In this document: piece after piece, positions 1 to 64,000 of the stretch
Layout: each line of letters starts with the position of its first letter
Position numbering within the stretch: position 1 is the stretch's first letter
NCBI RefSeq assembly: GCF_002920915.1
Contig: NZ_PQVF01000007.1
Span: forward strand, 62,001-126,000
DNA length: 64,000 nucleotides
DNA from: Solitalea longa
Lineage (GTDB): Bacteria > Bacteroidota > Bacteroidia > Sphingobacteriales > Sphingobacteriaceae
Direction: 5' to 3'
Notes under the pieces: model-generated
Told to the model about the DNA's origin: nothing
The model's database searches: none
Seen by the model: the letters and a program-made list of their open reading frames with translations, nothing else
Made by a program: the position numbers and the translations under genes

Positions 1-647
1 ATAGTATTAATGGTATCTAAAAGACTGTACGTTAAGTTGCGATATTGTTCTGAAAACACACCAATATTTTGTTTGTTATCTACCACGCCAGAATCATACA
101 ATTCCAATAAACCGATCATACTTCCAACCGGCGCACGTAAATTGTGTGAAATTAAGTGGGCAAATTCTTTAAGCTGATCATTTTGATATTTAAGCTTATT
201 GATCAACGCTTCACTATACTTCATTTGCGCTTCGAGATTTAACAACGCCCTCCTTCTTTCATTGATATTTTTGGCCAGAATAATAAAATACTCCACATTA
301 TTTTCCGTATCTCGCTTTGCCTGTGCCATGAGTTCAACCCAAATGCGGTTGCCTTTTTTACAGATATACTCTTTTTCAAATGTAAAACAGCTTACTTCAT
401 TGTTAAGAAGTCTATTGTAGTAACTGATTGTCAACTCCTTATATTCAGGAGCAGAAAACTGGGTCCAGCTAGAGCCTACTAATTCACGGCGCGTATAACC
501 CAGCATATCGGCAAATTGTTGGTTAAGCTCAAGCATGTAGCCCTGTTTCGAAGAAAAGGCCACGCCAATTAATGGAGTATTGAAAAGAGCCTCCAATTTG
601 TTCTCTTCCCACACTGATTTTATAAAAGCCGATTTTGTATGCTTCAT
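1..647 (-). CDS. PAS-domain sensor histidine kinase, N-terminal part (cut by window edge)
   Basis: The minus-strand frame opens at the ATG at 645-647 and runs off the left edge, giving 215 codons. Residues about 15-130 form a PAS domain with the typical pattern 'ALFNTPLIGVAF', 'MLGYTRREL', then 'CKKGNRIWVE'. A HisKA dimerisation helix follows, with the H-box 'HLISHNLRAP' and the probable phospho-acceptor at His168. The catalytic HATPase domain would lie outside the window. No transmembrane segment is visible, so this looks like a soluble PAS kinase, common in Bacteroidota. No receiver gene is adjacent, so the partner is unknown. It lies 67 bp downstream of queG's stop, on the same strand. Confidence 0.85.
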   Translation of the reverse strand, partial: MKHTKSAFIKSVWEENKLEALFNTPLIGVAFSSKQGYMLELNQQFADMLGYTRRELVGSSWTQFSAPEYKELTISYYNRLLNNEVSCFTFEKEYICKKGNRIWVELMAQAKRDTENNVEYFIILAKNINERRRALLNLEAQMKYSEALINKLKYQNDQLKEFAHLISHNLRAPVGSMIGLLELYDSGVVDNKQNIGVFSEQYRNLTYSLLDTINT

Positions 648-714
648 TTTCCTGATTAATTATCAGAAATTTAATGAAAGTCAGCCAATTAAAAGAGTTT
701 TTTATAGAATTGTT

Positions 715-1638
715 TCAGGAAAGGAATTTGATATTTCTTTGTAAGCCGGAATATTTTGTTCGTTTAACTGCCGAATTTTTAAACACTTTTCTAAAAACAT
801 CTTCAGTTAATTCTACCCATTCCTCTTTTTTTATAGATAATAAATCAGGATGCGGATTAAATAATGGTTCATTATGTACTATAGAAAACCTATTCCAGGG
901 GCACACATCCTGACATACATCACAACCAAACATCCAGTCGTCTACTTTATTCTTAAACTCTGTAGGTATTTCATTTTTGAGTTCAATGGTAAGATAGGAG
1001 ATACACCTACTGCCATCAACAATGTAAGCAGAAGTAATAGCCTGCGTGGGGCAGGCATCGATGCAACGGGTACATTCGCCGCAATGATCTGCGACGGGTT
1101 TATCGTATTCCAAATCAAGGTCAATAACTAATTCGGCCAGAAAAAAGAAAGACCCTTTTTTCTTACTTAAAATATTGCTGTGTTTACCGATCCAGCCTAA
1201 GCCTGCTTGCTGTGCCCAGGCCTTATCCATTATTGGAGCCGAATCAACAAATGCCCGACCGTTAACCTCCCCAACAGTTTCCTGAATAAACTGTAACAGC
1301 TCTTTCAACTTATCTTTTATGACAAAATGATAATCGGTACCATAGGCGTATTTTGATAGTTTGGGAGCCTCCGGATCAGACTGAACCTGATCGGTATAAT
1401 AATTTAATGCCAATGAAATAACTGATTTAGCACCATCCACCAACTTTCGTGGATCCAGCCGCATATCAAAGTAATTCTCCATGTATTTCATCTCACCATG
1501 CTTACCTTGATTCAGCCAGTTTTCAAGTCTTGGAGCTTCATTTTCAAGAAAAGACGCCTTCGCTATTCCGCATTGTAAAAAACCCAGTCGTTTTGCTTCC
1601 TGCTTAATAAGTTGAGAATACTTTTCTTTCAATGACAT
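715..1638 (-). CDS. queG: Epoxyqueuosine reductase QueG
   Basis: At 307 aa this is slightly shorter than the E. coli enzyme (about 380 aa) but typical of the Bacteroidota form. QueG is a cobalamin-dependent iron-sulfur enzyme that makes the last step of queuosine synthesis in tRNA, reducing epoxyqueuosine to queuosine. Two ferredoxin-like 4Fe-4S motifs are present near residues 185-245: '[16 protein letters not shown]' and '[11 protein letters not shown]'. The N-terminal half carries the conserved '[17 protein letters not shown]' segment and a 'WIGKHSN' motif. The gene is monocistronic in appearance, 67 bp upstream of the kinase gene. The start is the first ATG in the frame and matches the family N-terminus. 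Confidence 0.95.
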
Positions 1639-1731
1639 GCCTCAAAAATAATGATGTTTTGCTGATTCAGCTATCGCTTATCATTGATAATGCGTTATTA
1701 AGTTTATAAATTAGGATAAACCTTAATTTAA

Positions 1732-2274
1732 ATGAAACATACGCTCTCTAAACTACTGTTGTTCTTATTGCTTTTTAGTTTGATGTTCGGCTGTCAAAGT
1801 TCGAGTACTACTGATCCTTCACCCGAATTAACTACCATCATATTGGTAAGACATGCGGAGAAATTGAACCTCGATCCGGATAGCCCATTATCTGAAAAAG
1901 GGGAAAGGAGGGCCAATGATCTGGCCAATTTATTGGATGATGTGCATATTGATGCAGTTTATTCAATTGGCTTTCCGAGATATATAAGTACTGTTCAGCC
2001 ATTATGCGACCGAAAAGGGATCGCTCCAGTTATTTATCAACGTAATGTATATGCCGGGGTGATTGAAACTATTGTAAATAGCTATGAGGGGAAAACGGTG
2101 CTGATTTGTGGTGATACGGAAACGGTTCCCGGAATGTTGAATATCCTCTCAGCATCACAAAAATACTCCGTCCTTAAAGAATCTGATTACACCCATATTT
2201 ACTATGCCTTATCCAGGGATTTAGGTTTATCCGAAATCATAGTTAATACTTACGGAGAAGCAGAAGGTAATTAA
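1732..2274 (+). CDS. Histidine phosphatase superfamily lipoprotein
   Basis: A 180-aa protein with a lipoprotein signal: a hydrophobic stretch, then Cys21 in 'LMFGCQSS'. The mature part begins with the phosphoglycerate-mutase-like catalytic motif 'LVRHAEK', in which the His is the phospho-acceptor, and continues with the expected 'LSEKGERRANDLANLL' segment and 'DAVYSIGFPRY'. The second catalytic histidine of the superfamily is not obvious: the usual 'xxGH' position reads 'LICGDTETVP', so activity may be altered or absent. The location is probably the inner or outer membrane, facing the periplasm. Substrate unknown. It is followed after 10 bp by tRNA-Thr. Confidence 0.85.
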   Translation: MKHTLSKLLLFLLLFSLMFGCQSSSTTDPSPELTTIILVRHAEKLNLDPDSPLSEKGERRANDLANLLDDVHIDAVYSIGFPRYISTVQPLCDRKGIAPVIYQRNVYAGVIETIVNSYEGKTVLICGDTETVPGMLNILSASQKYSVLKESDYTHIYYALSRDLGLSEIIVNTYGEAEGN

Positions 2275-2284
2275 CACTTTAAAA

Positions 2285-2357
2285 GCCGATTTAGCTCAGC
2301 TGGTAGAGCGTCTCATTCGTAATGAGAAGGTCGCAGGTTCGAAACCCGTAGTCGGCT
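2285..2357 (+). tRNA. tRNA-Thr (anticodon CGT)
   Basis: A 73-nt cloverleaf. The acceptor stem GCCGATT pairs with AGTCGGC (one G-T), the D-arm is 'GCTCAGCTGGTAGAGC', and the anticodon stem TCTCA pairs with TGAGA around loop TTCGTAA, giving anticodon CGT for codon ACG. The T-loop is TTCGAAA. The T-stem GCAGG/CCCGT holds one A-C mismatch. CCA is not encoded. The discriminator base (2357) is also the first base, on the + strand, of the stop codon of the convergent gene at 2357-3493. Confidence 0.95.
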
Positions 2358-3493
2358 CAAAAAGCTTCATTCAACGAAATATAAAATCCGGTAGAACGTT
2401 TTTCTCCCGGATTTTGATTTCCTACACCATAATCAAAACGAAGGGTCATACGGGCAACGGGCTCAAACATGTACCTAAAGCCTCCGCCATAATTGGGTTT
2501 TAAATCATTAAAGCTGAAGTTTTGATTCGAAAAAACCATACCCGTACCAACAAACCCTGCAAAGCTTAATCGCGACAACGAAAACCAGCCATGATCTTCT
2601 TGCTTCCCCCAGGGCCTGTACCTGAATTCACTTTGAGCGGCCAACATATGTTGATCGCGATAACGGCCAACATAATAACCCCTCATAATTTGATCACCTC
2701 CAATAAATGGCAGGTAATAGAAGGGAGCCGAACTGCCTTGGGCCGTTTGATAAGCAAATTGAGCACCAACGCACATGGTGGGATCTATTTTAAAAAAATG
2801 CCTTGCATCTAAATTGAAAACAGAGAATTTATAATCATTGATCCCAAGGCTTGTCCAACCAAGCATTGATAAATAACTTCCGGTAGTGGTTGAGTTCTCA
2901 TAATCCCTGTTATCAAAAGCTCCACCATAACCTATAAGCATGCTGTTCCCGCCTTGTTTACCATAGTAATCACCTGTATTAAAAATACCTGCAGGATCAT
3001 CAGCTGTAAATGAATCGTTTTGCACCCATAATCCTAGACCGGCATATAGATCTTTGATGATCTTATGTTTTCCAATAACCTGAAATTTGAAGCGCTTAGA
3101 TGTAATAAGATCCTCATCGCTTTGCCTGGTATCATTGCCTACACCGTAAAAGAATATGGGATAATCAGTGTAAATTCCGTTTACCGTTATGTTCCATATG
3201 TTTTTTGGCGTCCAAATGCTTGACTGCACCGCATACTGTGCCTGATTTTTGACCGTCCACATATTAAAACTGTAAATGAAAGAATTTCGGGTTTCGCGGG
3301 GATCATGGTTGATGAAAAAAGTATAGATAGCGCCAAACCCAAACTGAAACCCGGTTTCGGGAGCATTTCCAACTACAGGATAGGGAACAAACTGGTTTTT
3401 CGTCCTGAAAGACGAATCTGCTTTCTGTGCTTTAGCAGAAATAATAAATAAAAATTGCAAGAATAGCAGAAAGATAAATGGAGAGCGATTCAT
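2357..3493 (-). CDS. BamA/TamA-family outer-membrane beta-barrel protein
   Basis: A 378-aa exported protein. The signal peptide is residues 1-22, ending 'ISAKAQ'. The mature protein is rich in alternating aromatic and polar residues, as in a beta-barrel, and ends in a terminal aromatic (…LNEAF). The motif 'GGDQIMRGYYVGRYRDQ' near residue 265 matches the conserved 'GG…RGY' signature of the surface-antigen (D15/BamA/TamA) barrel. It lacks POTRA domains, so it is the short barrel-only form often annotated as 'outer membrane protein assembly factor' in Bacteroidota. Its real role is unknown. It is downstream of nuoB on the same strand, with a 116-bp gap. Confidence 0.8.
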   Translation of the reverse strand: MNRSPFIFLLFLQFLFIISAKAQKADSSFRTKNQFVPYPVVGNAPETGFQFGFGAIYTFFINHDPRETRNSFIYSFNMWTVKNQAQYAVQSSIWTPKNIWNITVNGIYTDYPIFFYGVGNDTRQSDEDLITSKRFKFQVIGKHKIIKDLYAGLGLWVQNDSFTADDPAGIFNTGDYYGKQGGNSMLIGYGGAFDNRDYENSTTTGSYLSMLGWTSLGINDYKFSVFNLDARHFFKIDPTMCVGAQFAYQTAQGSSAPFYYLPFIGGDQIMRGYYVGRYRDQHMLAAQSEFRYRPWGKQEDHGWFSLSRLSFAGFVGTGMVFSNQNFSFNDLKPNYGGGFRYMFEPVARMTLRFDYGVGNQNPGEKRSTGFYISLNEAF

Positions 3494-3609
3494 CTGTTTT
3501 TACTTACCATAAGATAAGTTTTTTAACAGAAAACTGAAAACATAAAACCGAAGTCGGATATCAATAGTCGGATTTGAGTATTTTCAGACCCCTAAATTTG
3601 AATCTCATA

Positions 3610-4095
3610 TTACATGGAAAAAATACTTTCCTGGCGGATCTTTTTTTGAAGTTCAATGATGCCCCCTATCAATGCTTCCGGACGTGGTGGACAACCCTGA
3701 ACATATACATCAACAGGAATAACCCGGTCAACACCCTTTACAACATGGTAACCATGTTCCCAATACGGACCGCCACAGTTTGAACATGAGCCCATTGAAA
3801 TTACATATCTGGGTTCAGGCATTTGCTCATATAAACGTTTTATACGCTCGGCCATTTTAAAAGTGACAGTTCCCGCAACAATCATAACATCGGCCTGGCG
3901 AGGCGAGGGGCGAGGGAATACTCCCAGTCGATCCAAATCATAGTTAGCTGCCATGGAGCCCATCATTTCAATTGCGCAACAAGCCAATCCAAAACTCACA
4001 GGCCATAAAGAAGACAACCTAGCCCAATTCAACAAGTCATCTACCTTGGTAATAACAACTCCATTACTTTCTACTTTATTTATCAGTTGTTCCAT
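3610..4095 (-). CDS. nuoB: NADH-quinone oxidoreductase subunit B (NuoB)
   Basis: A 161-aa peripheral complex I subunit that carries iron-sulfur cluster N2 and passes electrons to quinone. The cluster ligands are visible: the tandem cysteines in '[10 protein letters not shown]', the Cys in '[11 protein letters not shown]' and the Cys in '[11 protein letters not shown]'. The conserved '[13 protein letters not shown]' segment is intact. It starts 15 bp after the nuoA stop on the same strand, so the two are co-transcribed. Downstream comes an unrelated outer-membrane protein rather than nuoC/nuoD, so the remaining complex I genes must be elsewhere. Confidence 0.97.
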
Positions 4096-4110
4096 TATCG
4101 ATATAAATGC

Positions 4111-5769
4111 TTAGTTATTCTCTTCTTTATTTTTCTTAATTGCGGCGGCACTAAAACGAGGTTTATAGGCGTTGGCGACTTTTGGACCTTCAGTTTGCTC
4201 TACTGGTGCTTCGTTACTATTATTCTTATCAGGAACTTCTCCATTTAGCTCAGTACCATTTGCTGTTGATTCAGCATTTTCCTGCTTTTTAAGCATTTGA
4301 GGCTTAAACTTAGGTTTATAAGGGGCTGCAGGTTTTGGAGCTTCGATTTCTTCAACCTTAGCTTCAGCGTTTTCGTTATTAGTTACAGGTGATTGTTCCA
4401 CTGATGCCTCCTCCTGTTTTTTAGTTAACTGAGGCTTAAACTTAGGCTTATAAGGTGCTGCAGGTTTTGGAGCTTCGGTTTCTTCAACCTTAGCTTCAAC
4501 GATGTCAATATTAATTACCGGAGATTCTTCTATTGATGCCTCCTCCTGTTTTTTAGTTAACTGAGGTTTAAACTTAGGCTTATAAGGTGCTGCAGGTTTT
4601 GGAGCTTCGGTTTCTTCAACCTTAGCTTCAACGGTGTCAATATTAATTACCGGAGATTCTTCTATTGATGCCTCCTCCTGTTTTTTAGTTAACTGAGGTT
4701 TAAACTTAGGCTTATAAGGTGCTGCGGGTTTTGGAGCTTCGGTTTCTTCAACCTTAGCTTCAACGGTGTCAATATTAATTACCGGAGATTCTTCTATTGA
4801 TGCCTCCTCCTGTTTTTTAGTTAACTGAGGTTTAAACTTAGGCTTATAAGGTGCTGCGGGTTTTGGAGCTTCGGTTTCTTCAACCTTAGCTTCAGCAGTT
4901 TCGTTAATAGTTACCGGAGATTGTTCAACTGATGGCTCCTCTGACTTTTTAACAAGCTGAGGCTTAAATTTTGGAACATATGCCTGTTTAGGCGGATCTT
5001 CCTGTACAGATTCAGAAGCTTCTGGCTGTATTTCTTTATTTTCTACAGGTTCCTTTTTCGCTAATTGCGGTTTAAACTTAGGTTTATAAGTCGCTGGCTC
5101 TGTTAATTGATTTTCAACTGGTTGAACTGTTTCAGTCTTTACAGTTTTCTCCGTTTCAGCCATTGAATCGGCTTTAGCATTCATTTCTTTTTCAGCTTTT
5201 GCTTTTAAAAAGAATGCTTTTCGCTCCGAGATCTTTTCAACAGCTGGCTCGGCTTCCAAAACTTCCACATTTTCTTGCTGATAGGCTCTTACTTTATAAA
5301 CCTGATTATTGATATTCTGATAGAGCAGGGCAGGAACCTTGGCATCAACAGTAGGTATAACCGGCTGTGGTTTTATCCATTCTAAATCGCCCTTTTTCCA
5401 AACGTATAATAAGCCAACCAATAAAACAGCAATAAATACCGTCATTTCAAAGAAACTTAACCATCCCCAGGCAGGGGCAGCTGCAATAAGTTCCTTGTTT
5501 CCAAAAACAGTAGACCATGGGAACAAAAACACCAGTTCTACATCAAACAAAAGAAACACCAAAGCAATTACATAAAATCGCATGTTAAATTGGATCCACG
5601 AACTACCGGTAGGATCTTCACCACACTCATAAGTAGTTAATTTTTCAGGATTAGGTTTATTGGGGCTGATTAATTTCGACATGAAAAGCGTAAACAGTAC
5701 AAACCCGGTTCCTAAAACAAGGAAGAGTAATATCGATCCGAATGCTGATATTTGCGTGCTTTGAGGCAT
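4111..5769 (-). CDS. nuoA: NADH-quinone oxidoreductase subunit A (NuoA) with a long repetitive C-terminal extension
   Basis: The first ~130 residues are a normal NuoA: three membrane segments at about 10-32, 66-88 and 105-125, with the conserved 'YECGEDPTGSSW' and 'FYVIALVFLLFDVE' motifs. NuoA usually ends at 120-140 aa, but this reading frame continues to 552 aa. The extra ~400 residues are charged and Pro/Lys/Glu-rich, with seven KPKFKPQ-type motifs ('PYKPKFKPQLTKK') plus a last degenerate one. The extension looks disordered. No stop codon or frameshift separates it from NuoA, so it appears to be a true fusion. It begins the nuoA-nuoB pair. The tail function is unknown. Confidence 0.93.
   Translation of the reverse strand: MPQSTQISAFGSILLFLVLGTGFVLFTLFMSKLISPNKPNPEKLTTYECGEDPTGSSWIQFNMRFYVIALVFLLFDVELVFLFPWSTVFGNKELIAAAPAWGWLSFFEMTVFIAVLLVGLLYVWKKGDLEWIKPQPVIPTVDAKVPALLYQNINNQVYKVRAYQQENVEVLEAEPAVEKISERKAFFLKAKAEKEMNAKADSMAETEKTVKTETVQPVENQLTEPATYKPKFKPQLAKKEPVENKEIQPEASESVQEDPPKQAYVPKFKPQLVKKSEEPSVEQSPVTINETAEAKVEETEAPKPAAPYKPKFKPQLTKKQEEASIEESPVINIDTVEAKVEETEAPKPAAPYKPKFKPQLTKKQEEASIEESPVINIDTVEAKVEETEAPKPAAPYKPKFKPQLTKKQEEASIEESPVINIDIVEAKVEETEAPKPAAPYKPKFKPQLTKKQEEASVEQSPVTNNENAEAKVEEIEAPKPAAPYKPKFKPQMLKKQENAESTANGTELNGEVPDKNNSNEAPVEQTEGPKVANAYKPRFSAAAIKKNKEENN
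4310..4910 (-). repeat. In-frame tandem repeat in the nuoA tail (132-bp period)
   Basis: The word TCCTCCTGTT recurs on the + strand at 4409, 4541, 4673 and 4805, exactly 132 bp (44 codons) apart. The central units are nearly identical at the DNA level. Outlying units toward each end (near 4300 and around 4960-5090) keep the protein motif but have diverged. The period is a multiple of three, so copy-number change would keep the frame. Confidence 0.95.
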
Positions 5770-5905
5770 GAAACAAAGTTAAGTTATAAACACGAGAAAA
5801 ACAGCTTGTGTTTCAATAATACCATTTTAATTGATGGTTTAAGTAGATTACTATTGTTAAGCTTTAAAAAGTATTAATTAACATTCTGATTTAAAGGATT
5901 TTTGT

Positions 5906-7129
5906 ATGTCGGCAGTTTGGCCAAGGGAGTTTAGCAATTTAGATGCAATTATTTTGGGAGCCGGAGCATGTGGCTTAATGTGTGCTGTTCAGGCCGGTTA
6001 TTTAGGTAAACGAGTATTGTTGTTGGAAAAAAATGCCAAACCCGGCGCTAAAATTTTAATATCGGGCGGAGGCAGATGTAATTACACCAACATGTTTTCA
6101 TCACATCAAAATTTCATCTCCGAAAATGAGCATTTCAGTAAATCGGCTTTCGCCCAATGGACCGTACAAGATACCATCAGCTTTTTTGAAACCTATGGAA
6201 TTTATGGTCAGGAAAAGACGCTTGGCCAATTGTTTCCAACCACTAATAATGCGAAAGATATTGTAAAAGTATTTACTGATCTATGTGATGATTTCGGGCA
6301 GCAGATCATTTGTAATGCTGAAGTTTTGCAGGTAAAAAATAATGAAAACGGTTTTGAACTAAGTGTTAAGGATCTTTCTACCGAAAAAACGCATACGATC
6401 AGTGCACCAAAGGTAATCGTGGCCACAGGTGGCTTACCGATTCCTAAAATGGGGGCTACGGATTTTGCCCTTCGTTTGGCCCGTCAGTTTAATCTTAAGC
6501 TAACGCAAACTGCACCAGCCTTAGTTCCTTTAACGGTAACAGGCAAAGATCATGAATGGTATGAACAACTATCCGGGACAAGTATTTTTAGCAGGGTTTC
6601 AAACGAAAAGATAAGTTTTGAAGAGAATATCTTATTTACCCACTGGGGGTTAAGCGGACCGGCTATTCTGCAAATTTCCTCTTACTGGCGCCCAGGTGAA
6701 AAACTAGAGATCGATCTTTTCCCTGAAAACTCAATCATCGATTTAATTGAAGAAGAGCGGACACAATCCGGAAAGAAATTACTTGCTTCATTCCTGGAGA
6801 AGTTTTATTCAAGAAAGTTTGTAGATGCATTAAGAAAATACCTGCCGATTGATAAAAACCTGGCATCGCTAACAAAAAACGACCTCGAAAATATCGAAGA
6901 ACTCATTCATCGCTTTACTGTAAAACCCGCAGGCGATAAAGGTTATGATAAAGCCGAAGTGATGCGTGGAGGCATTGATACCAACGAACTTTCATCAAAA
7001 ACCTTGGAATGTAAAAAAATACCCGGATTGTTTTTTGGCGGCGAATGCGTTGATGTGACCGGCTGGTTAGGTGGTTATAACTTCCAATGGGCCTGGGCAT
7101 CAGGTTATGTGATAGCCCAGAATATTTAA
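5906..7129 (+). CDS. HI0933/YhiN-family FAD-dependent oxidoreductase (BaiN-like)
   Basis: A 407-aa soluble flavoprotein. The N-terminal Rossmann dinucleotide motif is 'LGAGACGLMCAVQAGYLG' with the acidic 'LLLEKN' end of strand 2. The family signature 'GGGRCNYTNM' follows near residue 55, then 'VATGGLPIPKMGATDFA', and the closing FAD-binding segment 'PGLFFGGECVDVTGWLGGYN' near the C-terminus. Members of this family are called NAD(P)/FAD-dependent oxidoreductases. Most have no proven substrate, although BaiN in gut Clostridia was linked to bile-acid metabolism. The gene stands alone between convergent or divergent neighbours. Confidence 0.9.
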   Translation: MSAVWPREFSNLDAIILGAGACGLMCAVQAGYLGKRVLLLEKNAKPGAKILISGGGRCNYTNMFSSHQNFISENEHFSKSAFAQWTVQDTISFFETYGIYGQEKTLGQLFPTTNNAKDIVKVFTDLCDDFGQQIICNAEVLQVKNNENGFELSVKDLSTEKTHTISAPKVIVATGGLPIPKMGATDFALRLARQFNLKLTQTAPALVPLTVTGKDHEWYEQLSGTSIFSRVSNEKISFEENILFTHWGLSGPAILQISSYWRPGEKLEIDLFPENSIIDLIEEERTQSGKKLLASFLEKFYSRKFVDALRKYLPIDKNLASLTKNDLENIEELIHRFTVKPAGDKGYDKAEVMRGGIDTNELSSKTLECKKIPGLFFGGECVDVTGWLGGYNFQWAWASGYVIAQNI

Positions 7130-7216
7130 ATGGATATATTGTTAAATGGATAAATTGTTGAATTGAAATTTTTATCAGTATAACAATAAAACAATTTATC
7201 AATTACACTCAACAAT

Positions 7217-8089
7217 TTAATTCACCGGCTCAACCTTAAAACCTTGATTACGTAAAAGCTTAATTACTCCCGAATCACCAGCTAAATGACCGGCTCCAAC
7301 GGCGAAAAAAGTAGGTTGTTTTAATGCAATTGCTTTGATCTGTTCGATCCAGGTTTTGTTACGGTTATAGATCAAGGTCTCATTTTCATTCTCAGAAGTC
7401 CCAAATTCAGGATCAGAAAACAGTTTTTGTAAACCTTCAATATCCTGTTCTTTATAAACGTTGATTAGTTTCGTAAAGTAGGTTCGGTAAACCGGGTAGT
7501 TTTTTATTGCTTTAACCAGATCGTCTCCTTGTTTTTCAGCCGATATCTGATCTATAAAACTCATTTGTTGTGCAACGGTTTCCAAACCCTTTACCTCTTT
7601 TTGCTGTTTTTTAGCCATTTCAACGAAAGCTTGCTCATACGATTTGATGTTGCAGCCATTCATCATTTTAATTAATACGAATGAATACAACAGCATAGGT
7701 TTGGTATCATTAAAAAAATCGACATTCACACCTAATGAATCTTTAAAAAAACGACTAACCACTTTATAATCATCTGGCTTTAATACATTTTGCAACTTCT
7801 GTCCATTTGCCATTTTCATGTACTGTTGCATTTGTGCGTTCAAATTGGGATCATCCATATCGATCTCTAAATAAACCTGCGAAGCGTTTTTAACGGAAGT
7901 CTCTACAGCAGGGCTTACAATAAAGTCGTTTTCACAGATGAGATGAATAGTTCCGAAAAGATAAGATGGTTGGGTAATCCCGTTGCCTGATATTTTCCAT
8001 AATAATGACTTACTTTCCTGGCAAAAGCCGTTGAAAAGAAAGGTAAAAAACAATAAACAAGTAAGAGCGATTGATTTTGAATTGAACAT
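7217..8089 (-). CDS. TraB/GumN family protein, exported
   Basis: The open frame extends upstream to 8137, but I place the start at the ATG at 8087-8089 because it begins a good signal peptide ('MFNSKSIALTCLLFF' … 'FNGFCQ'), giving 290 aa. The mature protein has the GumN/TraB hallmarks: 'SYLFGTIHLICE' at the N-terminus, and 'FFAVGAGHLAGDSGVIKLL' with the paired glycine-histidine motif near the C-terminus. Related TIKI proteins are membrane metalloproteases, but no activity is established for bacterial relatives. It is probably periplasmic. It is divergent from the TatD gene at 8170. Confidence 0.85.
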   Translation of the reverse strand: MFNSKSIALTCLLFFTFLFNGFCQESKSLLWKISGNGITQPSYLFGTIHLICENDFIVSPAVETSVKNASQVYLEIDMDDPNLNAQMQQYMKMANGQKLQNVLKPDDYKVVSRFFKDSLGVNVDFFNDTKPMLLYSFVLIKMMNGCNIKSYEQAFVEMAKKQQKEVKGLETVAQQMSFIDQISAEKQGDDLVKAIKNYPVYRTYFTKLINVYKEQDIEGLQKLFSDPEFGTSENENETLIYNRNKTWIEQIKAIALKQPTFFAVGAGHLAGDSGVIKLLRNQGFKVEPVN

Positions 8090-8156
8090 TGCAGGTAATT
8101 TAGCATTCCAAGATGCTGATTTGCCGGAAGGATTCAAAAAAAGATTAATTATGATT

Positions 8157-8164
8157 TACCTTTG
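8157..8164 (+). promoter_or_regulatory. Probable Bacteroidota -7 promoter box
   Basis: TACCTTTG matches the Bacteroidota sigma-ABfr consensus TAnnTTTG and lies 5 bp before the ATG at 8170. This would make the TatD-family transcript nearly leaderless. No convincing -33 TTTG is seen at normal spacing. Confidence 0.35.
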
Positions 8165-8169
8165 AAACT

Positions 8170-8853
8170 ATGCTAATCTATCCTCAGCAAACCGATTTTA
8201 TTGATATTCACACACATAAAAAACCTAAAGCAGGCGAGTGGGCTTTGCGCAATGGCTTTCATTTTCTTCAACCCGAAAATATTCAAAAGTTAGGTTATAA
8301 TGTTTCTGTTGGTGTTCATCCCTGGTTGGTTGAAAAAGTGATTTGGGATGCCATTTATTTCAGGTTGAATGAAAGCTTGAAACATCCCAATGTGTTAGCA
8401 GTAGGAGAGATTGGCCTCGACAGGGCGATTGATATCCCCATTGAATTGCAGAAGAAACACTTCGAATCACAACTGGTATTTGCCAATCGATTTAATAAAC
8501 CTGTAATCATCCACGCTGTTAAAACCTACACCGAATTTATTCCTTATCTGAAGCAATCACAGATTCCATTTATTTTTCATCATTTCGCCGGAAACGAATT
8601 TGAGCTAAAACAATTACTAAATTATAATACATACTTCTCGTTCGGAAAACTATTATTCAGAGCTGCAAAGACGAAAGACATTTTTAAAAATATACCGCTT
8701 AATCGCTTATTTCTGGAATCAGACACAGCTCCAATTTCAATTGAGCAGGTTTACGAAAAAGCTGCTGAACTAAAGAATATGAAAGTTATAGAGCTAAAAG
8801 AGAATGTTTTTCATAATTTTGCGGCCGTTTTTGGAACATCAACACTCATATAA
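8170..8853 (+). CDS. TatD family hydrolase (putative metal-dependent DNase)
   Basis: A 227-aa TIM-barrel metallohydrolase. The first metal pair is 'FIDIHTHKK' (HxH, residues about 13-15). The Glu ligand lies in 'AVGEIGLDRA', and later ligands in 'PVIIHAVKTY' and 'FIFHHFAGN'. The last metal Asp is in 'RLFLESDTAP'. It is shorter than E. coli TatD (260 aa) but typical of Bacteroidota members. It is followed after 43 bp by tcdA on the same strand, so the two may be co-transcribed. Confidence 0.88.
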   Translation: MLIYPQQTDFIDIHTHKKPKAGEWALRNGFHFLQPENIQKLGYNVSVGVHPWLVEKVIWDAIYFRLNESLKHPNVLAVGEIGLDRAIDIPIELQKKHFESQLVFANRFNKPVIIHAVKTYTEFIPYLKQSQIPFIFHHFAGNEFELKQLLNYNTYFSFGKLLFRAAKTKDIFKNIPLNRLFLESDTAPISIEQVYEKAAELKNMKVIELKENVFHNFAAVFGTSTLI

Positions 8854-8896
8854 AATCGATATTATCATCAGGTGATCATCGAAATCAATTAAAAAA

Positions 8897-9619
8897 ATGG
8901 AAGTACCTTACTGGATGAGCCGCACTAACCTGTTGTTAGGCGAAGAAAAAATTGAAAAACTGGTTAATGCCCACGTACTGGTAGTTGGTTTAGGTGGTGT
9001 TGGAGGTATTTGTGCCGAAATGATTGCTCGTTCGGGCATTGGAAAAATGACCATTGTAGATGCTGATACAGTAGACCCAAGTAACCGTAATCGTCAGATT
9101 CCGGCAACAAAAAGTACAGAAGGCAAATTGAAGGCTGAAGTATTGGCTGATCGTATTCGTGATATCAATCCTGAAATTGATTTAACTGTTCTTTGTGAAT
9201 ATTTACGCGACGAACGCATGTTTGAAGTGTTGGATAGTGGTACATTTGATTACGCAGTTGATTGTATAGACACTTTAGCACCTAAGTTATTTTTTATAAA
9301 AGGGTGTAAAGACCGTAATATTCCATTGGTAAGTTCAATGGGAGCTGGCGGTAAAGTTGACCCTACGCGAGTACGTGTGGTTGATCTGTTTGAAACCTTT
9401 AATTGCACCTTATCAAAACATGTACGCAAGCGCTTACGCCAAATGGGCGTGAAAGAAAAAGTTACTGTAGTTTGGTCGCCTGAAGATATTGATCATTCTC
9501 GGGTGGTTCCTATGCAAGGCACAAACAAAAGCTCTATTATCGGAACCATTTCCTATATGCCTGCGGTTTTTGGATGTACAGTAGCTTCGGTAGTTATCAG
9601 AGATTTGTATAATCGATAA
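8897..9619 (+). CDS. tcdA: tRNA threonylcarbamoyladenosine dehydratase TcdA (E1-like)
   Basis: A 240-aa ThiF/MoeB-like adenylating enzyme that cyclises t6A37 to ct6A in ANN-decoding tRNAs. The ATP-binding Rossmann motif is 'VVGLGGVGGICAEMIARSG', followed by 'VDADTVDPSNRNRQIPA', whose Arg and Gln contact ATP in E1 enzymes. The C-terminal block 'GTNKSSIIGTISYMPAVFG' is characteristic of the TcdA/CsdL branch rather than ThiF or MoeB. No sulfur-carrier gene is adjacent, in keeping with this assignment. Confidence 0.92.
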   Translation: MEVPYWMSRTNLLLGEEKIEKLVNAHVLVVGLGGVGGICAEMIARSGIGKMTIVDADTVDPSNRNRQIPATKSTEGKLKAEVLADRIRDINPEIDLTVLCEYLRDERMFEVLDSGTFDYAVDCIDTLAPKLFFIKGCKDRNIPLVSSMGAGGKVDPTRVRVVDLFETFNCTLSKHVRKRLRQMGVKEKVTVVWSPEDIDHSRVVPMQGTNKSSIIGTISYMPAVFGCTVASVVIRDLYNR

Positions 9620-9702
9620 AGAACTATTAGTGTATAGCAATTGCCTTTTAGCTGATTTATCTAAAACTAATAACTAACTTCTAAAAGCTAATCACCAACT
9701 AT

Positions 9703-10065
9703 ATGCCTACATTCATTAAATCACCTTCAGTAATTGAAGCAGCCGGCAATAAGCCTAAGATCATAAAAGAATTTATAGGGCGGGTAAATTCTAAAACCGA
9801 AACGCTTAGTGTTGCCAAAATGGAAAGCCCTTTTGGTTGGGTTGAGCCAGGGCAAACGCCCGAATTTGATGAATACACCCTGGTATTAAAAGGCATGCTA
9901 CAAGTTACCACCAAAGATCAAACTGTGAATGTTCATGCCGGTGAAGCCATAATTACCCATAAAGGTGAGTGGGTGCAATACAGTACTCCGGAGCCGGAAG
10001 GTGCAGAATACATCGCTATTTGTTTACCCGCTTTTTCTATGGATACCGTTCACAGAGACGAATAG
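9703..10065 (+). CDS. Small single-domain cupin protein
   Basis: A 120-aa protein with one cupin barrel. The region 'TPEFDEYTLVLKGMLQV' corresponds to cupin motif 1, with Glu and Asp in place of most of the usual histidines. 'HAGEAIITHKGEWVQYSTP' corresponds to motif 2 and its metal-binding His. The protein resembles EutQ-like cupins and other single-domain Bacteroidota cupins of unknown substrate. It stands 83 bp after tcdA and is followed by a perfect 15-bp inverted repeat. Confidence 0.7.
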   Translation: MPTFIKSPSVIEAAGNKPKIIKEFIGRVNSKTETLSVAKMESPFGWVEPGQTPEFDEYTLVLKGMLQVTTKDQTVNVHAGEAIITHKGEWVQYSTPEPEGAEYIAICLPAFSMDTVHRDE

Positions 10066-10080
10066 GCTTTTCATACTTAA

Positions 10081-10124
10081 TCAGAATGAATGAATTATCT
10101 TCCAATAACATTCATTCATTCTGA
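10081..10124. repeat. Perfect 15-bp inverted repeat between the cupin and S9 peptidase genes
   Basis: TCAGAATGAATGAAT (10081-10095) is exactly complementary to 10110-10124, with a 14-nt loop. It lies 15 bp after the cupin stop codon. The arms are A+T-rich and no T-run follows, so this is a weak terminator candidate or a transcript-end-stabilising hairpin. Confidence 0.6.
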
Positions 10125-10176
10125 ATTTCCACATTCATACTTTCCGCTTATCTTCGCTTAATCTTTTATTAATCTT

Positions 10177-12213
10177 ATGAAGAAAATTTTAATAGCTGTG
10201 GCATTACTCGCATCCACTCAGTTAATGGCACAGAATCGTTTAACTCCTGAATTATTAATGAAGCTTGGCCGGGTGTCAGAACCTAAAGTTTCTCCAAATG
10301 GCAAATCGGTTATTTACAATGTTAGGAATATGGATATTGCTGCCAATAGCGGCAATTCTGATATCTACATTGTTGATATCAACGGCAATAATGCTAAAGC
10401 CATTGCTAATGAATCGGCGAATGAAACCAATGGTAAATGGCGCCCAGACGGTAAAAAGATCGGCTATTTAAAAGGCGACCAAATTTGGGAAATGAACCCG
10501 GATGGTTCGGGGAAAGTACAGATCAGTGATATTAAAGAAGGCATCTCTGGTTTTGGTTATTCTCCTAAAATGGGTTATGTATGGTTTATTTCGGATGTAA
10601 AACTGGATAAAAATCCTGCTGAATTATATCCCGACCTGCCTAAGGCAGAAGGCGCCAGAATTATCGATGGTTTATTTTACCGCCATTGGACAGCATGGCA
10701 CGACTATGCTTACAGCCATGTATTCATTGCCAATTATGCCGATGGTAAAATCAGCAATGCAAAAGATCTAATGCCAAACGAGCGTTTTGATGCGCCATTG
10801 CAGCCAAACGGTGGCGAAGAACAATTTGCATTTAGTGCTGATGATAAAAAGGTGGCTTATACCTGCCGTAAACTGAATGGAACCGCAGAAGCCTTAAGCA
10901 CTAATTCAGATATTTATGTTTTTGATATTACTTCAGGAACCACTGAAAATGTAAGCGCTTTTAACACAGGTTATGATACCAACCCTCGCTTTTCTCCCGA
11001 TGGCAAGAAAATGCTTTGGTTAAGCATGGAACGTAATGGTTACGAGGCCGATAAAAATCGAATTTTAGTTTACGATGTAACTTCAAAAGCCCACAACGAA
11101 ATCACCAAAAACTTTGATAACAGCGTATCTAAGGCAGAGTGGGATATGGATAGCCAGCGTATTTTCTTTATTGCAGGAATTAGCGCTACTGAACAGATAA
11201 TGCTATTCGATCCGAAACTGCGATCAGTGAGCCAGATTATTCCATTAACTGATGTAGTTGCCGATATAAACGATTTCGATTTCACCTATGTAAATAAAAA
11301 GCCGGTTATGGTTACATCAATGATGAATATATCATTACCAACCGAAATATTTACGTTGGAAGTAGGCAAAAAACAATTGACCCAAATTTCAAAAGTGAAC
11401 ACACAGGCTCTTTCAGCCTTAAAAATGGGTAAGGTTGAAAAACGCATGGTAAAAACCACCGATGGTAAAGACATGCTGGTTTGGGTAATTTTACCTCCTG
11501 ATTTTGATCCTGCTAAAAAATACCCAACCTTATTGTATTGTCAGGGTGGCCCTCAAAGTACGGTTAGCCAATTCTTTTCTTATCGTTGGAATTTTCAGTT
11601 AATGGCTGCAAATGATTATATAATTGTTGCACCAAACCGCAGAGGTTTGCCTTCATTTGGCCAACAGTGGAATGAAGAGATTTCTGGCGATTGGGGAGGC
11701 CAATGTATGCGCGATTATTTAAGTGCTATTGATGAGGTAGCTAAAGAGTCATATGTAGATAAAGATCATTTGGGTGCGGTTGGTGCTAGTTTTGGCGGTT
11801 ATTCGGTTTATTGGCTGGCCGGTCATCATGAAAAAAGGTTTAAAGCCTTTATTTCACATTGTGGTGTTTTCGACTTAGAATCGATGTATGGCACTACAGA
11901 AGAAACCTGGTTCCCTAATTTTGATATGGGCGGGCCTTATTGGAAAAGTCCGCAGCCTAAATCATACGAACAGTTTTCACCGCATAAATTTGTTCAAAAC
12001 TGGGATACACCAATCCTGGTTATACACAACGAGAAAGATTTCCGTGTTCCGCTTGGACAAGGAATGGAGGCATTCAGTGCTGCTCAGCTTCAAAACATCC
12101 CAAGCCGGTTCCTGTATTTTCCTGATGAAGGTCACTGGGTAACTAAACCGCAGAACAGTATTTTATGGAATCGGGTGTTCTTCGACTGGCTCGATAAATA
12201 CCTAAAAAAGTAA
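10177..12213 (+). CDS. S9 family serine peptidase (DPP IV/acylaminoacyl peptidase-like), exported
   Basis: A 678-aa protein with signal peptide 'MKKILIAVALLASTQLMAQ'. Residues about 30-420 form a beta-propeller with TolB/DPP-IV-like repeats ('SPNGKSVIYNVR', 'RPDGKKIGYL', 'SPDGKKMLWLSM'). The C-terminal alpha/beta-hydrolase domain carries the triad: Ser538 in 'GASFGGYS', Asp621 in 'NEKDFRVP' and His653 in 'DEGHWV'. Such enzymes remove dipeptides or acylated residues from peptides in the periplasm. The gene is monocistronic, ending at the terminator at 12231-12270. Two M13 peptidases follow, so this stretch is a cluster of exported peptidases. Confidence 0.93.
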   Translation: MKKILIAVALLASTQLMAQNRLTPELLMKLGRVSEPKVSPNGKSVIYNVRNMDIAANSGNSDIYIVDINGNNAKAIANESANETNGKWRPDGKKIGYLKGDQIWEMNPDGSGKVQISDIKEGISGFGYSPKMGYVWFISDVKLDKNPAELYPDLPKAEGARIIDGLFYRHWTAWHDYAYSHVFIANYADGKISNAKDLMPNERFDAPLQPNGGEEQFAFSADDKKVAYTCRKLNGTAEALSTNSDIYVFDITSGTTENVSAFNTGYDTNPRFSPDGKKMLWLSMERNGYEADKNRILVYDVTSKAHNEITKNFDNSVSKAEWDMDSQRIFFIAGISATEQIMLFDPKLRSVSQIIPLTDVVADINDFDFTYVNKKPVMVTSMMNISLPTEIFTLEVGKKQLTQISKVNTQALSALKMGKVEKRMVKTTDGKDMLVWVILPPDFDPAKKYPTLLYCQGGPQSTVSQFFSYRWNFQLMAANDYIIVAPNRRGLPSFGQQWNEEISGDWGGQCMRDYLSAIDEVAKESYVDKDHLGAVGASFGGYSVYWLAGHHEKRFKAFISHCGVFDLESMYGTTEETWFPNFDMGGPYWKSPQPKSYEQFSPHKFVQNWDTPILVIHNEKDFRVPLGQGMEAFSAAQLQNIPSRFLYFPDEGHWVTKPQNSILWNRVFFDWLDKYLKK

Positions 12214-12230
12214 TAGTTAAAAATATTAAA

Positions 12231-12268
12231 ACGAGATTCAGATTTTTTCTTCTGAATCTCGTTTTTTT
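12231..12268 (+). terminator. Rho-independent terminator after the S9 peptidase gene
   Basis: ACGAGATTCAGA (12231-12242) pairs perfectly with 12251-12262 around an 8-nt loop, followed by a T-run. Confidence 0.9.
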
Positions 12269-12460
12269 TATGGCCACTTGCGTATAAAGGATTATCACCC
12301 TAATAATAAACTAACGATTGGCCAGTAAGCAAAATATGAAGTTTGTGGATCCAGCTAGTATGCTCATTAAACTTCGATTTTGATCATTAGTTAATATATC
12401 AAACAACGATTATGTATTAATTACTAAAATGATATATTGGTTGCGTTTTATTGATAAGAT

Positions 12461-14497
12461 ATGAAGAAAAGTAAATTAGTTTGGTATGTATTGATTATTA
12501 GCTCAATAGCTACCACAACGAAAGCCCAAACCACTATCCGTAAATTCATCGACAAAGCCAATATGGATGAATCGGTTAGCCCAAGAGTAAATTTCTATCA
12601 ATATGCCAATGGAGGATGGTTGAAAAACAATCCTATTCCTCCAACAGAAACGCGCTGGGGAAGCTTTAATGAATTAGTTTCAAGTACCAACCAGGTTTTA
12701 AAAGGAATTTTAAAAGAGGCTGCTGATAAAAATGCCACTTATGGTAGTAATAACCAATTAGTGGGTGATTTTTTTGCAAGCGGAATGGATAGCGTTGAAA
12801 TTGAGAACGCCGGTATTACGCCTGTTCATAACTTATTTAGCGAAATTAAAACCGTTAATTCTACCAGGGATCTATTAAGTGAAATAACAAGCCTGCACAA
12901 ATCGGGTATTCCTGTAGCTTTCAACTTTTCGGTTTACCAGGATGATAAAAACAGTTCACAGGTAATTGTTCAGTTATCGCAGGGAGGATTGGGTTTACCT
13001 GACCGCGACTATTACACCAACCTTCTTGATGAACGCTATGAAAACCTTCGTACCGAATATGTTAAACACATGGTCAACATGTTTAAGATCTTTGGCGATG
13101 ATAACAAAAACGCAAAAAAGAATGCAGAAGCGGTAATGCGCCTCGAAACTTCATTAGCGGGTGCTTCAATGACCAGAGTTGAACGTCGTGACCCGAACAA
13201 GAACTATCACAAACTAAATATGATGGAGCTTCAGAAAATAGCTCCAATGACCACCTGGAAAGATATTCTGAGTGATTATACCGGTCAGGAGGTAAAAGAA
13301 GTGATCGTTAGGCAAACTGAATTTTTTAAAGAGTTCGACCGTCAGCTAGTGGCAACACCAGTTAACGAATGGAAGGCCTATTTAAAATGGACAGTTATAA
13401 GAACAGCTGCACCGTATTTACATTCAAAGGCGGTGGATGAGCACTTTAACTTCTATGGCAAAATTTTAACCGGACAAAAAGTTATGAAACCACGTGCCGA
13501 CAGGGTTTCGATGGTAATTGATAATGCGATGGGAGAGGTTTTAGGTCGTATGTACGTATCCAGATACTTTAAGCCTTTGGCCAAAAGCCGCATGCTTGAT
13601 CTGATCAAGAATCTTACAACAACCTACGAAGAACGCATCAATAGATTGGATTGGATGAGTGATGCTACCAAACAAAAAGCCCTCACCAAATTGCATGCAT
13701 TCATCCGAAAAATTGGTTACCCTGATGTCTGGAAAGACTATTCAACTGTTCACATCAGCCGTACCTCTTACTTTGGAAACGTTTTGGAATGCAATCGGTA
13801 CGATTTCAATTACATGGTGAACAAATTGGGTAAACCTGTTAATAAAGCTGAATGGGGAATGAGCGCACCAACTATAAATGCCTATTACAATCCGATGGTT
13901 AATGAGATCGTATTTCCTGCAGGGATCTTGCAATCGCCATTCTTTGATTTTAATGCAGATGATGCAGTAAACTATGGAGGAATTGGTTGCGTAATTGGTC
14001 ACGAAATGACCCATGGTTTCGATGACCAGGGACGCCAGTATGATGCAGAAGGTAATTTAAATGACTGGTGGACAAAAGACGATGCCACACGTTTTAAAGA
14101 ACTGGCCTATAGAGTTGTTGAGCAATACAACAGCTATACTGTTTTAAAAGGATCGATGAATGTTAATGGACAACTCACATTAGGTGAAAACCTTGCAGAT
14201 CTGGGCGGAATCAATATCGCGTTTGAAGCTTTCAAAAAAACCAATCAGGCTAAAACAGGGGAGCAGATTGATGGATTTACTCCTGAGCAACGTTTCTTCT
14301 TGTCCTGGGCCCAAATCTGGAGGTCAAACATCACTGATGAAGCGCAGGCTCAACGGATTGTTACCGATCCACATTCGCCGGGGATTTACCGTTGCAATGG
14401 CCCGGTAAGTAATATGCCCGAGTTTTATGAAGCTTTTGGCATTCAAAAAGGCGATCCGATGTGGAAAAAACCTGGCGAACAGGTTAAAGTCTGGTAA
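12461..14497 (+). CDS. M13 family zinc metallopeptidase (neprilysin/PepO-like), first of a tandem pair
   Basis: A 678-aa exported peptidase with signal peptide of about 22 aa ending 'TTKAQ'. The M13 N-terminal block 'PRVNFYQYANGGWLKNNPIP' is present, then 'NAYYNPMVNEIVFPAGI'. The zinc site is complete: His514 and His518 in 'HEMTHGFDD', with the third ligand Glu576 in 'GENLADLGG'. The C-terminus ends in the conserved aromatic 'VW'. The protein has exactly the length of its neighbour (14634-16670) and close similarity throughout, so the pair arose by tandem duplication. It probably degrades oligopeptides in the periplasm. Confidence 0.95.
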   Translation: MKKSKLVWYVLIISSIATTTKAQTTIRKFIDKANMDESVSPRVNFYQYANGGWLKNNPIPPTETRWGSFNELVSSTNQVLKGILKEAADKNATYGSNNQLVGDFFASGMDSVEIENAGITPVHNLFSEIKTVNSTRDLLSEITSLHKSGIPVAFNFSVYQDDKNSSQVIVQLSQGGLGLPDRDYYTNLLDERYENLRTEYVKHMVNMFKIFGDDNKNAKKNAEAVMRLETSLAGASMTRVERRDPNKNYHKLNMMELQKIAPMTTWKDILSDYTGQEVKEVIVRQTEFFKEFDRQLVATPVNEWKAYLKWTVIRTAAPYLHSKAVDEHFNFYGKILTGQKVMKPRADRVSMVIDNAMGEVLGRMYVSRYFKPLAKSRMLDLIKNLTTTYEERINRLDWMSDATKQKALTKLHAFIRKIGYPDVWKDYSTVHISRTSYFGNVLECNRYDFNYMVNKLGKPVNKAEWGMSAPTINAYYNPMVNEIVFPAGILQSPFFDFNADDAVNYGGIGCVIGHEMTHGFDDQGRQYDAEGNLNDWWTKDDATRFKELAYRVVEQYNSYTVLKGSMNVNGQLTLGENLADLGGINIAFEAFKKTNQAKTGEQIDGFTPEQRFFLSWAQIWRSNITDEAQAQRIVTDPHSPGIYRCNGPVSNMPEFYEAFGIQKGDPMWKKPGEQVKVW

Positions 14498-14518
14498 TTA
14501 GTTATAATAAAGCTTAAA

Positions 14519-14561
14519 GAAAGCCGCAAGGAAATAAAACTCCCCTTGCGGCTTTCTTTTT
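14519..14561 (+). terminator. Rho-independent terminator after the first M13 gene
   Basis: GAAAGCCGCAAGG (14519-14531) pairs with 14544-14556 and is followed by a T-run. The 13-bp stem is perfect. Confidence 0.92.
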
Positions 14562-14633
14562 ATCATTTGTAACGGAACTTTTATGAACACTATTTTCCAA
14601 TCTGTGTAATTTGGACCATTAATTTTTTATTTT

Positions 14634-16670
14634 ATGAAGAAAAGAGAAAGAATATTAATTAATTCCGCATTACTGCTAACGGTTTCGGCATCAGTATTTG
14701 CACAAAGCCGCACACAATTTATCGATCCCAAAAACATGGATCAAAGTATTAAGCCAGGCGACAATTTCTACAAATATGCTAATGGGAATTGGTTAAAAAC
14801 CAATCCAATTCCGGCTTCTGAAACCCGATGGGGAAGCTTTAGTGAACTTCAAGAGTTTAATTACAACGCTCTTTATAAATTATTAAACCAAGCTGCAAAC
14901 ACCAAGAACGCTCCAAAAGGAAGCACTATTCAAAAGGTGGGCGATTTTTATAAAAGCGGTATGGATTCAGTTGGCATTGAAAAAAAAGGTTATGAGCCAA
15001 TTAAAGCCGATTTAAAAAGAATAGATGGCTTAACAGATCATAAAAGCATTATTAATGAAATAATCTTTCATGCCAATAATGGAGGAAGCCTGTTGTTCGG
15101 AATTTTTGCCGCTCAGGATGCAAAGAAGAGCACCGATGTTGTTCCTCATTTGAGCAATGGGGGCTTAGGCTTGCCTGATAGGGATTATTATTTAAAAGAT
15201 GATGATCGCTCGAAAAAAATCAGGGAAGAATATGTAAAGCATATTACCAATATGTTTAAGCTGATTGGCAACAATGAAGCTGATGCAAAAATCAAAGCTG
15301 AGAATATTTTAAAAATGGAAACAGCTTTGGCACAAGCAACCATGTCGAGAGTGGAGATGCGCGATCCTAACAAACGCTACAACAAGCTTTCGTATGCAAA
15401 CTTAAACGCCATTAGCCCATTAATTGATTGGAAATTTGTAGCTACCTCGGTGGGCATAAATGGATATGATACATTGATTGTCTCGCAACCAAATTTCTTT
15501 AAAGAAGTTAACAATCAACTTTCATCAACCTCAATTGATACATGGAAAGCATATATTAAATGGAATATTCTCAGAAATGCCGCTCCTTTTTTAAGCAGTA
15601 GCTTTATAAAAGAAAACTTCAATTTTTATAGTACGGTGCTGCAGGGGCAGAAATCACCTAAACCACGTTGGAAAAATGTGATGAACGTGGTTGACGGAAA
15701 TATCGGTGAATTATTAGGTCAGATGTATGTGGATCAATATTTCAAACCCGAAGCTAAGCAGCGTATGATGAGCATGATCGATAATATGTCGAACACATTT
15801 GCTGATCGTATTCAACGTTTGGATTGGATGAGCGACGATACCAAAAAACAGGCATTGTACAAATTGAAATCATTTACACGTAAAATTGGTTACCCCGACA
15901 AATGGAAAGACTATACCGCCATTTCAATTGTTGCCGATAACTATATTTCCAATGTTCGTTCATGTGCAAAATGGTCACGTCAGGAGAACTTAAAAAAACT
16001 AGGTAAACCGGTTGACAAAAACGAATGGGGTATGACACCTCCAACAGTTAATGCCTATTACAGTCCAACTAAAAATGAGATCGTTTTCCCGGCAGGCATT
16101 TTACAATTCCCATTCTTCGATTTTGGTGCTGATGATGCTATAAATTACGGTGGAATTGGAGCAGTGATCGGTCATGAAATGACCCATGGATTTGATGATT
16201 CGGGAAGTAAGTTTGATGCTGAAGGAAATCTTAAAAACTGGTGGACCGATGATGATGGTGTTCAGTTCAAAAAAAGAACGCAAATGGTTGTAGATCAATA
16301 TAATGCATATACCGTTATAAATGGTACGATGAATGTAAATGGTCAATTAACACTGGGTGAAAACCTTGCTGATTTAGGCGGATTAAATATCGCTTATGAA
16401 GCGTTTATGAAAACCAAAGAAGGTCAAAGTACTAATAAAACAGACGGTTTTACACCTGTACAGCGTTTCTTCTTATCATGGGCGCAAGTATGGCGTGCAA
16501 ATATTACCGACGAGGCGCAGGCCCAACGAATTTTAACAGATCCACACTCACCTGGAATGTATCGTTGTAACGGTCCGCTCACAAATATGCCAGAATTTTA
16601 CCAGGCATTTGATGTAAAAGAAGGCGACCCAATGTGGAAACCTGAAAATGCAAGGGCTAAAGTTTGGTAA
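14634..16670 (+). CDS. M13 family zinc metallopeptidase, second of a tandem pair
   Basis: A 678-aa paralogue of the preceding gene, with a signal peptide ending 'SVFAQ'. The zinc ligands sit at identical positions: His514/His518 in 'HEMTHGFDDS' and Glu576 in 'GENLADLGG'. The substrate-binding 'NAYYSPTKNEIVFPAGI' block is conserved. The two copies differ most in the first 250 residues, the helical cap that limits substrate size in M13 enzymes, which suggests divergence in peptide preference. Separate terminators after each gene show they are independent transcription units. Confidence 0.95.
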   Translation: MKKRERILINSALLLTVSASVFAQSRTQFIDPKNMDQSIKPGDNFYKYANGNWLKTNPIPASETRWGSFSELQEFNYNALYKLLNQAANTKNAPKGSTIQKVGDFYKSGMDSVGIEKKGYEPIKADLKRIDGLTDHKSIINEIIFHANNGGSLLFGIFAAQDAKKSTDVVPHLSNGGLGLPDRDYYLKDDDRSKKIREEYVKHITNMFKLIGNNEADAKIKAENILKMETALAQATMSRVEMRDPNKRYNKLSYANLNAISPLIDWKFVATSVGINGYDTLIVSQPNFFKEVNNQLSSTSIDTWKAYIKWNILRNAAPFLSSSFIKENFNFYSTVLQGQKSPKPRWKNVMNVVDGNIGELLGQMYVDQYFKPEAKQRMMSMIDNMSNTFADRIQRLDWMSDDTKKQALYKLKSFTRKIGYPDKWKDYTAISIVADNYISNVRSCAKWSRQENLKKLGKPVDKNEWGMTPPTVNAYYSPTKNEIVFPAGILQFPFFDFGADDAINYGGIGAVIGHEMTHGFDDSGSKFDAEGNLKNWWTDDDGVQFKKRTQMVVDQYNAYTVINGTMNVNGQLTLGENLADLGGLNIAYEAFMKTKEGQSTNKTDGFTPVQRFFLSWAQVWRANITDEAQAQRILTDPHSPGMYRCNGPLTNMPEFYQAFDVKEGDPMWKPENARAKVW

Positions 16671-16688
16671 GTAGAACAAATGATTTAA

Positions 16689-16717
16689 ACAAGGCACCTT
16701 TTCGGTGCCTTGTTTGT
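16689..16717 (+). terminator. Rho-independent terminator after the second M13 gene
   Basis: ACAAGGCACC (16689-16698) pairs with GGTGCCTTGT (16704-16713), loop TTTTC, followed by a T-rich tract. Confidence 0.88.
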
Positions 16718-16795
16718 TTATGATTAATCCATCAGCAATAAGTTATTCAAAATCTTTTACTTAACTTCAAATTCATTATTCAAAACCTTATAACT

Positions 16796-17290
16796 ATGAA
16801 AATTCAATTGTTATTATTTGCAGCATCAGCTACCATTATGGTTTCATGTGGTGAAGGCAAAAAATCTTCAACTACTGAATCCACTGATACGGTGCAAGTG
16901 GATACTACGCATATGCACAATACAGAAGCACAAGTTGATACAGTTGTAATTAAAGACGGACAAAATGTTTTTTTTGTTAATTTAAAAGATGGCCAAACAG
17001 TAAAAAGCCCGGTTAAGGTAGAAATGGGAGTGAATGGAATGACGGTTGAACCTATTGGGGCCGTTAATCCTGACAAAGGTCATCACCACCTGATCATCGA
17101 TGCAAGCTTTATTCCGGCCGGAACCACAACTCCAGCCGACTCAACCCATATTCATTTTGGTAAAGGCCAAACAGAAACAGAGGTAAAACTTTCTCCAGGT
17201 AAGCATACACTAACACTTCAATTTGCCGATGGCATGCATACCTCTTATGGAGTTAGAATGAGTAAAACCATTACGGTGGAAGTAAAATAA
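16796..17290 (+). CDS. DUF4399 domain lipoprotein
   Basis: A 164-aa lipoprotein: a signal peptide with Cys18 in 'IMVSCGEG', then a Thr/Ser/Asp-rich linker containing a His-containing stretch ('TTHMHNTEAQ'). The C-terminal ~100 residues match the DUF4399 fold: 'VFFVNLKDGQTVKSPVKV', 'GMTVEPIGAVNPDKGHHHLI', then 'HIHFGKGQTET' and 'LQFADGMHTSYG'. The conserved histidines suggest metal binding, but no function is established. It ends in a terminator shared with the convergent gene. Confidence 0.85.
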   Translation: MKIQLLLFAASATIMVSCGEGKKSSTTESTDTVQVDTTHMHNTEAQVDTVVIKDGQNVFFVNLKDGQTVKSPVKVEMGVNGMTVEPIGAVNPDKGHHHLIIDASFIPAGTTTPADSTHIHFGKGQTETEVKLSPGKHTLTLQFADGMHTSYGVRMSKTITVEVK

Positions 17291-17307
17291 AGGAATTTTA
17301 AGAATAG

Positions 17308-17340
17308 AAAAGCCGCTTTGAATAGTTCAAAGCGGCTTTT
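17308..17340. terminator. Bidirectional terminator between convergent genes
   Basis: AAAAGCCGCTTTGAA (17308-17322) is perfectly complementary to 17326-17340, with a 3-nt loop. The A-run on one side and T-run on the other let it serve both the DUF4399 gene (+) and the nucleoid-associated gene (-). Confidence 0.92.
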
Positions 17341-17344
17341 TCAT

Positions 17345-18397
17345 TTATGCTTCTTCTTTAAAGAAAAGCTTATAATAGTTTAATCCAGTGATATCATCAA
17401 AGCCTTTTTCAATCATATCGGCCCGGCCATGGATATAAACATGGAAGTTTTTATCGAGCTTTAAAATACTCTTAAATATTTTTGCCTGCTTCTTAAAGGC
17501 CTGATTCGAGATCTCAAAGCTATCTGGTAATGAAAGTTCATGGTTAGTTTCAAACTGCTGCTTAAACTCTTTAAAGGTTTCAATCACAGCAGGCTGTAAA
17601 ATCACTTCTTCAGTAAACTCGTCCAGGTCAAAACGTTCTTTTTCCTTAAAATAATTGGCCGATTTATTCAGCAGATCAATCTGATCGGCTCTGCTTACAT
17701 CAAAGTTTTCAGTTAGTTTTGTGTTGATAAACGCCGTGCAAAGGTCAACGTAGTTTTCCGTTTGCAAATAAGTGTCTTCACGACGTTTAACTTTTAAAAA
17801 ATCATCTTTCCAATATACCGCTTCGTTTTGCTTGCTTAAAGCATCAATAATGCTAACACGGTAACCGTTTTCCTTATCAATATTAAAGATCAGGCAACCT
17901 TTATCCAGTTTGCTGATATTAATTCCGTCTTCATAGTTTACCTCATAGTTGTCGTCATGCAGATAAACCTTAAGGTAGGTTTCTTTCGTTTCAGATTTAA
18001 AAATACCAATGGCTTCAACCTCTTCGCCATCTACCAAACACTTATTAAAATAAGCAATGTAAAGCTCACCGCCTTTAATTTTGGGGTGGGTTGAAGAATC
18101 ATGCAAATGCTTGGCAATATGAAAAGACTGCTCCTGAAAATTGGCTTTGTCTTCGAAAATGCGCGAGATATACACATAAATATCGTTTAGAGCAATCTCA
18201 ACAGCATGATATAAATGATAGTATTCACCATTATTAGCAAACGGCTGAATAAAATAATTTAGCAATAACCGGCTTATATCTTCGTTGCTTAGATCAATTG
18301 GGGCCTTTGAAAACACCAAAGGTTCATCTTTGCTTGGATTTCCTACTTTATGAATGGTTAAATACTGAAGATCATTAACGTCGGCAACGTGTATCAT
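17345..18397 (-). CDS. Nucleoid-associated protein, NdpA/YejK-like
   Basis: A 350-aa soluble protein matching the 37-kDa nucleoid-associated protein family. It has the N-terminal 'LTIHKVGNPSKDEPLVFS' block, the 'HLYHAVEIALNDIYVYI' helix, 'HLHDSSTHPKIKGGELYIAYF' and the strand-rich core 'EVEAIGIFKSETKETYLKV'. This form is widespread in Bacteroidota. The E. coli relative NdpA/YejK binds the nucleoid and topoisomerase IV. The role here is unproved. It ends at the bidirectional terminator at 17308-17340. Confidence 0.85.
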   Translation of the reverse strand: MIHVADVNDLQYLTIHKVGNPSKDEPLVFSKAPIDLSNEDISRLLLNYFIQPFANNGEYYHLYHAVEIALNDIYVYISRIFEDKANFQEQSFHIAKHLHDSSTHPKIKGGELYIAYFNKCLVDGEEVEAIGIFKSETKETYLKVYLHDDNYEVNYEDGINISKLDKGCLIFNIDKENGYRVSIIDALSKQNEAVYWKDDFLKVKRREDTYLQTENYVDLCTAFINTKLTENFDVSRADQIDLLNKSANYFKEKERFDLDEFTEEVILQPAVIETFKEFKQQFETNHELSLPDSFEISNQAFKKQAKIFKSILKLDKNFHVYIHGRADMIEKGFDDITGLNYYKLFFKEEA

Positions 18398-18422
18398 TTA
18401 TTAATTTTAGATTTAAGAATTA

Positions 18423-18430
18423 CAAATGTA
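18423..18430 (-). promoter_or_regulatory. Probable -7 promoter box of the nucleoid-associated gene
   Basis: On the minus strand TACATTTG matches the Bacteroidota TAnnTTTG consensus, 25 bp upstream of the ATG at 18395-18397. A weak TTCG stands about where the -33 TTTG would be. Confidence 0.4.
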
Positions 18431-18542
18431 GAATTTAATCGAACTAATGGAGATATATCGTGAACAGATATCCATCGCATTAATCTGTTAACTTGAAGAC
18501 TTTTTTTAATTCCTCATTCTAAATTCTTAAATCTAAAATCCA

Positions 18543-18998
18543 TTAAGGGTTTCGGGAAAACACAATGAAATCGGTATTTGGCAACGGTTCAATCAATCCT
18601 TTAATTGAATCGATGATTTGCCCACGGTGATAATTTGAATGTGCAAGTAAATGTGTTAGAATATCTGCCATCGGTGAATCGAATTGTTCACCCTTTGAAT
18701 TTTTATAATGAAAAGGCACGGTAAGGTCATCATCCTGAATGGTCAAAAAAAAGTGACTCCACTCTTCATTATTACTTTTAAACAGCTCTTCACTTTTTTC
18801 TAAATCATACAAAAGCCAGAATTTATCGGTTGTACTTTTCTTTAAGATCCGATGTAGCCACTCTCTTTGGGCAATAAGTAAATGGGCTAATAATAACAAT
18901 GATCTTTCTGGGGGGGTGTCTAATTTTTTTAATGTTTCGATGATTCGGCCATTTGCCCAGTTTTCATATTGATACAGACGCTGGAAGTATGCTTTCAT
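18543..18998 (-). CDS. DinB family four-helix protein
   Basis: A 151-aa helical protein. The DinB/YfiT metal-binding histidines appear in 'LLLAHLLIAQREWLHRI' and in 'LTHLLAHSNYHRGQI' near the C-terminus, spaced as in the family. DinB-like proteins bind a metal ion, and some are thiol-dependent transferases, but most including this one have no known substrate. The start MKAYFQRLYQYENWAN matches the usual N-terminus. It is monocistronic, 57 bp from the porin gene on the same strand. Confidence 0.85.
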   Translation of the reverse strand: MKAYFQRLYQYENWANGRIIETLKKLDTPPERSLLLLAHLLIAQREWLHRILKKSTTDKFWLLYDLEKSEELFKSNNEEWSHFFLTIQDDDLTVPFHYKNSKGEQFDSPMADILTHLLAHSNYHRGQIIDSIKGLIEPLPNTDFIVFSRNP

Positions 18999-19055
18999 AT
19001 ATAATAGCTAATAAAGTCTTTAAATTTATCAACTTAAACCATCAAACCAAAAGAA

Positions 19056-20471
19056 TTAATACAACCACCATTCGGCTTTTACCCCAATGTATTGACCCCA
19101 GGATTTATTCCCTACTTGTTGCAAATAAGGTGAGTATAAGTTATCACGAGCAAAATCATTGTAGTGTGCCACAGTGTAAACTAAGCGAAAATGTGGCCTC
19201 GCCCATGGATCTCGTTTAGCAGAAGGAACCAGTGTTGGTATAATGCCGAATTTCACCATTTGCGCCGGATCCTGTGTACCATCTTTTCGGGAAGCAAAGC
19301 TTAACTCATTCATCAAATGCAGCCAGTCGGTTAAATAAACAAATGTTCGCACTCCAACTGCAATATCTGTTTTACGATTAAAAACCTCCCTGCCTAAATA
19401 ATCGGGCGCTTTATTTGAGCTTTCGGCAGCACCTTTGCTATTCGTATAAATTCCATATCCGTTAATGCTGAATTTCTTCGATAGGTTGAATAAAAAATGT
19501 TCCACAAAGGTCCATGAGTAGGCATCATTAAATTTTTGCGTAGATAAATTGGGAGCTCCATACGTTAACCAGGTCTTAGAAGCACCTCCATCTCCGCCAT
19601 TGGCTATTCCTTCACCATATCGTACAGAAAATTGGTTAAAAGAACCGGGTAATGTGGAGTTCATATCATAAATATGTTTTAATCCAAATACCCAACCATT
19701 ATCTGAAGGATAGTTTAATGGTGTATTCTGATCATCGATTGTTGCGTCGGCCAAAAAATGATATTCACCGAGCGCCTTTAACGTATTTTTATCATTTAGT
19801 TTGAAATCATGTTCTCCAACCATAACTGTACGTTGCCTAAGCCCAAGGGTAGGAGTACCATTGACAATATTCAGGTAGAAATAGGGAGGAAGAGAACTGG
19901 TGGTGTCAACACTTCCCGGAAACAGCATTGAGAAGGCGGTGTTCTTATATTTAATACCAAAGCCCTGGGAAGAATGATCATCAAAATAAAAATAATCCGC
20001 AATATGAATATCATTATAACGCAGCAGTCGAGCTCCAACCCAGGCCGACCAATCACTGCCTAGTATATTGTTGGCTTCAGCATAAATTTCGGGCATGGCA
20101 AAGGTTATACCTCCAAAACTATTGCTGGTTACATTACCTAAAAACTGGCCTTGGGAGGTGAAAACAGCTAATCGGGTTTGAATATTGATTATGGTTTTTT
20201 TGTCATCAATTTTAGGGGTAAAATGCAAGGCTGTGACCATCTCCAGATAGTCTTGCTCCTCCATACGACCGCCCATGCTCCCCATTCCGTTTAAGTTTAA
20301 TGATCGTCCTAAACTACCCTTAATAGCAGGAGAAAAACCAACACCTACACGTCCATAACTACCAAAGGAAAACATTTTATTGGTTACGGTTTGTGCGGAT
20401 GAAGATTGAATGAATAAAAGAAGAAGGCTTAAAGTTAAGCCGGCGGCGGATGAGCAGTAAAATTTATTCAT
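19056..20471 (-). CDS. LamB-like (maltoporin-type) outer-membrane porin
   Basis: A 471-aa protein with a signal peptide of about 26 aa ending 'SSSAQ'. The mature N-terminus 'FSFGSYGRVGVGFSP' followed by 'GGRMEEQDYLEMVTAL' mirrors the 'F.GY.R.G.G … GRLGNE.D.Y.E' opening of maltoporins. The remainder is an alternating beta-barrel ending in a terminal aromatic (WWLY). LamB porins are trimers that let maltodextrins or other sugars through the outer membrane. No sugar-utilisation genes lie nearby, so the substrate cannot be named. Confidence 0.75.
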   Translation of the reverse strand: MNKFYCSSAAGLTLSLLLLFIQSSSAQTVTNKMFSFGSYGRVGVGFSPAIKGSLGRSLNLNGMGSMGGRMEEQDYLEMVTALHFTPKIDDKKTIINIQTRLAVFTSQGQFLGNVTSNSFGGITFAMPEIYAEANNILGSDWSAWVGARLLRYNDIHIADYFYFDDHSSQGFGIKYKNTAFSMLFPGSVDTTSSLPPYFYLNIVNGTPTLGLRQRTVMVGEHDFKLNDKNTLKALGEYHFLADATIDDQNTPLNYPSDNGWVFGLKHIYDMNSTLPGSFNQFSVRYGEGIANGGDGGASKTWLTYGAPNLSTQKFNDAYSWTFVEHFLFNLSKKFSINGYGIYTNSKGAAESSNKAPDYLGREVFNRKTDIAVGVRTFVYLTDWLHLMNELSFASRKDGTQDPAQMVKFGIIPTLVPSAKRDPWARPHFRLVYTVAHYNDFARDNLYSPYLQQVGNKSWGQYIGVKAEWWLY

Positions 20472-20532
20472 TGTGTAGAGCGTATTTCCTTTAAATATAA
20501 AAAATAAAGAAACGGTAAACTAAAATTTGAGG

Positions 20533-20564
20533 CAAAAAAAACGCCCTGCTTTAAAAGCAGGGCG
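20533..20564 (-). terminator. Rho-independent terminator of the 20589-21449 gene
   Basis: CGCCCTGCT (20542-20550) pairs with AGCAGGGCG (20556-20564). On the minus strand the stem is followed by a run of T residues. Confidence 0.9.
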
Positions 20565-20588
20565 CTATCTTAACTCTTATTTAATTAA

Positions 20589-21449
20589 CTACTTATGCAG
20601 TGTAATTTCAACTGTTGCGTCACCAACTGTTACCTTAGCTTTGTTATCAATGGTTCCATCTCCGTAATCCAATGTAACTGTAGGACGGTCAGCTACTTTA
20701 TGTTCGATGATACCTGAAACGATCCAGCGTGAAATAACCGGTTTTTTAAGCTCCTGGATAATTGTTGTTGTGAACGCTTTTCCTTTTCTGTTAGTGCCTG
20801 AAGTTGATCCTGTTACTGTAATATAATCATCAAGTGCAGTATTAGTACCTTTTGTAAAATAAGAAACGGTTCTGGTAGCACTCCAGGTAAATGAATTACC
20901 TTCTTCATTGATACGAGCACGATCAACACTTACATTGTATGAAAAGCTGTTGGTTTCAGCATTAAAGCCATTGCTGGTTAAAATTTTGGTTCCTTTAACC
21001 TGGATACCATTCACGTAATAGTCCTGCATGTCAATACGCAATTCAGCGCCACTAATCCACCAATGATTTGACAATACACCCACAATTTTACCTTTACGAA
21101 CTACACCGTATTTATCAACAGTACCAGTACCAAAATTAATGGTGATAGTTTTTGGGAAAGTAGCATAATCAACTGGCGAAATGGTTACTGAACCGCTGGT
21201 AGTACGGGCATCCTCATTAACTGTTGCTTCAACTGCTTTACCTGGGGCCGAATTAGCTATCGCCATTTGGTTCATTGTTACCATGTTAAACTGATCTATA
21301 ACATCTGTTGAAAGATCATCGGCCGCCTGATTGTCAACGGCTGTTACCTTATCCGAATCAGCATCCGAAGTTTCATCTTTTTTACACGCTGTAAATGTTA
21401 AAGCAACCGCACTAGCAAGAATTAATGTTTTTGTGGTGATAAGTTTCAT
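20589..21449 (-). CDS. Lipoprotein of unknown function (paralogue A)
   Basis: A 286-aa lipoprotein with lipobox Cys21 in 'ALTFTACKKDE'. The first ~75 mature residues are low-complexity and Asp/Ala-rich. Residues about 85-286 form a beta-rich domain with 'TFPKTITINFGTGTVDKYG', 'RKGKIVGVLSNHWWISG' and a C-terminal 'VTLDYGDGTIDNKAKVTVGD'. The lipobox Cys is its only cysteine. It is clearly related to the next gene upstream (21691-22563) by shared spacing and motifs ('RKGKI', 'GDGTIDNKA' against 'GNGDCDKKA'). I do not recognise a named family. Each gene has its own terminator. Confidence 0.8.
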   Translation of the reverse strand: MKLITTKTLILASAVALTFTACKKDETSDADSDKVTAVDNQAADDLSTDVIDQFNMVTMNQMAIANSAPGKAVEATVNEDARTTSGSVTISPVDYATFPKTITINFGTGTVDKYGVVRKGKIVGVLSNHWWISGAELRIDMQDYYVNGIQVKGTKILTSNGFNAETNSFSYNVSVDRARINEEGNSFTWSATRTVSYFTKGTNTALDDYITVTGSTSGTNRKGKAFTTTIIQELKKPVISRWIVSGIIEHKVADRPTVTLDYGDGTIDNKAKVTVGDATVEITLHK

Positions 21450-21634
21450 AATTATTGTATGGTTAGTTTTCTTGTTCAGACCATGAGTTGGTTTAATAGT
21501 TTAACGATCTATTGAAAAAATCGTTACATTTTATAAAATTATTGTTTAAAAATATTAACTATTAATTTGATAATCAGATTTTTAAATAATATTTAGAAAT
21601 AACTAAATAATATACAATTTTATCAACCGTCCAT

Positions 21635-21665
21635 AAAAAAGGCGCTCCGATAAAACCGGAACGCC
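21635..21665 (-). terminator. Rho-independent terminator of the 21691-22563 gene
   Basis: GGCGCTCCG (21641-21649) pairs with CGGAACGCC (21657-21665) with one G-T. On the minus strand it is followed by TTTTTT. Confidence 0.85.
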
Positions 21666-21690
21666 CTAAACACTATGAATAAAAAAACGC

Positions 21691-22563
21691 TTACAAATCT
21701 ATTTGCTTAGTATTTCCATTTATGGTGAGGGTTGCTTTTTTGTCGCAATCGCCATTTCCATAATCCATTGTGCATAATGAAACGCTATTGGTCTTAAGTT
21801 CAACAGTTCCCTCACAGATCCATGCACAAAAAGCTTTTTTCTTTAACGCCTTGGTGATTTTCTCCGAGAAGAAATTTCCTTTACTATCAGAACCTTGTCC
21901 CCAGCCAGTAATCGAATAGTAATCATCAAAAATGTTTAGAGCAGTTTTACTATTACACCAAACGATTTCTTTTTTGCAGGCCCATTTTTCTACACATTCG
22001 CAGTGAATTTTGGTTCCTTCACATTCTAAACTGAATTTCAGATACCCCTCTTTGGTTAGGCCGGTAGAACTGATTTTGCAGAAACCATCGAATTTGGTAT
22101 CTCCGCACCAATAGTCTTCAAATGTAATGCTTACACTACATCCAGTACTTAACCATGCTTTATCGTAAGAAAGAATGATCTTACCCTTGCGAAGTTTTTG
22201 GGTTTTAGGGTCTTCACAACCTCCTGCGCCATAATCTAAAACTACTTTCAAAGGCCATTTAAACGGAGCAGATTCAATTTTTACTTTTGCACATGAATAA
22301 TCGTCCAAATGGTCGAGAAGGTCATCTCCAAAACCTTCAGTAGATTTAGCAGAAACACTTTCCCCTCTTATTTCTGGAAAGCTGTGAGAAATTAAATTGA
22401 TCTGTTCAAACAAATCAGCAGTAATAACGTCGTTCTTAGCAACGCCGTGCATACTTTCTTCAACGTTTAAACTTTCGGGTTTTTGTTCTTCCTTTTTACA
22501 GGCAGTAAATGTTAAGCCAATCATGCCTAGCATGACCATAGCTTTAATTGAGAATAATCTCAT
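21691..22563 (-). CDS. Cysteine-rich lipoprotein of unknown function (paralogue B)
   Basis: A 290-aa lipoprotein with lipobox Cys22 in 'GLTFTACKKEE'. It shares the architecture of its neighbour: a charged linker, then a beta-rich domain with 'PLKVVLDYGAGGCEDPKT', 'RKGKIILSYDKAWLSTG' and 'CTMDYGNGDCDKKATLTING'. Unlike paralogue A it has 14 cysteines after the lipobox, many at positions where A has other residues, for example 'HCECVEKWACKKEIVWC'. This suggests a disulfide-stabilised or metal-binding version. The family is not recognised. Confidence 0.8.
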   Translation of the reverse strand: MRLFSIKAMVMLGMIGLTFTACKKEEQKPESLNVEESMHGVAKNDVITADLFEQINLISHSFPEIRGESVSAKSTEGFGDDLLDHLDDYSCAKVKIESAPFKWPLKVVLDYGAGGCEDPKTQKLRKGKIILSYDKAWLSTGCSVSITFEDYWCGDTKFDGFCKISSTGLTKEGYLKFSLECEGTKIHCECVEKWACKKEIVWCNSKTALNIFDDYYSITGWGQGSDSKGNFFSEKITKALKKKAFCAWICEGTVELKTNSVSLCTMDYGNGDCDKKATLTINGNTKQIDL

Positions 22564-22740
22564 GGAGCGTAATTAAATTAAGTTGATAGGTGATTTTAAA
22601 TGAATAGTTTTTCTTTCTTTTGCGTATTAATAAAAAAGCTTTTAAATAAAAGATAACAGATTGAAATTAAGCACTAATCAAATTAATTGCCAAATTATCA
22701 AAGCTTTTAACAATAGATTAAATTCATCAATTTTTACGAT

Positions 22741-23886
22741 ATGAAATTCGGTACCAAAGCCATTCATGCAGGTGTTTTCCCTGATCCAACAACGGGAGCC
22801 ATTATGACTCCAATCTTCCAAACTTCAACTTACGTACAGGAAGCTCCTGGAAATCACAAGGGTTATGAATACGCACGTACACAAAACCCTACACGTGCGC
22901 AGTTACAGGATAACCTGGCGGCACTTGAAAATGCCAAACATGGCTTTTGCTTCAGTACCGGAATGGGTTCGATTGATACCTTGATGAAACTATTCAATCC
23001 GGGCGATGAAATTATCTGTACAAATGATTTATACGGAGGTACTTATCGCATTTTCACTAAAGTTTATCAGAATTTAGGCTTGAAGTTTCATTTTATTGGG
23101 ATGGAGGATGTTGCCAACATTGAAAGCTACATCAATTCAAATACTAAAATGATTTGGATTGAAACGCCTACCAATCCGACTTTAAAGATCATTGATATTG
23201 CAGGAGCTGCGGCAATCGGTAAAAAACATAATGTGTTATTAGGAGTTGACAATACTTTTGCATCGGCCTATTTACAAAATCCAATGGATCTGGGTGCTGA
23301 CATTGTAATGCACTCTTTAACCAAATACATGTCTGGACACTCTGACGTGGTTATGGGTGCTTTAGTCGTAAATGACGATAATTTGGCTGAACGCATTGCT
23401 TTTTATCAAAACGCTTGCGGTGCCACACCTGGCCCCCAAGATTGTTTTTTGGTATTGAGAGGAATCAAAACCTTGCATTTACGTATGCAGCGCCATTCGG
23501 AAAATGGTAAAGCCATTGCACATTATTTAAGAAATCACCCTAAAGTAGATAAGATCTACTGGCCCGGTTTTGAAGATCATGCCAATCATGAAATCGCTAA
23601 AAAACAAATGCGCGATTTTGGCGGAATGATGTCCTTCTCATTAAAAGGCGATAAAATGGATGATGCATTGAAAATTTTAAGCGGAACTCATTTGTTTTCT
23701 TTAGCAGAATCATTGGGTGGCGTGGAATCATTAATTGGCCATCCGGCATCAATGACTCATGCTTCTATACCTCGTGAAGAACGTTTAAAAAGCGGTGTTA
23801 CTGATACGCTTATCCGCTTAAGCGTGGGGGTGGAAGATGTGGAAGATTTAATTGCTGATTTAGAACAAGCACTGGCGGCAGTTTAA
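22741..23886 (+). CDS. Cystathionine gamma-synthase/gamma-lyase family PLP enzyme
   Basis: A 381-aa PLP enzyme of the Cys/Met metabolism family. It opens with 'KFGTKAIHAGVFPDPTTGA' and has 'YEYARTQNPTR'. The PLP Lys is at residue 195 in 'MHSLTKYMSGHSDVVMG', and the C-terminus carries 'SLGGVESLIGHPASMTHAS'. These features fit both cystathionine gamma-synthase (MetB) and gamma-lyase (MccB), so the direction of trans-sulfuration cannot be fixed from sequence alone. No methionine-linked riboswitch is visible in the 177-bp upstream gap. Confidence 0.9.
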   Translation: MKFGTKAIHAGVFPDPTTGAIMTPIFQTSTYVQEAPGNHKGYEYARTQNPTRAQLQDNLAALENAKHGFCFSTGMGSIDTLMKLFNPGDEIICTNDLYGGTYRIFTKVYQNLGLKFHFIGMEDVANIESYINSNTKMIWIETPTNPTLKIIDIAGAAAIGKKHNVLLGVDNTFASAYLQNPMDLGADIVMHSLTKYMSGHSDVVMGALVVNDDNLAERIAFYQNACGATPGPQDCFLVLRGIKTLHLRMQRHSENGKAIAHYLRNHPKVDKIYWPGFEDHANHEIAKKQMRDFGGMMSFSLKGDKMDDALKILSGTHLFSLAESLGGVESLIGHPASMTHASIPREERLKSGVTDTLIRLSVGVEDVEDLIADLEQALAAV

Positions 23887-23990
23887 TTTAGTCCATAGCT
23901 TATAGGTTTTAGATCATAGATTTTTTTGTACCTATTAATTATAGGCTATGATCTTCTAACTTTTTACTTTTAACTTTTTACTTTAAAATC

Positions 23991-24290
23991 ATGCTAGGCA
24001 ATTTATTTGAAGCGAAGAAAAAGGCGGAAGAGATCAAAAATCGCCTCGAACACATTACTGTTACCGGCGAAGTTGAGAATGGCGCTGTTGTGGTTACTTG
24101 CAACGGAAATCGTAAGGTAATGGATATTAAGATCAACCCAAGTGTTTTTAACGTTCGCGGTAGGGAAGAAGTGGAAGAGTTGATCACTGTTGCGGTTAAC
24201 AGGGCCTTGGAACAAGCCGACCAGTTAATGGCTGCTGAAATGAAATCAATTATGCCAAATATTCCGGGCTTAGGAAATTTAGGGTTTTAA
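23991..24290 (+). CDS. ybaB: YbaB/EbfC family nucleoid-associated protein
   Basis: A 99-aa small dimeric DNA-binding protein. The family pattern is clear: an N-terminal helix 'MLGNLFEAKKKAEEIKNRLE', the strand 'GAVVVTCNGNRKVMDIKINP' and the C-terminal helix 'EELITVAVNRALEQADQLMA'. It lacks the usual dnaX-ybaB-recR context. It lies between the PLP enzyme and the TIGR02757 gene, separated from each by a repeat-rich spacer. Confidence 0.93.
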   Translation: MLGNLFEAKKKAEEIKNRLEHITVTGEVENGAVVVTCNGNRKVMDIKINPSVFNVRGREEVEELITVAVNRALEQADQLMAAEMKSIMPNIPGLGNLGF

Positions 24291-24295
24291 TATTA

Positions 24296-24420
24296 TTGAG
24301 GATTCAGGGTTACGTGTTGCGAGTTATTAGTTACGGATTAATTAAATTGTTCTGTACAACTCGTAACCCGAAACACGTAACTCGTAATCCAAGATCCGAA
24401 ACCCGGAACTCATAATTCGT
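24296..24420. repeat. Spacer of short self-complementary words
   Basis: The spacer contains recurring words such as GGTTACGTGTTGCGAGTTA and, further on, their near reverse complements (AACTCGTAACCC, CACGTAACTCGTAATCC). The result is an imperfect long hairpin with internal tandem steps. Similar spacers occur at 7130-7216, 9620-9702, 18398-18542 and 23887-23990. No gene is seen. Confidence 0.6.
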
Positions 24421-24421
24421 A

Positions 24422-25192
24422 ATGCTACTAGATCTAAAGTCTTTCCTCGACGCAAAAGTTGAACAATACAATCAGCCCGGATTTATAAAAAACGACCCCA
24501 TTTGTATACCGCATCAATTCACTAAAAAGCAGGATATAGAGATCATGGGCTTTTGGGCATCGATGCTGGCTTGGGGACAGCGCATTACCATTATCAATAA
24601 ATGCAATGAGCTGATCGATCTAATGGATGGCGCTCCTCATCAGTTTATTACTCAACATGAAGAAAAAGATTTAAATCGCTTTCTTCATTTTAAGCACCGC
24701 ACCTTTAACGCCACCGATACCCTCTATTTTATCGAGTTTTTCAAGAACCATTATTTAAACTCTGAAAGTTTGGAAGATGCATTTTTGACGAGCTCTAAGC
24801 AAGAAAACATTTCTATTGAAAATGCTTTAAATACTTTCCAACAGCATTTTTTTTCCTTGCCTGATTACCCTCACAGAACCCGTAAGCATGTCACCAGTCC
24901 GAATAATAAATCTACTTGTAAACGATTGAACATGTTTTTACGCTGGATGGTGCGTAAAGATGATAAGGGTGTTGACTTTGGCATTTGGAATACTTTGCGG
25001 ATGAAAGACCTCCTTTGCCCATTAGACCTTCATGTGGAACGTGTGGCCCGAAAACTCGGACTCATTGAACGCAAGCAAGTCGACTGGCAAACCACACTAG
25101 AACTAAGCAATAATCTACGGCTGTTAGACGAAAATGATCCGGTTAAATATGATTTTGCCTTGTTTGGTTTGGGGATAGAAGAGAAATTCTAA
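24422..25192 (+). CDS. TIGR02757 family protein of unknown function
   Basis: A 256-aa soluble protein that matches, from memory, the conserved Bacteroidota family TIGR02757: N-terminus 'LKSFLDAKVEQYNQPGFIKN', then 'DPICIPHQFTKKQDIEIMGF', 'WASMLAWGQRITIINKCNEL' and 'LCPLDLHVERVARKLGL'. The last block and the helical content resemble HhH-GPD DNA glycosylase folds, but no function is known. The start is 1 bp past a repeat-rich spacer. Confidence 0.88.
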   Translation: MLLDLKSFLDAKVEQYNQPGFIKNDPICIPHQFTKKQDIEIMGFWASMLAWGQRITIINKCNELIDLMDGAPHQFITQHEEKDLNRFLHFKHRTFNATDTLYFIEFFKNHYLNSESLEDAFLTSSKQENISIENALNTFQQHFFSLPDYPHRTRKHVTSPNNKSTCKRLNMFLRWMVRKDDKGVDFGIWNTLRMKDLLCPLDLHVERVARKLGLIERKQVDWQTTLELSNNLRLLDENDPVKYDFALFGLGIEEKF

Positions 25193-25196
25193 CCAT

Positions 25197-25265
25197 TGTA
25201 GATTTATGATTTTAAATTTACGATTGAATTTGAGGCAGGTGATAATTGTAATTCTAAAATCTAAA
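25197..25265 (+). repeat. Direct repeat copy 1 flanking the 25290-25844 cupin gene
   Basis: About 69 bp starting TGTAGATTTATGATTTTAAA that is almost identical to 25860-25928. Together the two copies bracket the cupin gene. Confidence 0.8.
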
Positions 25266-25289
25266 ATTTCTAATCTTTCTATTTAATTT

Positions 25290-25844
25290 CTACCTTCTCA
25301 CAGGTTCTGGGGCATCCTTAAATTTTTGATATTTACCAAGTATCAAACCAACCCTATAAGTTATAGGAATGATTACTTTTTTAACAAATTTGGGTATTTC
25401 AGTGGTGTCGTATTCTGTTGAATAGCGAGTCATAAGGTAGGCGGCATCAAATGCTTCCGGCCTACCACTGCCCGTTTTGTTTTGAGCAGCATATATAGCT
25501 GATAAGTAAAAAACAATTGTATTTGCCGACTTTAGCCAACCTTTGCAATTAAGGATATCATCACCTGCGTTCCAAAAACGATGTGGTGTTCCGCGCTTAA
25601 AAAGAACAGTTTCACCCTCATTTGCATATTTTTTCTCCTGCCCATAAATTTGATAGCCGATCTTTCCTTTTACCACCGTTAAAGATTCATCCTGTAGCCA
25701 ATGAGTATGCATAATAGGGCCGCTTCCTGGAACAACAAAATTTTCAACCAATACCCGGTCTCCATCAGCCTCATGTTGTACTTCTTGAAATATTATTTTC
25801 TCTCCAATGCAATTTTCAATTGTGTGCGGATAGACTATTTCCAT
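25290..25844 (-). CDS. Cupin domain protein, about 20 kDa
   Basis: A 184-aa protein with a single cupin. Metal-binding motif 1 is 'GPIMHTHWLQDESLTVVKG', with the HxH…E pattern. Motif 2 is 'EGETVLFKRGTPHRFWNAG', supplying the last His. The C-terminal ~60 residues form a helical extension with a hydrophobic stretch ('VKKVIIPITYRVGLILG'). It probably binds a metal ion, but the substrate is unknown. It runs opposite to both neighbours and is bracketed by direct repeats at 25197-25265 and 25860-25928, which may mark an insertion or duplication. Confidence 0.8.
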   Translation of the reverse strand: MEIVYPHTIENCIGEKIIFQEVQHEADGDRVLVENFVVPGSGPIMHTHWLQDESLTVVKGKIGYQIYGQEKKYANEGETVLFKRGTPHRFWNAGDDILNCKGWLKSANTIVFYLSAIYAAQNKTGSGRPEAFDAAYLMTRYSTEYDTTEIPKFVKKVIIPITYRVGLILGKYQKFKDAPEPVRR

Positions 25845-25859
25845 GACATGTTTAGTTAG

Positions 25860-25928
25860 TGTAGATTTATGATCTTAAATTTACGATTGAATTTGAGATA
25901 GATGATAACTTTATTTCTAAAATCTAAT
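25860..25928 (+). repeat. Direct repeat copy 2 flanking the 25290-25844 cupin gene
   Basis: About 69 bp, nearly the same as 25197-25265, differing at a handful of positions. It lies between the cupin start and the YdeI-like gene. Confidence 0.8.
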
Positions 25929-25947
25929 ATTAAAAATCTAAAATCAC

Positions 25948-26460
25948 TTGGTCATTTTCGAAGGCATCATTTTTAAATTCAAACAAAAGGGCGAAAAAAC
26001 CGGCTGGACCTATATTGATGTTCCATTATACCTGGCTAATGAAATTAAACCAGGAAACAGAAGGGAAATTCGTGTACGAGGGTTATTAGATAATTTACCG
26101 GTGTCAGGCATGGTGCTTTTCCCGATTGGGGATGGCAACTTCATATTAACGTTAAATGCTACTCTACGTAAAAGGTTGGGAAAATCGGAGGGAGCAATGA
26201 TTCATGTGGAGCTGGAGGAAGATGTTGATTTCAAGATTGAAGTTCCGGAAGACCTATATGAATGCCTTTGTGATGAGCCTGAAGCCATTCAACATTTCGA
26301 AACCTTCAATAAATCAAACCAAAACTATTTCATCAATTGGATCAATAGCGCAAAAACAGAGCCTACACGGGCCAAACGTATTTCCAAAACGGTGAATGCC
26401 ATGCTAAACAAATGGGATTTTGGCTTAATGATGCGCGAAGGAAAACCGCGTGAATTGTAA
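25948..26460 (+). CDS. YdeI/OmdA and DUF1905 domain protein (TTG start)
   Basis: A 170-aa protein. Residues 1-90 are a DUF1905 beta-barrel ('GWTYIDVPLYLANEIKPG', 'GMVLFPIGDGNFILTLNATL'). The C-terminal part carries the 'bacteriocin-protection YdeI/OmpD-associated' segment 'INWINSAKTEPTRAKRISK'. The only plausible start is TTG at 25948: an in-frame TAA sits at 25939-25941 and no ATG lies between it and the conserved sequence. Function in this organism is unknown. Confidence 0.85.
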   Translation: MVIFEGIIFKFKQKGEKTGWTYIDVPLYLANEIKPGNRREIRVRGLLDNLPVSGMVLFPIGDGNFILTLNATLRKRLGKSEGAMIHVELEEDVDFKIEVPEDLYECLCDEPEAIQHFETFNKSNQNYFINWINSAKTEPTRAKRISKTVNAMLNKWDFGLMMREGKPREL

Positions 26461-26621
26461 TTACCTTGAGAGAGGGACGATCAAACAGCGCGTATATGGG
26501 ATTCATCAAATCACTGAATTTCAAACAATCAGTTTTAATGGAACTTTCCCTACATAACCTTTAAATAGTTTTTGCCATCCCTACCATTTGAACCGAGAGA
26601 CCGACCCAACTACCAAGAGAG

Positions 26622-26770
26622 AGAAGAGTGCCTGAGCGGAGGGTTGACAAAACGGCGGGCCTTGCGTAGGGTTTGTGGGAGGAAGCTTCGTTTTGTCTTG
26701 ATTCTTTGGTTCCTTTCTCATCAAGGAGAAAGGAACTAGGCCTCGGCCGGCTATGAGGCCGACCATCAGA
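26622..26770 (-). repeat. Family A structured repeat, copy A1 (reverse orientation)
   Basis: Read on the minus strand it has three hairpins in order: CGGCC…GGCCG, GTTCCTTTCTC…GAGAAAGGAAC, and GACAAAACG…CGTTTTGTC. It is the only family A copy in reverse orientation and the only one outside the 28-49 kb accessory region. The rest of the 443-bp gap upstream of mnmE (26461-26903) holds no gene I can support. Confidence 0.9.
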
Positions 26771-26879
26771 TGTTAAAATGTAGTATTTTAATTAAGCTAC
26801 CGAATTCATATAACTAGTTTATCAACCAATAAATCTTGGTTCGTACTTCTAACGCCTAAAATCTTAATTCCTTAAATTC

Positions 26880-26887
26880 TATCTTTG
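26880..26887 (+). promoter_or_regulatory. Probable -7 promoter box of mnmE
   Basis: TATCTTTG matches TAnnTTTG, 16 bp upstream of the mnmE ATG at 26904. No clear -33 element is seen. Confidence 0.4.
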
Positions 26888-26903
26888 CGCAAATAATTAA
26901 AAT

Positions 26904-28292
26904 ATGCTACCCGTAAGTCCGTACGCCGAAGATACCATTGTTGCTCTTGCTACCCCAGCCGGAACCGGCGCCATTGCCGTGATCCGCTTATCGGGTCCTG
27001 AGGCCATTAAAATTTGTAACAAGGTTTTCTTTGGAAAAGACTTAGAAAAGCAAGCTTCCCATACTGTTCATTTTGGCACTATCCGCGAAAATGATGTGAT
27101 CATTGATGAAGTTTTGGCAACGGTATTCATTGCACCAAGCTCCTATACACGCGAAAATTCAGTAGAAGTTTCCTGTCACGCTTCACCGTACATTATCCAG
27201 AAGCTCATTAATCTCTTTATTAAAAACGGAGCCAGAACAGCTAAACCAGGGGAGTTCACTTTACGAGCTTTCTTAAACGGACAGTTGGATCTTTCGCAAG
27301 CTGAAGCGGTGGCCGATCTGATTGCCAGCAGAACAGAGGCCTCACATAATATGGCGTTAAAACAGTTGCGTGGCGGCTTTTCAAATGAACTGAAAGCACT
27401 GCGTCAGCAACTGATTGACTTTGCCGCTCTAATTGAACTCGAACTCGATTTTGCTGAAGAAGATGTGGAGTTTGCTAACCGTCCGCAATTAAAAGCTCTG
27501 ATTGGCAGTATTCAATCAGTTATTCGTAAACTCATTTCATCTTTTGATTTAGGTAACGCGATCAAAAATGGAATTCCGGTGGTAATTTCGGGAAAACCCA
27601 ATGTGGGTAAATCCACTTTGTTGAATGCATTGCTGAATGAGGATAGAGCCATTGTTTCTGAAATAGCTGGTACCACCCGCGATACCATTGAAGACGAAAT
27701 AAACATTGGAGGCATTAACTTCCGTTTTATCGACACAGCCGGTATACGGGAAACCTCCGATAAAATTGAAGCCATAGGAGTGGAGAAGGCTTATGAAAAG
27801 ATCCGTCAATCGGCTTTGGTTATTTATTTATTTGATCCGGAAGAAACTTCAGCAACTGAGTTAAAAGCAATTGTTGATGAACTATCAGCTCATACGTCAA
27901 CAGATTCGATCCTTTTAGTTGCAAATAAGCTGGATAAAGGAAACGAAGCGGAATGGAAAAAACGATATGAAGGCCTCAATGGCATGCTATTCATTTCGGC
28001 CAAAGATCGTATTCACCTCGACTTATTCACCGAAACCTTATTGCAAAAGGCCCATGCCGACCAGCTCAATAACGACGAAACCGTAATTTCAAACGTACGT
28101 CACCTGGAAGCCCTTCAAAAAACCAATGAAGCTTTAGATGATACTTTACGCTTAATGGAGCAACCATTTGGTGGTGAACTGCTTGCTTTTGAAATTAAAA
28201 GAGCCCTGCATCATTTAGGTGAGATCACAGGAGACATATCGAACGAAGACCTGCTGGATTCTATTTTTACCCGTTTTTGTATCGGAAAGTAA
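26904..28292 (+). CDS. mnmE: tRNA uridine-5-carboxymethylaminomethyl modification GTPase MnmE
   Basis: A 462-aa protein, full length. With MnmG it modifies U34 of tRNAs that read split codon boxes. The N-terminal folate-binding domain is residues 1-120 ('EDTIVALATPAGTGAIAVIR'). The G domain is inserted in the helical domain: P-loop 'GKPNVGKST', switch 'AGTTRDTIEDE', 'DTAGIRE' and 'NKLD'. The catalytic C-terminal Cys is in 'FCIGK', the last five residues. It is the boundary between ordinary chromosome and the accessory region that follows. Confidence 0.97.
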   Translation: MLPVSPYAEDTIVALATPAGTGAIAVIRLSGPEAIKICNKVFFGKDLEKQASHTVHFGTIRENDVIIDEVLATVFIAPSSYTRENSVEVSCHASPYIIQKLINLFIKNGARTAKPGEFTLRAFLNGQLDLSQAEAVADLIASRTEASHNMALKQLRGGFSNELKALRQQLIDFAALIELELDFAEEDVEFANRPQLKALIGSIQSVIRKLISSFDLGNAIKNGIPVVISGKPNVGKSTLLNALLNEDRAIVSEIAGTTRDTIEDEINIGGINFRFIDTAGIRETSDKIEAIGVEKAYEKIRQSALVIYLFDPEETSATELKAIVDELSAHTSTDSILLVANKLDKGNEAEWKKRYEGLNGMLFISAKDRIHLDLFTETLLQKAHADQLNNDETVISNVRHLEALQKTNEALDDTLRLMEQPFGGELLAFEIKRALHHLGEITGDISNEDLLDSIFTRFCIGK

Positions 28293-28411
28293 TCGAACAA
28301 AACAAGCAAGAAAACAAAATGAAAAAGAAGTTGAGAGTTTAATTAAAAGCTTGAATTTCATCAAAGAAAATGATTCGTTTAAGAATGGCCTTTGCTCGAG
28401 TGTGTTTGAAA

Positions 28412-28440
28412 CTTTTCAAGGGCTCCCAACCCTTGAAAAG
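28412..28440. repeat. 11-bp inverted repeat downstream of mnmE
   Basis: CTTTTCAAGGG (28412-28422) pairs perfectly with CCCTTGAAAAG (28430-28440), with a 7-nt loop. It lies 120 bp after the mnmE stop and just beyond the end of the convergent HTH-like gene. It has no strong T-run and is possibly a weak terminator. Confidence 0.6.
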
Positions 28441-28473
28441 CGCAATATTTAGATGATTTTGATTTTTTTACAT

Positions 28474-28713
28474 TTAGGCTGATTGCCGCAGTAAAAGGTG
28501 TTGAACTAGAATAAAGAGAATAAAAATGTTTTTTCTTACGTTTTCATCGTCCAAACCCAGGTACTTGGCAAACTCTTCGATGGTTACGGCTTGATGCTTC
28601 TGCTTGTTTAAGAGCTCTCGGATTTTGTTTAATAATCGGATGGCTTGCCGCTCGCTTTTTCCGGTTAACATGCTTACATCTTTGGGATAGATACATAATC
28701 GTTTTGTTTTCAT
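28474..28713 (-). CDS. Small putative helix-turn-helix DNA-binding protein
   Basis: A 79-aa protein with 'IYPKDVSMLTGKSERQAIRL' followed by 'KHQAVTIEEFAKYLGLDDEN'. Both segments look like recognition-helix elements, and similar small proteins recur in sphingobacteria. It is transcribed away from the three-gene cassette at 29017-30343. The 303-bp gap between them holds an 11-bp-periodic repeat (28791-28821), so it may regulate the cassette. The last ~15 residues (FILFILVQHLLLRQSA) are hydrophobic and unusual, perhaps an altered C-terminus. Confidence 0.65.
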   Translation of the reverse strand: MKTKRLCIYPKDVSMLTGKSERQAIRLLNKIRELLNKQKHQAVTIEEFAKYLGLDDENVRKNIFILFILVQHLLLRQSA

Positions 28714-28790
28714 ATTTAAATGGTATGTGTAGTGCTGTCTTTACATAGCTATTCATGCAAAAAAATAAGAATGATGCTCTGGTTACGCAC

Positions 28791-28821
28791 TATCCGTGCT
28801 TTATCCATGCTTTATCCATGC
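28791..28821 (+). promoter_or_regulatory. Three-copy 11-bp iteron in a divergent promoter region
   Basis: TATCCGTGC, TATCCATGC and TATCCATGC start at 28791, 28802 and 28813, exactly 11 bp apart, so they face the same side of the helix. They lie between the divergent HTH-like gene and the three-gene cassette. This is a candidate operator. Confidence 0.6.
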
Positions 28822-29016
28822 CTTTGATTTGCTTGATTTATTTTCCTTCTTTCTTTTCCTTTTCTCTGTCTTCGTTCGTGTTTAACAAATGTAAAACTCA
28901 AAATATCGACTCACAATTGACATTTGATACCATTTTGGACAACTAATGCCATTTACGACACGGTCTTTTGTAAAAGGCTAGGGTTCGTTTTAACTTGGTT
29001 TCAACATGTAGAAATC

Positions 29017-29772
29017 ATGGCAGAACAAAAAGGTATCATTAAGTTTAAAGGAAGTATCGGGGATATTTCCTTTTACAAAAGTAAAGATGGTTATATGGCT
29101 AGAGAGCGAGGAGGAATTGATGCGAGTCGTATTGCCAATGATCCTAAATTTCAGCGAACGCGTGAGAACGGCGCTGAATTTGGCCGGGCGGGTAAAGCCG
29201 GCAAGTTATTACGGAGTGCTTTACGGACAGTTGTGTATCAGGGAGCCGATAGTCGAATGACTGCCCGTCTAATGCGTGATATGATGAAGGTAATCAAGGC
29301 TGACGCTGTTAACGACCGTGGACAACGACAGGTGATGGATGGAGAGGTGGAACTTCTTACTGGTTTCGAATTTAACGAGCAAGGGAAAGTAAGTACCACT
29401 GTATTCATGCCTTATACCCCTGCGATAGATCGTGCTACTGGTCAGCTAACAGTTAGTATTCCTGCCTTTGTGCCTAACCAAACTATTGCAGCTCCTACTG
29501 GTACAACACATTTTACGTTAAAGGTCGCTGGTGCTCTTGTTGATTTTGAAGCTGAAAACTATGTAGTGGATGTAAAGGATACGGGAATGCTGGCTTTGGA
29601 CAATACAGCGACTACTATTCAGCCTCTTGTTTGTGCAGTGACGCCTGCCAGCACAAAGCCACTATTTATCGCCTTGGGTATTGAGTTCTATCAACAGATC
29701 AATAGCAAGTTTTACTTGTTGAGTAATGGTGCTTTTAATGGTTTGGCGCTTGTTAATATCAGTGGTCAGTAA
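29017..29772 (+). CDS. Conserved Bacteroidota protein of unknown function (cassette gene 1)
   Basis: The frame is open from 28924, but I choose ATG at 29017 (251 aa), because the conserved-looking protein starts 'MAEQKGIIKFKGSIGDISFY'. Residues 30-60 are rich in Arg, Gly and Ala ('RTRENGAEFGRAGKAGKLLR') and look nucleic-acid- or assembly-related. The C-terminal half is beta-rich. There is no signal peptide. I recall similar proteins as hypothetical in other Bacteroidota but know no function. Its stop overlaps the next start by 1 base (TAATG), which implies translational coupling. Confidence 0.75.
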   Translation: MAEQKGIIKFKGSIGDISFYKSKDGYMARERGGIDASRIANDPKFQRTRENGAEFGRAGKAGKLLRSALRTVVYQGADSRMTARLMRDMMKVIKADAVNDRGQRQVMDGEVELLTGFEFNEQGKVSTTVFMPYTPAIDRATGQLTVSIPAFVPNQTIAAPTGTTHFTLKVAGALVDFEAENYVVDVKDTGMLALDNTATTIQPLVCAVTPASTKPLFIALGIEFYQQINSKFYLLSNGAFNGLALVNISGQ

Positions 29773-30167
29773 TGGAGTTGCAGCTTTATCGTCAGTACTT
29801 TCCAAACGGGACGAATGGGAAGTTATTTAACAACAATACGTTTATGTGTGAAACCATTGAACTACCCTGGCGCAATAATAAGCGTAGCATCAGCTGTATT
29901 CCGGAAGGTCGGTACCGAATACGGCCACGAGAACACCCCAAACACGGTCACCAGTTGGAAATAGTGAATGTGCCTCTTCGTGAGGCCATTCTTATCCACC
30001 CGGCCAACTTTGCTTTACGTGAATTGCAGGGTTGCATTGCTCCAGTAACCAAGTGTACGGCTCCGGGTATTGGAAACTATAGTAAACTGGCTATGAAAAG
30101 GGTGGAGTTATTGGTGAAAGAAGCTGTTGCAGCGGATGAACCTGTTTTTATTACTATCAGATCGTAA
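29772..30167 (+). CDS. DUF5675 family protein (cassette gene 2)
   Basis: A 131-aa protein matching the DUF5675 pattern: 'FPNGTNGKLF', 'CETIELPWRNNKRSISCIPEG', 'RYRIRPREHPKHGHQ', then 'AILIHPANFALRELQGCIAP'. DUF5675 occurs in bacteria and phages. The HPAN…GCI arrangement with Cys and His recalls a peptidase-like active site (for example an L,D-transpeptidase-like fold), but that is inference. It overlaps gene 1 by 1 base and is followed 5 bp later by a small membrane protein, a layout like a phage lysis module. Confidence 0.8.
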   Translation: MELQLYRQYFPNGTNGKLFNNNTFMCETIELPWRNNKRSISCIPEGRYRIRPREHPKHGHQLEIVNVPLREAILIHPANFALRELQGCIAPVTKCTAPGIGNYSKLAMKRVELLVKEAVAADEPVFITIRS

Positions 30168-30172
30168 TTTGT

Positions 30173-30343
30173 ATGAATAATGAAGAGATTAAGGCGGGTA
30201 CAGCAGGAGGGACCCTGCTGACAGTTTTGTTGCAGCTGCAGGCGATTGATTTTGTTAAAACGGCGTTGTTTGCGGCTGTGGGTGCTGCGGTGAGTTTTGG
30301 TGTAACGTTGTTTTTGAAATGGGTTATTAAGCAGATGAAGTAG
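30173..30343 (+). CDS. 56-aa holin-like membrane protein (cassette gene 3)
   Basis: A short frame starting 'MNNEEIKAGTAGGTLL' and ending 'LKWVIKQMK'. It has two predicted membrane segments, at about residues 13-25 and 30-48, a short acidic N-terminus and a basic C-terminal tail, as in small class II holins. It starts 5 bp after the DUF5675 stop, so it is surely co-transcribed. The size and position next to a possible peptidoglycan-acting protein support a holin-like role, but this rests on topology only. Confidence 0.65.
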   Translation: MNNEEIKAGTAGGTLLTVLLQLQAIDFVKTALFAAVGAAVSFGVTLFLKWVIKQMK

Positions 30344-30380
30344 TCCATGTATTGGTGGAGTTAATTCATATGAACGATTT

Positions 30381-30492
30381 GCCCTCCGCGGTCGGGCAGA
30401 CCGAATATTCACGACGGAACTGCGTCCAGTTTGCCTACAGGCTTATCACACAGGCCGAAACTGGCCAAGGTTCCTTACGTGAATATTGAATG
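30381..30492 (+). repeat. Family B structured repeat, copy B1
   Basis: The outer stem is AATATTCACG…CGTGAATATT. Inside lie GGAAC…GTTCC and CCAGTTT…AAACTGG, preceded by a GCCC…GGGC hairpin. B1 directly follows the holin-like gene. Confidence 0.9.
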
Positions 30493-30532
30493 ATATGTCT
30501 TTATTGTAAAATTATCTCATATGAGCGCTTTT

Positions 30533-30653
30533 GCCTTCCACGGTCAGGCGGACCGAATATTCATGATCCCGGTTGAACCGGGACGTCCAGTTTGGCTGCA
30601 GGCTTACCGGACAAGGCCGAAACTGGCCAAGGTTCCTTACGTGAATATTGAAT
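30533..30653 (+). repeat. Family B structured repeat, copy B2
   Basis: It has the same layout as B1, but the first inner hairpin is replaced by a GC-rich one (CCCGGTT…AACCGGG). The right half is almost identical to B1. Together with B1 and two hairpins it fills the 547-bp gap 30344-30890, where no gene is seen. Confidence 0.9.
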
Positions 30654-30789
30654 TATAAAAGAGTACGCTTGAATTCGAAACTTTAGGAATGAATAAAATA
30701 AGGCAGTTTGAGGTGTTATTGAATGGGTAATTAAACAATTGAAATAGAAGTTTATTTTAAATATTAATAATTATTATATTTAAGATGAA

Positions 30790-30857
30790 ACACCCTCCCC
30801 GGGTGTATTTTTCATAGGTAGATGTGGCCTGCTCGTTAATTTGAGTGGGCTTTTTTT
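30790..30857 (+). terminator. Two successive terminator-like hairpins
   Basis: ACACCC/GGGTGT (30790-30795 with 30801-30806) is followed by ATTTTT. GCCTGCTC/GAGTGGGC (30827-30834 with 30843-30850, two wobble pairs) is followed by seven T residues. They close the cassette and repeat segment. Confidence 0.7.
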
Positions 30858-30890
30858 ATTGCTTAGTGTCCGAAAAGGGCTTAAACAATA

Positions 30891-31457
30891 CTATAAGAAT
30901 GTATTTAATTTTAGTTGAGAATTTGCTAGATGATTCAAATCATGTTTAAAATCTTGAATGGATTTCTCTATCTCTAAAAATCTAAATGTGCAAATTGAAT
31001 CTAAGGTTAATCGAAAAGCCCTTATTAATCGGATTAGAGGGTTTATGTCATACTTTTTTGATAAATATGGGTAATCGCGATTAATGCCTCTTGAGCCTCT
31101 ATAAAAGATACAAATTAAGTCTTTATAGATGAAGCTATGCAACATATGGTCAATTACTGTTGATTGAGAAAGATCAATGTGATATCCGTTAATTCTAAAA
31201 TCTAACTTTAAAAGCAGTATATCTAAATATCTTATTAACTCCCTAACTCTTTCTTCCGTTTCGCCTCCATCCAACAATTGTAGTTGTTTAGAATTATAAT
31301 TAAAACGTTGTCTTAGGGTATTCAATTTAATTCTTTTTTCGGGATCATGATATCGGGATGCCTTATATGCAACTTCTTTAATTTCGTCAGCTAAAACTAA
31401 TCTTTCCAAGGATAACGGCATTACAAACCTTTCCATAACTACAATGTTGACAGTCAA
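30891..31457 (-). CDS. Hypothetical protein
   Basis: A 188-aa protein with no recognised family. It is mostly helical and basic, with alternating Leu-rich segments ('RVRELIRYLDILLLKLDFRI', 'NPLIRLIRAFRLTLDSICTF') and no signal peptide or membrane helix. Internal Met residues at 8 and 13 are alternative starts. The preceding 200 bp are AT-rich with no clear promoter. It may be a mobile-element cargo gene, given its repeat-bounded position. Confidence 0.55.
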   Translation of the reverse strand: MTVNIVVMERFVMPLSLERLVLADEIKEVAYKASRYHDPEKRIKLNTLRQRFNYNSKQLQLLDGGETEERVRELIRYLDILLLKLDFRINGYHIDLSQSTVIDHMLHSFIYKDLICIFYRGSRGINRDYPYLSKKYDINPLIRLIRAFRLTLDSICTFRFLEIEKSIQDFKHDLNHLANSQLKLNTFL

Positions 31458-31617
31458 TTATTTAATTGATATAAAAATACTGGCTAATTGCAAATTGTCA
31501 AAGTTGTTTTTATTAAGTTATCAACAAAATAAAATTAAGAGTGAAATTATTTTTGGTTGAGAATACTTAGCATAACTTTCGATAATAAGTGCCTCATTGT
31601 TTAGGCCAATTAAAAAC

Positions 31618-31661
31618 TTTGGTTTATTTACTATTAGAAGAGGCGCTGCGTTTAATTTCTT
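31618..31661 (+). repeat. Family C debris: segment shared with 33234-33276
   Basis: Both places read approximately TTGGTTTATTTACTA then GAAGAGRCGCTGCG then TTAA…TCTT, about 44 bp with a few differences. It lies directly after the stop of the 31665-32036 gene. Confidence 0.7.
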
Positions 31662-31664
31662 GGT

Positions 31665-32036
31665 TTACTTGACGGATACTTCATAATTTCCCAATGATTT
31701 TATGATGTCAAAGTAAGCGTCCCAATCTCCACCCTTGTTTGTTGGGTTTAAGCGATCGTCATAAAAGAAAACGGTTAAAATTTCTCCGTTTTCATTGTAG
31801 TGAATTAGCTCTTTGTTTTTGATGAATTTCAAAATTGCCTCGTCAGTCAGTCCCTGGTATTTCGTATGAATAGGGTAAGATAGATAAGGTTTTAAAGCCC
31901 CCCCAGTGCTTTCAGCATTTTGTTTAGAGTTCCAGCCTAATGGAACATACTCTCTGTTAAATGCAAACCAAGTGTTGTCAGGATTTTTTTTGATACCGTA
32001 AGGTAGGTTAATCCTAAAGAAGTTGAATAGTCCCAT
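31665..32036 (-). CDS. Hypothetical protein
   Basis: A 123-aa soluble protein rich in aromatic residues ('NPDNTWFAFNREYVPLGW', 'VFFYDDRLNPTNKGGDWDAY'). The family is not recognised. The small acidic beta-alpha character resembles orphan immunity proteins of polymorphic toxins, but no toxin gene lies beside it. Family C repeat debris flanks it on both sides. Confidence 0.6.
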   Translation of the reverse strand: MGLFNFFRINLPYGIKKNPDNTWFAFNREYVPLGWNSKQNAESTGGALKPYLSYPIHTKYQGLTDEAILKFIKNKELIHYNENGEILTVFFYDDRLNPTNKGGDWDAYFDIIKSLGNYEVSVK

Positions 32037-32112
32037 AATTATTAATGTTTGAATATTTGTCGCCCAAAATTTGCCGATAAATTGTTTTTACAAGAGTTTT
32101 AGATGCATGTAT

Positions 32113-32165
32113 ATTTTATATAGTAGCTAAAATATAGATTAATTCAATGGAAATATATTGCCATT
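32113..32165 (+). repeat. Imperfect direct repeat shared with 33779-33832
   Basis: Both copies read roughly TTTTATATA-A-G then TTAAA then AGATTAATTCAATG and AAATATAT and CCATT. They bracket the C-debris and A2 region. Confidence 0.6.
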
Positions 32166-32249
32166 TTTCAACAAGATGGAATTTACTTAACGTATGGCCC
32201 ATCGCTTTGGTTTGCCTATACTCATGCAGGAATGGATGTTTTCTGTTTT

Positions 32250-32345
32250 TGGATTGGTCTGAAGACCTTGTTTTATTTGCAGTTGAATGTGACACTGTGT
32301 TTAACACTATCCATAACGAACACTTCGGATAACAGAGAGAGTAAC
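32250..32345 (+). repeat. Family C debris, copy C1
   Basis: It contains GGTCTGAAGACC-type palindromic sequence followed by TTGTTTTATTTGCAGTTGAA and, further on, CACTTCGGATAACAGAG. These blocks recur at 33001-33165 and, more degenerate, at 33234-33384. No gene is seen in 32037-32355. Confidence 0.7.
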
Positions 32346-32355
32346 CCTGACCACT

Positions 32356-32718
32356 TTAGATAACAGACGCACGCGTTGTAACGCTCGCGAGCAAGGGTTT
32401 TGTGTTGAGAAATTCTATTAATTGCTTTTTTGAGGCAAAAATAAATAAGAAATCATCGTCAAAGAGTTTCTGAATTTCCCATTTATTAAAAGGAATAGGA
32501 TTTAGATTATATTTATATAAAAAAGAAAATTCTTTTTTTAGTTCTTCATAATCGTCAATATCTTTAAAATAAAGTCTATCCTGATCCTGAAATTTAGGTT
32601 TATCCAATCCTGTTCCAATGAATTCAATTATGGCTATTTCACCTTTGTAGAGGATTGAAGATTCACCACCTACAATAACTATAAAATTTCCTTTATTAAA
32701 TTGCACTTGAATACTCAT
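32356..32718 (-). CDS. Hypothetical protein with a repeat-derived C-terminus
   Basis: A 120-aa soluble acidic protein, family unknown ('GESSILYKGEIAIIEFIG', 'LYFKDIDDYEELKKEF'). The last ~15 residues ('KPLLASVTTRASVI') are encoded by sequence resembling family C debris near 33090 (AACGCGCGCGAGCAGGGG). The original 3' end may therefore have been replaced by the repeat. Confidence 0.5.
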   Translation of the reverse strand: MSIQVQFNKGNFIVIVGGESSILYKGEIAIIEFIGTGLDKPKFQDQDRLYFKDIDDYEELKKEFSFLYKYNLNPIPFNKWEIQKLFDDDFLFIFASKKQLIEFLNTKPLLASVTTRASVI

Positions 32719-32831
32719 TGTTCTGAATGATAATTATTTACAAGATACATCTAGTTACTGTATACATGTATGTATATTTCTCATTATTAAAAATATAAAC
32801 TCAAATAGTTATAAAAGTGGACACTATAATA

Positions 32832-32980
32832 GGTTCTGATGGCCGACCTCATTGCCGGTCGAGGGCTAGATACTTTTTTTCTTGACAAAAAAAGTATCCA
32901 AAAAAGTCAAGACAAAACGAAGCTTCCACCCACAAGGCCAGCACATGGCCCGCCGTTTTGTCTGGCCTGCGCTCGGTAGC
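32832..32980 (+). repeat. Family A structured repeat, copy A2
   Basis: Hairpins CGACC…GGTCG, GATACTTTTTTT…AAAAAAAGTATC (12 bp) and AGACAAAACG…CGTTTTGTCT. Compared with A3 and A6, both arms of the first two stems have changed in a matching way. Confidence 0.9.
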
Positions 32981-33000
32981 AATGATATATGTTTTTCTGG

Positions 33001-33165
33001 TTTAAGGTCTGAAGACCCTTGTTTTATTTGCAGTTGAATAATAGAACGAGTTAAAAACTCAATGCAGTATTTAGCACGCCTTGCAAACGCGCGCGAGCAG
33101 GGGGGTAACTGGGGACAGTTCGTTTACACTTTCAACAACAACGGAACACTTCGGATAACAGAGGA
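33001..33165 (+). repeat. Family C debris, copy C2
   Basis: It carries GGTCTGAAGACCC, TTGTTTTATTTGCAGTTGAA, CACTTTCAACAACAACGGA and CACTTCGGATAACAGAG, all shared with C1 or C3. No gene is seen in 32719-33384. Confidence 0.7.
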
Positions 33166-33233
33166 ATGATTTCGCTATATGAAAGTAGTACTGAAATAAA
33201 GTGAGGTTTGAACTGATATGAACAGTCAGAGAC

Positions 33234-33384
33234 TTGGGTTTATTTACTATCCGAAGAGACGCTGCGCTTAACTCTTCGGATAACGGGGGTGTGATAATGT
33301 TTGTTTTGTGGTCTGAAGGCCTCGGCTTTCTTTCCAGTTGAAATCGACACAGCCTTAACACTTTCAACAACAACGGATAACCAG
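33234..33384 (+). repeat. Family C debris, copy C3
   Basis: It joins the 31618-31661 segment, a GGTCTGAAGGCC variant and the CACTTTCAACAACAACGGATAAC block. Its right end coincides with the break in the pseudogene at 33385-33729. Confidence 0.7.
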
Positions 33385-33729
33385 GAAGACTTCCAAGAAC
33401 AAGTCTTCTGTCTCATAGAATGTTTCAACAAATTTGTCAGGAAGTCCTTTTTGAATTGCGTATTTAACCCTCTCCGCTCTTGTCAGTTGCCCTGGTTTTT
33501 TACTATCATTTTTATACCAAACACAATTTATTACTTCTTTGTCTGGCGAAAGATTATGAAGTATGTGTCTTGATAGTTCTCTAATACCATACGCAAAGTT
33601 GTTAAAACGCAGTTTATTTCCCTTGTCAAGAAGGTTGTCCAAACTTGCAGATAACAACTCCTATTCAAAGTCATTATTTGTTAACGGAGACAATGTCAAT
33701 TTATATGTTGATATGTCGCTTGGTGTCAT
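33385..33729 (-). pseudogene. Broken gene: N-terminal fragment with an amber stop, possibly a defence nuclease remnant
   Basis: A frame begins at ATG 33727-33729 ('MTPSDISTYKLTLSPL'), hits TAG at codon 23 (33661-33663), then continues intact for ~90 codons: 'LRFNNFAYGIRELSRHILHN', 'NCVWYKNDSKKPGQLTRAER', 'YAIQKGLPDKFVETFY'. It is then cut off where family C debris begins. The clean continuation after the stop shows a once-functional gene. From memory, the RFNNFAY…REL…WYKN pattern resembles a predicted pPIWI-associating nuclease N-terminal region. I hold that identity with low confidence. Confidence 0.7.
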
Positions 33730-33864
33730 TTTAATATTACTGCTGACTTGTTTCTATAAGCATTTTAGGTCGATGGGTATTTTATATACTAGGTTAAAAA
33801 CAAAGATTAATTCAATGAAATATATCTCCATTCTTATAAGAAAAGAAAGTGGGTAACCTCGGGA

Positions 33865-36480
33865 TTAATTAGGAATTACAACAACTTCCTCTATTTCAAT
33901 ACGGTTTGCAACTTCAATTTTTTCATATATTTCTGTTTCTTTACTAATAGCTTCAATGCTGATTGCCAATGCAAAGGGAAGTTCTTTAGTGGTATCTTTG
34001 TCCCACCCTTTGTGTCCAATCACGGCAAATGACAATTCATTCGGTAATACGTTCGACTTAAGAATGGCCCAGTCTTTTTGGGTTGCGCTGTCCTGTCGTT
34101 TGAATTCGGCTACGTAACCATAATTTGGTGATGTTGAGATTGACCAACGGATCGACTTATTGTCAATTCTCTCTTCCTCATCAGGGTCATCAAGATCTTT
34201 TAGTACTCTGGAAGAAAAGGCTTCGAAATTCTCGCCAAGTTTTGAAGATTCCCATGTCAACCATGAGCTAAAATATGATTTTAATTGTTTTCTTGTTCGG
34301 CGTGGTGTGGCTGTGTATGTCAAAGTAACCTCAATTAATATATCGTAATCATTACCCGCACGTGTTATTTCCTTCGGTATATTAATGGAATAAAGATTTG
34401 CCTGCTGTGCTGCTACATTCCCTTCAACGACAAAAGTGATACGGTATGGTGTATTCTCGAGCGCTTTCTGTGCATCAGGTATGCCATAACCTAATACTCG
34501 CAATGCTTCCGTTTGAGGATTGTGAAATACGTGTTCAGGTAATCTAGCGGATTGGATTACTAATGCTTTATATAAAAGTGTGCTGTCATTGGGGAACTTC
34601 TTAGCTAGTTGAGCAATGATGTGTCCCACTTTAGGGGCTGCAAAAGAAGTGCCTACGGCGAAACCGGTTCTGTTCGCTCCCGTTTTGATGATAGGTGATG
34701 AAGTGACATTATGTTGGGTGATCAGAAATCCATTTTTTTCTCGCAGAAAGTCGCCTCCATATTCAACAACATCTGGTTTTATACAACCCCACATGCCCGG
34801 TCCACTTCGGGAAAATGAAGAGACATGGTCTCTTTTTCCGAAAGATATTCGGTCAGCATCTTCGAATTCAGCTAAGCATACGGAACCAACTGTTAAGCTT
34901 AATAGGCTTTGAGCAGGATTAGAGATCCTTGATGAAGGTGTTGTAAGGTAATCAGGATATTTTCTTCCTGCCTGTAAGTGCTCTGACACACCCGGTTTAT
35001 CCCATCTGCCGGTACTGCTGTTGATATTGCCAGCTGCTAACAAAAATAAGATCTTTCGGTCATGGATCAGTTTATCAATTGTAGCAGCCCAAGTCGACAT
35101 ATGGGTTGTCTTACAAGGGCCATGGGAAGCGACAGACATATTAAATATTCGAACACCGTCATAGTCCTCGATAATTTTGGTCATTAGCTCTGGAGGAAAT
35201 ATACTGCTTGGCAGAAAATTGTTTTTGTCTAGCACCCTAACATTGATTAAAAAGCAAGGGGGCTGATATTGACCTGCAGTTGGAATATCATTTCCAAATA
35301 ATATAGCTCCAGCTACTTTTGTTCCATGCCCTCCATTTGTTACTTGGTCAGAGGTGGTATCTTCATATGGAACATAATTTTTGGAATAAGCCGTAGCTAT
35401 TGCAGGTGCCAATAGTAAATGTTGTTCCTGAATGCCACTATCAATCACGCAAACAGTAGGAGAATTATTACTTGGCTTAAGTATTTCAATGTCTTCCTGA
35501 TTGCCAATATCATTTATCGGCTCATCAGCCTCAATCTGCTCACTTTCGATGATCTCAAAGACATATGCATAGCCTAAAATAAGATCTTTGAGAGCCTGTC
35601 CAGACATTCTCGCTCGAAACCCAAAACTATCTTCCAAATCAATAAAACTACTTAAAAGTTCACCGCCATATACATTCACGATAAAATTTGTAAGATAATC
35701 TTGTCTATCACTAGCGATCTGGTCTCTTTCCAACTCTGCTGTTTGGAGGGCTCTCTTCCAACGATTAAGACGTTGAGTGAAATGTTCGTCTGATTCTGCT
35801 AAACGTTGCGGCCGAAGAGCCTTTTTATCGATTCTAAATTGGTTTTTTTCGTCATTCTTTGCTTTAGCTACCGTATAGTCCTCATCGGATTCTGCCTCAG
35901 TACGTACTGGACGCACAGGAAGTTTTAAATAGCAAGCTATTGAAATATCAACAATAAACTGATCATTATCATCGATTCCAGCGATGTATTTTTCTTTTAA
36001 TTCCTCTGATAAGAGATAATCAACCCGCCACTGAGTACCCTGAACAATTTGCCAAAGTTTTGCTGCCTGATCTTTTGAGCGTCCTTCCTCATTCAAGAAA
36101 CTTGAAATTTTATCGGCAAGTAACCGGAAATTATCTGTGTTGGCACCAATAATGAAACCATCTTCTTCTTCAGATACAATTTCAATTCCAAAACCCTTTA
36201 AGGCCTCAATGTCAAAGTCCTTGGGGTCTACTTGCAAAAATACAGGTATAATATTAGCATCGAAAATTTGAGGCAGGCCCATTTCCTCTCTTTCGTGGAG
36301 GAAGTTTACACGATCCTGCATTAGTGAATGAGTGGCATCCGTTAATTGAGTGCCATGCGCGACACGGTTATTTAAGTTAATCTCTGTTTGAGGATCAACT
36401 TTCTTATCAATTCTCTTTCCTGTAAATTGATAACGACCATCGAGTTTTTGTTTAAGAGGTAGGTGGGGAAAATCAGGCAT
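33865..36480 (-). CDS. Subtilisin-like (S8) serine protease, IetS-like
   Basis: An 871-aa cytoplasmic-looking protein without a signal peptide. Residues 1-340 are a helical, charged N-terminal region. The S8 catalytic domain follows with the full triad: Asp347 in 'VCVIDSGIQ', His385 in 'NGGHGTKVAGA' and Ser612 in 'GTSFAAPKVG'. A ~200-aa beta-rich C-terminal region ends the protein. Its ATG directly abuts the stop of the AAA ATPase gene (36481-37476), so the pair is translationally coupled. AAA-ATPase plus subtilase pairs of this kind are the IetAS anti-phage system described among systematically screened defence genes. Confidence 0.88.
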   Translation of the reverse strand: MPDFPHLPLKQKLDGRYQFTGKRIDKKVDPQTEINLNNRVAHGTQLTDATHSLMQDRVNFLHEREEMGLPQIFDANIIPVFLQVDPKDFDIEALKGFGIEIVSEEEDGFIIGANTDNFRLLADKISSFLNEEGRSKDQAAKLWQIVQGTQWRVDYLLSEELKEKYIAGIDDNDQFIVDISIACYLKLPVRPVRTEAESDEDYTVAKAKNDEKNQFRIDKKALRPQRLAESDEHFTQRLNRWKRALQTAELERDQIASDRQDYLTNFIVNVYGGELLSSFIDLEDSFGFRARMSGQALKDLILGYAYVFEIIESEQIEADEPINDIGNQEDIEILKPSNNSPTVCVIDSGIQEQHLLLAPAIATAYSKNYVPYEDTTSDQVTNGGHGTKVAGAILFGNDIPTAGQYQPPCFLINVRVLDKNNFLPSSIFPPELMTKIIEDYDGVRIFNMSVASHGPCKTTHMSTWAATIDKLIHDRKILFLLAAGNINSSTGRWDKPGVSEHLQAGRKYPDYLTTPSSRISNPAQSLLSLTVGSVCLAEFEDADRISFGKRDHVSSFSRSGPGMWGCIKPDVVEYGGDFLREKNGFLITQHNVTSSPIIKTGANRTGFAVGTSFAAPKVGHIIAQLAKKFPNDSTLLYKALVIQSARLPEHVFHNPQTEALRVLGYGIPDAQKALENTPYRITFVVEGNVAAQQANLYSINIPKEITRAGNDYDILIEVTLTYTATPRRTRKQLKSYFSSWLTWESSKLGENFEAFSSRVLKDLDDPDEEERIDNKSIRWSISTSPNYGYVAEFKRQDSATQKDWAILKSNVLPNELSFAVIGHKGWDKDTTKELPFALAISIEAISKETEIYEKIEVANRIEIEEVVVIPN

Positions 36481-37476
36481 TTATTTATTGTACATTTGGT
36501 TCTCTTTCAAGGATTGCTCAAAAAAAACATTTTTCAAAACACCATCTCCCTGGATTACGGAAAACTTCGCTGCATCAGTAGCGACTTTGACAACCAATGC
36601 TGAAGAGAATCCTTCTAGTTTTTTGGCGATATTGCTCCACTTCACATCTTTATCAGATTTGATAGATGCTAAAGTGGATTTCAAGATACGTTGTATTTCA
36701 ATTATACCTGGTTTAGGTAGTTCTATTATATCATCAAATCTTCTAAAAATTGCTTTGTCGATCGCTCCTTCAAGATTAGTTGTAGCTATGATCAATCCAG
36801 GTCCGTCAAAATCCTCTAATACGTTCAATAAAATATTTACGATCCTATGCATCTCTCCAACGTCTTGCTTGCCGTCCCTTGATTTCGCTATAAAATCAAA
36901 TTCGTCTAGTAAAAGGACACAAGGAAAAGTTTTAATTGATTCAAAAAGTTTTGACAAATTGCTAGCAGACTCACCGAGATAAGAAGAAACAATAGCTTCA
37001 AATTTTACTTTTAAAAATGGCAAACCAATATTCCAAGCTATTCTTTCCGCGCTCATACTTTTACCACAACCCGGATATCCATGGAGTAAAATGCGTCTTC
37101 TCGGATGTAATCCAAAATGAGCTAATCTTTCGCGTGCAATGAATTCCTTTTCAATCCGTTCAATTTTTTCTTCAATCTCACTTGATAAAATCATTTCATG
37201 TCGCAAAGCATCTCTTTGAACTTGAATAGCTAAAGGAATATTACTTCTTTTATCTGTAGGAATTAAAACAGAATTACCAAATATGTTTCGTAGTTCTCCT
37301 TTAAAAGATTGATTTGTTTTAATATTCTTATTTAATATACTTTTGAGCCTCTCTGCCAACTTTTCATGACCTTTTTTGCGCTCATCCTCGATAATGGACT
37401 CAGCAACCATAACAATATCGTCACTATGCTCGCCATCAATGGATCGAAAAAGTCGTATTAGTAGATCTTGGTTCAT
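36481..37476 (-). CDS. AAA+ ATPase, IetA-like, paired with the subtilase
   Basis: A 331-aa protein. An N-terminal helical region (1-120) is followed by an AAA+ module: Walker A 'GYPGCGKS' (133-140), Walker B 'LLLDEFDFIAKS', sensor 1 'LIIATTNLEG' and an arginine finger in 'IFRRFDDIIEL'. The fold is of the FtsH/spastin/ClpX-adjacent classic clade. It is the first gene of the pair, with no gap to the protease start. The ATPase probably senses infection or controls or feeds the protease, by analogy with IetAS. The mechanism is not known. Confidence 0.88.
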   Translation of the reverse strand: MNQDLLIRLFRSIDGEHSDDIVMVAESIIEDERKKGHEKLAERLKSILNKNIKTNQSFKGELRNIFGNSVLIPTDKRSNIPLAIQVQRDALRHEMILSSEIEEKIERIEKEFIARERLAHFGLHPRRRILLHGYPGCGKSMSAERIAWNIGLPFLKVKFEAIVSSYLGESASNLSKLFESIKTFPCVLLLDEFDFIAKSRDGKQDVGEMHRIVNILLNVLEDFDGPGLIIATTNLEGAIDKAIFRRFDDIIELPKPGIIEIQRILKSTLASIKSDKDVKWSNIAKKLEGFSSALVVKVATDAAKFSVIQGDGVLKNVFFEQSLKENQMYNK

Positions 37477-37688
37477 AAATTAAATAATTTCAATTTATTA
37501 TAATAACAATAAAAAGCACCAACCAATCCAACCAGCTGTATTTAATCCAATTAATTGATTTGTGTAAATGTAAGCTATGATTTAAACGTTCAAAAATAGA
37601 ACTTCAATTCAATACTTTGTAAATAGCTCTAATGAAGTTAAGTTCAATAATGATTATGTAGTTTATCTTCGAATTTTTATTTTGGGAT

Positions 37689-38093
37689 TTAACTCTTGTT
37701 TTGCTTTTTCAGAAGCTCGACCTTCTCTTTTTCGCTTTCTAATAAACGTTCTAGCAATTGAACTTTCTCATCATACAGCTCTACAATTTTATCAATGGGA
37801 TTAAACGTGCATTGATTATTGTAGGTGTAAGCCGATGAATGATCATACATATTTTGAATATGAAATATTAAAGACTCTTCAGTGAAATGTTTAATAGCTT
37901 CTGAAGTAACCCCCAATATTTTACTAATCTTTTCCAAGGCTTCATCTTCAATAATTTCACTCTGCTCAATCTTTGAAACTGCTTGCTGGCTGATGCCCAA
38001 TTCGGCCGCTAAAGCTTCCTGTTTTATGCCACGAAGTTCGCGTATGCGACTGATCTTACGGCCAATGTGAGATTTAGGTGATGATGTTTCCAT
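37689..38093 (-). CDS. XRE-family helix-turn-helix regulator
   Basis: A 134-aa protein. The N-terminal Cro/CI HTH is 'ISRIRELRGIKQEALAAELG' followed by 'ISQQAVSKIEQSE' (residues 13-45). The C-terminus is a coiled coil rich in Leu/Glu/Lys ('LLERLLESEKEKVELLKKQ') that likely mediates dimerisation. It lies 212 bp upstream of the AAA-subtilase pair on the same strand, so it is a plausible regulator of that system. The intervening gap shows no clear operator. Such XRE-coiled-coil proteins are also common as lone regulators. Confidence 0.85.
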   Translation of the reverse strand: METSSPKSHIGRKISRIRELRGIKQEALAAELGISQQAVSKIEQSEIIEDEALEKISKILGVTSEAIKHFTEESLIFHIQNMYDHSSAYTYNNQCTFNPIDKIVELYDEKVQLLERLLESEKEKVELLKKQNKS

Positions 38094-38261
38094 GGTATCA
38101 AATATAAAATTTTAACTGAATGTAAAAAACAACCTGATAAGTTGTAAGATACAACCGGTTGTGGTTCGGTACGGTACAACTGTTCGTTTCTTTTGCTTTA
38201 TAGTTTTAAAGTATTCAAGGTGTTTGCTGGTAGTAAAGGGTGTTAACGGGTTATGCTAATG

Positions 38262-38404
38262 TTGTCGGCCTCATAGCCGGCCGAATGCCTAGGTACTTTT
38301 TTCTTGACAAAAAAGTACCCAAAAAGTCAAGACAAAACGAAGCTTCCTCCCGCATACCCTGCGCGTGGCCCGCCGTTTTGTCTTCCCGACACTCAGGTGC
38401 TTCT
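38262..38404 (+). repeat. Family A structured repeat, copy A3
   Basis: Hairpins CGGCC…GGCCG, GGTACTTTTTT…AAAAAAGTACC and AGACAAAACG…CGTTTTGTCT. It fills most of the 365-bp gap between the XRE regulator and the TlpA-like gene. Confidence 0.92.
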
Positions 38405-38458
38405 ATTGTTAAGGAAGTGAGCTATTCACCAATTATTTCAACATAAACATTAAAAGCT

Positions 38459-39781
38459 ATGAATGAAAAAGTAGACTTAAGGGGAGAGCTATTACCTAAA
38501 AGTTTTGTGAAAAAGACAACCTCTGATATTCTTCTTATCAGAGAAGTTCACTCAAAATCATTAATCATTTGCCTTATATGTTGCTGCCTGGTGGTGTCGG
38601 TTTCCAGTCAGCCGTTGGAGGCTAAGCCTGCCCAAATTAAAGTGGGCAGTAAAGTACCTGAAATTTTCTTTAAGACTTTAATCAACTTTCCGTTAAGTTC
38701 GGCCAAGCTTTCTGATTTTAAGGGTAAGCCCATCATCCTTGATTTTTCGGCTTCATGGTGTGCGCCTTGTGCCATGGCTATTCCCAAAATGGATTCGTTG
38801 CAGCGTGGGTTTGGTTCGAAGGTTCAGTTTTTAATGGTGAACAATGAGGGCAAAGAAAAGGCCGCCAAATTCATTGAACGCATTAAGCAAACGCGTCCGC
38901 TTTCCATCCCAGTAATAGTTGATGATAATACCTTGTGGGAGTTGTTCAATGTGCGTTTTCTGCCGCATTATGTTTGGATTGATGGTAAGGGCATTGTGCG
39001 AGCTATTACCAACCAGGAGCAAATTAACACTGCCAATGTCCACGCTTTTATTAATGGGAACTACCAGTTTTCGTCTTCTTCTAAATCTGTAGCTATTTCT
39101 GCTACTGCTCTTTTTTACTCTTCGGCTATTAGTGGTTATAAGGATGAACAGCCTAGCTCGTGCTTGATTCAGCCTGCAAAAAACGACCAACAGCAGGGAA
39201 AGATCATTGCCACGAACTGTTCAGTCGAAATGCTGTTTCGTATTGCTTTTTCTGATAGTGCTGCTAAGACTTTTCCTCTCTGGAAAACAATACTTGAAAC
39301 TAAGGGCAATCTGCACTACAGTCTGGCTACGGCTACTGCCTGGGATTCATTGAAGCAATCGGCTACGTTTTGTTATGAGCTACAGTTACCTGGTGCGGAT
39401 GCTAAGACCTTAACACAAACGATGCGTCAGGATCTTTCTCGATTTTTTCCTTTAAGGGCTTCGTTGCAACAGCGTAGGCTTTCTTGTTTGGCGTTGGTTG
39501 CTACTGGTAGGGTTCCTTTTTCGGTTGGGGGTAAGTCGGAACTGGAGAGCAACTATTTCGGGTTGAAGTTGCGGAATCGCCCTGTATCTGGTCTTATTGA
39601 GGTATTGCAGCAATATAATAGGCGTGGGATTATTGATCGCTCAGGGATTCTGGTTCCTGTTGATGTTGAGTTGAAGTGTGCTCTTGGGTATGTTGAGGCG
39701 GTACGGGTTGAGCTTGCAAGGCTTGGGTTGGGGTTGGAGGTTGTGGAGGAGGAGATGGAAGTATTGGTTATTGAGGATTGA
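38459..39781 (+). CDS. TlpA-like redoxin with a C-terminal domain of unknown function
   Basis: A 440-aa protein. A hydrophobic stretch at residues 28-44 ('SLIICLICCCLVVSVSSQ') is a signal anchor or signal peptide preceded by an unusually long N-terminus. The true start may be downstream. Residues ~60-190 are a thioredoxin-fold domain with 'LDFSASWCAPCAMAIPKM' and the cis-Pro region 'VRFLPHYVWIDGKG'. The C-terminal ~230 residues look like the DUF3738-type domain often fused to TlpA in this phylum (recalled, not verified). It lies 461 bp before SusC, with A4 and B3 between. Codon use becomes markedly G/T-rich near its 3' end. Confidence 0.8.
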   Translation: MNEKVDLRGELLPKSFVKKTTSDILLIREVHSKSLIICLICCCLVVSVSSQPLEAKPAQIKVGSKVPEIFFKTLINFPLSSAKLSDFKGKPIILDFSASWCAPCAMAIPKMDSLQRGFGSKVQFLMVNNEGKEKAAKFIERIKQTRPLSIPVIVDDNTLWELFNVRFLPHYVWIDGKGIVRAITNQEQINTANVHAFINGNYQFSSSSKSVAISATALFYSSAISGYKDEQPSSCLIQPAKNDQQQGKIIATNCSVEMLFRIAFSDSAAKTFPLWKTILETKGNLHYSLATATAWDSLKQSATFCYELQLPGADAKTLTQTMRQDLSRFFPLRASLQQRRLSCLALVATGRVPFSVGGKSELESNYFGLKLRNRPVSGLIEVLQQYNRRGIIDRSGILVPVDVELKCALGYVEAVRVELARLGLGLEVVEEEMEVLVIED

Positions 39782-39820
39782 AGGTTTTGCTTTTGGGATA
39801 CTGATTTACATAAGAGGTGC

Positions 39821-39960
39821 TGGTGGTCGACCTCATAGCCGGTCGAAGGCCTAGGTACTTTTTTCTTGACAAAAAAGTACCCAAAAAGTCAAGACAAAAC
39901 GAAGCTTCCTCGCTCAAGGCCTAAGCTTGTCCCGCCGTTTTGTCTGGCCTACACGCTGAG
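39821..39960 (+). repeat. Family A structured repeat, copy A4
   Basis: First hairpin CGACC…GGTCG, second GGTACTTTTTT…AAAAAAGTACC, third AGACAAAACG…CGTTTTGTCT. It lies 40 bp after the TlpA-like gene. Confidence 0.92.
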
Positions 39961-40023
39961 CTAGCCTAAGGGAGTAGAGAATGGCGGCTAAAAATGCTGG
40001 GTCTTAAGTATATGGAGGTTTTT

Positions 40024-40134
40024 ACCTTCCGCGGTCAGGCAGACCGAATATTCACGACGGAACTGCGTCCAATTCGCCTACAACCCTACAGCACTGGCCG
40101 GAATTGGCCAAGGTTCCTTACGTGAATATTGAAT
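40024..40134 (+). repeat. Family B structured repeat, copy B3
   Basis: Outer stem AATATTCACG…CGTGAATATT. The inner stem is CCAATTC…GAATTGG, where B1 has CCAGTTT…AAACTGG. The first hairpin is CCT…AGG instead of CCC…GGG. With A4 it fills the 461-bp gap 39782-40242. Confidence 0.92.
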
Positions 40135-40242
40135 TGATACGAACGATGTTGTGTCATAATGGCCATGGAGAGCAGTTACGACTGGCTGTCGAACTGATAG
40201 GCGTTGGAGTGTGAATTATTAAATAACTAAATCTATAAAACT

Positions 40243-43200
40243 ATGAAGTATCTATTAACACTGTTGATGGTTTTTTGTGTTTCGTTGCCGGGGAGGGCGC
40301 AGACGAAATCTTATCTTGTTAAGGGGAGGGTGGTTGCTGATGGTGATTTTTTGCCTTTGGCTGGGGCGAGTGTGCAGCTGAAGGGGAGTTCGGATGGAAC
40401 TTCGACAGATGGGGATGGTGTTTTTTCGTTAAATGTAACTGGCAATAGTGCTACCCTATTGGTGTCTTTTATCGGTTATCAGCAAAGAGAGGTTTCTATC
40501 AGGGTACCTTCAACTGATCTTAGGATCGTGCTTAAGGAGAATTCTTCGTTGCTGAAGGAGGTGGTGGTTTCGACTGGATACCAATCGTTACCGCAAGAGC
40601 GGACAACGGGATCGTTTTCTAAAGTGGATAACGAGTTGCTGAATCGTGTGGTGGCTACGGATGTGTTTAGCAAACTTGAGTATGCTGTGCCGGGATTAAC
40701 GGTGAACCGTTCTTCATTTGGGGCTCCGACTATCAGTATCCGTGGGCAGAGTACCATCATGGGTAATTCTCAGCCACTGATTGTGGTGGACAACTTTCCG
40801 TATGACGGTGATTTGAATAATATTAACCCTAATGATGTGCTGAGTGTTACTGTGCTTAAAGATGCTGCGGCTGCTTCGATTTGGGGCACCCGGGCTGGGA
40901 ATGGCGTAATTGTAATTACCACCAAAAAGGGGAGAGCAGATGAACTATTGAGTATTGGCTTTACATCAAATCTTTCGATTGGACAAAAGCCGGATTTGGG
41001 TTATTTGCCTTTGATCTCGTCAAGTGATTTTATTGATTTTGAACAGCATCTTTTTAATAAGGGTTATTATACCTCTATTGAGCAGTCGCCTTCACATCCG
41101 GCGCTTTCTCCTTCGGTGGAACTGATGATTAAGCAGCGGGATGGTCTGATCAGTGGGGCTGAAGCGAACAGTCAGTTTGAGGCTTTAAAGGGGCAAAAGG
41201 TGCAGGATGATATGAACCGCTATTTCTTTCAAAACAGTATTAAGCAACAGTATGCGCTGAACTTAAAAGGTGGGAGCAATTCTATTCGCTATTATTTTTC
41301 GGGTGGATATGATCATAACCAGGAGAACGAAACCCGCAATAATTATAAGCGTGTGACGCTGAACTCTTCGATGGTATTTAACCCTCTTAAGCAGTTGGAG
41401 TTGCAGGCTGATATTAACTATAACCAAAGTAATGCGAGTTTAAATAATCCGGGTATCAGTTTAATGTCTTCTTCATCGGCCTATAGTGGGAAGAAGTTTT
41501 ATCCTTATGCTTTACTTGCTGATGGCAATGGTAATGCCTTAGCGATTGCGAAAAGTTATGATGTAAGTTTTGTAAACAGTGCTATTGAAAATGGCTACCT
41601 GGACTGGAACTACCGTCCGCTGGAGGAACTACAACTTTCTAATAACCAATCGGACCAGTATGATTTGCGTAGTAATGCCGGGGTTAAGTATTCTTTCAAT
41701 TCAAACTTCAATGCTGAACTGAAATACCAATACGAGCGTGCCTTTACGAATTCGACCAATTTGCAGTCGGAGGGTGCTTATTATAGTCGTGATTTGATTA
41801 ACCAGTTTTCTGAAGGTACGGGTGCTTCATTAGTTCATCATATACCTGTAGGGGGGATTTTGGATCAGGGTTCTTCCACTTTAAATTCCCAGAACTTAAG
41901 GGGGCAACTGAATTTTCTTAAGGACTGGAACCAACAGCATTTACTGTCTCTCATCGGTGGAGTGGAAGTGAAGCAATTGGATGTTACAGCCAGACAAAGC
42001 AGGGTGTATGGTTATGATTCTGAAACGCTGCAAACACAGCAGGTGGATTATACTTCGGCTTTTCGAGTTACGCCTAGCGGTTACTATAATTTTATCCCAT
42101 CTATGAGTGGCCAATCTTCTAAAACGGACCGTTTTCGTTCCTTTTATGCCAATGGTTCCTACACTTTTAAAGAACGTTATACTTTAAGTGCCAGCGGAAG
42201 GATTGATCAGAGCAATTTCTTTGGAGTGTCTACCAATCAGCGTTCGGTGCCATTATGGTCGGCGGGATTGAGCTGGAACATTAGTAAAGAGCCTTTTTAC
42301 AAACCTGACTGGCTGCCGCAACTGAAGCTTCGCGCCACCTATGGCTACAATGGCAATATTGATAAAACGGTTACGGCTTATACCACTGCCCGTTATACTT
42401 ATGACTGGCTGAAATATATGCAGGCGCTGGAGATTATAAATCCGCCGAACCCTGAGCTACGCTGGGAGAAAATCGGTATCACCAATTTCGGACTTGACTT
42501 TGAGACCAAGAATAGAGTTCTCTATGGCTCGATTGAATATTACCTGAAGCAGGGGAAAGACCTGATAGGTAATATGAATCCTGATCCGACTAGTGGGGTG
42601 ATGAACTATCGTGGTAACCTTGCATCGATGCGTGGGAGTGGCGTTGACCTGAATTTGAATAGCCGTATTATGGATAAGGCTTTTACATGGAACGCTGCCC
42701 TGCTGTTTAGCTATGTTACTGATAAGATCACCCATTATACCAAAGAAGACCTTGCCTATAACTATACGGCTCTTTCCACTGGCATTGCTATTTTTCCGAT
42801 GCAGGGAAGACCTGTGTATAGTGTGTATAGTTACCGGTTTGCTGGTTTGGATACTCAATCGGGCGACCCTATGGGATATGTGAATGGTGAAAAAAGCACT
42901 GACTATGCTTCTATTTTAAATACCAAGCCTGAAGAGCTTATTTATAACGGCCCCGCAAGACCTACCTATCAAGGCGCATTACGCAATACATTTGGTTATA
43001 AGCAATTTCAACTTTCCTTTAATATTGGCTACAAGCTTGGTTATTTCTTCCGCCGCAATTCAATTTCTTATTCTCAATTAGCCGCTACCTGGAGTGGTCA
43101 TAGTGATTATGCTTTGCGCTGGCAGCAAGCGGGTGATGAGCAACGGACTTCAGTGCCTTCGGTTTCTGGGGTTTTAAATGCAAGTCGCGATGACTTTTAC

Positions 43201-43455
43201 CTGAAATCGGAGGCTTTAGTGGAAAATGGGTCTCATATACGTTTGCAGGATATTAACCTGAGTTATACGCTTGATAGGAAGCGGGTGCCGGGTTTGCCGT
43301 TTCAACAGCTGCAACTGTATGTGTATATGAATAATGTTGGGATTTTATGGAGGGCTAATGATCAGGGGATTGATCCGGATGCGGTGCCGAATGGTGGGGC
43401 TTTGTATTTACCGCAGGCAAGGAGTGTTGCTTTTGGGGTGAAAGTTGGTTTTTAG
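40243..43455 (+). CDS. SusC/RagA-type TonB-dependent outer-membrane transporter
   Basis: A 1070-aa protein. The signal peptide ends at 'LPGRAQ'. A carboxypeptidase-regulatory-like domain (residues 24-105, 'GRVVADGDFLPLAGASVQL') follows, then the plug ('LLKEVVVSTGYQSLPQERTT', 'ISIRGQSTI', 'VLKDAAAASIWGTRAGNGVI') and a ~800-residue barrel ending in Phe. It lacks an STN domain, so no FecR signalling is expected. Its SusD partner (44155-45516) is unusually 700 bp away. Codons near both ends are G/T-rich. Confidence 0.95.
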   Translation: MKYLLTLLMVFCVSLPGRAQTKSYLVKGRVVADGDFLPLAGASVQLKGSSDGTSTDGDGVFSLNVTGNSATLLVSFIGYQQREVSIRVPSTDLRIVLKENSSLLKEVVVSTGYQSLPQERTTGSFSKVDNELLNRVVATDVFSKLEYAVPGLTVNRSSFGAPTISIRGQSTIMGNSQPLIVVDNFPYDGDLNNINPNDVLSVTVLKDAAAASIWGTRAGNGVIVITTKKGRADELLSIGFTSNLSIGQKPDLGYLPLISSSDFIDFEQHLFNKGYYTSIEQSPSHPALSPSVELMIKQRDGLISGAEANSQFEALKGQKVQDDMNRYFFQNSIKQQYALNLKGGSNSIRYYFSGGYDHNQENETRNNYKRVTLNSSMVFNPLKQLELQADINYNQSNASLNNPGISLMSSSSAYSGKKFYPYALLADGNGNALAIAKSYDVSFVNSAIENGYLDWNYRPLEELQLSNNQSDQYDLRSNAGVKYSFNSNFNAELKYQYERAFTNSTNLQSEGAYYSRDLINQFSEGTGASLVHHIPVGGILDQGSSTLNSQNLRGQLNFLKDWNQQHLLSLIGGVEVKQLDVTARQSRVYGYDSETLQTQQVDYTSAFRVTPSGYYNFIPSMSGQSSKTDRFRSFYANGSYTFKERYTLSASGRIDQSNFFGVSTNQRSVPLWSAGLSWNISKEPFYKPDWLPQLKLRATYGYNGNIDKTVTAYTTARYTYDWLKYMQALEIINPPNPELRWEKIGITNFGLDFETKNRVLYGSIEYYLKQGKDLIGNMNPDPTSGVMNYRGNLASMRGSGVDLNLNSRIMDKAFTWNAALLFSYVTDKITHYTKEDLAYNYTALSTGIAIFPMQGRPVYSVYSYRFAGLDTQSGDPMGYVNGEKSTDYASILNTKPEELIYNGPARPTYQGALRNTFGYKQFQLSFNIGYKLGYFFRRNSISYSQLAATWSGHSDYALRWQQAGDEQRTSVPSVSGVLNASRDDFYLKSEALVENGSHIRLQDINLSYTLDRKRVPGLPFQQLQLYVYMNNVGILWRANDQGIDPDAVPNGGALYLPQARSVAFGVKVGF

Positions 43456-43506
43456 CTCCCTAGATATCTTCTCCTAGACAATAGTAATTGTTCATATGAG
43501 CGTTTT

Positions 43507-43619
43507 GCCCTCCGCGGTCGGGCGGACCGAATATTCGCAACGGAACTGCGTCCAGTTTGCCTGCAGGCCTTAACGCACAAGGCCGAACTGGCCAAGGTTC
43601 CTTATGCGAATATTGAATG
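43507..43619 (+). repeat. Family B structured repeat, copy B4
   Basis: Outer stem AATATTCGCA…TGCGAATATT (B1 has CACG…CGTG). Inner CCAGTT…AACTGG. It lies 51 bp after the SusC stop. Confidence 0.92.
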
Positions 43620-43702
43620 AGGGTGTTTTGGCGTAAGGGCTAATTGTTATCAAAGGATGGTTAGTTGCTAAGGTGAAAGGACTGCTTAGTATGAATCTTT
43701 TT

Positions 43703-43814
43703 GCCCTCCCGCGGTCGGGCGGACCGAATGTTCACGACGGCGTTGCATAGGCTTCGCCTGCAACCATGCCACACAGGCCTGAACCTGATGAGACGCCTTT
43801 CGAGAACATTGAAT
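43703..43814 (+). repeat. Family B structured repeat, copy B5 (divergent)
   Basis: The outer stem is AATGTTC…GAACATT, a matched A-T to G-C change. The inner hairpin is GTTGCA…TGCAAC with GGC/GCC, replacing the usual inner sequence. A remnant with a B-like end continues to about 43916. Confidence 0.8.
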
Positions 43815-43920
43815 GAAGACGAATGATGTTCTGCCCTAAAGGTCCTTCGTTTTGTCTGACCTGGGTTCAGGGTGGAAGTGGATAGGCTGAGATTCCTAAC
43901 GTGGACACTGAATTGGTTTA

Positions 43921-44096
43921 CTTAAATGAATGGTATGGCAAAGTAGGTTCTGATGGTCGACCTCATAGCCGGCCGAACGCCTAGATACTTTCTCCTTGAT
44001 GAGAAAGTATCCAAAGAATCAAGACAAAACGAAGCTGCCGCCCACAAGGCCTGCGCATGGCCCGCCGTTTTGTCTGGCCGACGCGCAAGTGCTTTT
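43921..44096 (+). repeat. Family A structured repeat, copy A5 with upstream leader
   Basis: Hairpins CGACC…GGCCG (one mismatch), GATACTTTCTC…GAGAAAGTATC and AGACAAAACG…CGTTTTGTCT. The leader at 43921-43955 matches the leader of A7, and each is preceded by a B end. With B4 and B5 it fills 43456-44154, between SusC and SusD. Confidence 0.92.
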
Positions 44097-44154
44097 ATGT
44101 GATTGATGGAGCTGGGGTATAAGTGTTATTAAATAATGAAAATGAATAGAAGAC

Positions 44155-45516
44155 ATGAAAACTAAAATCATAATTGCTGTTATTATATTTCTTGTTTTGG
44201 GATTGGTGGGGTGTGAAAAGGAATGGCTAGATGAGAAGTCGGATAAATCATTGGTGGTGCCGAGTTCGTTGGAGGATTTTCAAAAGTTGCTGGATTATTC
44301 GAGTCCGGTGATGAATGCGAATTTTATTTCACTGGGTGAAACGGGGGCTGATAATTACTATCTAAGTGACCAGACGCTGCAGTTTGCCTTAGCTCGTAAT
44401 CGTAATGCTTATCTATGGGCCAAAGAGATTTATGAGGGGCAAACGGAATATGACTGGAACTTTGCCTATCAACGGGTTCTTTATTGTAATACGGTGCTTG
44501 ATGGGTTAGGTAAGATTGCTGTAGATGAAAAGAATACCTTGTTGTTTGAGAATGTTAAGGGTAGTGCTCTTTTCTTTCGCGCTCTTACTTTTTATGATGT
44601 TGCCCAGGCTTTTGCTCCGGTGTACAAACAAAGTTCTGCAGCCACTGACCCTGGTATTCCCCTGCGACTAAAAGCGGATATTAATGAGGTGTCAACAAGG
44701 GCAAGTGTTAAGGAAACTTATGAACAGATTATCGCTGACCTTAAAAGTGCGATTGATCTTTTGCCTTTGACCCAGACTTATAAAACCCGACCTACAAAAG
44801 CTGCTGCAAATGGGCTGCTTGCGCGGGTTTACCTTTCTATGCAGGATTATAGCAATGCCTTTACTTATGCTGATGCTGCCTTGCAGCTTGACCAAACGCT
44901 CTTGGATTATAATCAGCTGGATTTTATTGGTTACAATCCTTTTTTACCTTATAATGAGGAAATGGTGTTTTACAGTGAGCTTTCATATAGTGATATTCTT
45001 TACCCTGATTATTTTATGGTGGATAGTAACCTGGTAAAAAGTTATTCAGCAAATGATTTGCGCTTTAAGGCTTTCTTTTCACAAAATACCAATGGTAGTT
45101 ATAGGTATATTGGAAGTTACAGTCCTCAGTATTTGTTTGCAGGTATTGCTAATGATGAATTGTTTTTGATTCATGCTGAATGCCATGCTCGATTGGGCAG
45201 AGTTACAGAATCAATGAATGATTTGAATACATTAATGAGGAAACGGTTCAAGTCTAGCAGTTTTGTTCCTTTTACATCTAATTCTGCAGAAGAAGCTTTG
45301 GAGTTGGTATTACAGGAGCGTAGGAAGGAACTAATCTTCCGTGGCTTGCGCTGGACGGATTTAAGGCGTTTGAACCTGGATGCTGCATATGCTAATACGT
45401 TAAAAAGGTACTATAAGGGTGAGTTTTATGAGTTGCTGCCGAATAGTGCCAGGTATATTTATCCTATTCCTGAGGATGTGATTGCTGCTTCTGGAATGAA
45501 GCAGAATGAAAGATGA
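44155..45516 (+). CDS. SusD/RagB-type nutrient-binding lipoprotein
   Basis: A 453-aa lipoprotein with lipobox Cys20 in 'GLVGCEKEW'. The N-terminal motif 'EWLDEKSDKSLVVPSSLEDF', TPR-like helices ('FRALTFYDVAQAFAPVY', 'AAANGLLARVYLSMQDYSNA') and the C-terminal RagB block 'ALELVLQERRKELIFRGLRW' with 'TDLRRLN' are typical. It binds substrate at the cell surface as the lid of SusC. It is separated from its SusC by repeats B4, B5 and A5. It ends at the terminator at 45549-45576. Confidence 0.93.
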   Translation: MKTKIIIAVIIFLVLGLVGCEKEWLDEKSDKSLVVPSSLEDFQKLLDYSSPVMNANFISLGETGADNYYLSDQTLQFALARNRNAYLWAKEIYEGQTEYDWNFAYQRVLYCNTVLDGLGKIAVDEKNTLLFENVKGSALFFRALTFYDVAQAFAPVYKQSSAATDPGIPLRLKADINEVSTRASVKETYEQIIADLKSAIDLLPLTQTYKTRPTKAAANGLLARVYLSMQDYSNAFTYADAALQLDQTLLDYNQLDFIGYNPFLPYNEEMVFYSELSYSDILYPDYFMVDSNLVKSYSANDLRFKAFFSQNTNGSYRYIGSYSPQYLFAGIANDELFLIHAECHARLGRVTESMNDLNTLMRKRFKSSSFVPFTSNSAEEALELVLQERRKELIFRGLRWTDLRRLNLDAAYANTLKRYYKGEFYELLPNSARYIYPIPEDVIAASGMKQNER

Positions 45517-45548
45517 TCTTTCTTTTATTTTTTAAGTTTTGATTTAGG

Positions 45549-45576
45549 AGCCGAACAGGGATGTTCGGCTTTTTTG
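45549..45576 (+). terminator. Rho-independent terminator after SusD
   Basis: AGCCGAAC (45549-45556) pairs with GTTCGGCT (45563-45570), followed by a T-run. Confidence 0.92.
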
Positions 45577-45612
45577 AGTTTTGTTTGATGAAGAGGAAGT
45601 GCTTGATCGTTC

Positions 45613-45755
45613 GGATGGTCGGCCTCATAGCCGGCCGAGGGCTTAGGTACTTTTTTCTTGACAAAAAAGTACCCAAAAAGTCAAGACAAAACGAAGCTTC
45701 CTCCCGCAAGGCCTACGCGTGGCCCGCCGTTTTGTCTTCCCAGCGCACAAGTGTT
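45613..45755 (+). repeat. Family A structured repeat, copy A6
   Basis: Hairpins CGGCC…GGCCG, GGTACTTTTTT…AAAAAAGTACC and AGACAAAACG…CGTTTTGTCT. It runs directly into the right half of a family B element (45756-45796). Confidence 0.92.
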
Positions 45756-45796
45756 TGACCAGAATTGTCCAAGGTTTCTTACGGGAATATTGAATG
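45756..45796 (+). repeat. Family B right-half fragment fused to A6
   Basis: It matches the B end (…GAATTG, CCAAGGTTTCTTACG, then GAATATTGAATGG) without a left half. Confidence 0.75.
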
Positions 45797-45900
45797 GTTT
45801 TGCTTAAATGAATGGTATAGCAAAGTAGGTTATGATGGTAGGCCTCATAGCTCCCGATAGATCGGGATAGACTCTCGAACGCCTAGATCCTTTTTTTCAT
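45797..45900 (+). repeat. Family A left-half fragment, copy A7 (with inserted hairpin)
   Basis: It shares the 35-bp leader of A5, then CCTCATAGCTCCCGAT with an inserted CCCGAT…ATCGGG hairpin also present in A8. It ends in a T-run instead of the full second hairpin. Confidence 0.8.
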
Positions 45901-45933
45901 AGAAAGTAAAGATATATGAATATGAATGTTGTT

Positions 45934-46045
45934 GCCTTCCGCGGTCAGGCAAACCGAATATTCACAACGGAACTGCGTCCAATTCCCCTCTAGGCCATAC
46001 AGCACTGGCCTGAATTGGCCAAGGTTCCTTATGTGAATATTGAAT
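45934..46045 (+). repeat. Family B structured repeat, copy B6
   Basis: Outer stem AATATTCACA…TGTGAATATT, inner CCAATTC…GAATTGG, first hairpin GCCT…AGGC. A short further B-like start is at 46129-46150. These fill the 659-bp gap 45517-46175, where no gene is seen. Confidence 0.92.
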
Positions 46046-46175
46046 GATGGTGCTTTTTTTGAATGCGATGTGTTAGTTGTTCTAATAATCTTAATGGATA
46101 GGTAAAGATTTTCTAGTATAAAAGTTTTTTCCTTTCACGGTTAGGCAAGGTAGGCTTTAGAGTTATGTGGCATCG

Positions 46176-47219
46176 CTAAGGTTTTATGATTGTATAGAGG
46201 ACTATTGTGTTGGGGTAGAGGGTGATGATTTTGTTTTGGTGGATGTAGAAGGAGATTAATCGTTTTCCGTTTTTGTTGGGTATGTGGAAGCTGCCTTGGT
46301 AGGCTCCGGTTGTTTTGTTGTACATATCGATGGTTGAATTTTGGAGGAAGGTTGCTTTGTTTTCATTATCGGATTTTAAGAGAGAGTGAACATATAATCG
46401 GTCTTTATAAATGGTTGCTGTTGCGTTTACATAGGTCGGAGGGGCGCTTAGGTTGTATACGGTTTTGTTGCCATCGGTCTTTTTTGTGAATTTTATTTGT
46501 GAAGTAGTACAGGTATCGATGGTATGAAAGCTGGCCATGGTGTTTAAGTTGTTATCAAGTTTTTGTACCCCATTTTTATAATAGTGGATGTAATAAAGGT
46601 TTAACTGTTCATCTGATATAATTCTTCCATCATTTGAAAAACCTCCATCATCGATTGATGCAAATAAGGATTTATTTTCTGCTTCGTTTTTACCTGATAT
46701 GAAGTTATACTTTTTCATCACCTGGCGTTTACTCTTAGGATCAGTTGTTTTTAGGATACCCGTTTGATTGGATATAACAATTCCTTTGGTAAAATAGAAG
46801 GGAAGGCTTTTGAAAGAAACCTGGTTTGATAAAAGGTTATAGGTAATTAGGCCTGGAACGTTTCCGCCAAGAATATGGATTTGGTTGTTTTTGATGTATG
46901 TCCAATAGGCGGGAGCAAGGTTATTTAATTGGGGGAGTTTGATGGTTAACGTATCAGGATTGTCAAGTAAACTATCGGTTATGAGAAAAGTACCGGGTTC
47001 GTTTGTTTTGAAGTATAGCTTATTGTTATAGGAGCCTACTAATTGATCATATAGATCACTAAATTGAATTTCCTTTTCTTCTTTCAGTTTTATATGTAGG
47101 AACACTCTGTTGAAACCATTATTTTTTTCGTTTTTGTTAGTTAACTGGTACAAAATAAAAATTGAACTAATGGCTGTAACTATTGTCAGGAGAATTGACA
47201 GGGTTGTATTGTGTTTCAT
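46176..47219 (-). CDS. Anchored extracytoplasmic protein, possibly a beta-propeller
   Basis: The frame extends to 47345, but the ATG at 47217-47219 starts a clear membrane anchor ('MKHNTTLSILLTIVTAISSI'), giving 347 aa. The upstream extension would overlap the Cys-rich peptide gene and is rejected. The remaining sequence has repeated beta segments ('YWTYIKNNQIHILGGNVPGL', 'LYYIHYYKNGVQKLDN') compatible with a six-bladed propeller. I do not recognise the family. The 3' part uses C-ending codons heavily, unlike most of the window. It is the last gene of the 48021-46176 group. Confidence 0.65.
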   Translation of the reverse strand: MKHNTTLSILLTIVTAISSIFILYQLTNKNEKNNGFNRVFLHIKLKEEKEIQFSDLYDQLVGSYNNKLYFKTNEPGTFLITDSLLDNPDTLTIKLPQLNNLAPAYWTYIKNNQIHILGGNVPGLITYNLLSNQVSFKSLPFYFTKGIVISNQTGILKTTDPKSKRQVMKKYNFISGKNEAENKSLFASIDDGGFSNDGRIISDEQLNLYYIHYYKNGVQKLDNNLNTMASFHTIDTCTTSQIKFTKKTDGNKTVYNLSAPPTYVNATATIYKDRLYVHSLLKSDNENKATFLQNSTIDMYNKTTGAYQGSFHIPNKNGKRLISFYIHQNKIITLYPNTIVLYTIIKP

Positions 47220-47246
47220 GGGTTTAGCAATTAGATAATAATAAAA

Positions 47247-47278
47247 GTACAGGAGCCTCTCACTCCAAGCTCCTGTAC
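47247..47278 (-). terminator. Terminator-like hairpin inside the operon, between the peptide gene and the propeller-like gene
   Basis: GTACAGGAGC (47247-47256) pairs perfectly with GCTCCTGTAC (47269-47278). On the minus strand it is followed by TTTTATTATT. It lies in the 68-bp gap, so it would reduce expression of the downstream gene relative to the peptide. Confidence 0.8.
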
Positions 47279-47287
47279 CAACTCCAA

Positions 47288-47485
47288 TTAAGGTTGAACT
47301 CTGAAGACGGTTTGAGTTCCCTGAGGTGTGGTGATGTAACAACATTCAACGGCACCGCCATTACAATTTGCCGGTTTTACATTGTTTGGACATTGGTCTA
47401 ACAATGCTTTTCCGCTGGTTGCAAATGCGGAACCAATGCCAACTACCATTGCCGCTCCGGCAAGTGTGATCTTTAAATTTTTCAT
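47288..47485 (-). CDS. Small Cys-rich exported peptide (DUF6520-like)
   Basis: A 65-aa protein: a signal peptide 'MKNLKITLAGAAMVVGIGSA', then a ~42-aa mature part with four cysteines ('DQCPNNVKPANCNGG' and 'AVECCYITTP'). Size and layout match DUF6520-type proteins of Bacteroidota, recalled from memory. It sits just below a MauE-like membrane protein, a family linked to disulfide chemistry in the periplasm, so its cysteines may be its substrate. A terminator-like hairpin follows directly, suggesting high expression. Confidence 0.75.
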   Translation of the reverse strand: MKNLKITLAGAAMVVGIGSAFATSGKALLDQCPNNVKPANCNGGAVECCYITTPQGTQTVFRVQP

Positions 47486-47598
47486 GCTATTGATGCTTTT
47501 ATACTCTTAAAAAGCAATAAAAACTCTTAATGAAAATTTATGCTTACTCTTTTCACAGGTTTTCAGCTTTTCCCTGATTGGCCAATATTTTTGATTTT

Positions 47599-48021
47599 TC
47601 AAACTAAACTTTTTCTTAAGGAAGCGGAGAGGAGGATACCTGTAATGGATAGGAGGATGAAGAAGAAGTTTAAAAGAATGTGTTGATTCCATGATAGTTG
47701 AGAGATTACGCCCCCGCAACTGCAAGGCACATAAGTGCTGTAATTAATCGTAATAATTAAGTAGGCAGTAAATGAAGTTAGGAGGAAAAGCGATAGAATA
47801 AATCCGGTATGTGAGGTTTTTGAATAAAGCAATAATGAACAGATAAAAAGCTCAATACTTGGGACTCCAATGGCTAACAGTTTGGCAACTGCGTGTAGCA
47901 TTGGCGATTTACTGAGCTCTTGTTGGAAATCATGAATCTCGACCAGTTTACTAATTGCTGCATAGAGAAACAGAACAATCAGGAATGCTTTGATAATTTC
48001 GATGGTTAGTTGCTTTTTCAT
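47599..48021 (-). CDS. MauE/DoxX-like redox-associated membrane protein
   Basis: A 140-aa protein with four predicted membrane helices (about 8-25, 45-68, 73-93, 117-135). The motif 'PCSCGGVISQLSWNQHILL' (C100 and C102) between helices 3 and 4 is typical of MauE/DoxX-like proteins, which resemble the membrane part of disulfide-forming systems. In methylotrophs MauE is needed to mature methylamine dehydrogenase with its many disulfides. No mau genes are here. It is followed by a Cys-rich exported peptide, which may be its client. Confidence 0.82.
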   Translation of the reverse strand: MKKQLTIEIIKAFLIVLFLYAAISKLVEIHDFQQELSKSPMLHAVAKLLAIGVPSIELFICSLLLYSKTSHTGFILSLFLLTSFTAYLIITINYSTYVPCSCGGVISQLSWNQHILLNFFFILLSITGILLSASLRKSLV

Positions 48022-48134
48022 CGCTTGATAATTAACGATTTAAAGTTAACAGACTGGGTTGTTGGGGCATTTATACTTTTGTCAATAAATAAAATGCTAA
48101 TTATCAATAAATAAAGTATCGAATAACAAAAAAG

Positions 48135-48701
48135 CTAATGCTTTTTAGCCCTGTATCTACTTAATGTTTCCTTGGTAATGCCTAAATAGGAGGATATGTT
48201 TTGTAATGCAGATTTGCGGATAACATCGGGAAATTGGGCTTCTAGTTTTTTATAACGCTCTTCTCCTTTTAGCGTTTGAAAATCGCGGATCCTTTCTTCA
48301 TAAAACTCATAGCGCATTGCAACTAACCTTCTTTCAACTTCTTTAGCAGCTTCGAATAATTCGTTAATTTCATTCAAATCTTCATAATCCAATGAGTAGA
48401 GAGTGCTATTTTCTCCCATTTCAATGTATTCGGTGCTTCTAGCTACATTCATAAAATCAGAGGCGGTAAATAGAAAGTCGCCTTTTTGCCAAAATCTACT
48501 AGTGAATTTTTGACCTTCTTTGAAATAATAATTGACAGCAAATCCTTCTTCAATAAAGTAGACTTTTTCGATTTTCTGACCTTCCCTAATTAAAATCTGA
48601 TTTTTTAAATAATACTCTTTTCGAATCACATTTCTAAGTTGTTTTTCATAATCAGAAGAAACTGTGGTTAATGCAGCTAACGCTTTAATTAATGCTTCCA
48701 T
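48135..48701 (-). CDS. Crp/Fnr family transcriptional regulator
   Basis: A 188-aa protein. Residues 15-115 form a cyclic-nucleotide-binding-like beta-barrel ('KNQILIREGQKIEKVYFIEE', 'FWQKGDFLFTASDF'). The C-terminal HTH includes 'ISSYLGITKETLSRYRAKK'. It has no Fnr-type cysteine cluster, so oxygen sensing by an iron-sulfur cluster is unlikely. It stands 114 bp upstream of the MauE-like gene on the same strand and may control that group. Many Bacteroidota carry numerous such regulators with unknown ligands. Confidence 0.87.
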   Translation of the reverse strand: MEALIKALAALTTVSSDYEKQLRNVIRKEYYLKNQILIREGQKIEKVYFIEEGFAVNYYFKEGQKFTSRFWQKGDFLFTASDFMNVARSTEYIEMGENSTLYSLDYEDLNEINELFEAAKEVERRLVAMRYEFYEERIRDFQTLKGEERYKKLEAQFPDVIRKSALQNISSYLGITKETLSRYRAKKH

Positions 48702-48921
48702 GGCAACTATAAATAAAATTTTTAGATAGACAGGCGACCAAACTAAGGCATTAAATTATTCTTAACAATTTCTTAATCATTTTTTGATATTTATCAAATA
48801 GTTAACTAGTGTACAATTGGGTTTTGTATGGGCGTTTTTATACCAGTTTTAAAATTAAATTTGACGTTTAATCAGAAGTGATTTATTGGTCTTAATTTTT
48901 TGATATCTAGGTTGTGTTTTT

Positions 48922-49060
48922 ATGGCCGGCCTCATAGCTCCTGATAAATCGGGATAGACTGGCCTAGTTTAGATACTTTATTCACAGATGCTTTTTCTTG
49001 ACAAAACCCAAAAAAGTCAAGATATCCCGATTTAACTGGACCCATTCAAGGCCGGCATAA
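48922..49060 (+). repeat. Family A degenerate copy, A8
   Basis: It begins like A7 (GGCCGGCCTCATAGCTCCTGAT with an inserted CCTGAT…ATCGGG hairpin) and keeps TTTTTCTTGACAAAA and CCAAAAAAGTCAAGA, but the last third has decayed. The 655-bp gap 48702-49356 otherwise holds only the hairpin at 49259-49275. Confidence 0.75.
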
Positions 49061-49258
49061 ACCATATTGATAAGTTAATAATGAATGAAAACCATTATCC
49101 CATATTTAATGTTAGGTTAAATGAGGCGAAAAAGAATTTGTTGTTAATTATAAATCCTACATATTTGTGTTGAACAAAGAGGTTTACCGCAGTTAGCTGA
49201 AGTAGTTCACTGACAGACTTGTATCGATCTCTATCAATTTAATAAAACGTATTATATT

Positions 49259-49278
49259 AACCCCTATAAGGGGTTTTT
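49259..49278 (+). terminator. Short hairpin with T-run upstream of the sigma factor gene
   Basis: AACCCCT (49259-49265) pairs with AGGGGTT (49269-49275), followed by TTT. No gene ends just upstream, so it could be an orphan terminator or an attenuator. Confidence 0.55.
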
Positions 49279-49356
49279 CATTAATGGTATGCTTTAACAG
49301 GTATAACAACCATTTTTCAGAACATAAACCAAGAAATTGAGCTTTTTCAAAATTGC

Positions 49357-49887
49357 ATGGATGATAGCTTTATACTAGAACAGTTGTTTGCGGATGAGGC
49401 AAAAGGTTTTAAAAGTTTATTTGATAATTACTATAAACCCCTTTGTTTACAAGCTTTCCTCATGTTAAATGACGAGGGGGAGGCGCAAGATATTGTGCAA
49501 GCGTTTTTTGTTAAACTGTGGCAAGAAAAGCAATATCTTCAAATTAACACCTCCTTAAAATCATACCTGAAATCAGCCATCAGAAATACTTGCTTAAATC
49601 GAATTAAGCAAAGAAAACTTTTCAAAGAAGGTGAATTGGAAGAAGCCTACATAGTTGTTGATGAATCTGCTGAAAAACTATTAGAAAATAAAGAACTTCA
49701 ATATCAGATGGATAAAGCGCTAAATACCTTGCCGGAGCAGTGCAGAGCAGTGTTTACATCGGTTGCACTTGATAACAAAAAATATCAGGAAGCTGCCGAT
49801 GAAATGGGGATCAGCATAAACACCGTAAAAACTCAGCTCAAAAGAGCTTTTTTGAAAATGCGCGAACAAATGGTAGAATTTAAATAA
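49357..49887 (+). CDS. ECF RNA polymerase sigma-70 factor
   Basis: A 176-aa sigma factor of the Bacteroidota FecI-like group. Region 2 is about residues 20-85 ('YKPLCLQAFLMLNDEGEAQD', 'VQAFFVKLWQEKQYLQI'). Region 4 is about 120-172 with the HTH 'KYQEAADEMGISINTVKTQL'. It is followed 66 bp later by FecR and then a SusC with an STN domain, the standard cell-surface signalling arrangement. It should transcribe the downstream SusC/D locus when released by FecR. Confidence 0.93.
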   Translation: MDDSFILEQLFADEAKGFKSLFDNYYKPLCLQAFLMLNDEGEAQDIVQAFFVKLWQEKQYLQINTSLKSYLKSAIRNTCLNRIKQRKLFKEGELEEAYIVVDESAEKLLENKELQYQMDKALNTLPEQCRAVFTSVALDNKKYQEAADEMGISINTVKTQLKRAFLKMREQMVEFK

Positions 49888-49953
49888 TAATTTACAATCT
49901 TCTGTCACCCATTTTTACGTTTAAATTGTCAATCTAATACTAAAAGATGCATA

Positions 49954-51114
49954 ATGCATAACCTACCGGACGAACATATTGAACAATTATTCCTCGATCA
50001 CTTGAGTGGAAATATTTCTACCCAGGATGAAGAACTATTGATGCAATTAATAAGTGAGGATAAGCCCATTGCAGAACTGTATGCGAGTTATAAAGAATCG
50101 TATCAGACAGCTAAGGCAAGTTTGTTTTTGCATCGTATTGACCAAAGCTCTGCTTGGGACAACATAAGTCAAAAAATAAAGGAACCTGTAAAACCAGCTT
50201 CAGCCCCTAAAATAATCCCATTTAAAAAATGGCTGGTGGCGGCCTCCATCTTATTGCCCTTAGTCATGGTTTCTATTTTTGTCGCAAAAAACTATTTTTC
50301 AAATAAACAACAACCCCAACTCACTTATAAAAATGAAAAAGTAAAACTCTTTTTAGCATCCGGAGAATCAATTGCTTTAGATCGTACTGCTAAAAGCAAA
50401 ACGGTAAACACAAATATGGCTGTTTTGCACAATGAGCAAGGGACACTGCAATATGAGCTAAAGGATCAGAAAGAGGCATTGAGTTATAACACCCTGGTGG
50501 TTCCACGAACTAAAGATTATAAAATCAAATTATCTGATGGTACTGAGGTTTGGCTTAATTCTGATTCGGAATTAAAATTCCCTTTGGAGTTTAGCGCAGA
50601 TCAACGGGTGGTTTACTTAAAAGGTGAGGCCTTTTTTAAAGTAGCGAAGAACCCGAAGAAACCATTTATTGTTAAAGTGAGTGAATCATTGGATGTTCAG
50701 GTGCTGGGAACTTCTTTCAACGTAAATAGTTATGCTAGTAGTGCCATAAAGGTTGCATTGGTGGAAGGCTCAGTTAAATTAAATTCAAAGGGCGACGAAT
50801 CATTACTGAAACCAGGATTTATGGCCACTTATTCTCCTGCTAGCGGATTCTCACAAAGTACATTTGATGAACAACAAGTGCTTTCATGGATGCAAGGAAT
50901 ATACTTCTTCAACAATGCGGATCTGAGTGAGATTAATGAAATTGTCCAACGCTGGTATGATGTAAAAATTATGGCTGAATCGGGTGCTGACATTAGTATT
51001 TCAGGCGCTATTGAAAAAGGTAAACCGCTTGAGCAGTTTTTGCAGAATTTATCCGCCACCTCTCAATTAAAGTACAAAGTAACAGAGAACAACATTATTA
51101 TGCTCCATAAATAG
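49954..51114 (+). CDS. FecR-family anti-sigma factor
   Basis: A 386-aa protein. The N-terminal cytoplasmic region (1-85) includes 'QLFLDHLSGNISTQDEELL'. One membrane helix lies at about 89-108 ('WLVAASILLPLVMVSIFVA'). The periplasmic FecR domain is at about 175-280 ('LVVPRTKDYKIKLSDGTEVW' and 'FFKVAKNPKKPFIVKV'), with a DUF4974 C-terminus ('LSEINEIVQRWYDVKI'). It binds the sigma factor encoded just upstream and receives the signal from the STN domain of the SusC at 51674. Confidence 0.95.
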   Translation: MHNLPDEHIEQLFLDHLSGNISTQDEELLMQLISEDKPIAELYASYKESYQTAKASLFLHRIDQSSAWDNISQKIKEPVKPASAPKIIPFKKWLVAASILLPLVMVSIFVAKNYFSNKQQPQLTYKNEKVKLFLASGESIALDRTAKSKTVNTNMAVLHNEQGTLQYELKDQKEALSYNTLVVPRTKDYKIKLSDGTEVWLNSDSELKFPLEFSADQRVVYLKGEAFFKVAKNPKKPFIVKVSESLDVQVLGTSFNVNSYASSAIKVALVEGSVKLNSKGDESLLKPGFMATYSPASGFSQSTFDEQQVLSWMQGIYFFNNADLSEINEIVQRWYDVKIMAESGADISISGAIEKGKPLEQFLQNLSATSQLKYKVTENNIIMLHK

Positions 51115-51237
51115 AAAAGCCTGCTTTCTTAAAGTAAAACAACTATTCCTTTCGCCCGACTTATACAAATGGTTTTTTATAAACGGAATTACCACAATGG
51201 AAGGATGTAAGATTTTCTTCATATAATAATCATAATA

Positions 51238-51275
51238 ACAAAGGCCCTCACTCAACAGCAGGGCCTTTGTTATTA
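51238..51275 (+). terminator. Rho-independent terminator after fecR
   Basis: The 11-bp arms at 51238-51248 and 51260-51270 pair perfectly (ACAAAGGCCCT with AGGGCCTTTGT). The T-run is weak. The rest of the 559-bp gap 51115-51673, which must hold the SusC promoter, shows no further feature I can support. Confidence 0.85.
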
Positions 51276-51673
51276 CAATGGTTTACAAGCAGTTATTAAC
51301 CATAAAAATCTATTCCAAACTTCTCTCAATACTATTTATAATACTTCTAATACAAATCGACCTTTTTGTAGCAAGAAAGTAGCACTAAGCCTGGATGCAA
51401 CAGGCGCACTGTAGTGATGTTGTAGCAACGAATTATCCATTATTAATCACAAAAAAAGTGCTTATTTATTGTGTATTAATGACTTAAATAAACCAAATCT
51501 ATTAACTGACATAATCAGAAGATCTCGTCATACTTATCAATACCAATGCTCATTAACCGACAGATTTTGTATTGAATAAAAAAAGTACAAATAAAAAAAA
51601 ATGTTGTCACCCGATTGCCAAATTTTATTGTCTTAATACGTAAATGAGCAAAATTTAACCCAAGTAACCGATT

Positions 51674-54600
51674 ATGAATGGAGAAAATTTACAATTAAAG
51701 AAAACATTACCGCGGAGTCGGCAACTCATTGTGTGGCTAACTTTGTTGCTTTTTATTTGTAATTCTTTGCCATCCTTCGCTTTTCAACCTAAAGCGCAGG
51801 TAACATTGAAAGCAAATAATATAAGCATTGGCAGAGTTCTCACCGAAGTTAAAAGGCAAACAGGGTTGATTCCTTTTTACAGCAATAAAGTGCTGAATGA
51901 TAAAGAGAAGATTTCTGTTAACTTTCAGCAGCTGGAAATTGAGAAGGCGATGGAAGCAATTTTGGCGGGAAAGAACCTTCAATATGAGGTGAGTGATAAA
52001 TACATCCTCATAAAAGCTGCAAGCGCGCCCTCGGCTTCATCGACTACATCATCACAACAAGTAGTTAATAGCGATATTACCGGTAAGGTAATTGACGAAA
52101 AAGGAGCGCCACTAGCGGGAGTTAATGTGGTAGTTGTAGGTACTAACCTTGCAACTCAAACCGACGGAGATGGTCAGTTTACCTTAAAGAATGTAAAAGA
52201 AAATGCGATCCTTACTTTTTCATTTATTGGTTATCGCAGCTTACAGTTAACGGCGAAAGCTAAAATGAAGGTAAAGCTTGAACCTACTGAACTTAACCTC
52301 AAAGAAGTAGTTTATACCGGTATGGGTATTAACCGTGATGCAAAAACGTTTACGGGTGCTACAGCTACTTATACCGGTGAACAATTAAAGGCCATCGGGA
52401 ACAGTAATATAATTCAAAGCTTAAAAGCATTAGATCCTGCTTTTATCGTTGTTGAAAATAATTTAAAAGGATCGGATCCGAACAGCACACCGGTAATTGA
52501 AATTCGCGGTAAAACCGGGGCAGCAGGCTTGACTTTACAAGATCAATATGGCACTGATCCCAATCAGCCATTATTCATTTTAGATGGTTTTGAAACCAAA
52601 CTTCAAACCATTATTGATTTGGATATGAACCGTATACAATCTGTTGTAATCCTTAAAGATGCGGCTTCTACGGCTTTATATGGATCAAAAGCGTCCAATG
52701 GTGTTGTGGTGGTTGAAACAATAAAACCTAAAGAAGGTAAACTCCGATTTTCCTATAACAATGACTTTAAGGTAGAAGCACCTGATTTGACCGTCTATAA
52801 TTTAATGAATTCAACTGAAAAACTTGAGTTCGAAAAGCTTTCAGGAAGATATACAGCTAATCCTGGCGTTCCTGAAGATCAGATTGGTTTGGATCAATCG
52901 TACAGTACCCACCTTACCGCGGTTCAGCAAGGGGTAAATACGTATTGGTTAAACGAACCTGTTCGTATTGGGTATACTAAAAATAATTCAGTTTCAGTGA
53001 GCGGTGGCGATCAAAATCTTCAATATGGTGTTGGTTTTAATTACAGACAGCAAGACGGTGTAATGAAAGGATCGAATCGTAATGGCTGGGGCGGAAATAT
53101 GAATTTAGCTTATCGCAAGTCAAAGTTATCTATTACCAATAACTTTTCAGTAAGCGGTACTTCTCAAGCTGCTTCACCTTACGGTAGTTTCGGGACCTGG
53201 GCAAATCAAAATCCTTATTATAAAAAGGATCCGGACGCCAAATGGCTTGAGCAAACCAGAGCCCCTGCTTTAAATTCGACTTTCATTCTTCCACTGAACG
53301 TTCCAAATCCTATATATAATGCTACGGTAGGCTCATTTAATACAGGCACAGGTTTAGATCTTACAAACAGTACGAATGTTAAGATTGAATTATTGCCGGA
53401 ATTACGCTTAGACGGAGGTTTTCAAATTGCTAAAAGCGAGGGTTCTACTACTGTATTTACCTCTCCTGACAATACAATATATGAAAATACTGATTTTACT
53501 CTCAAAGGAAAGTATACAGATGGTAAATCAGAAGGCCTTTCATATACAGGGAATGCATTATTAAGTTTTGGAAAAGTTTTAGGTAAGCATTCTATTACTG
53601 CCAATGCCCGTTCTGAATTTTCTCACCGTTTTAACAGCTCTTTGGGTAACACTTATGTTGGTTTCCCAGTTGGATCTAACGGAAACCCTCGATTTGCTTT
53701 TAGCTATGATGGTGTAGCTTCAGGTATAGGTAAACCATCAGCCTCACAAACGGTATATCGAACAGCTAACGCATTGGTATCTGCTAACTATTCTTATGAT
53801 AGACGATATCTTTTTGATGCATCCTATCGTTTAGATGGTTCAACCTCCTATGGTACCAACAATAGGATGGCGCCTTATTATTCAACTGGTATTGGATGGA
53901 ATCTTTCCGGTGAAAAGTTCATGCAAGGTATTTCCTGGATAGATAATTTAAAATTCAGTTCAAATATTGGAGTTACGGGTAATCAAAACTTTGGAAGTGT
54001 AGCTTCATCCTCTGTTTATACATATACCTCAAGCTATAACAAATTTGGACAGGCATTATTTTTAACTTCGGTTGCAAACCCTGACATTAAAGCACAAAAG
54101 ACCCTTCAGCTGAGTAACAGTATTAATTTCAGTTTGTTCAATAAAAAGTTGAGTGGCTATTTTCAGTTTTATAATAAGTTCACAAACAATATTGTTGTTA
54201 GTATTGACAATGCTTCTTCAACAGGTTTTACTAGTCACCAGGAAAATTTAGGAAATCTTACAACGAAAGGTTTTGAGATGAGGCTTGCCTATAATGTTAT
54301 CCAGAACATTAAGAGCGGAATTAATTGGACGATCAGTGCAACTGCAAGCCATACCACAAGCGCATACGGTGGGTTTGGAAACTCATTGTCTAGATTAAAT
54401 GCTACTCAAGAGGCAAATAAAACTTATATGCGCTTCCAGGATGGAAACAGTCCATCGGCTATCTGGGCTGCAAGGTCTTTGGGTATTGATCCTGCAACAG
54501 GCCGTGAAATGTTCCTAATGCCAAACGGGGATTATACTTTCGAATATAATTATGCAGCTACCCAGGTTATTGGCAATACAGATCCACTTATTCAAGGTAT

Positions 54601-55045
54601 CATTACTAACTCTATCAGAATCAAAGGCTTCAATGTTAACATGTCTATGAGATATAGTCAAGGGGCAGATATCATCAATACAGCCTTATTTAATAAAGTT
54701 GAAAACATTTCGTATGCTCAACTTTCTTTAAACCAGGATAAAAGAGCCCTTTATGAACGTTGGCAAAAACCGGGTGATATAGCACAGTTTAAAGGAATTT
54801 CATTAACAGATGCAACTCAAATGTCGTCGCGATTTGTACAGCGGGAAAATGTTTTTTCGTTCGAATCGATCAGTGTGGGTTATACCTTCGAAAAGGCAAA
54901 GTGGGTTAAGAGCATGGGTATGAATGGTTTGAATTTTTCTGCTTATACCAATGATATCTTGAGAATTTCTACCGTTAAACGTGAAAGAGGTATAGATTAT
55001 CCGTTTGCCCGTTCAGTTTCATTCAGTTTAAGGGCCTCATTCTAA
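51674..55045 (+). CDS. SusC/RagA-type TonB-dependent transducer with STN domain
   Basis: A 1123-aa protein. The signal peptide is within residues 1-37 ('LLLFICNSLPSFAFQ'). The STN domain is at about 42-115 ('NISIGRVLTEVKRQTGLIPF', 'ISVNFQQLEIEKAMEAI'), then a carboxypeptidase-regulatory-like domain at about 135-210 ('GKVIDEKGAPLAGVNVVVVG'), the plug ('IEIRGKTG', 'VILKDAASTALYGSKASNGV') and the barrel, ending in Phe. The STN domain contacts FecR in the periplasm, so this transporter also signals. SusD follows after 12 bp. Confidence 0.95.
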   Translation: MNGENLQLKKTLPRSRQLIVWLTLLLFICNSLPSFAFQPKAQVTLKANNISIGRVLTEVKRQTGLIPFYSNKVLNDKEKISVNFQQLEIEKAMEAILAGKNLQYEVSDKYILIKAASAPSASSTTSSQQVVNSDITGKVIDEKGAPLAGVNVVVVGTNLATQTDGDGQFTLKNVKENAILTFSFIGYRSLQLTAKAKMKVKLEPTELNLKEVVYTGMGINRDAKTFTGATATYTGEQLKAIGNSNIIQSLKALDPAFIVVENNLKGSDPNSTPVIEIRGKTGAAGLTLQDQYGTDPNQPLFILDGFETKLQTIIDLDMNRIQSVVILKDAASTALYGSKASNGVVVVETIKPKEGKLRFSYNNDFKVEAPDLTVYNLMNSTEKLEFEKLSGRYTANPGVPEDQIGLDQSYSTHLTAVQQGVNTYWLNEPVRIGYTKNNSVSVSGGDQNLQYGVGFNYRQQDGVMKGSNRNGWGGNMNLAYRKSKLSITNNFSVSGTSQAASPYGSFGTWANQNPYYKKDPDAKWLEQTRAPALNSTFILPLNVPNPIYNATVGSFNTGTGLDLTNSTNVKIELLPELRLDGGFQIAKSEGSTTVFTSPDNTIYENTDFTLKGKYTDGKSEGLSYTGNALLSFGKVLGKHSITANARSEFSHRFNSSLGNTYVGFPVGSNGNPRFAFSYDGVASGIGKPSASQTVYRTANALVSANYSYDRRYLFDASYRLDGSTSYGTNNRMAPYYSTGIGWNLSGEKFMQGISWIDNLKFSSNIGVTGNQNFGSVASSSVYTYTSSYNKFGQALFLTSVANPDIKAQKTLQLSNSINFSLFNKKLSGYFQFYNKFTNNIVVSIDNASSTGFTSHQENLGNLTTKGFEMRLAYNVIQNIKSGINWTISATASHTTSAYGGFGNSLSRLNATQEANKTYMRFQDGNSPSAIWAARSLGIDPATGREMFLMPNGDYTFEYNYAATQVIGNTDPLIQGIITNSIRIKGFNVNMSMRYSQGADIINTALFNKVENISYAQLSLNQDKRALYERWQKPGDIAQFKGISLTDATQMSSRFVQRENVFSFESISVGYTFEKAKWVKSMGMNGLNFSAYTNDILRISTVKRERGIDYPFARSVSFSLRASF

Positions 55046-55057
55046 AATCTAGGAATA

Positions 55058-56515
55058 ATGAAAAGAAATTATATAAACTTAATACTATCGGTTGCAACAT
55101 TATTGGGCTTGGCTTCTTGTACAGATTTTTTGGATGTGAAGCCTGAAGACAAGATGTTGGAAGAAACTGTTTTTGCTAATAAACAAGGGGTAAACCTGGC
55201 TTTAAATGGCTTGTATGTCAAAATGGCCGGCGCTAACTTATATGGGGAGAACCTGACATTAAGTACTGTGGAGGTGTTGGGGCAGCGATATAACCTCAGC
55301 AGCCTAAATGGAACTTTTTATTCAGCCTCACAATATAATTGGGCTGAAAGTCCAGTGTCGGGTAGAATGAGTAATGTGTGGGGCGACGCCTACTCTACTA
55401 TTATGAACATCAATCGCTTTTTACAAAACCTGGAGGCTAATCCCGGCATTATAGATGCGAAAACGGATTCGATTTATAGAGGAGAGGCTATAGCCATGCG
55501 TGCTATGCTGCATTTTGACGTGCTGCGCTTATTTGGCCCGAGGTATAGTACCGCTGATTCGACACAAATTTCTATCCCCTATTATGATAAACTAGAAAAT
55601 GTCGCGAGACCTTTACTGCCAGCTAATGAGGTAATGAAAAATATTGTAGCAGATCTGAATCATGCTGAAAAATTATTAGTGAATGACCCGGTAATAACCC
55701 TAGGTGTAAGGTCGACTACTACTAGTACTGATGCTATGATGAATAGAAATTACCGCTTCAATTATTTTGCGGTTAAAGCCTTACAAGCCAGGGTGAATTT
55801 ATACAGAGGAGATAAAGCCATTGCTTTGGCAGCGGCTAAGGCTGTTATTGATAACGCTTCAAAATTTCCCTGGACAACACTGGCAAACAGCAATGAAAAA
55901 GTAAATCCCGACCGAATTTTCAGTACAGAGATGATTTTGGGTGCATATACTACTGCACTCTATACCGAACATAACATCTTGTTTCTAGAATCATTGGAGG
56001 ATAACGTAATCCTTTCGCCGACTGATAAACTTTTGAAAAGTGTGTTTGAGGTAGATCCTACTACAGGTGCAGGGGTAGGGGGAAATGATTATAGATTTAA
56101 GTTGAATTGGGATGTGCCTTCTGCTACCTCTACTAAAACCTATCGTACATTTAATAAATATGCTGATATAACGAGAAAGACCTTTGGTTTTAGAAACACT
56201 ATTCCATTGTTAAAGATCTCTGAAATGTACTATATCGCAGCTGAGTGTGAACCGGATCAAAATCAGGCGCTGAATTACTTAATGACAGTACGAACCAATA
56301 GAGGATTAGATCCCCTTACCTCAGTTCCTAATTTACAGAATGAAATATTTAAAGAATATCAAAAGGAATTTTTTGGAGAGGGTCAGTTGTTCTTCTATTA
56401 TAAAAGAACAAATGCTGCTACTATCCCATCTGGTGTTGATGGTGCTCCGGCAATTAAAATGGATGCAAGCAAATATGTAGTTCCACTTCCACAATCTGAA
56501 TCTCAATTTCATTAA
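55058..56515 (+). CDS. SusD/RagB-type nutrient-binding lipoprotein
   Basis: A 485-aa lipoprotein with lipobox Cys21 in 'LGLASCTDF'. The N-terminal 'DFLDVKPEDKMLEETVFANK' is the classic SusD start. The helical core contains 'YRGEAIAMRAMLHFDVLRLF' and 'AVKALQARVNLYRGDKAIAL'. The C-terminus has the shorter RagB-like block 'IFKEYQKEFFGEGQLFFYYK'. It forms the surface lid for the SusC encoded 12 bp upstream. DUF4843 follows after 12 bp, so this is one operon. Confidence 0.94.
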   Translation: MKRNYINLILSVATLLGLASCTDFLDVKPEDKMLEETVFANKQGVNLALNGLYVKMAGANLYGENLTLSTVEVLGQRYNLSSLNGTFYSASQYNWAESPVSGRMSNVWGDAYSTIMNINRFLQNLEANPGIIDAKTDSIYRGEAIAMRAMLHFDVLRLFGPRYSTADSTQISIPYYDKLENVARPLLPANEVMKNIVADLNHAEKLLVNDPVITLGVRSTTTSTDAMMNRNYRFNYFAVKALQARVNLYRGDKAIALAAAKAVIDNASKFPWTTLANSNEKVNPDRIFSTEMILGAYTTALYTEHNILFLESLEDNVILSPTDKLLKSVFEVDPTTGAGVGGNDYRFKLNWDVPSATSTKTYRTFNKYADITRKTFGFRNTIPLLKISEMYYIAAECEPDQNQALNYLMTVRTNRGLDPLTSVPNLQNEIFKEYQKEFFGEGQLFFYYKRTNAATIPSGVDGAPAIKMDASKYVVPLPQSESQFH

Positions 56516-56527
56516 TCGTATTAAATC

Positions 56528-57283
56528 ATGAAGAAATTATTATATCAACTTAGTGCTTTATTGTTCGTTGGCTCATTGATCTCTTGTGAAAAGGGTTTAA
56601 TGACCTATGAAGGAGAGAATAATATTTATTTTGCTGAAGCAGGTGGTGCAATAGACACCAGGCTTGCGAAGGATTCCACTGCAGTATCTTTTGCCCCGGT
56701 AATAAATACCGATTCTGTTGTAAAGGTGGTAGTATCAACGGTAGGTGCTCCGGTTAGTTACGATCGGGAGTATAAACTGGAAATCGACCCAAGTTCAACG
56801 GCTCTTTTAGGAACCCATTTTGAATTTCCAGCAGATAAAAAATTTGTCATAAAGAAGAATGTCATTAACGACACGATTCCCGTAAGATTGATTCGCACTC
56901 CTGATATGTTAAATAAGGAGTTAAACATCATCTTTAATTTAGTGCCTAACGAGAACTTTAATACCTTATTTAAACAGCGCTTGAATTCATCAAAAAAGGT
57001 AGTAAGCTGTATTACTAAAAAGTTCATGGTTACCGATGCTCTGCTGAAGCCAAAGGCTTGGAATGTCAATTTCTTAGGTAATTTCACCAGAACGAAATTG
57101 TTTTTGGTCTGTCAAATTTGCGGTACAACTCCACTATACATGGATACAATGTCACCAGGAGAAGGCTTGTTTTATGGCAGATTTACACAACGCTACCTGA
57201 ATGAGCAAAAAGCCAAGGTGCCGAGTAATATTATTTTAGATGAAGATGGTACGGCAATGAAAATGGGAAACAACGCTCAGTAA
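56528..57283 (+). CDS. DUF4843 domain lipoprotein
   Basis: A 251-aa lipoprotein (Cys20 in 'LISCEKGLM'). It carries the DUF4843 pattern 'NNIYFAEAGG', 'SYDREYKLEIDPSSTALLGT' and 'HFEFPADKKFVI'. DUF4843 proteins are usual companions of SusCD pairs, are probably surface-exposed, and may assist substrate binding. The last ~30 residues ('NIILDEDGTAMKMGNNAQ') are as expected for the family. It ends 29 bp before the PKD-like gene. Confidence 0.88.
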   Translation: MKKLLYQLSALLFVGSLISCEKGLMTYEGENNIYFAEAGGAIDTRLAKDSTAVSFAPVINTDSVVKVVVSTVGAPVSYDREYKLEIDPSSTALLGTHFEFPADKKFVIKKNVINDTIPVRLIRTPDMLNKELNIIFNLVPNENFNTLFKQRLNSSKKVVSCITKKFMVTDALLKPKAWNVNFLGNFTRTKLFLVCQICGTTPLYMDTMSPGEGLFYGRFTQRYLNEQKAKVPSNIILDEDGTAMKMGNNAQ

Positions 57284-57312
57284 TGGGAGTTTAGTTTTAA
57301 ATAAAAGAAAAC

Positions 57313-58836
57313 ATGAAAAAAATATATTCTTATTTATTAGCCGCTTCAATAGTTATTGCAAGCTCTTGCAAAAAGGATCTTGGTAACTATGAATATCATG
57401 ATATTAATAAGGTTACAGTTTCGAACATTAGCGAAACGGGTACAATTACTGCCGTTTTTGGAAAGCCATTGACCATTAAACCGGAGGTGTCTTATACAAT
57501 GGATACCAAGGGTGATCCTTCGCGATATAGTTATGAATGGACCTATTTTGATAGAACCGATGCAGGAAAAATTAAGGTATTAGCTACTACCAAAGATCTG
57601 GAGTTTGAAGGATTTCCATTAAAGGTGACTCAAGATCCTTATCAGTTTTATTATCGAATTACAGATAAAGAAACAGGAGTTCGGTTTGATCACCCTTTTA
57701 AATTAAATGTTAGAAATGAAATTAATGAAGGTTGGTTATTAATGACTGATGTTAATGGGAATGCGCAGTTAGATTTGATTTCTCTTAATCTGGATAATAC
57801 TACGTTTACTCCCATTAATGACTTATTGGCTAAAACAGGTTCCGATTTAAAATTAAAAGGTAAACCCTTAATGGTATATTCCTATGATACGGGTACTCCT
57901 TTTGTGGCCCCTGGCATTAACCTGCCTTATGGTATTTATGTTGGAACCGATCATGAAACGAATCGAATTCAACCGGACAATTTCAGCTACTCAAGCAATT
58001 ACAATATTGAAAATGAGGTGTTTGGTTATGCTTCTCCTGAAAATTTTCATTATGATGTATTAAGAAAAAGCGGGCTAAATGGGCGTGCATACATGATTGC
58101 CAACGGGGATCTTTTTCTTTATGACAAAACGTATGGGGTTAGATTCAGTACACCTCTTAATTATTTAAATGGAAAGTTATTTAAAATAGCTCCATTTATA
58201 CCCATAAATGAAAATGACGGCAATGGAACTTGTGTTGTATTTGATGTGGAAAATAAACGTTTTGTAAAGCATTCAATCTCTACAAATGCTACTGTTTCAA
58301 CATTTACGGATCCGGTTGTAGCTTCTAGAAAATTCAGTTATAGTATTGGAATGGATCTTATCTACATGGACTATTATCTAAGTGCAAAGGAAGTAGTGGC
58401 TATTTTGAAAAATGCGTCTAATCAGTACTGGCTGGCTGCATTTCTTCCCGCTGGAACTCAAAATTATTACGATCAGATGACCGCTACAGATTTTGATAAG
58501 GCAGAACAAATTGCCATCAGCCCTGATTTGGGATACATATTTTATAACGTTGATGGAAAGGTGTATGAATATGATAGGGCGACAAAAAACACTAAACTGA
58601 TGTTAGATAAGGGTGCGGAAAAAATATCTGTTTTGAAGTTTCAGACATTTCATAAAACTACAAAATATAAAGACTATAATAAGTTAATCGTATGTAGTTA
58701 TGATCCGGCATTACCGGCCGACAAAAATGCTAAAATGGAAATGTTCACCGTTCCTACTGTTCATGGGGATTTAGTGTTGGATAAAACCTTTACCGGTTTT
58801 GGTAAGGTTGTAAGCTTGCACTACAGGGAGCGCTAA
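57313..58836 (+). CDS. PKD-like family lipoprotein
   Basis: A 507-aa lipoprotein (Cys19 in 'VIASSCKKDLG'). Residues ~30-140 form a PKD-like beta-sandwich ('VFGKPLTIKPEVSYTMD', 'YSYEWTYFDRTDAGKI', 'YQFYYRITDKETGVRF'). The rest is a long beta-rich region that may be a propeller ('EGWLLMTDVNGNAQLDLISL', 'IAISPDLGYIFYNVDGKVYE'). Such proteins follow DUF4843 genes in many peptide- or protein-linked SusCD loci. Likely a surface binding component. It ends at the terminator at 58847-58870. Confidence 0.88.
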   Translation: MKKIYSYLLAASIVIASSCKKDLGNYEYHDINKVTVSNISETGTITAVFGKPLTIKPEVSYTMDTKGDPSRYSYEWTYFDRTDAGKIKVLATTKDLEFEGFPLKVTQDPYQFYYRITDKETGVRFDHPFKLNVRNEINEGWLLMTDVNGNAQLDLISLNLDNTTFTPINDLLAKTGSDLKLKGKPLMVYSYDTGTPFVAPGINLPYGIYVGTDHETNRIQPDNFSYSSNYNIENEVFGYASPENFHYDVLRKSGLNGRAYMIANGDLFLYDKTYGVRFSTPLNYLNGKLFKIAPFIPINENDGNGTCVVFDVENKRFVKHSISTNATVSTFTDPVVASRKFSYSIGMDLIYMDYYLSAKEVVAILKNASNQYWLAAFLPAGTQNYYDQMTATDFDKAEQIAISPDLGYIFYNVDGKVYEYDRATKNTKLMLDKGAEKISVLKFQTFHKTTKYKDYNKLIVCSYDPALPADKNAKMEMFTVPTVHGDLVLDKTFTGFGKVVSLHYRER

Positions 58837-58846
58837 AAAATCTAAT

Positions 58847-58876
58847 GCCGGAAGTTTCTCGACTTCCGGCTTCTTT
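58847..58876 (+). terminator. Rho-independent terminator after the PKD-like gene
   Basis: GCCGGAAGT (58847-58855) pairs with ACTTCCGGC (58862-58870), then TTCTTT. Only 30 bp separate it from the first TlpA gene, so it may partly uncouple the SusCD part from the redox part. Confidence 0.85.
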
Positions 58877-58900
58877 ATACCAATTGATAAAAAAACATTA

Positions 58901-60262
58901 ATGAAGAAGTTTTTGGTTTATGCCGCATTATTTTGCGGATTGGGTAGCTCTATCCCTGTTTTAGCAGATCCAGGCGCTAAAACAATAATTAAGGGAGATG
59001 CTTTACAGGGGAGCGGGGTTAACGTATGGATTAAGAGTTCCTTCCCTACACTTCTGGCAAAGGCTACCGTTTCAAATGGTCATTTTGCATTGGAGGTTGA
59101 TTTAGCAAAGCCTGTTTTTTGTAACATGATGATCTCTGATCCGCGTTTCAAAGGAGGAATTGAAGTATTCTTAAATCCGGGCGATGAGCTTAGCCTTGCT
59201 GTAAAAGAGAATAAACTTGTTTTTAGTGGCAAGGGAGGTCAGTTAAACCAGTTTTTTGTTGACCTGACACACAAATACAACTATCAAAATTCACAATATA
59301 CGTTAAAACAGGTTTATACTAACCGGGTAAATGAGATCAATGCTTCAACTAACCCAGAGGTGGTAAGTAACCGGGAAATTTTATTAGGTTATACACAAGG
59401 TGAATATTTGGATAAGGTATTCGGTCCTTATATGGAATCTAAAGTGGTAGGTGAAACAGGGCTGATCAATAAAGTTAAATTCGATGATTTGGACCTTCAA
59501 TTAGAACCGGGAATCGTTAACTATTACAGCTGGTCTAAAACCATTTCCGAGCTCATGTTTGCCAAAATGGAAGCCGGTAAATTAAATGTTAAAAGATTAA
59601 ATACCTGGGTTGCCGACTTCGCCAAAGAAGTTAAAAACCAAAAATTAAGAGAAGATTATATCGTTGATCTATTAGATTATGCTGCATTGGAAAGCGATGT
59701 TTTCACTATCAATGAAGTAGCTAAAGAAGCGATGCCTTTAGTAAAAGACCCCACATCTATTTCTAAGATAAATGCCGCCCTTGCAAAAGCTGAAAAAGGA
59801 AAAAAGAATTTTATCAACGCATTGCCCGGTACTGATATGAGCGAATTTACCTTCGCGCGTCCTGATGGGAGTACCGTTGCTATTAGTGATTATAAGGGTA
59901 AATATATTTTCATGGATCTTTGGTCTACCTTCTGTCACCCATGTGTGGCTGAAATTCCTTTCGTTAAAAAACTGGAGCACGAAATGCAAGGTGAAGCCAT
60001 TGTATTCGTTTCTCTATCCGGCGATAATGATGCTGAATTGTGGAAGCAGTTTTTGACGAAACGTGATCTCAAGGGTGAGCAATTACTCATGAAGGAGGGA
60101 ATGAGAAAAAATCCGTTTTTCAATAAAGTAGGCTTAACGGGTATTCCTCGTTTTTTGATCATCGATAAAGAAGGAAAAATGGTAAATGCTAAATGCTGCC
60201 AGCGCCCTTCAAATCCCCTGCTAAAGATCTATTTAAAAGAATTATTAAGTAAGAAATCATAA
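58901..60262 (+). CDS. TlpA-like thioredoxin-fold protein 1 (CHPC)
   Basis: A 453-aa exported protein with signal peptide ending 'IPVLADPG'. An N-terminal beta-domain (about 28-115), like the DUF4369-type region seen before TlpA domains, and a helical linker precede the C-terminal thioredoxin fold (about 310-450). The active site is 'DLWSTFCHPCVAEIPFV', an unusual Cys-His-Pro-Cys, with the cis-Pro in 'VGLTGIPRFLII'. An extra pair in 'NAKCCQRPSNP' sits near the C-terminus. The stop overlaps the next start by 1 base. Confidence 0.9.
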   Translation: MKKFLVYAALFCGLGSSIPVLADPGAKTIIKGDALQGSGVNVWIKSSFPTLLAKATVSNGHFALEVDLAKPVFCNMMISDPRFKGGIEVFLNPGDELSLAVKENKLVFSGKGGQLNQFFVDLTHKYNYQNSQYTLKQVYTNRVNEINASTNPEVVSNREILLGYTQGEYLDKVFGPYMESKVVGETGLINKVKFDDLDLQLEPGIVNYYSWSKTISELMFAKMEAGKLNVKRLNTWVADFAKEVKNQKLREDYIVDLLDYAALESDVFTINEVAKEAMPLVKDPTSISKINAALAKAEKGKKNFINALPGTDMSEFTFARPDGSTVAISDYKGKYIFMDLWSTFCHPCVAEIPFVKKLEHEMQGEAIVFVSLSGDNDAELWKQFLTKRDLKGEQLLMKEGMRKNPFFNKVGLTGIPRFLIIDKEGKMVNAKCCQRPSNPLLKIYLKELLSKKS

Positions 60263-61608
60263 TGAAAAAAGTTTTAATACTTGCCGCGCTATTGCTGTCA
60301 AAAGTTTCATTTGCTCAGATGAGTGAAATTCGCGGGGTGGCAAAAAATACAAATGATAATGCAATCAACCTCTATAGCATTGAAGATGGTGACTTGAAAT
60401 TGGTAGCTAGTACAAAGTTATCTAAAGATGGGGCTTTTGGTTTTTTGTTTGATCCAGAGGCTGAAGGTTTCTTTGTTGTAGGTATTAATAAAGCAATGGA
60501 AGGCCAGTTTCCGATGTACTTTAAAAAGGGTGATAAAACCGAAATTGCTATTGATGGCAAATGGATGAAGTTTATCGGTAAACAGACTCCTGAAAATACC
60601 GTTCTTTCATCCTGGACCGATCTGACGCAGAATATAAGGGTAAAATCACTTTATTCTTTTGCATCGAGTACTTACGTAGACTTTTTCCCTGAATTTACGA
60701 AAGTTGCAGCTCAGGCGGATTCGTTCAGAAAAACGATTAAAACCAAGAATGCCAATTTTAATCGTTTAATGACTGCCATGACTACTTTCGATTTGGATTA
60801 TTATGCACTTAACTTTAAACAAACGCCTCGTAAAGTCCATCCCAAAGAGGAAGATCTGATTCCTTATTACAAAACCATTAAAAAGGAAAACTACCCTAAT
60901 GATGATATTTTGTCGATCATGTATGGTGAAAAGTTCATTAACCAATATTTGAATTATTCTGCTAAAGGGGATATGGATGCTAAAATGAATTTACTTGCTA
61001 CTGACCATCAAAAAGGCATTTATATTTTTAATAGAAACCTGGCATTTACAAAGAATTGGAATTACCGTAACTACGAGAATTTTGTAAAGAAATACGACCG
61101 CTATCTTCAAACATCTCCAGGTCTTCAGCAACAAGTAAAGGATTTGGGGCTGAAACTATATTTGAAGTCATCGGGTGGCCCGGGTAAAAATTTCAGCTTC
61201 CCTGATAAAGATGGCAAAATGGTTTCATTCAATGATTTTAAAGGCAAAGTGGTGTTGGTGGATGTTTGGGCAACCTGGTGTGCACCTTGTAAGCAAGAGC
61301 TTCCTTATTTGAAACAACTGGAAGAGGAGCTGCACGATAAAGATATTGCCTTTGTAAGTGTGACCATGGATAAGGAACAAGATAAGGACAAATGGTTGGC
61401 CATGATCAATGATATGAAAATGGGAGGCATTCAATTATTCGGTGGCCCTCAAAATGAATTACTGGATTTCTATCAAATCAAAACCATTCCGCGTTTTATG
61501 GTATTTGACCGTGAGGGAAAAATTGTGAATACAAATTCTGCGCGACCATCACAACCGGAATTAAAGGAACTATTGCTTAAAGAACTTTCAAAAGAACGAT
61601 CATTATAG
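60262..61608 (+). CDS. TlpA-like thioredoxin-fold protein 2 (CAPC)
   Basis: A 448-aa exported protein with signal peptide ending 'KVSFAQ'. It has the same layout as its neighbours: an N-terminal beta-domain ('EIRGVAKNTNDNAINLYSIE'), a long helical middle, then thioredoxin with 'VDVWATWCAPCKQELPYL' and 'IKTIPRFMVF'. It is most similar to protein 3 (61743-63122), sharing 'KKGDK', 'KFIGKQTPENTVLSSW' and the 'ARPSQPELKELLLKELS' end. TAATG overlap with protein 1 indicates translational coupling. A periplasmic thiol-disulfide role is probable. Confidence 0.92.
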   Translation: MKKVLILAALLLSKVSFAQMSEIRGVAKNTNDNAINLYSIEDGDLKLVASTKLSKDGAFGFLFDPEAEGFFVVGINKAMEGQFPMYFKKGDKTEIAIDGKWMKFIGKQTPENTVLSSWTDLTQNIRVKSLYSFASSTYVDFFPEFTKVAAQADSFRKTIKTKNANFNRLMTAMTTFDLDYYALNFKQTPRKVHPKEEDLIPYYKTIKKENYPNDDILSIMYGEKFINQYLNYSAKGDMDAKMNLLATDHQKGIYIFNRNLAFTKNWNYRNYENFVKKYDRYLQTSPGLQQQVKDLGLKLYLKSSGGPGKNFSFPDKDGKMVSFNDFKGKVVLVDVWATWCAPCKQELPYLKQLEEELHDKDIAFVSVTMDKEQDKDKWLAMINDMKMGGIQLFGGPQNELLDFYQIKTIPRFMVFDREGKIVNTNSARPSQPELKELLLKELSKERSL

Positions 61609-61742
61609 TGGACTAAGAGTTCATTCATAATGTCTGTTTGATCAGAATATTTTATTCATTATTTCAACTGCGGTCTTTGGGCCGCTGTTGTTTTTGCCAA
61701 TCAATATAAACCGAACCTGACCGCAGGTTAATAAAATAAAAT

Positions 61743-63122
61743 ATGAAAAAATTAGTGATGCTAGCCTTGGCTATGTTGCTGGGCAGCACCTTGTTTGCCC
61801 AAATGAATGAGATCCGGGGGACAGTAGGGTCAGATGCTTATCATGATCAGGACATTACCTTGTTCGCTATTGAGGATGGAGAGCCGGTTGAAGTGGCCAA
61901 AACCAAACTGGCAGCAGATGGTTCATTTGGCTTTTTGTTTACTCCCGCATATGAGGGTTTTTATGTAATTGGATGGCCGGACTTTTCAAGAGGTAAATTT
62001 GCGATCTATTTTAAAAAAGGAGATAAAGCAGAGGTCTCGATTTATAATAAATCCATGAAATTTGTAGGCAAGCAAACTCCAGAAAACACCATTCTGTCAT
62101 CATGGATTCAACAGACGGAAAGCCTGAAGAATAAATCCCTTCACTTTGCCAACAATAGCACTTATCGTGATTTCTTTCCGGAGTTTACTAACGTTGCGGC
62201 CAAAGCCGAAGAGTTCAGAAAAACCATCAATACCAAAAATGCCGGCTTCAATGAGTTAATGAAAAAGGTGACGGGTTATGATCTGGACCTTTACGCATTG
62301 AACTTTATGCGATCACCGCGTTTTGAATATCCTAAGAAAGAAGAGCTTATCCCTTATTACAATACCATTGTTTCTAAGGATAAATTTAACAATGACGAGG
62401 TATTGCGAATGCTTTATGGTAAGCGTTTCATGGACTTGTATGCTGATTATGCGGTGCAAGGCAGGTCAACCTTAGACAATAGATTGACCTTCTTTAATTC
62501 AGACAAGGTAAAAGGTGCATATGTTCTGAGCACTGGCTTAGCGATGAAGCAAGTGAAAAACTATGCTCAGTTTCAAGCGATAGTGGAGACATACGGTAAG
62601 TACTTTCAATCTGAATATCAAAAAAAGGCAGTTGAAAAACTGAATACGAAATACTATACCGCTGAAACCGGAGCCAAGCCGGCGGCCAATTTCACTTATG
62701 CTGATCAGAACGATAAAATGGTTTCATTGAGCGATTTTAAAGGAAAAGTGGTATTAGTAGATGTGTGGGCCACTTGGTGCGGTCCCTGCAAACAGGAGAT
62801 CCCTCCATTAAAAGAGCTGGAAAAAGAATTCCATGGAAAAGATATTGTCTTTATTTCAGTATCGCTTGACGAAGAAAAAGACAAACAGAAATGGAAGAAT
62901 ATGGTGAAGGACATGAACTTGGAAGGCGTTCAACTTTTTGCAAGTGGATGGAGCAAAATCACCCAGGATTATGACATTAAGGCAATTCCAAGATTCATGG
63001 TATTCGACAAAAAAGGAAACGTGGTAACAGTTGATGCTCCTCGTCCTTCGAATCCTAAACTGAAAGAGTTATTGCTTTCTGAATTAAGCAAGAACCCGGA
63101 AGCCGTTTTAGGAACCAAATAG
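61743..63122 (+). CDS. TlpA-like thioredoxin-fold protein 3 (CGPC)
   Basis: A 459-aa exported protein with signal peptide ending 'STLFAQ'. It is a recent paralogue of protein 2. The thioredoxin site is 'VDVWATWCGPCKQEIPPL', the classic CGPC of reductases, with cis-Pro in 'IKAIPRFMVF'. The 134-bp gap from protein 2 is longer than elsewhere in the locus and could hold its own promoter. The role is probably as for protein 2, but its dipeptide predicts a lower redox potential. Confidence 0.92.
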   Translation: MKKLVMLALAMLLGSTLFAQMNEIRGTVGSDAYHDQDITLFAIEDGEPVEVAKTKLAADGSFGFLFTPAYEGFYVIGWPDFSRGKFAIYFKKGDKAEVSIYNKSMKFVGKQTPENTILSSWIQQTESLKNKSLHFANNSTYRDFFPEFTNVAAKAEEFRKTINTKNAGFNELMKKVTGYDLDLYALNFMRSPRFEYPKKEELIPYYNTIVSKDKFNNDEVLRMLYGKRFMDLYADYAVQGRSTLDNRLTFFNSDKVKGAYVLSTGLAMKQVKNYAQFQAIVETYGKYFQSEYQKKAVEKLNTKYYTAETGAKPAANFTYADQNDKMVSLSDFKGKVVLVDVWATWCGPCKQEIPPLKELEKEFHGKDIVFISVSLDEEKDKQKWKNMVKDMNLEGVQLFASGWSKITQDYDIKAIPRFMVFDKKGNVVTVDAPRPSNPKLKELLLSELSKNPEAVLGTK

Positions 63123-63156
63123 ATTTATCAGTAACCTTTTGCAATTGACGAACCAC

Positions 63157-64000
63157 ATGAAAAAGCTATTTGCATTTTTAATTTGCCTGCAAATTTTGAA
63201 GCCAGCATTTGCTCAAAATAACAGTTTGAATGTTGAGCAATTGCAGGCCGAAGTTAAGCAAGGCATTAAACAGGCCTATAATGCATCAGTGCGCATCATC
63301 GCGTATAATTCCGAATTACAAACCGGAGTTGGCGGCAATTTCAGTGGTGTGGTGGTGGATAAAAAGGGACATATTCTTACTGCAGGACATGCTGTAACAC
63401 CAAATGCCATTTACCTGGTAAATTTCCCTGATGGTCGGCAAGTTAAAGCCAAAGGTTTAGGTGTGATCGTTAGTGCTGATGCCGGCATGCTGGTAATTAC
63501 CGATAAAGGCAAATGGCCGACTGCGAAAATGGGCTGGTCTTCACTACTTGAAAACAATGTACCCTGCCTCAGTATAGCTTGTCCCGGTAATTTGGGACTC
63601 AATAATCCTACGGTGCGATTTGGATATATTTCTAACAAGCTGCATGAAAATGGGTATATACAAAACACTTGTTTAATGGAGCCAGGAGATTCCGGCGGGC
63701 CACTTTTTGATCTACAAGGAAGGGTGATTGGCATACATAGCCGCATCAGAGATGGCCAAGAGGAGAATTTCGAAACCCCTATAGATGTTTTCAGAAAATA
63801 CTGGACAGCATTGCAGTCTCCGCAAAATCATACCGCCTTTATTCCTGAAGATAAGTTTTCACCGGATAAGAAAGCGGAGATGCTAAAACCTGTTCCTGAA
63901 ATAGCAGCATTAAGTTCAAGCTTTAAGGCACAGGCTGCAGAATTTCAGCAAACAGTATTTGCGGTAAAAGATTCGGTTCAAAAGGTGTCGATATTGAGTA
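63157..64000 (+). CDS. Trypsin-like (S1/HtrA-type) serine protease, cut by the right edge
   Basis: The ATG at 63157 opens a frame that stays open to the window end (281 codons visible). The signal peptide ends 'LKPAFAQ'. The chymotrypsin fold carries the His of 'GHILTAGHAVTP', a likely Asp in 'IVSADAGMLVI' and the Ser of 'MEPGDSGGPLFD'. The oxyanion 'GDSGGP' is intact. The C-terminal part is missing, so PDZ domains cannot be judged. It follows the three TlpA genes and probably belongs to the same locus, supplying proteolysis in the periplasm or at the surface. Confidence 0.9.
   Translation, partial: MKKLFAFLICLQILKPAFAQNNSLNVEQLQAEVKQGIKQAYNASVRIIAYNSELQTGVGGNFSGVVVDKKGHILTAGHAVTPNAIYLVNFPDGRQVKAKGLGVIVSADAGMLVITDKGKWPTAKMGWSSLLENNVPCLSIACPGNLGLNNPTVRFGYISNKLHENGYIQNTCLMEPGDSGGPLFDLQGRVIGIHSRIRDGQEENFETPIDVFRKYWTALQSPQNHTAFIPEDKFSPDKKAEMLKPVPEIAALSSSFKAQAAEFQQTVFAVKDSVQKVSILS

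Follow-up and report, generated by a model that had tools for sequence, protein, structure and literature searches.

The NDH-1 complexes of cyanobacteria and chloroplasts carry extra subunits on the ferredoxin side, including NdhS. Disordered tails that alternate stickers with spacers form a general class of protein extension. Passages of one published study (PMC11238625) pose the question of which donor delivers electrons directly to the 11-subunit form of complex I, and report an unsuccessful search for a common donor. Passages of a second study (PMC7002350) describe the NUO complex of Bacteroides fragilis as lacking NuoEFG, as not using NADH, and as likely oxidizing an unknown donor. Here we describe a gene of Solitalea longa that encodes a NuoA-type protein with a long repetitive tail, together with a small protein, termed P2, that co-occurs with this type of NuoA. 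The gene lies in a window of 64,000 nucleotides, which is the whole stretch of DNA that was analysed.

A NuoA-type protein with a long repeat tail

The gene is located at 5769..4111 on the minus strand (stop codon included) and encodes 552 amino acids without an internal stop; the coordinates and length reported for it by a first-pass annotation are correct. Family PF00507 covers residues 25-131 (E 8.4e-36, 122.6 bits compared to a Pfam cut-off of 23.3). Three transmembrane helices are assigned by homology to this NuoA core (residues 1-131, 5377..5769, minus strand). A proximal tail then spans approximately residues 132-171 (5257..5376, minus strand) and is conserved in Sphingobacteriaceae NuoA proteins of the same type, with the consensus IKPxPxxPxVxxxxPxxxYxxINxxxYxVRxF. 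The remainder, approximately residues 172-552 (4114..5256, minus strand), forms a distal tail of low pLDDT in which a motif scan locates eight copies of the pattern Y-x-P-[KR]-F-x-[PA].

Motif 1 (YKPKFKP) begins at residue 228 (5068..5088) and motif 2 (YVPKFKP) at residue 264 (4960..4980). Motif 3 (YKPKFKP, residue 308, 4828..4848) opens the first of three near-identical units, and is followed by motifs 4 (residue 352, 4696..4716), 5 (residue 396, 4564..4584), 6 (residue 440, 4432..4452) and 7 (residue 484, 4300..4320). Motif 8, a terminal variant that reads YKPRFSA, is found at residue 535 (4147..4167); all eight are on the minus strand. The first-pass annotation had counted at least seven KPKFKPQ motifs. 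The tail does carry eight copies, of which six contain KPKFKPQ exactly and seven contain PKFKPQ, the exceptions being unit 2 (VPKFKPQ) and unit 8 (YKPRFSA). Motifs 2-7 (residues 264 to 484) are spaced by exactly 44 codons, or 132 bp, and TRF reports a corresponding tandem array at 4298-4968 (minus strand) with a 132-bp period, 5.1 copies, 93% matches and a score of 1074. Thus, the exact spacing that had been noted for four units extends to six, but near-identity in DNA is confined to units 3, 4 and 5 (98.5-99.2%), with unit 6 matching them at 89% and unit 2 at 80-81%. Recent expansion or conversion therefore appears limited to three units. A DNA pattern encoding PKFKP has eight matches in the whole genome, seven of them inside this gene, compared to three for the reversed control pattern.

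The 420 tail residues include 66 K/R and 75 D/E, 12% proline and no cysteine, in keeping with the earlier description of a long, highly charged and probably disordered repeat tail. A single-sequence AlphaFold model of the full-length protein has a mean pLDDT of 45.5, with almost every residue from 205 to 552 scoring below 50 and no helix between residues 203 and 541. Although a model of this kind is weak evidence, the tail is probably disordered.

All four Solitalea genomes sampled encode the tail, so it is not unique to S. longa. The proteins are 552, 469, 435 and 423 amino acids long and carry 8, 7, 6 and 6 motifs, respectively, which bears out the expectation that the number of units varies. 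Overlapping pattern matches overcount these motifs (9-15), and the counts of 6-8 are those of a non-overlapping scan. Two of the four genomes are single-contig assemblies (G002 and G003), each with six motifs, and the count of eight units comes from a single assembly, the 36-contig draft of S. longa.

Directly downstream of the tailed NuoA gene is a NuoB gene of the same set (3610..4095, minus strand; PF01058, E 1.1e-28), whose product carries the cysteines CC...GSCSNC...GCPPRPE. Elsewhere in the window, two adjacent genes on the plus strand (12461-14497 and 14634-16670) encode look-alike proteins of 678 amino acids, putative M13-type metallopeptidases that are probably a tandem duplication.

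The tailed NuoA belongs to a third complex I set

The S. longa genome encodes three NuoA, three NuoD and three NuoH proteins, but only two NuoF proteins. Two of its three complex I sets are operons that include NuoE, NuoF and NuoG, and both NuoF genes reside there. The third set is dispersed over three places, comprising the tailed NuoA with NuoB, NuoC with NuoD, and NuoH through NuoN, and none of these genes has NuoE, NuoF or NuoG beside it (NuoE and NuoG being judged by neighbourhood alone). The two other NuoA proteins of the genome are 124 and 140 amino acids in length.

Gene order in relatives indicates that the first two parts of the third set belong together. In seven of 16 NuoA loci from Sphingobacteriaceae other than Solitalea, several of which end too early to show NuoC, this gene starts 3.0-3.4 kb from NuoB. 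The genes between NuoB and NuoC in one such locus, which presumably encode PurK, PurE, a DUF179-like protein and PdxH, also precede NuoC in S. longa. Moreover, NuoA, NuoB, NuoC and NuoD are contiguous in two genomes of family f2. The NuoH-NuoN cluster is placed in the third set by elimination only. With this assignment, NuoA, B, C, D, H, I, J, K, L, M and N are all present, and the dispersed arrangement without NuoE, NuoF or NuoG alongside suggests that the tailed NuoA is part of an 11-subunit complex I lacking the NADH module. The first-pass annotation had called this protein an essential respiratory subunit, a description that finds no support in a genome with three complex I sets, where the tailed NuoA belongs to the dispersed one.

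A similar imbalance is evident across the family. We cross-tabulated NuoD, NuoF, NuoA and P2 in 121 family genomes (G000-G120), the NuoD and NuoF searches having taken in 141. The number of NuoD matches exceeds that of NuoF matches by one in 88 of the 93 genomes with the tailed NuoA type, and by two or three in the other five. Among the 28 genomes without this type, the difference is zero in 25 and one in the other three. Four of the odd rows have extra NuoD matches and come from assemblies of 230, 150, 420 and 90 contigs (G010, G022, G044 and G055, respectively), three lack a NuoF match and come from genomes that are 87, 71 and 60% complete (G084, G011 and G078, respectively), and the last is G025. 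Two Sphingobacteriaceae genomes with a listed completeness of 99 and 100% (G038 and G108, respectively) have the tailed NuoA type, one NuoD match and no NuoF match. These two organisms seem to have no complex I other than the form that lacks the NADH module, which therefore seems to work in the absence of NuoF.

The same NuoA type ends in a single motif in most relatives

A search of 200 relatives recovered this NuoA type in 93 of 121 family genomes and in four of 79 others, where a best E value of 2.2e-46 or lower served as the cut and the next match was at 9.5e-30. For motif comparison, a subset of the matches comprising 77 NuoA and 73 P2 sequences was read, with 57 genomes contributing a pair. 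Outside Solitalea, NuoA proteins of this type are mostly 190-220 amino acids long and usually end in one motif resembling KPAFKPxFKK (generally KPxFKPxFKK), a feature overlooked by the first-pass annotation. Of the 73 non-Solitalea tails, 66 carry at least one motif, 60 carry exactly one and seven carry none. The average is 0.99 motifs per tail, compared to 0.12 in composition shuffles, and in the short tails the distance from motif start to C terminus has a median of 10 residues.

At the DNA level, a PxFKPxFK pattern has 66 matches in 54 of 141 family genomes versus 24 for the reversed pattern, and no match in Solitalea, whose units read PKFKPQ. Thirty of the matching loci were fetched, and the pattern lies in NuoA in 11, in P2 in seven and in other frames in 12. 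A different ending was seen in the NuoA proteins of genus g10 (L110) and family f40 (L108), which finish with an APIK...IIKK stretch that resembles the P2 repeats of family f2.

A companion protein, P2, carries the repeats in other genera

P2 is a small protein that begins with MTFEEFFxKKKIDLxxL...MGEKSFDHxKKFWFNKLR and continues with repeats such as KPAFKPRFKAGVTK set in acidic linkers. Its N-terminal domain is 55 residues long and helical, and the repeats are carried C-terminally in most of the Sphingobacteriaceae sequences read. An AlphaFold model based on an alignment of 20 sequences places five helices over residues 3-54, with block pLDDT values of 83-92. Outside Solitalea, P2 tails average 4.35 motifs versus 0.15 in composition shuffles; 59 of the 69 tails have two or more, nine have none, and the maximum is 14. 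This largest count is found at L150 (G073), where a P2 of 656 amino acids carries fourteen units, many of them near-identical in protein sequence. In Solitalea, P2 is only 100-102 amino acids long with a single terminal motif of the GYKPLFRKK type, and the repeats reside on NuoA instead. It had escaped the first-pass annotation that another protein bears the repeats in other genera, and that this protein co-occurs with NuoA.

The distributions of P2 and the tailed NuoA type agree in 119 of the 121 family genomes, 92 having both and 27 having neither. A naive hypergeometric calculation that ignores relatedness gives approximately 1e-24 for this association. One discordant genome (G025) has P2 without the NuoA type, which is probably an assembly gap given its 360 contigs and its two NuoD versus one NuoF. 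The other (G026) has the NuoA type without P2 and is 85% complete. All sampled genomes lack both proteins in genera g5, g9, g12, g13 and g17 (g9 and g12 being represented by one genome each), and genus g21 is mixed. In a class-wide sample of 295 genomes searched with profiles (NuoA cut at E 1.8e-48 or lower, next match 2.2e-35), the NuoA type is present in 22 and P2 in 29, with 21 in common from nine families. The eight genomes with P2 only are all from family f43 and have weak scores (4.5e-6 to 3.8e-10), and a single genome (G167) has the NuoA type with no P2 match. At one f43 locus (L304, G220), a P2-like domain is encoded that is diverged and free of repeats; the family lacks the tailed NuoA type, and this domain may mark a wider P2 superfamily.

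More distant P2 proteins vary in their tails. In eight of 11 outgroup loci, P2 consists of the bare domain, and in three f2 genomes (L305, L313 and L314) it carries repeats of the types APIKLAPGAKPxLKK, KLPLKAKPVIP and PLPKKKLPLKK instead of FKPRF. The tail therefore appears dispensable for P2, and the basic character of the outgroup repeats is kept more than their sequence.

Searches for described relatives of P2 gave no significant Pfam or NCBIfam match (the best Pfam E value, 0.0076 in two of 19 members, was taken as chance) and no significant match of the P2 profile to PDB chains (best E 0.62). Likewise, the P2 model has no solved match by Foldseek (best E 9.2) or by VIA-align, which compared it with five chains only. 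Among the papers listed in literature searches, judged by titles and abstract openings, none concerned P2 or the NuoA tail, and no listed title on such a tail appeared in searches for NuoA C-terminal extensions or for NuoA of Solitalea or Sphingobacteriaceae. Matches listed for the motif strings KPKFKP, FKPRFK, FKPKFK and KPRFKP were unrelated, as judged by title.

Across 168 P2 loci of 1.6-12 kb each, in which some places are represented twice, a nuo gene is present at a single locus (L310), where NuoD lies approximately 3.7 kb away. Frequent neighbours of P2 are what we presume to be an epimerase gene or a YebC-like gene.

The distal tail of Solitalea NuoA resembles P2 tails

We compared the tails by phmmer using best-domain scores, as whole-sequence scores add up repeated copies. 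The distal NuoA tails of Solitalea reach 35.5-47.5 bits against P2 tails of other genera, but only 11.4-16.1 bits against NuoA tails of other genera and at most 7.0 bits with shuffled sequences. The first 40 tail residues, which make up the proximal part, score 33.1-37.7 bits against NuoA tails of other genera versus 7.3 bits or less against P2 tails. Individual motif units were also classified by motif profiles. When the genus concerned is left out, these profiles assign 267 of 278 units from P2 and 57 of 71 from NuoA to the right protein. With protein-end information omitted, all 26 Solitalea NuoA units scored are classed as P2-type by margins of 5.1-34.8 bits (26 of 27 were scored, one unit of G001 being missed by the pattern). 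Together, these results indicate that the NuoA tail is P2-like after approximately residue 171. Transfer of the tail from P2 to NuoA would be the simplest account of these sequence similarities, and convergence is a possible alternative.

Support for a full reciprocal exchange of tails is one-sided. The NuoA half of such an exchange is well supported, but the case for a NuoA-type end on Solitalea P2 is weak. All four Solitalea P2 units are classed as NuoA-type without end information (-1.8 to -12.6 bits), but only two of four with it, and the last 22 residues of these proteins score 5.9-10.5 bits against NuoA, 6.7-9.4 bits against P2 and up to 10.0 bits with shuffled sequences.

Codon differences among the 27 Solitalea units from four species are unevenly distributed over the motif. 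In 272 between-species pairs for each position, which are not independent since the units share descent, all differences at positions 3 (P) and 5 (F) are synonymous (157 and 73, respectively). Position 2 is free, with 139 nonsynonymous differences among between-species unit pairs. This pattern fits selection on the peptide.

Possible functions of the tail and P2

We favour, with somewhat better than even confidence, a model in which P2 would serve the 11-subunit complex I as an accessory factor, and in which the NuoA tail would be a multivalent docking arm in the cytoplasm that works with P2. In this model, the tail would be a disordered arm with six to eight basic-aromatic-proline stickers of the YKPKFKPQ type separated by acidic spacers, a composition that suggests weak, multivalent docking. 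The C terminus of NuoA is cytoplasmic in known complex I structures, and the sequence KKGDLEWIK that follows the third NuoA helix fits the positive-inside rule. From this topology, the tail probably hangs beside the peripheral arm, at the position of the missing NADH module. In most Sphingobacteriaceae read, P2 supplies the repeats and NuoA one terminal copy, and in Solitalea the roles are reversed, with a P2-type tail on NuoA. The same kind of arm can reside on NuoA or on P2, two proteins that co-occur, which suggests that they are part of one assembly and that having the arm counts for more than the identity of its carrier. In this model we infer that P2 is physically associated with the complex, that the tail is cytoplasmic, as the known topology of NuoA implies, and that its function is docking. 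A docking-type role, which the first-pass annotation also suggested, seems the likeliest reading of the tail. Against association of P2 with the complex are the near absence of nuo genes from P2 loci (one in 168), the P2 relatives of f43 genomes without the NuoA type, and the reverse case of G167. Against a need for the motif are the seven of 73 non-Solitalea NuoA tails that have none.

Several other explanations deserve consideration. Mis-assembly, or fusion with a neighbouring frame, could be suspected in a draft of 36 contigs, as short reads resolve near-exact repeats of approximately 670 bp poorly, but the frame is open throughout and the tail recurs in all four Solitalea genomes, including the two single-contig assemblies. 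An artefact is thus ruled out for the tail as such, and is very improbable as a general explanation. Alternatively, the tail might be a passive, tolerated extension whose length changes through replication slippage. Slippage or conversion has recently occurred in units 3-5, tail lengths vary widely, P2 repeats expand as well (to 656 amino acids), and some NuoA tails are motif-free. We nevertheless regard passivity as rather improbable, since the P and F of the motif are invariant across the 27 units from the four species even though their codons vary, 66 of 73 non-Solitalea tails retain at least one motif, and the presence of the NuoA type goes with that of P2. It is also conceivable, if on balance unlikely, that the stickers bind acidic lipid or the acidic spacers, and thereby anchor the complex to the membrane or cluster complexes as a condensate, the latter an idea of the first-pass annotation. 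The near-balanced charge of the tail and the alternation of basic-aromatic motifs with acidic spacers would be compatible with this possibility, and the f2 repeats of P2, which keep a basic-hydrophobic-proline character rather than a sequence, suit low-specificity binding. However, membrane binding or clustering alone does not account for the single motif with which short NuoA tails end.

A more specific proposal is that the tail and P2 recruit a donor that replaces the NADH module, such as an acidic ferredoxin, a flavodoxin or a flavoprotein. This idea, which we consider speculative and unlikely as it stands, is consistent with the lack of NuoE, NuoF and NuoG beside the third set and with the two genomes that have the NuoA type and no NuoF match. 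In addition, the four best PDB matches of the NuoA profile are NdhC-type chains from cyanobacterial or chloroplast NDH, and passages of the literature (PMC11238625, PMC7002350) leave open which donor feeds such complexes directly. POR_N, the only family searched as a sign of a ferredoxin source (E<=1e-10), is found in 17 of 94 genomes with the NuoA type or P2 and in none of 27 with neither (G000-G120). However, only 16 of 93 genomes with the NuoA type have it, and none of the four Solitalea genomes does, which argues against ferredoxin from a 2-oxoacid:ferredoxin oxidoreductase as the general donor. Nor was a redox partner gene seen beside P2 or NuoA in the loci read, save for one. At this locus (L182), from a genome of another family (G146), a gene at 2153-3457 (+) that presumably encodes a type II NADH dehydrogenase adjoins P2 at 3533-3787 (-). 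This neighbourhood, if conserved elsewhere, would bear on the electron donor. An extension of the docking model, which we regard as doubtful, holds that P2 and the tail might constitute an electron-input dock, with P2 as an adaptor at the place of NuoE, NuoF and NuoG and the sticker arm capturing a soluble donor. If all that counts is that the complex has the arm, evolution could have put it on NuoA in Solitalea.

Comparison with known systems

Like the described 11-subunit complex I, the S. longa set includes NuoA-D and NuoH-N with no NuoE, NuoF or NuoG beside them, and its genome has one NuoD more than NuoF. The S. longa genes differ in being split over three places, and neither a tailed or motif-ended NuoA nor P2 is mentioned in the consulted passages of PMC11238625 and PMC7002350. 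As these passages leave open which donor serves a complex I without the NADH module, P2 is of interest as a concrete candidate partner, based on its co-occurrence with NuoA and the type of tail they have in common. The occurrence of the repeat tail on either of two proteins amounts to a natural experiment, suggesting action in one assembly.

Relative to the NuoA/ND3/NdhC family (PF00507), the S. longa protein has a core match at residues 25-131 with NuoB directly next to its gene, but adds a C-terminal repeat tail of approximately 420 residues to a protein that is 110-154 amino acids long in the 30 matched solved sequences, apart from one of 279 amino acids with its match at 178-277. Cyanobacterial and chloroplast NDH-1 is similar in being a complex I without an NADH module and with small extra proteins, and its NuoA homologues are the best PDB matches of the NuoA profile. 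The two differ in that P2 has no significant match among solved chains or by Foldseek. Finally, the tail shares with sticker-and-spacer tails in general its short basic-aromatic-proline motifs and its acidic, probably flexible spacers. The Solitalea arm is set apart from them by its location on a subunit of a respiratory complex, and by being of a kind that has been common to two proteins in evolution.
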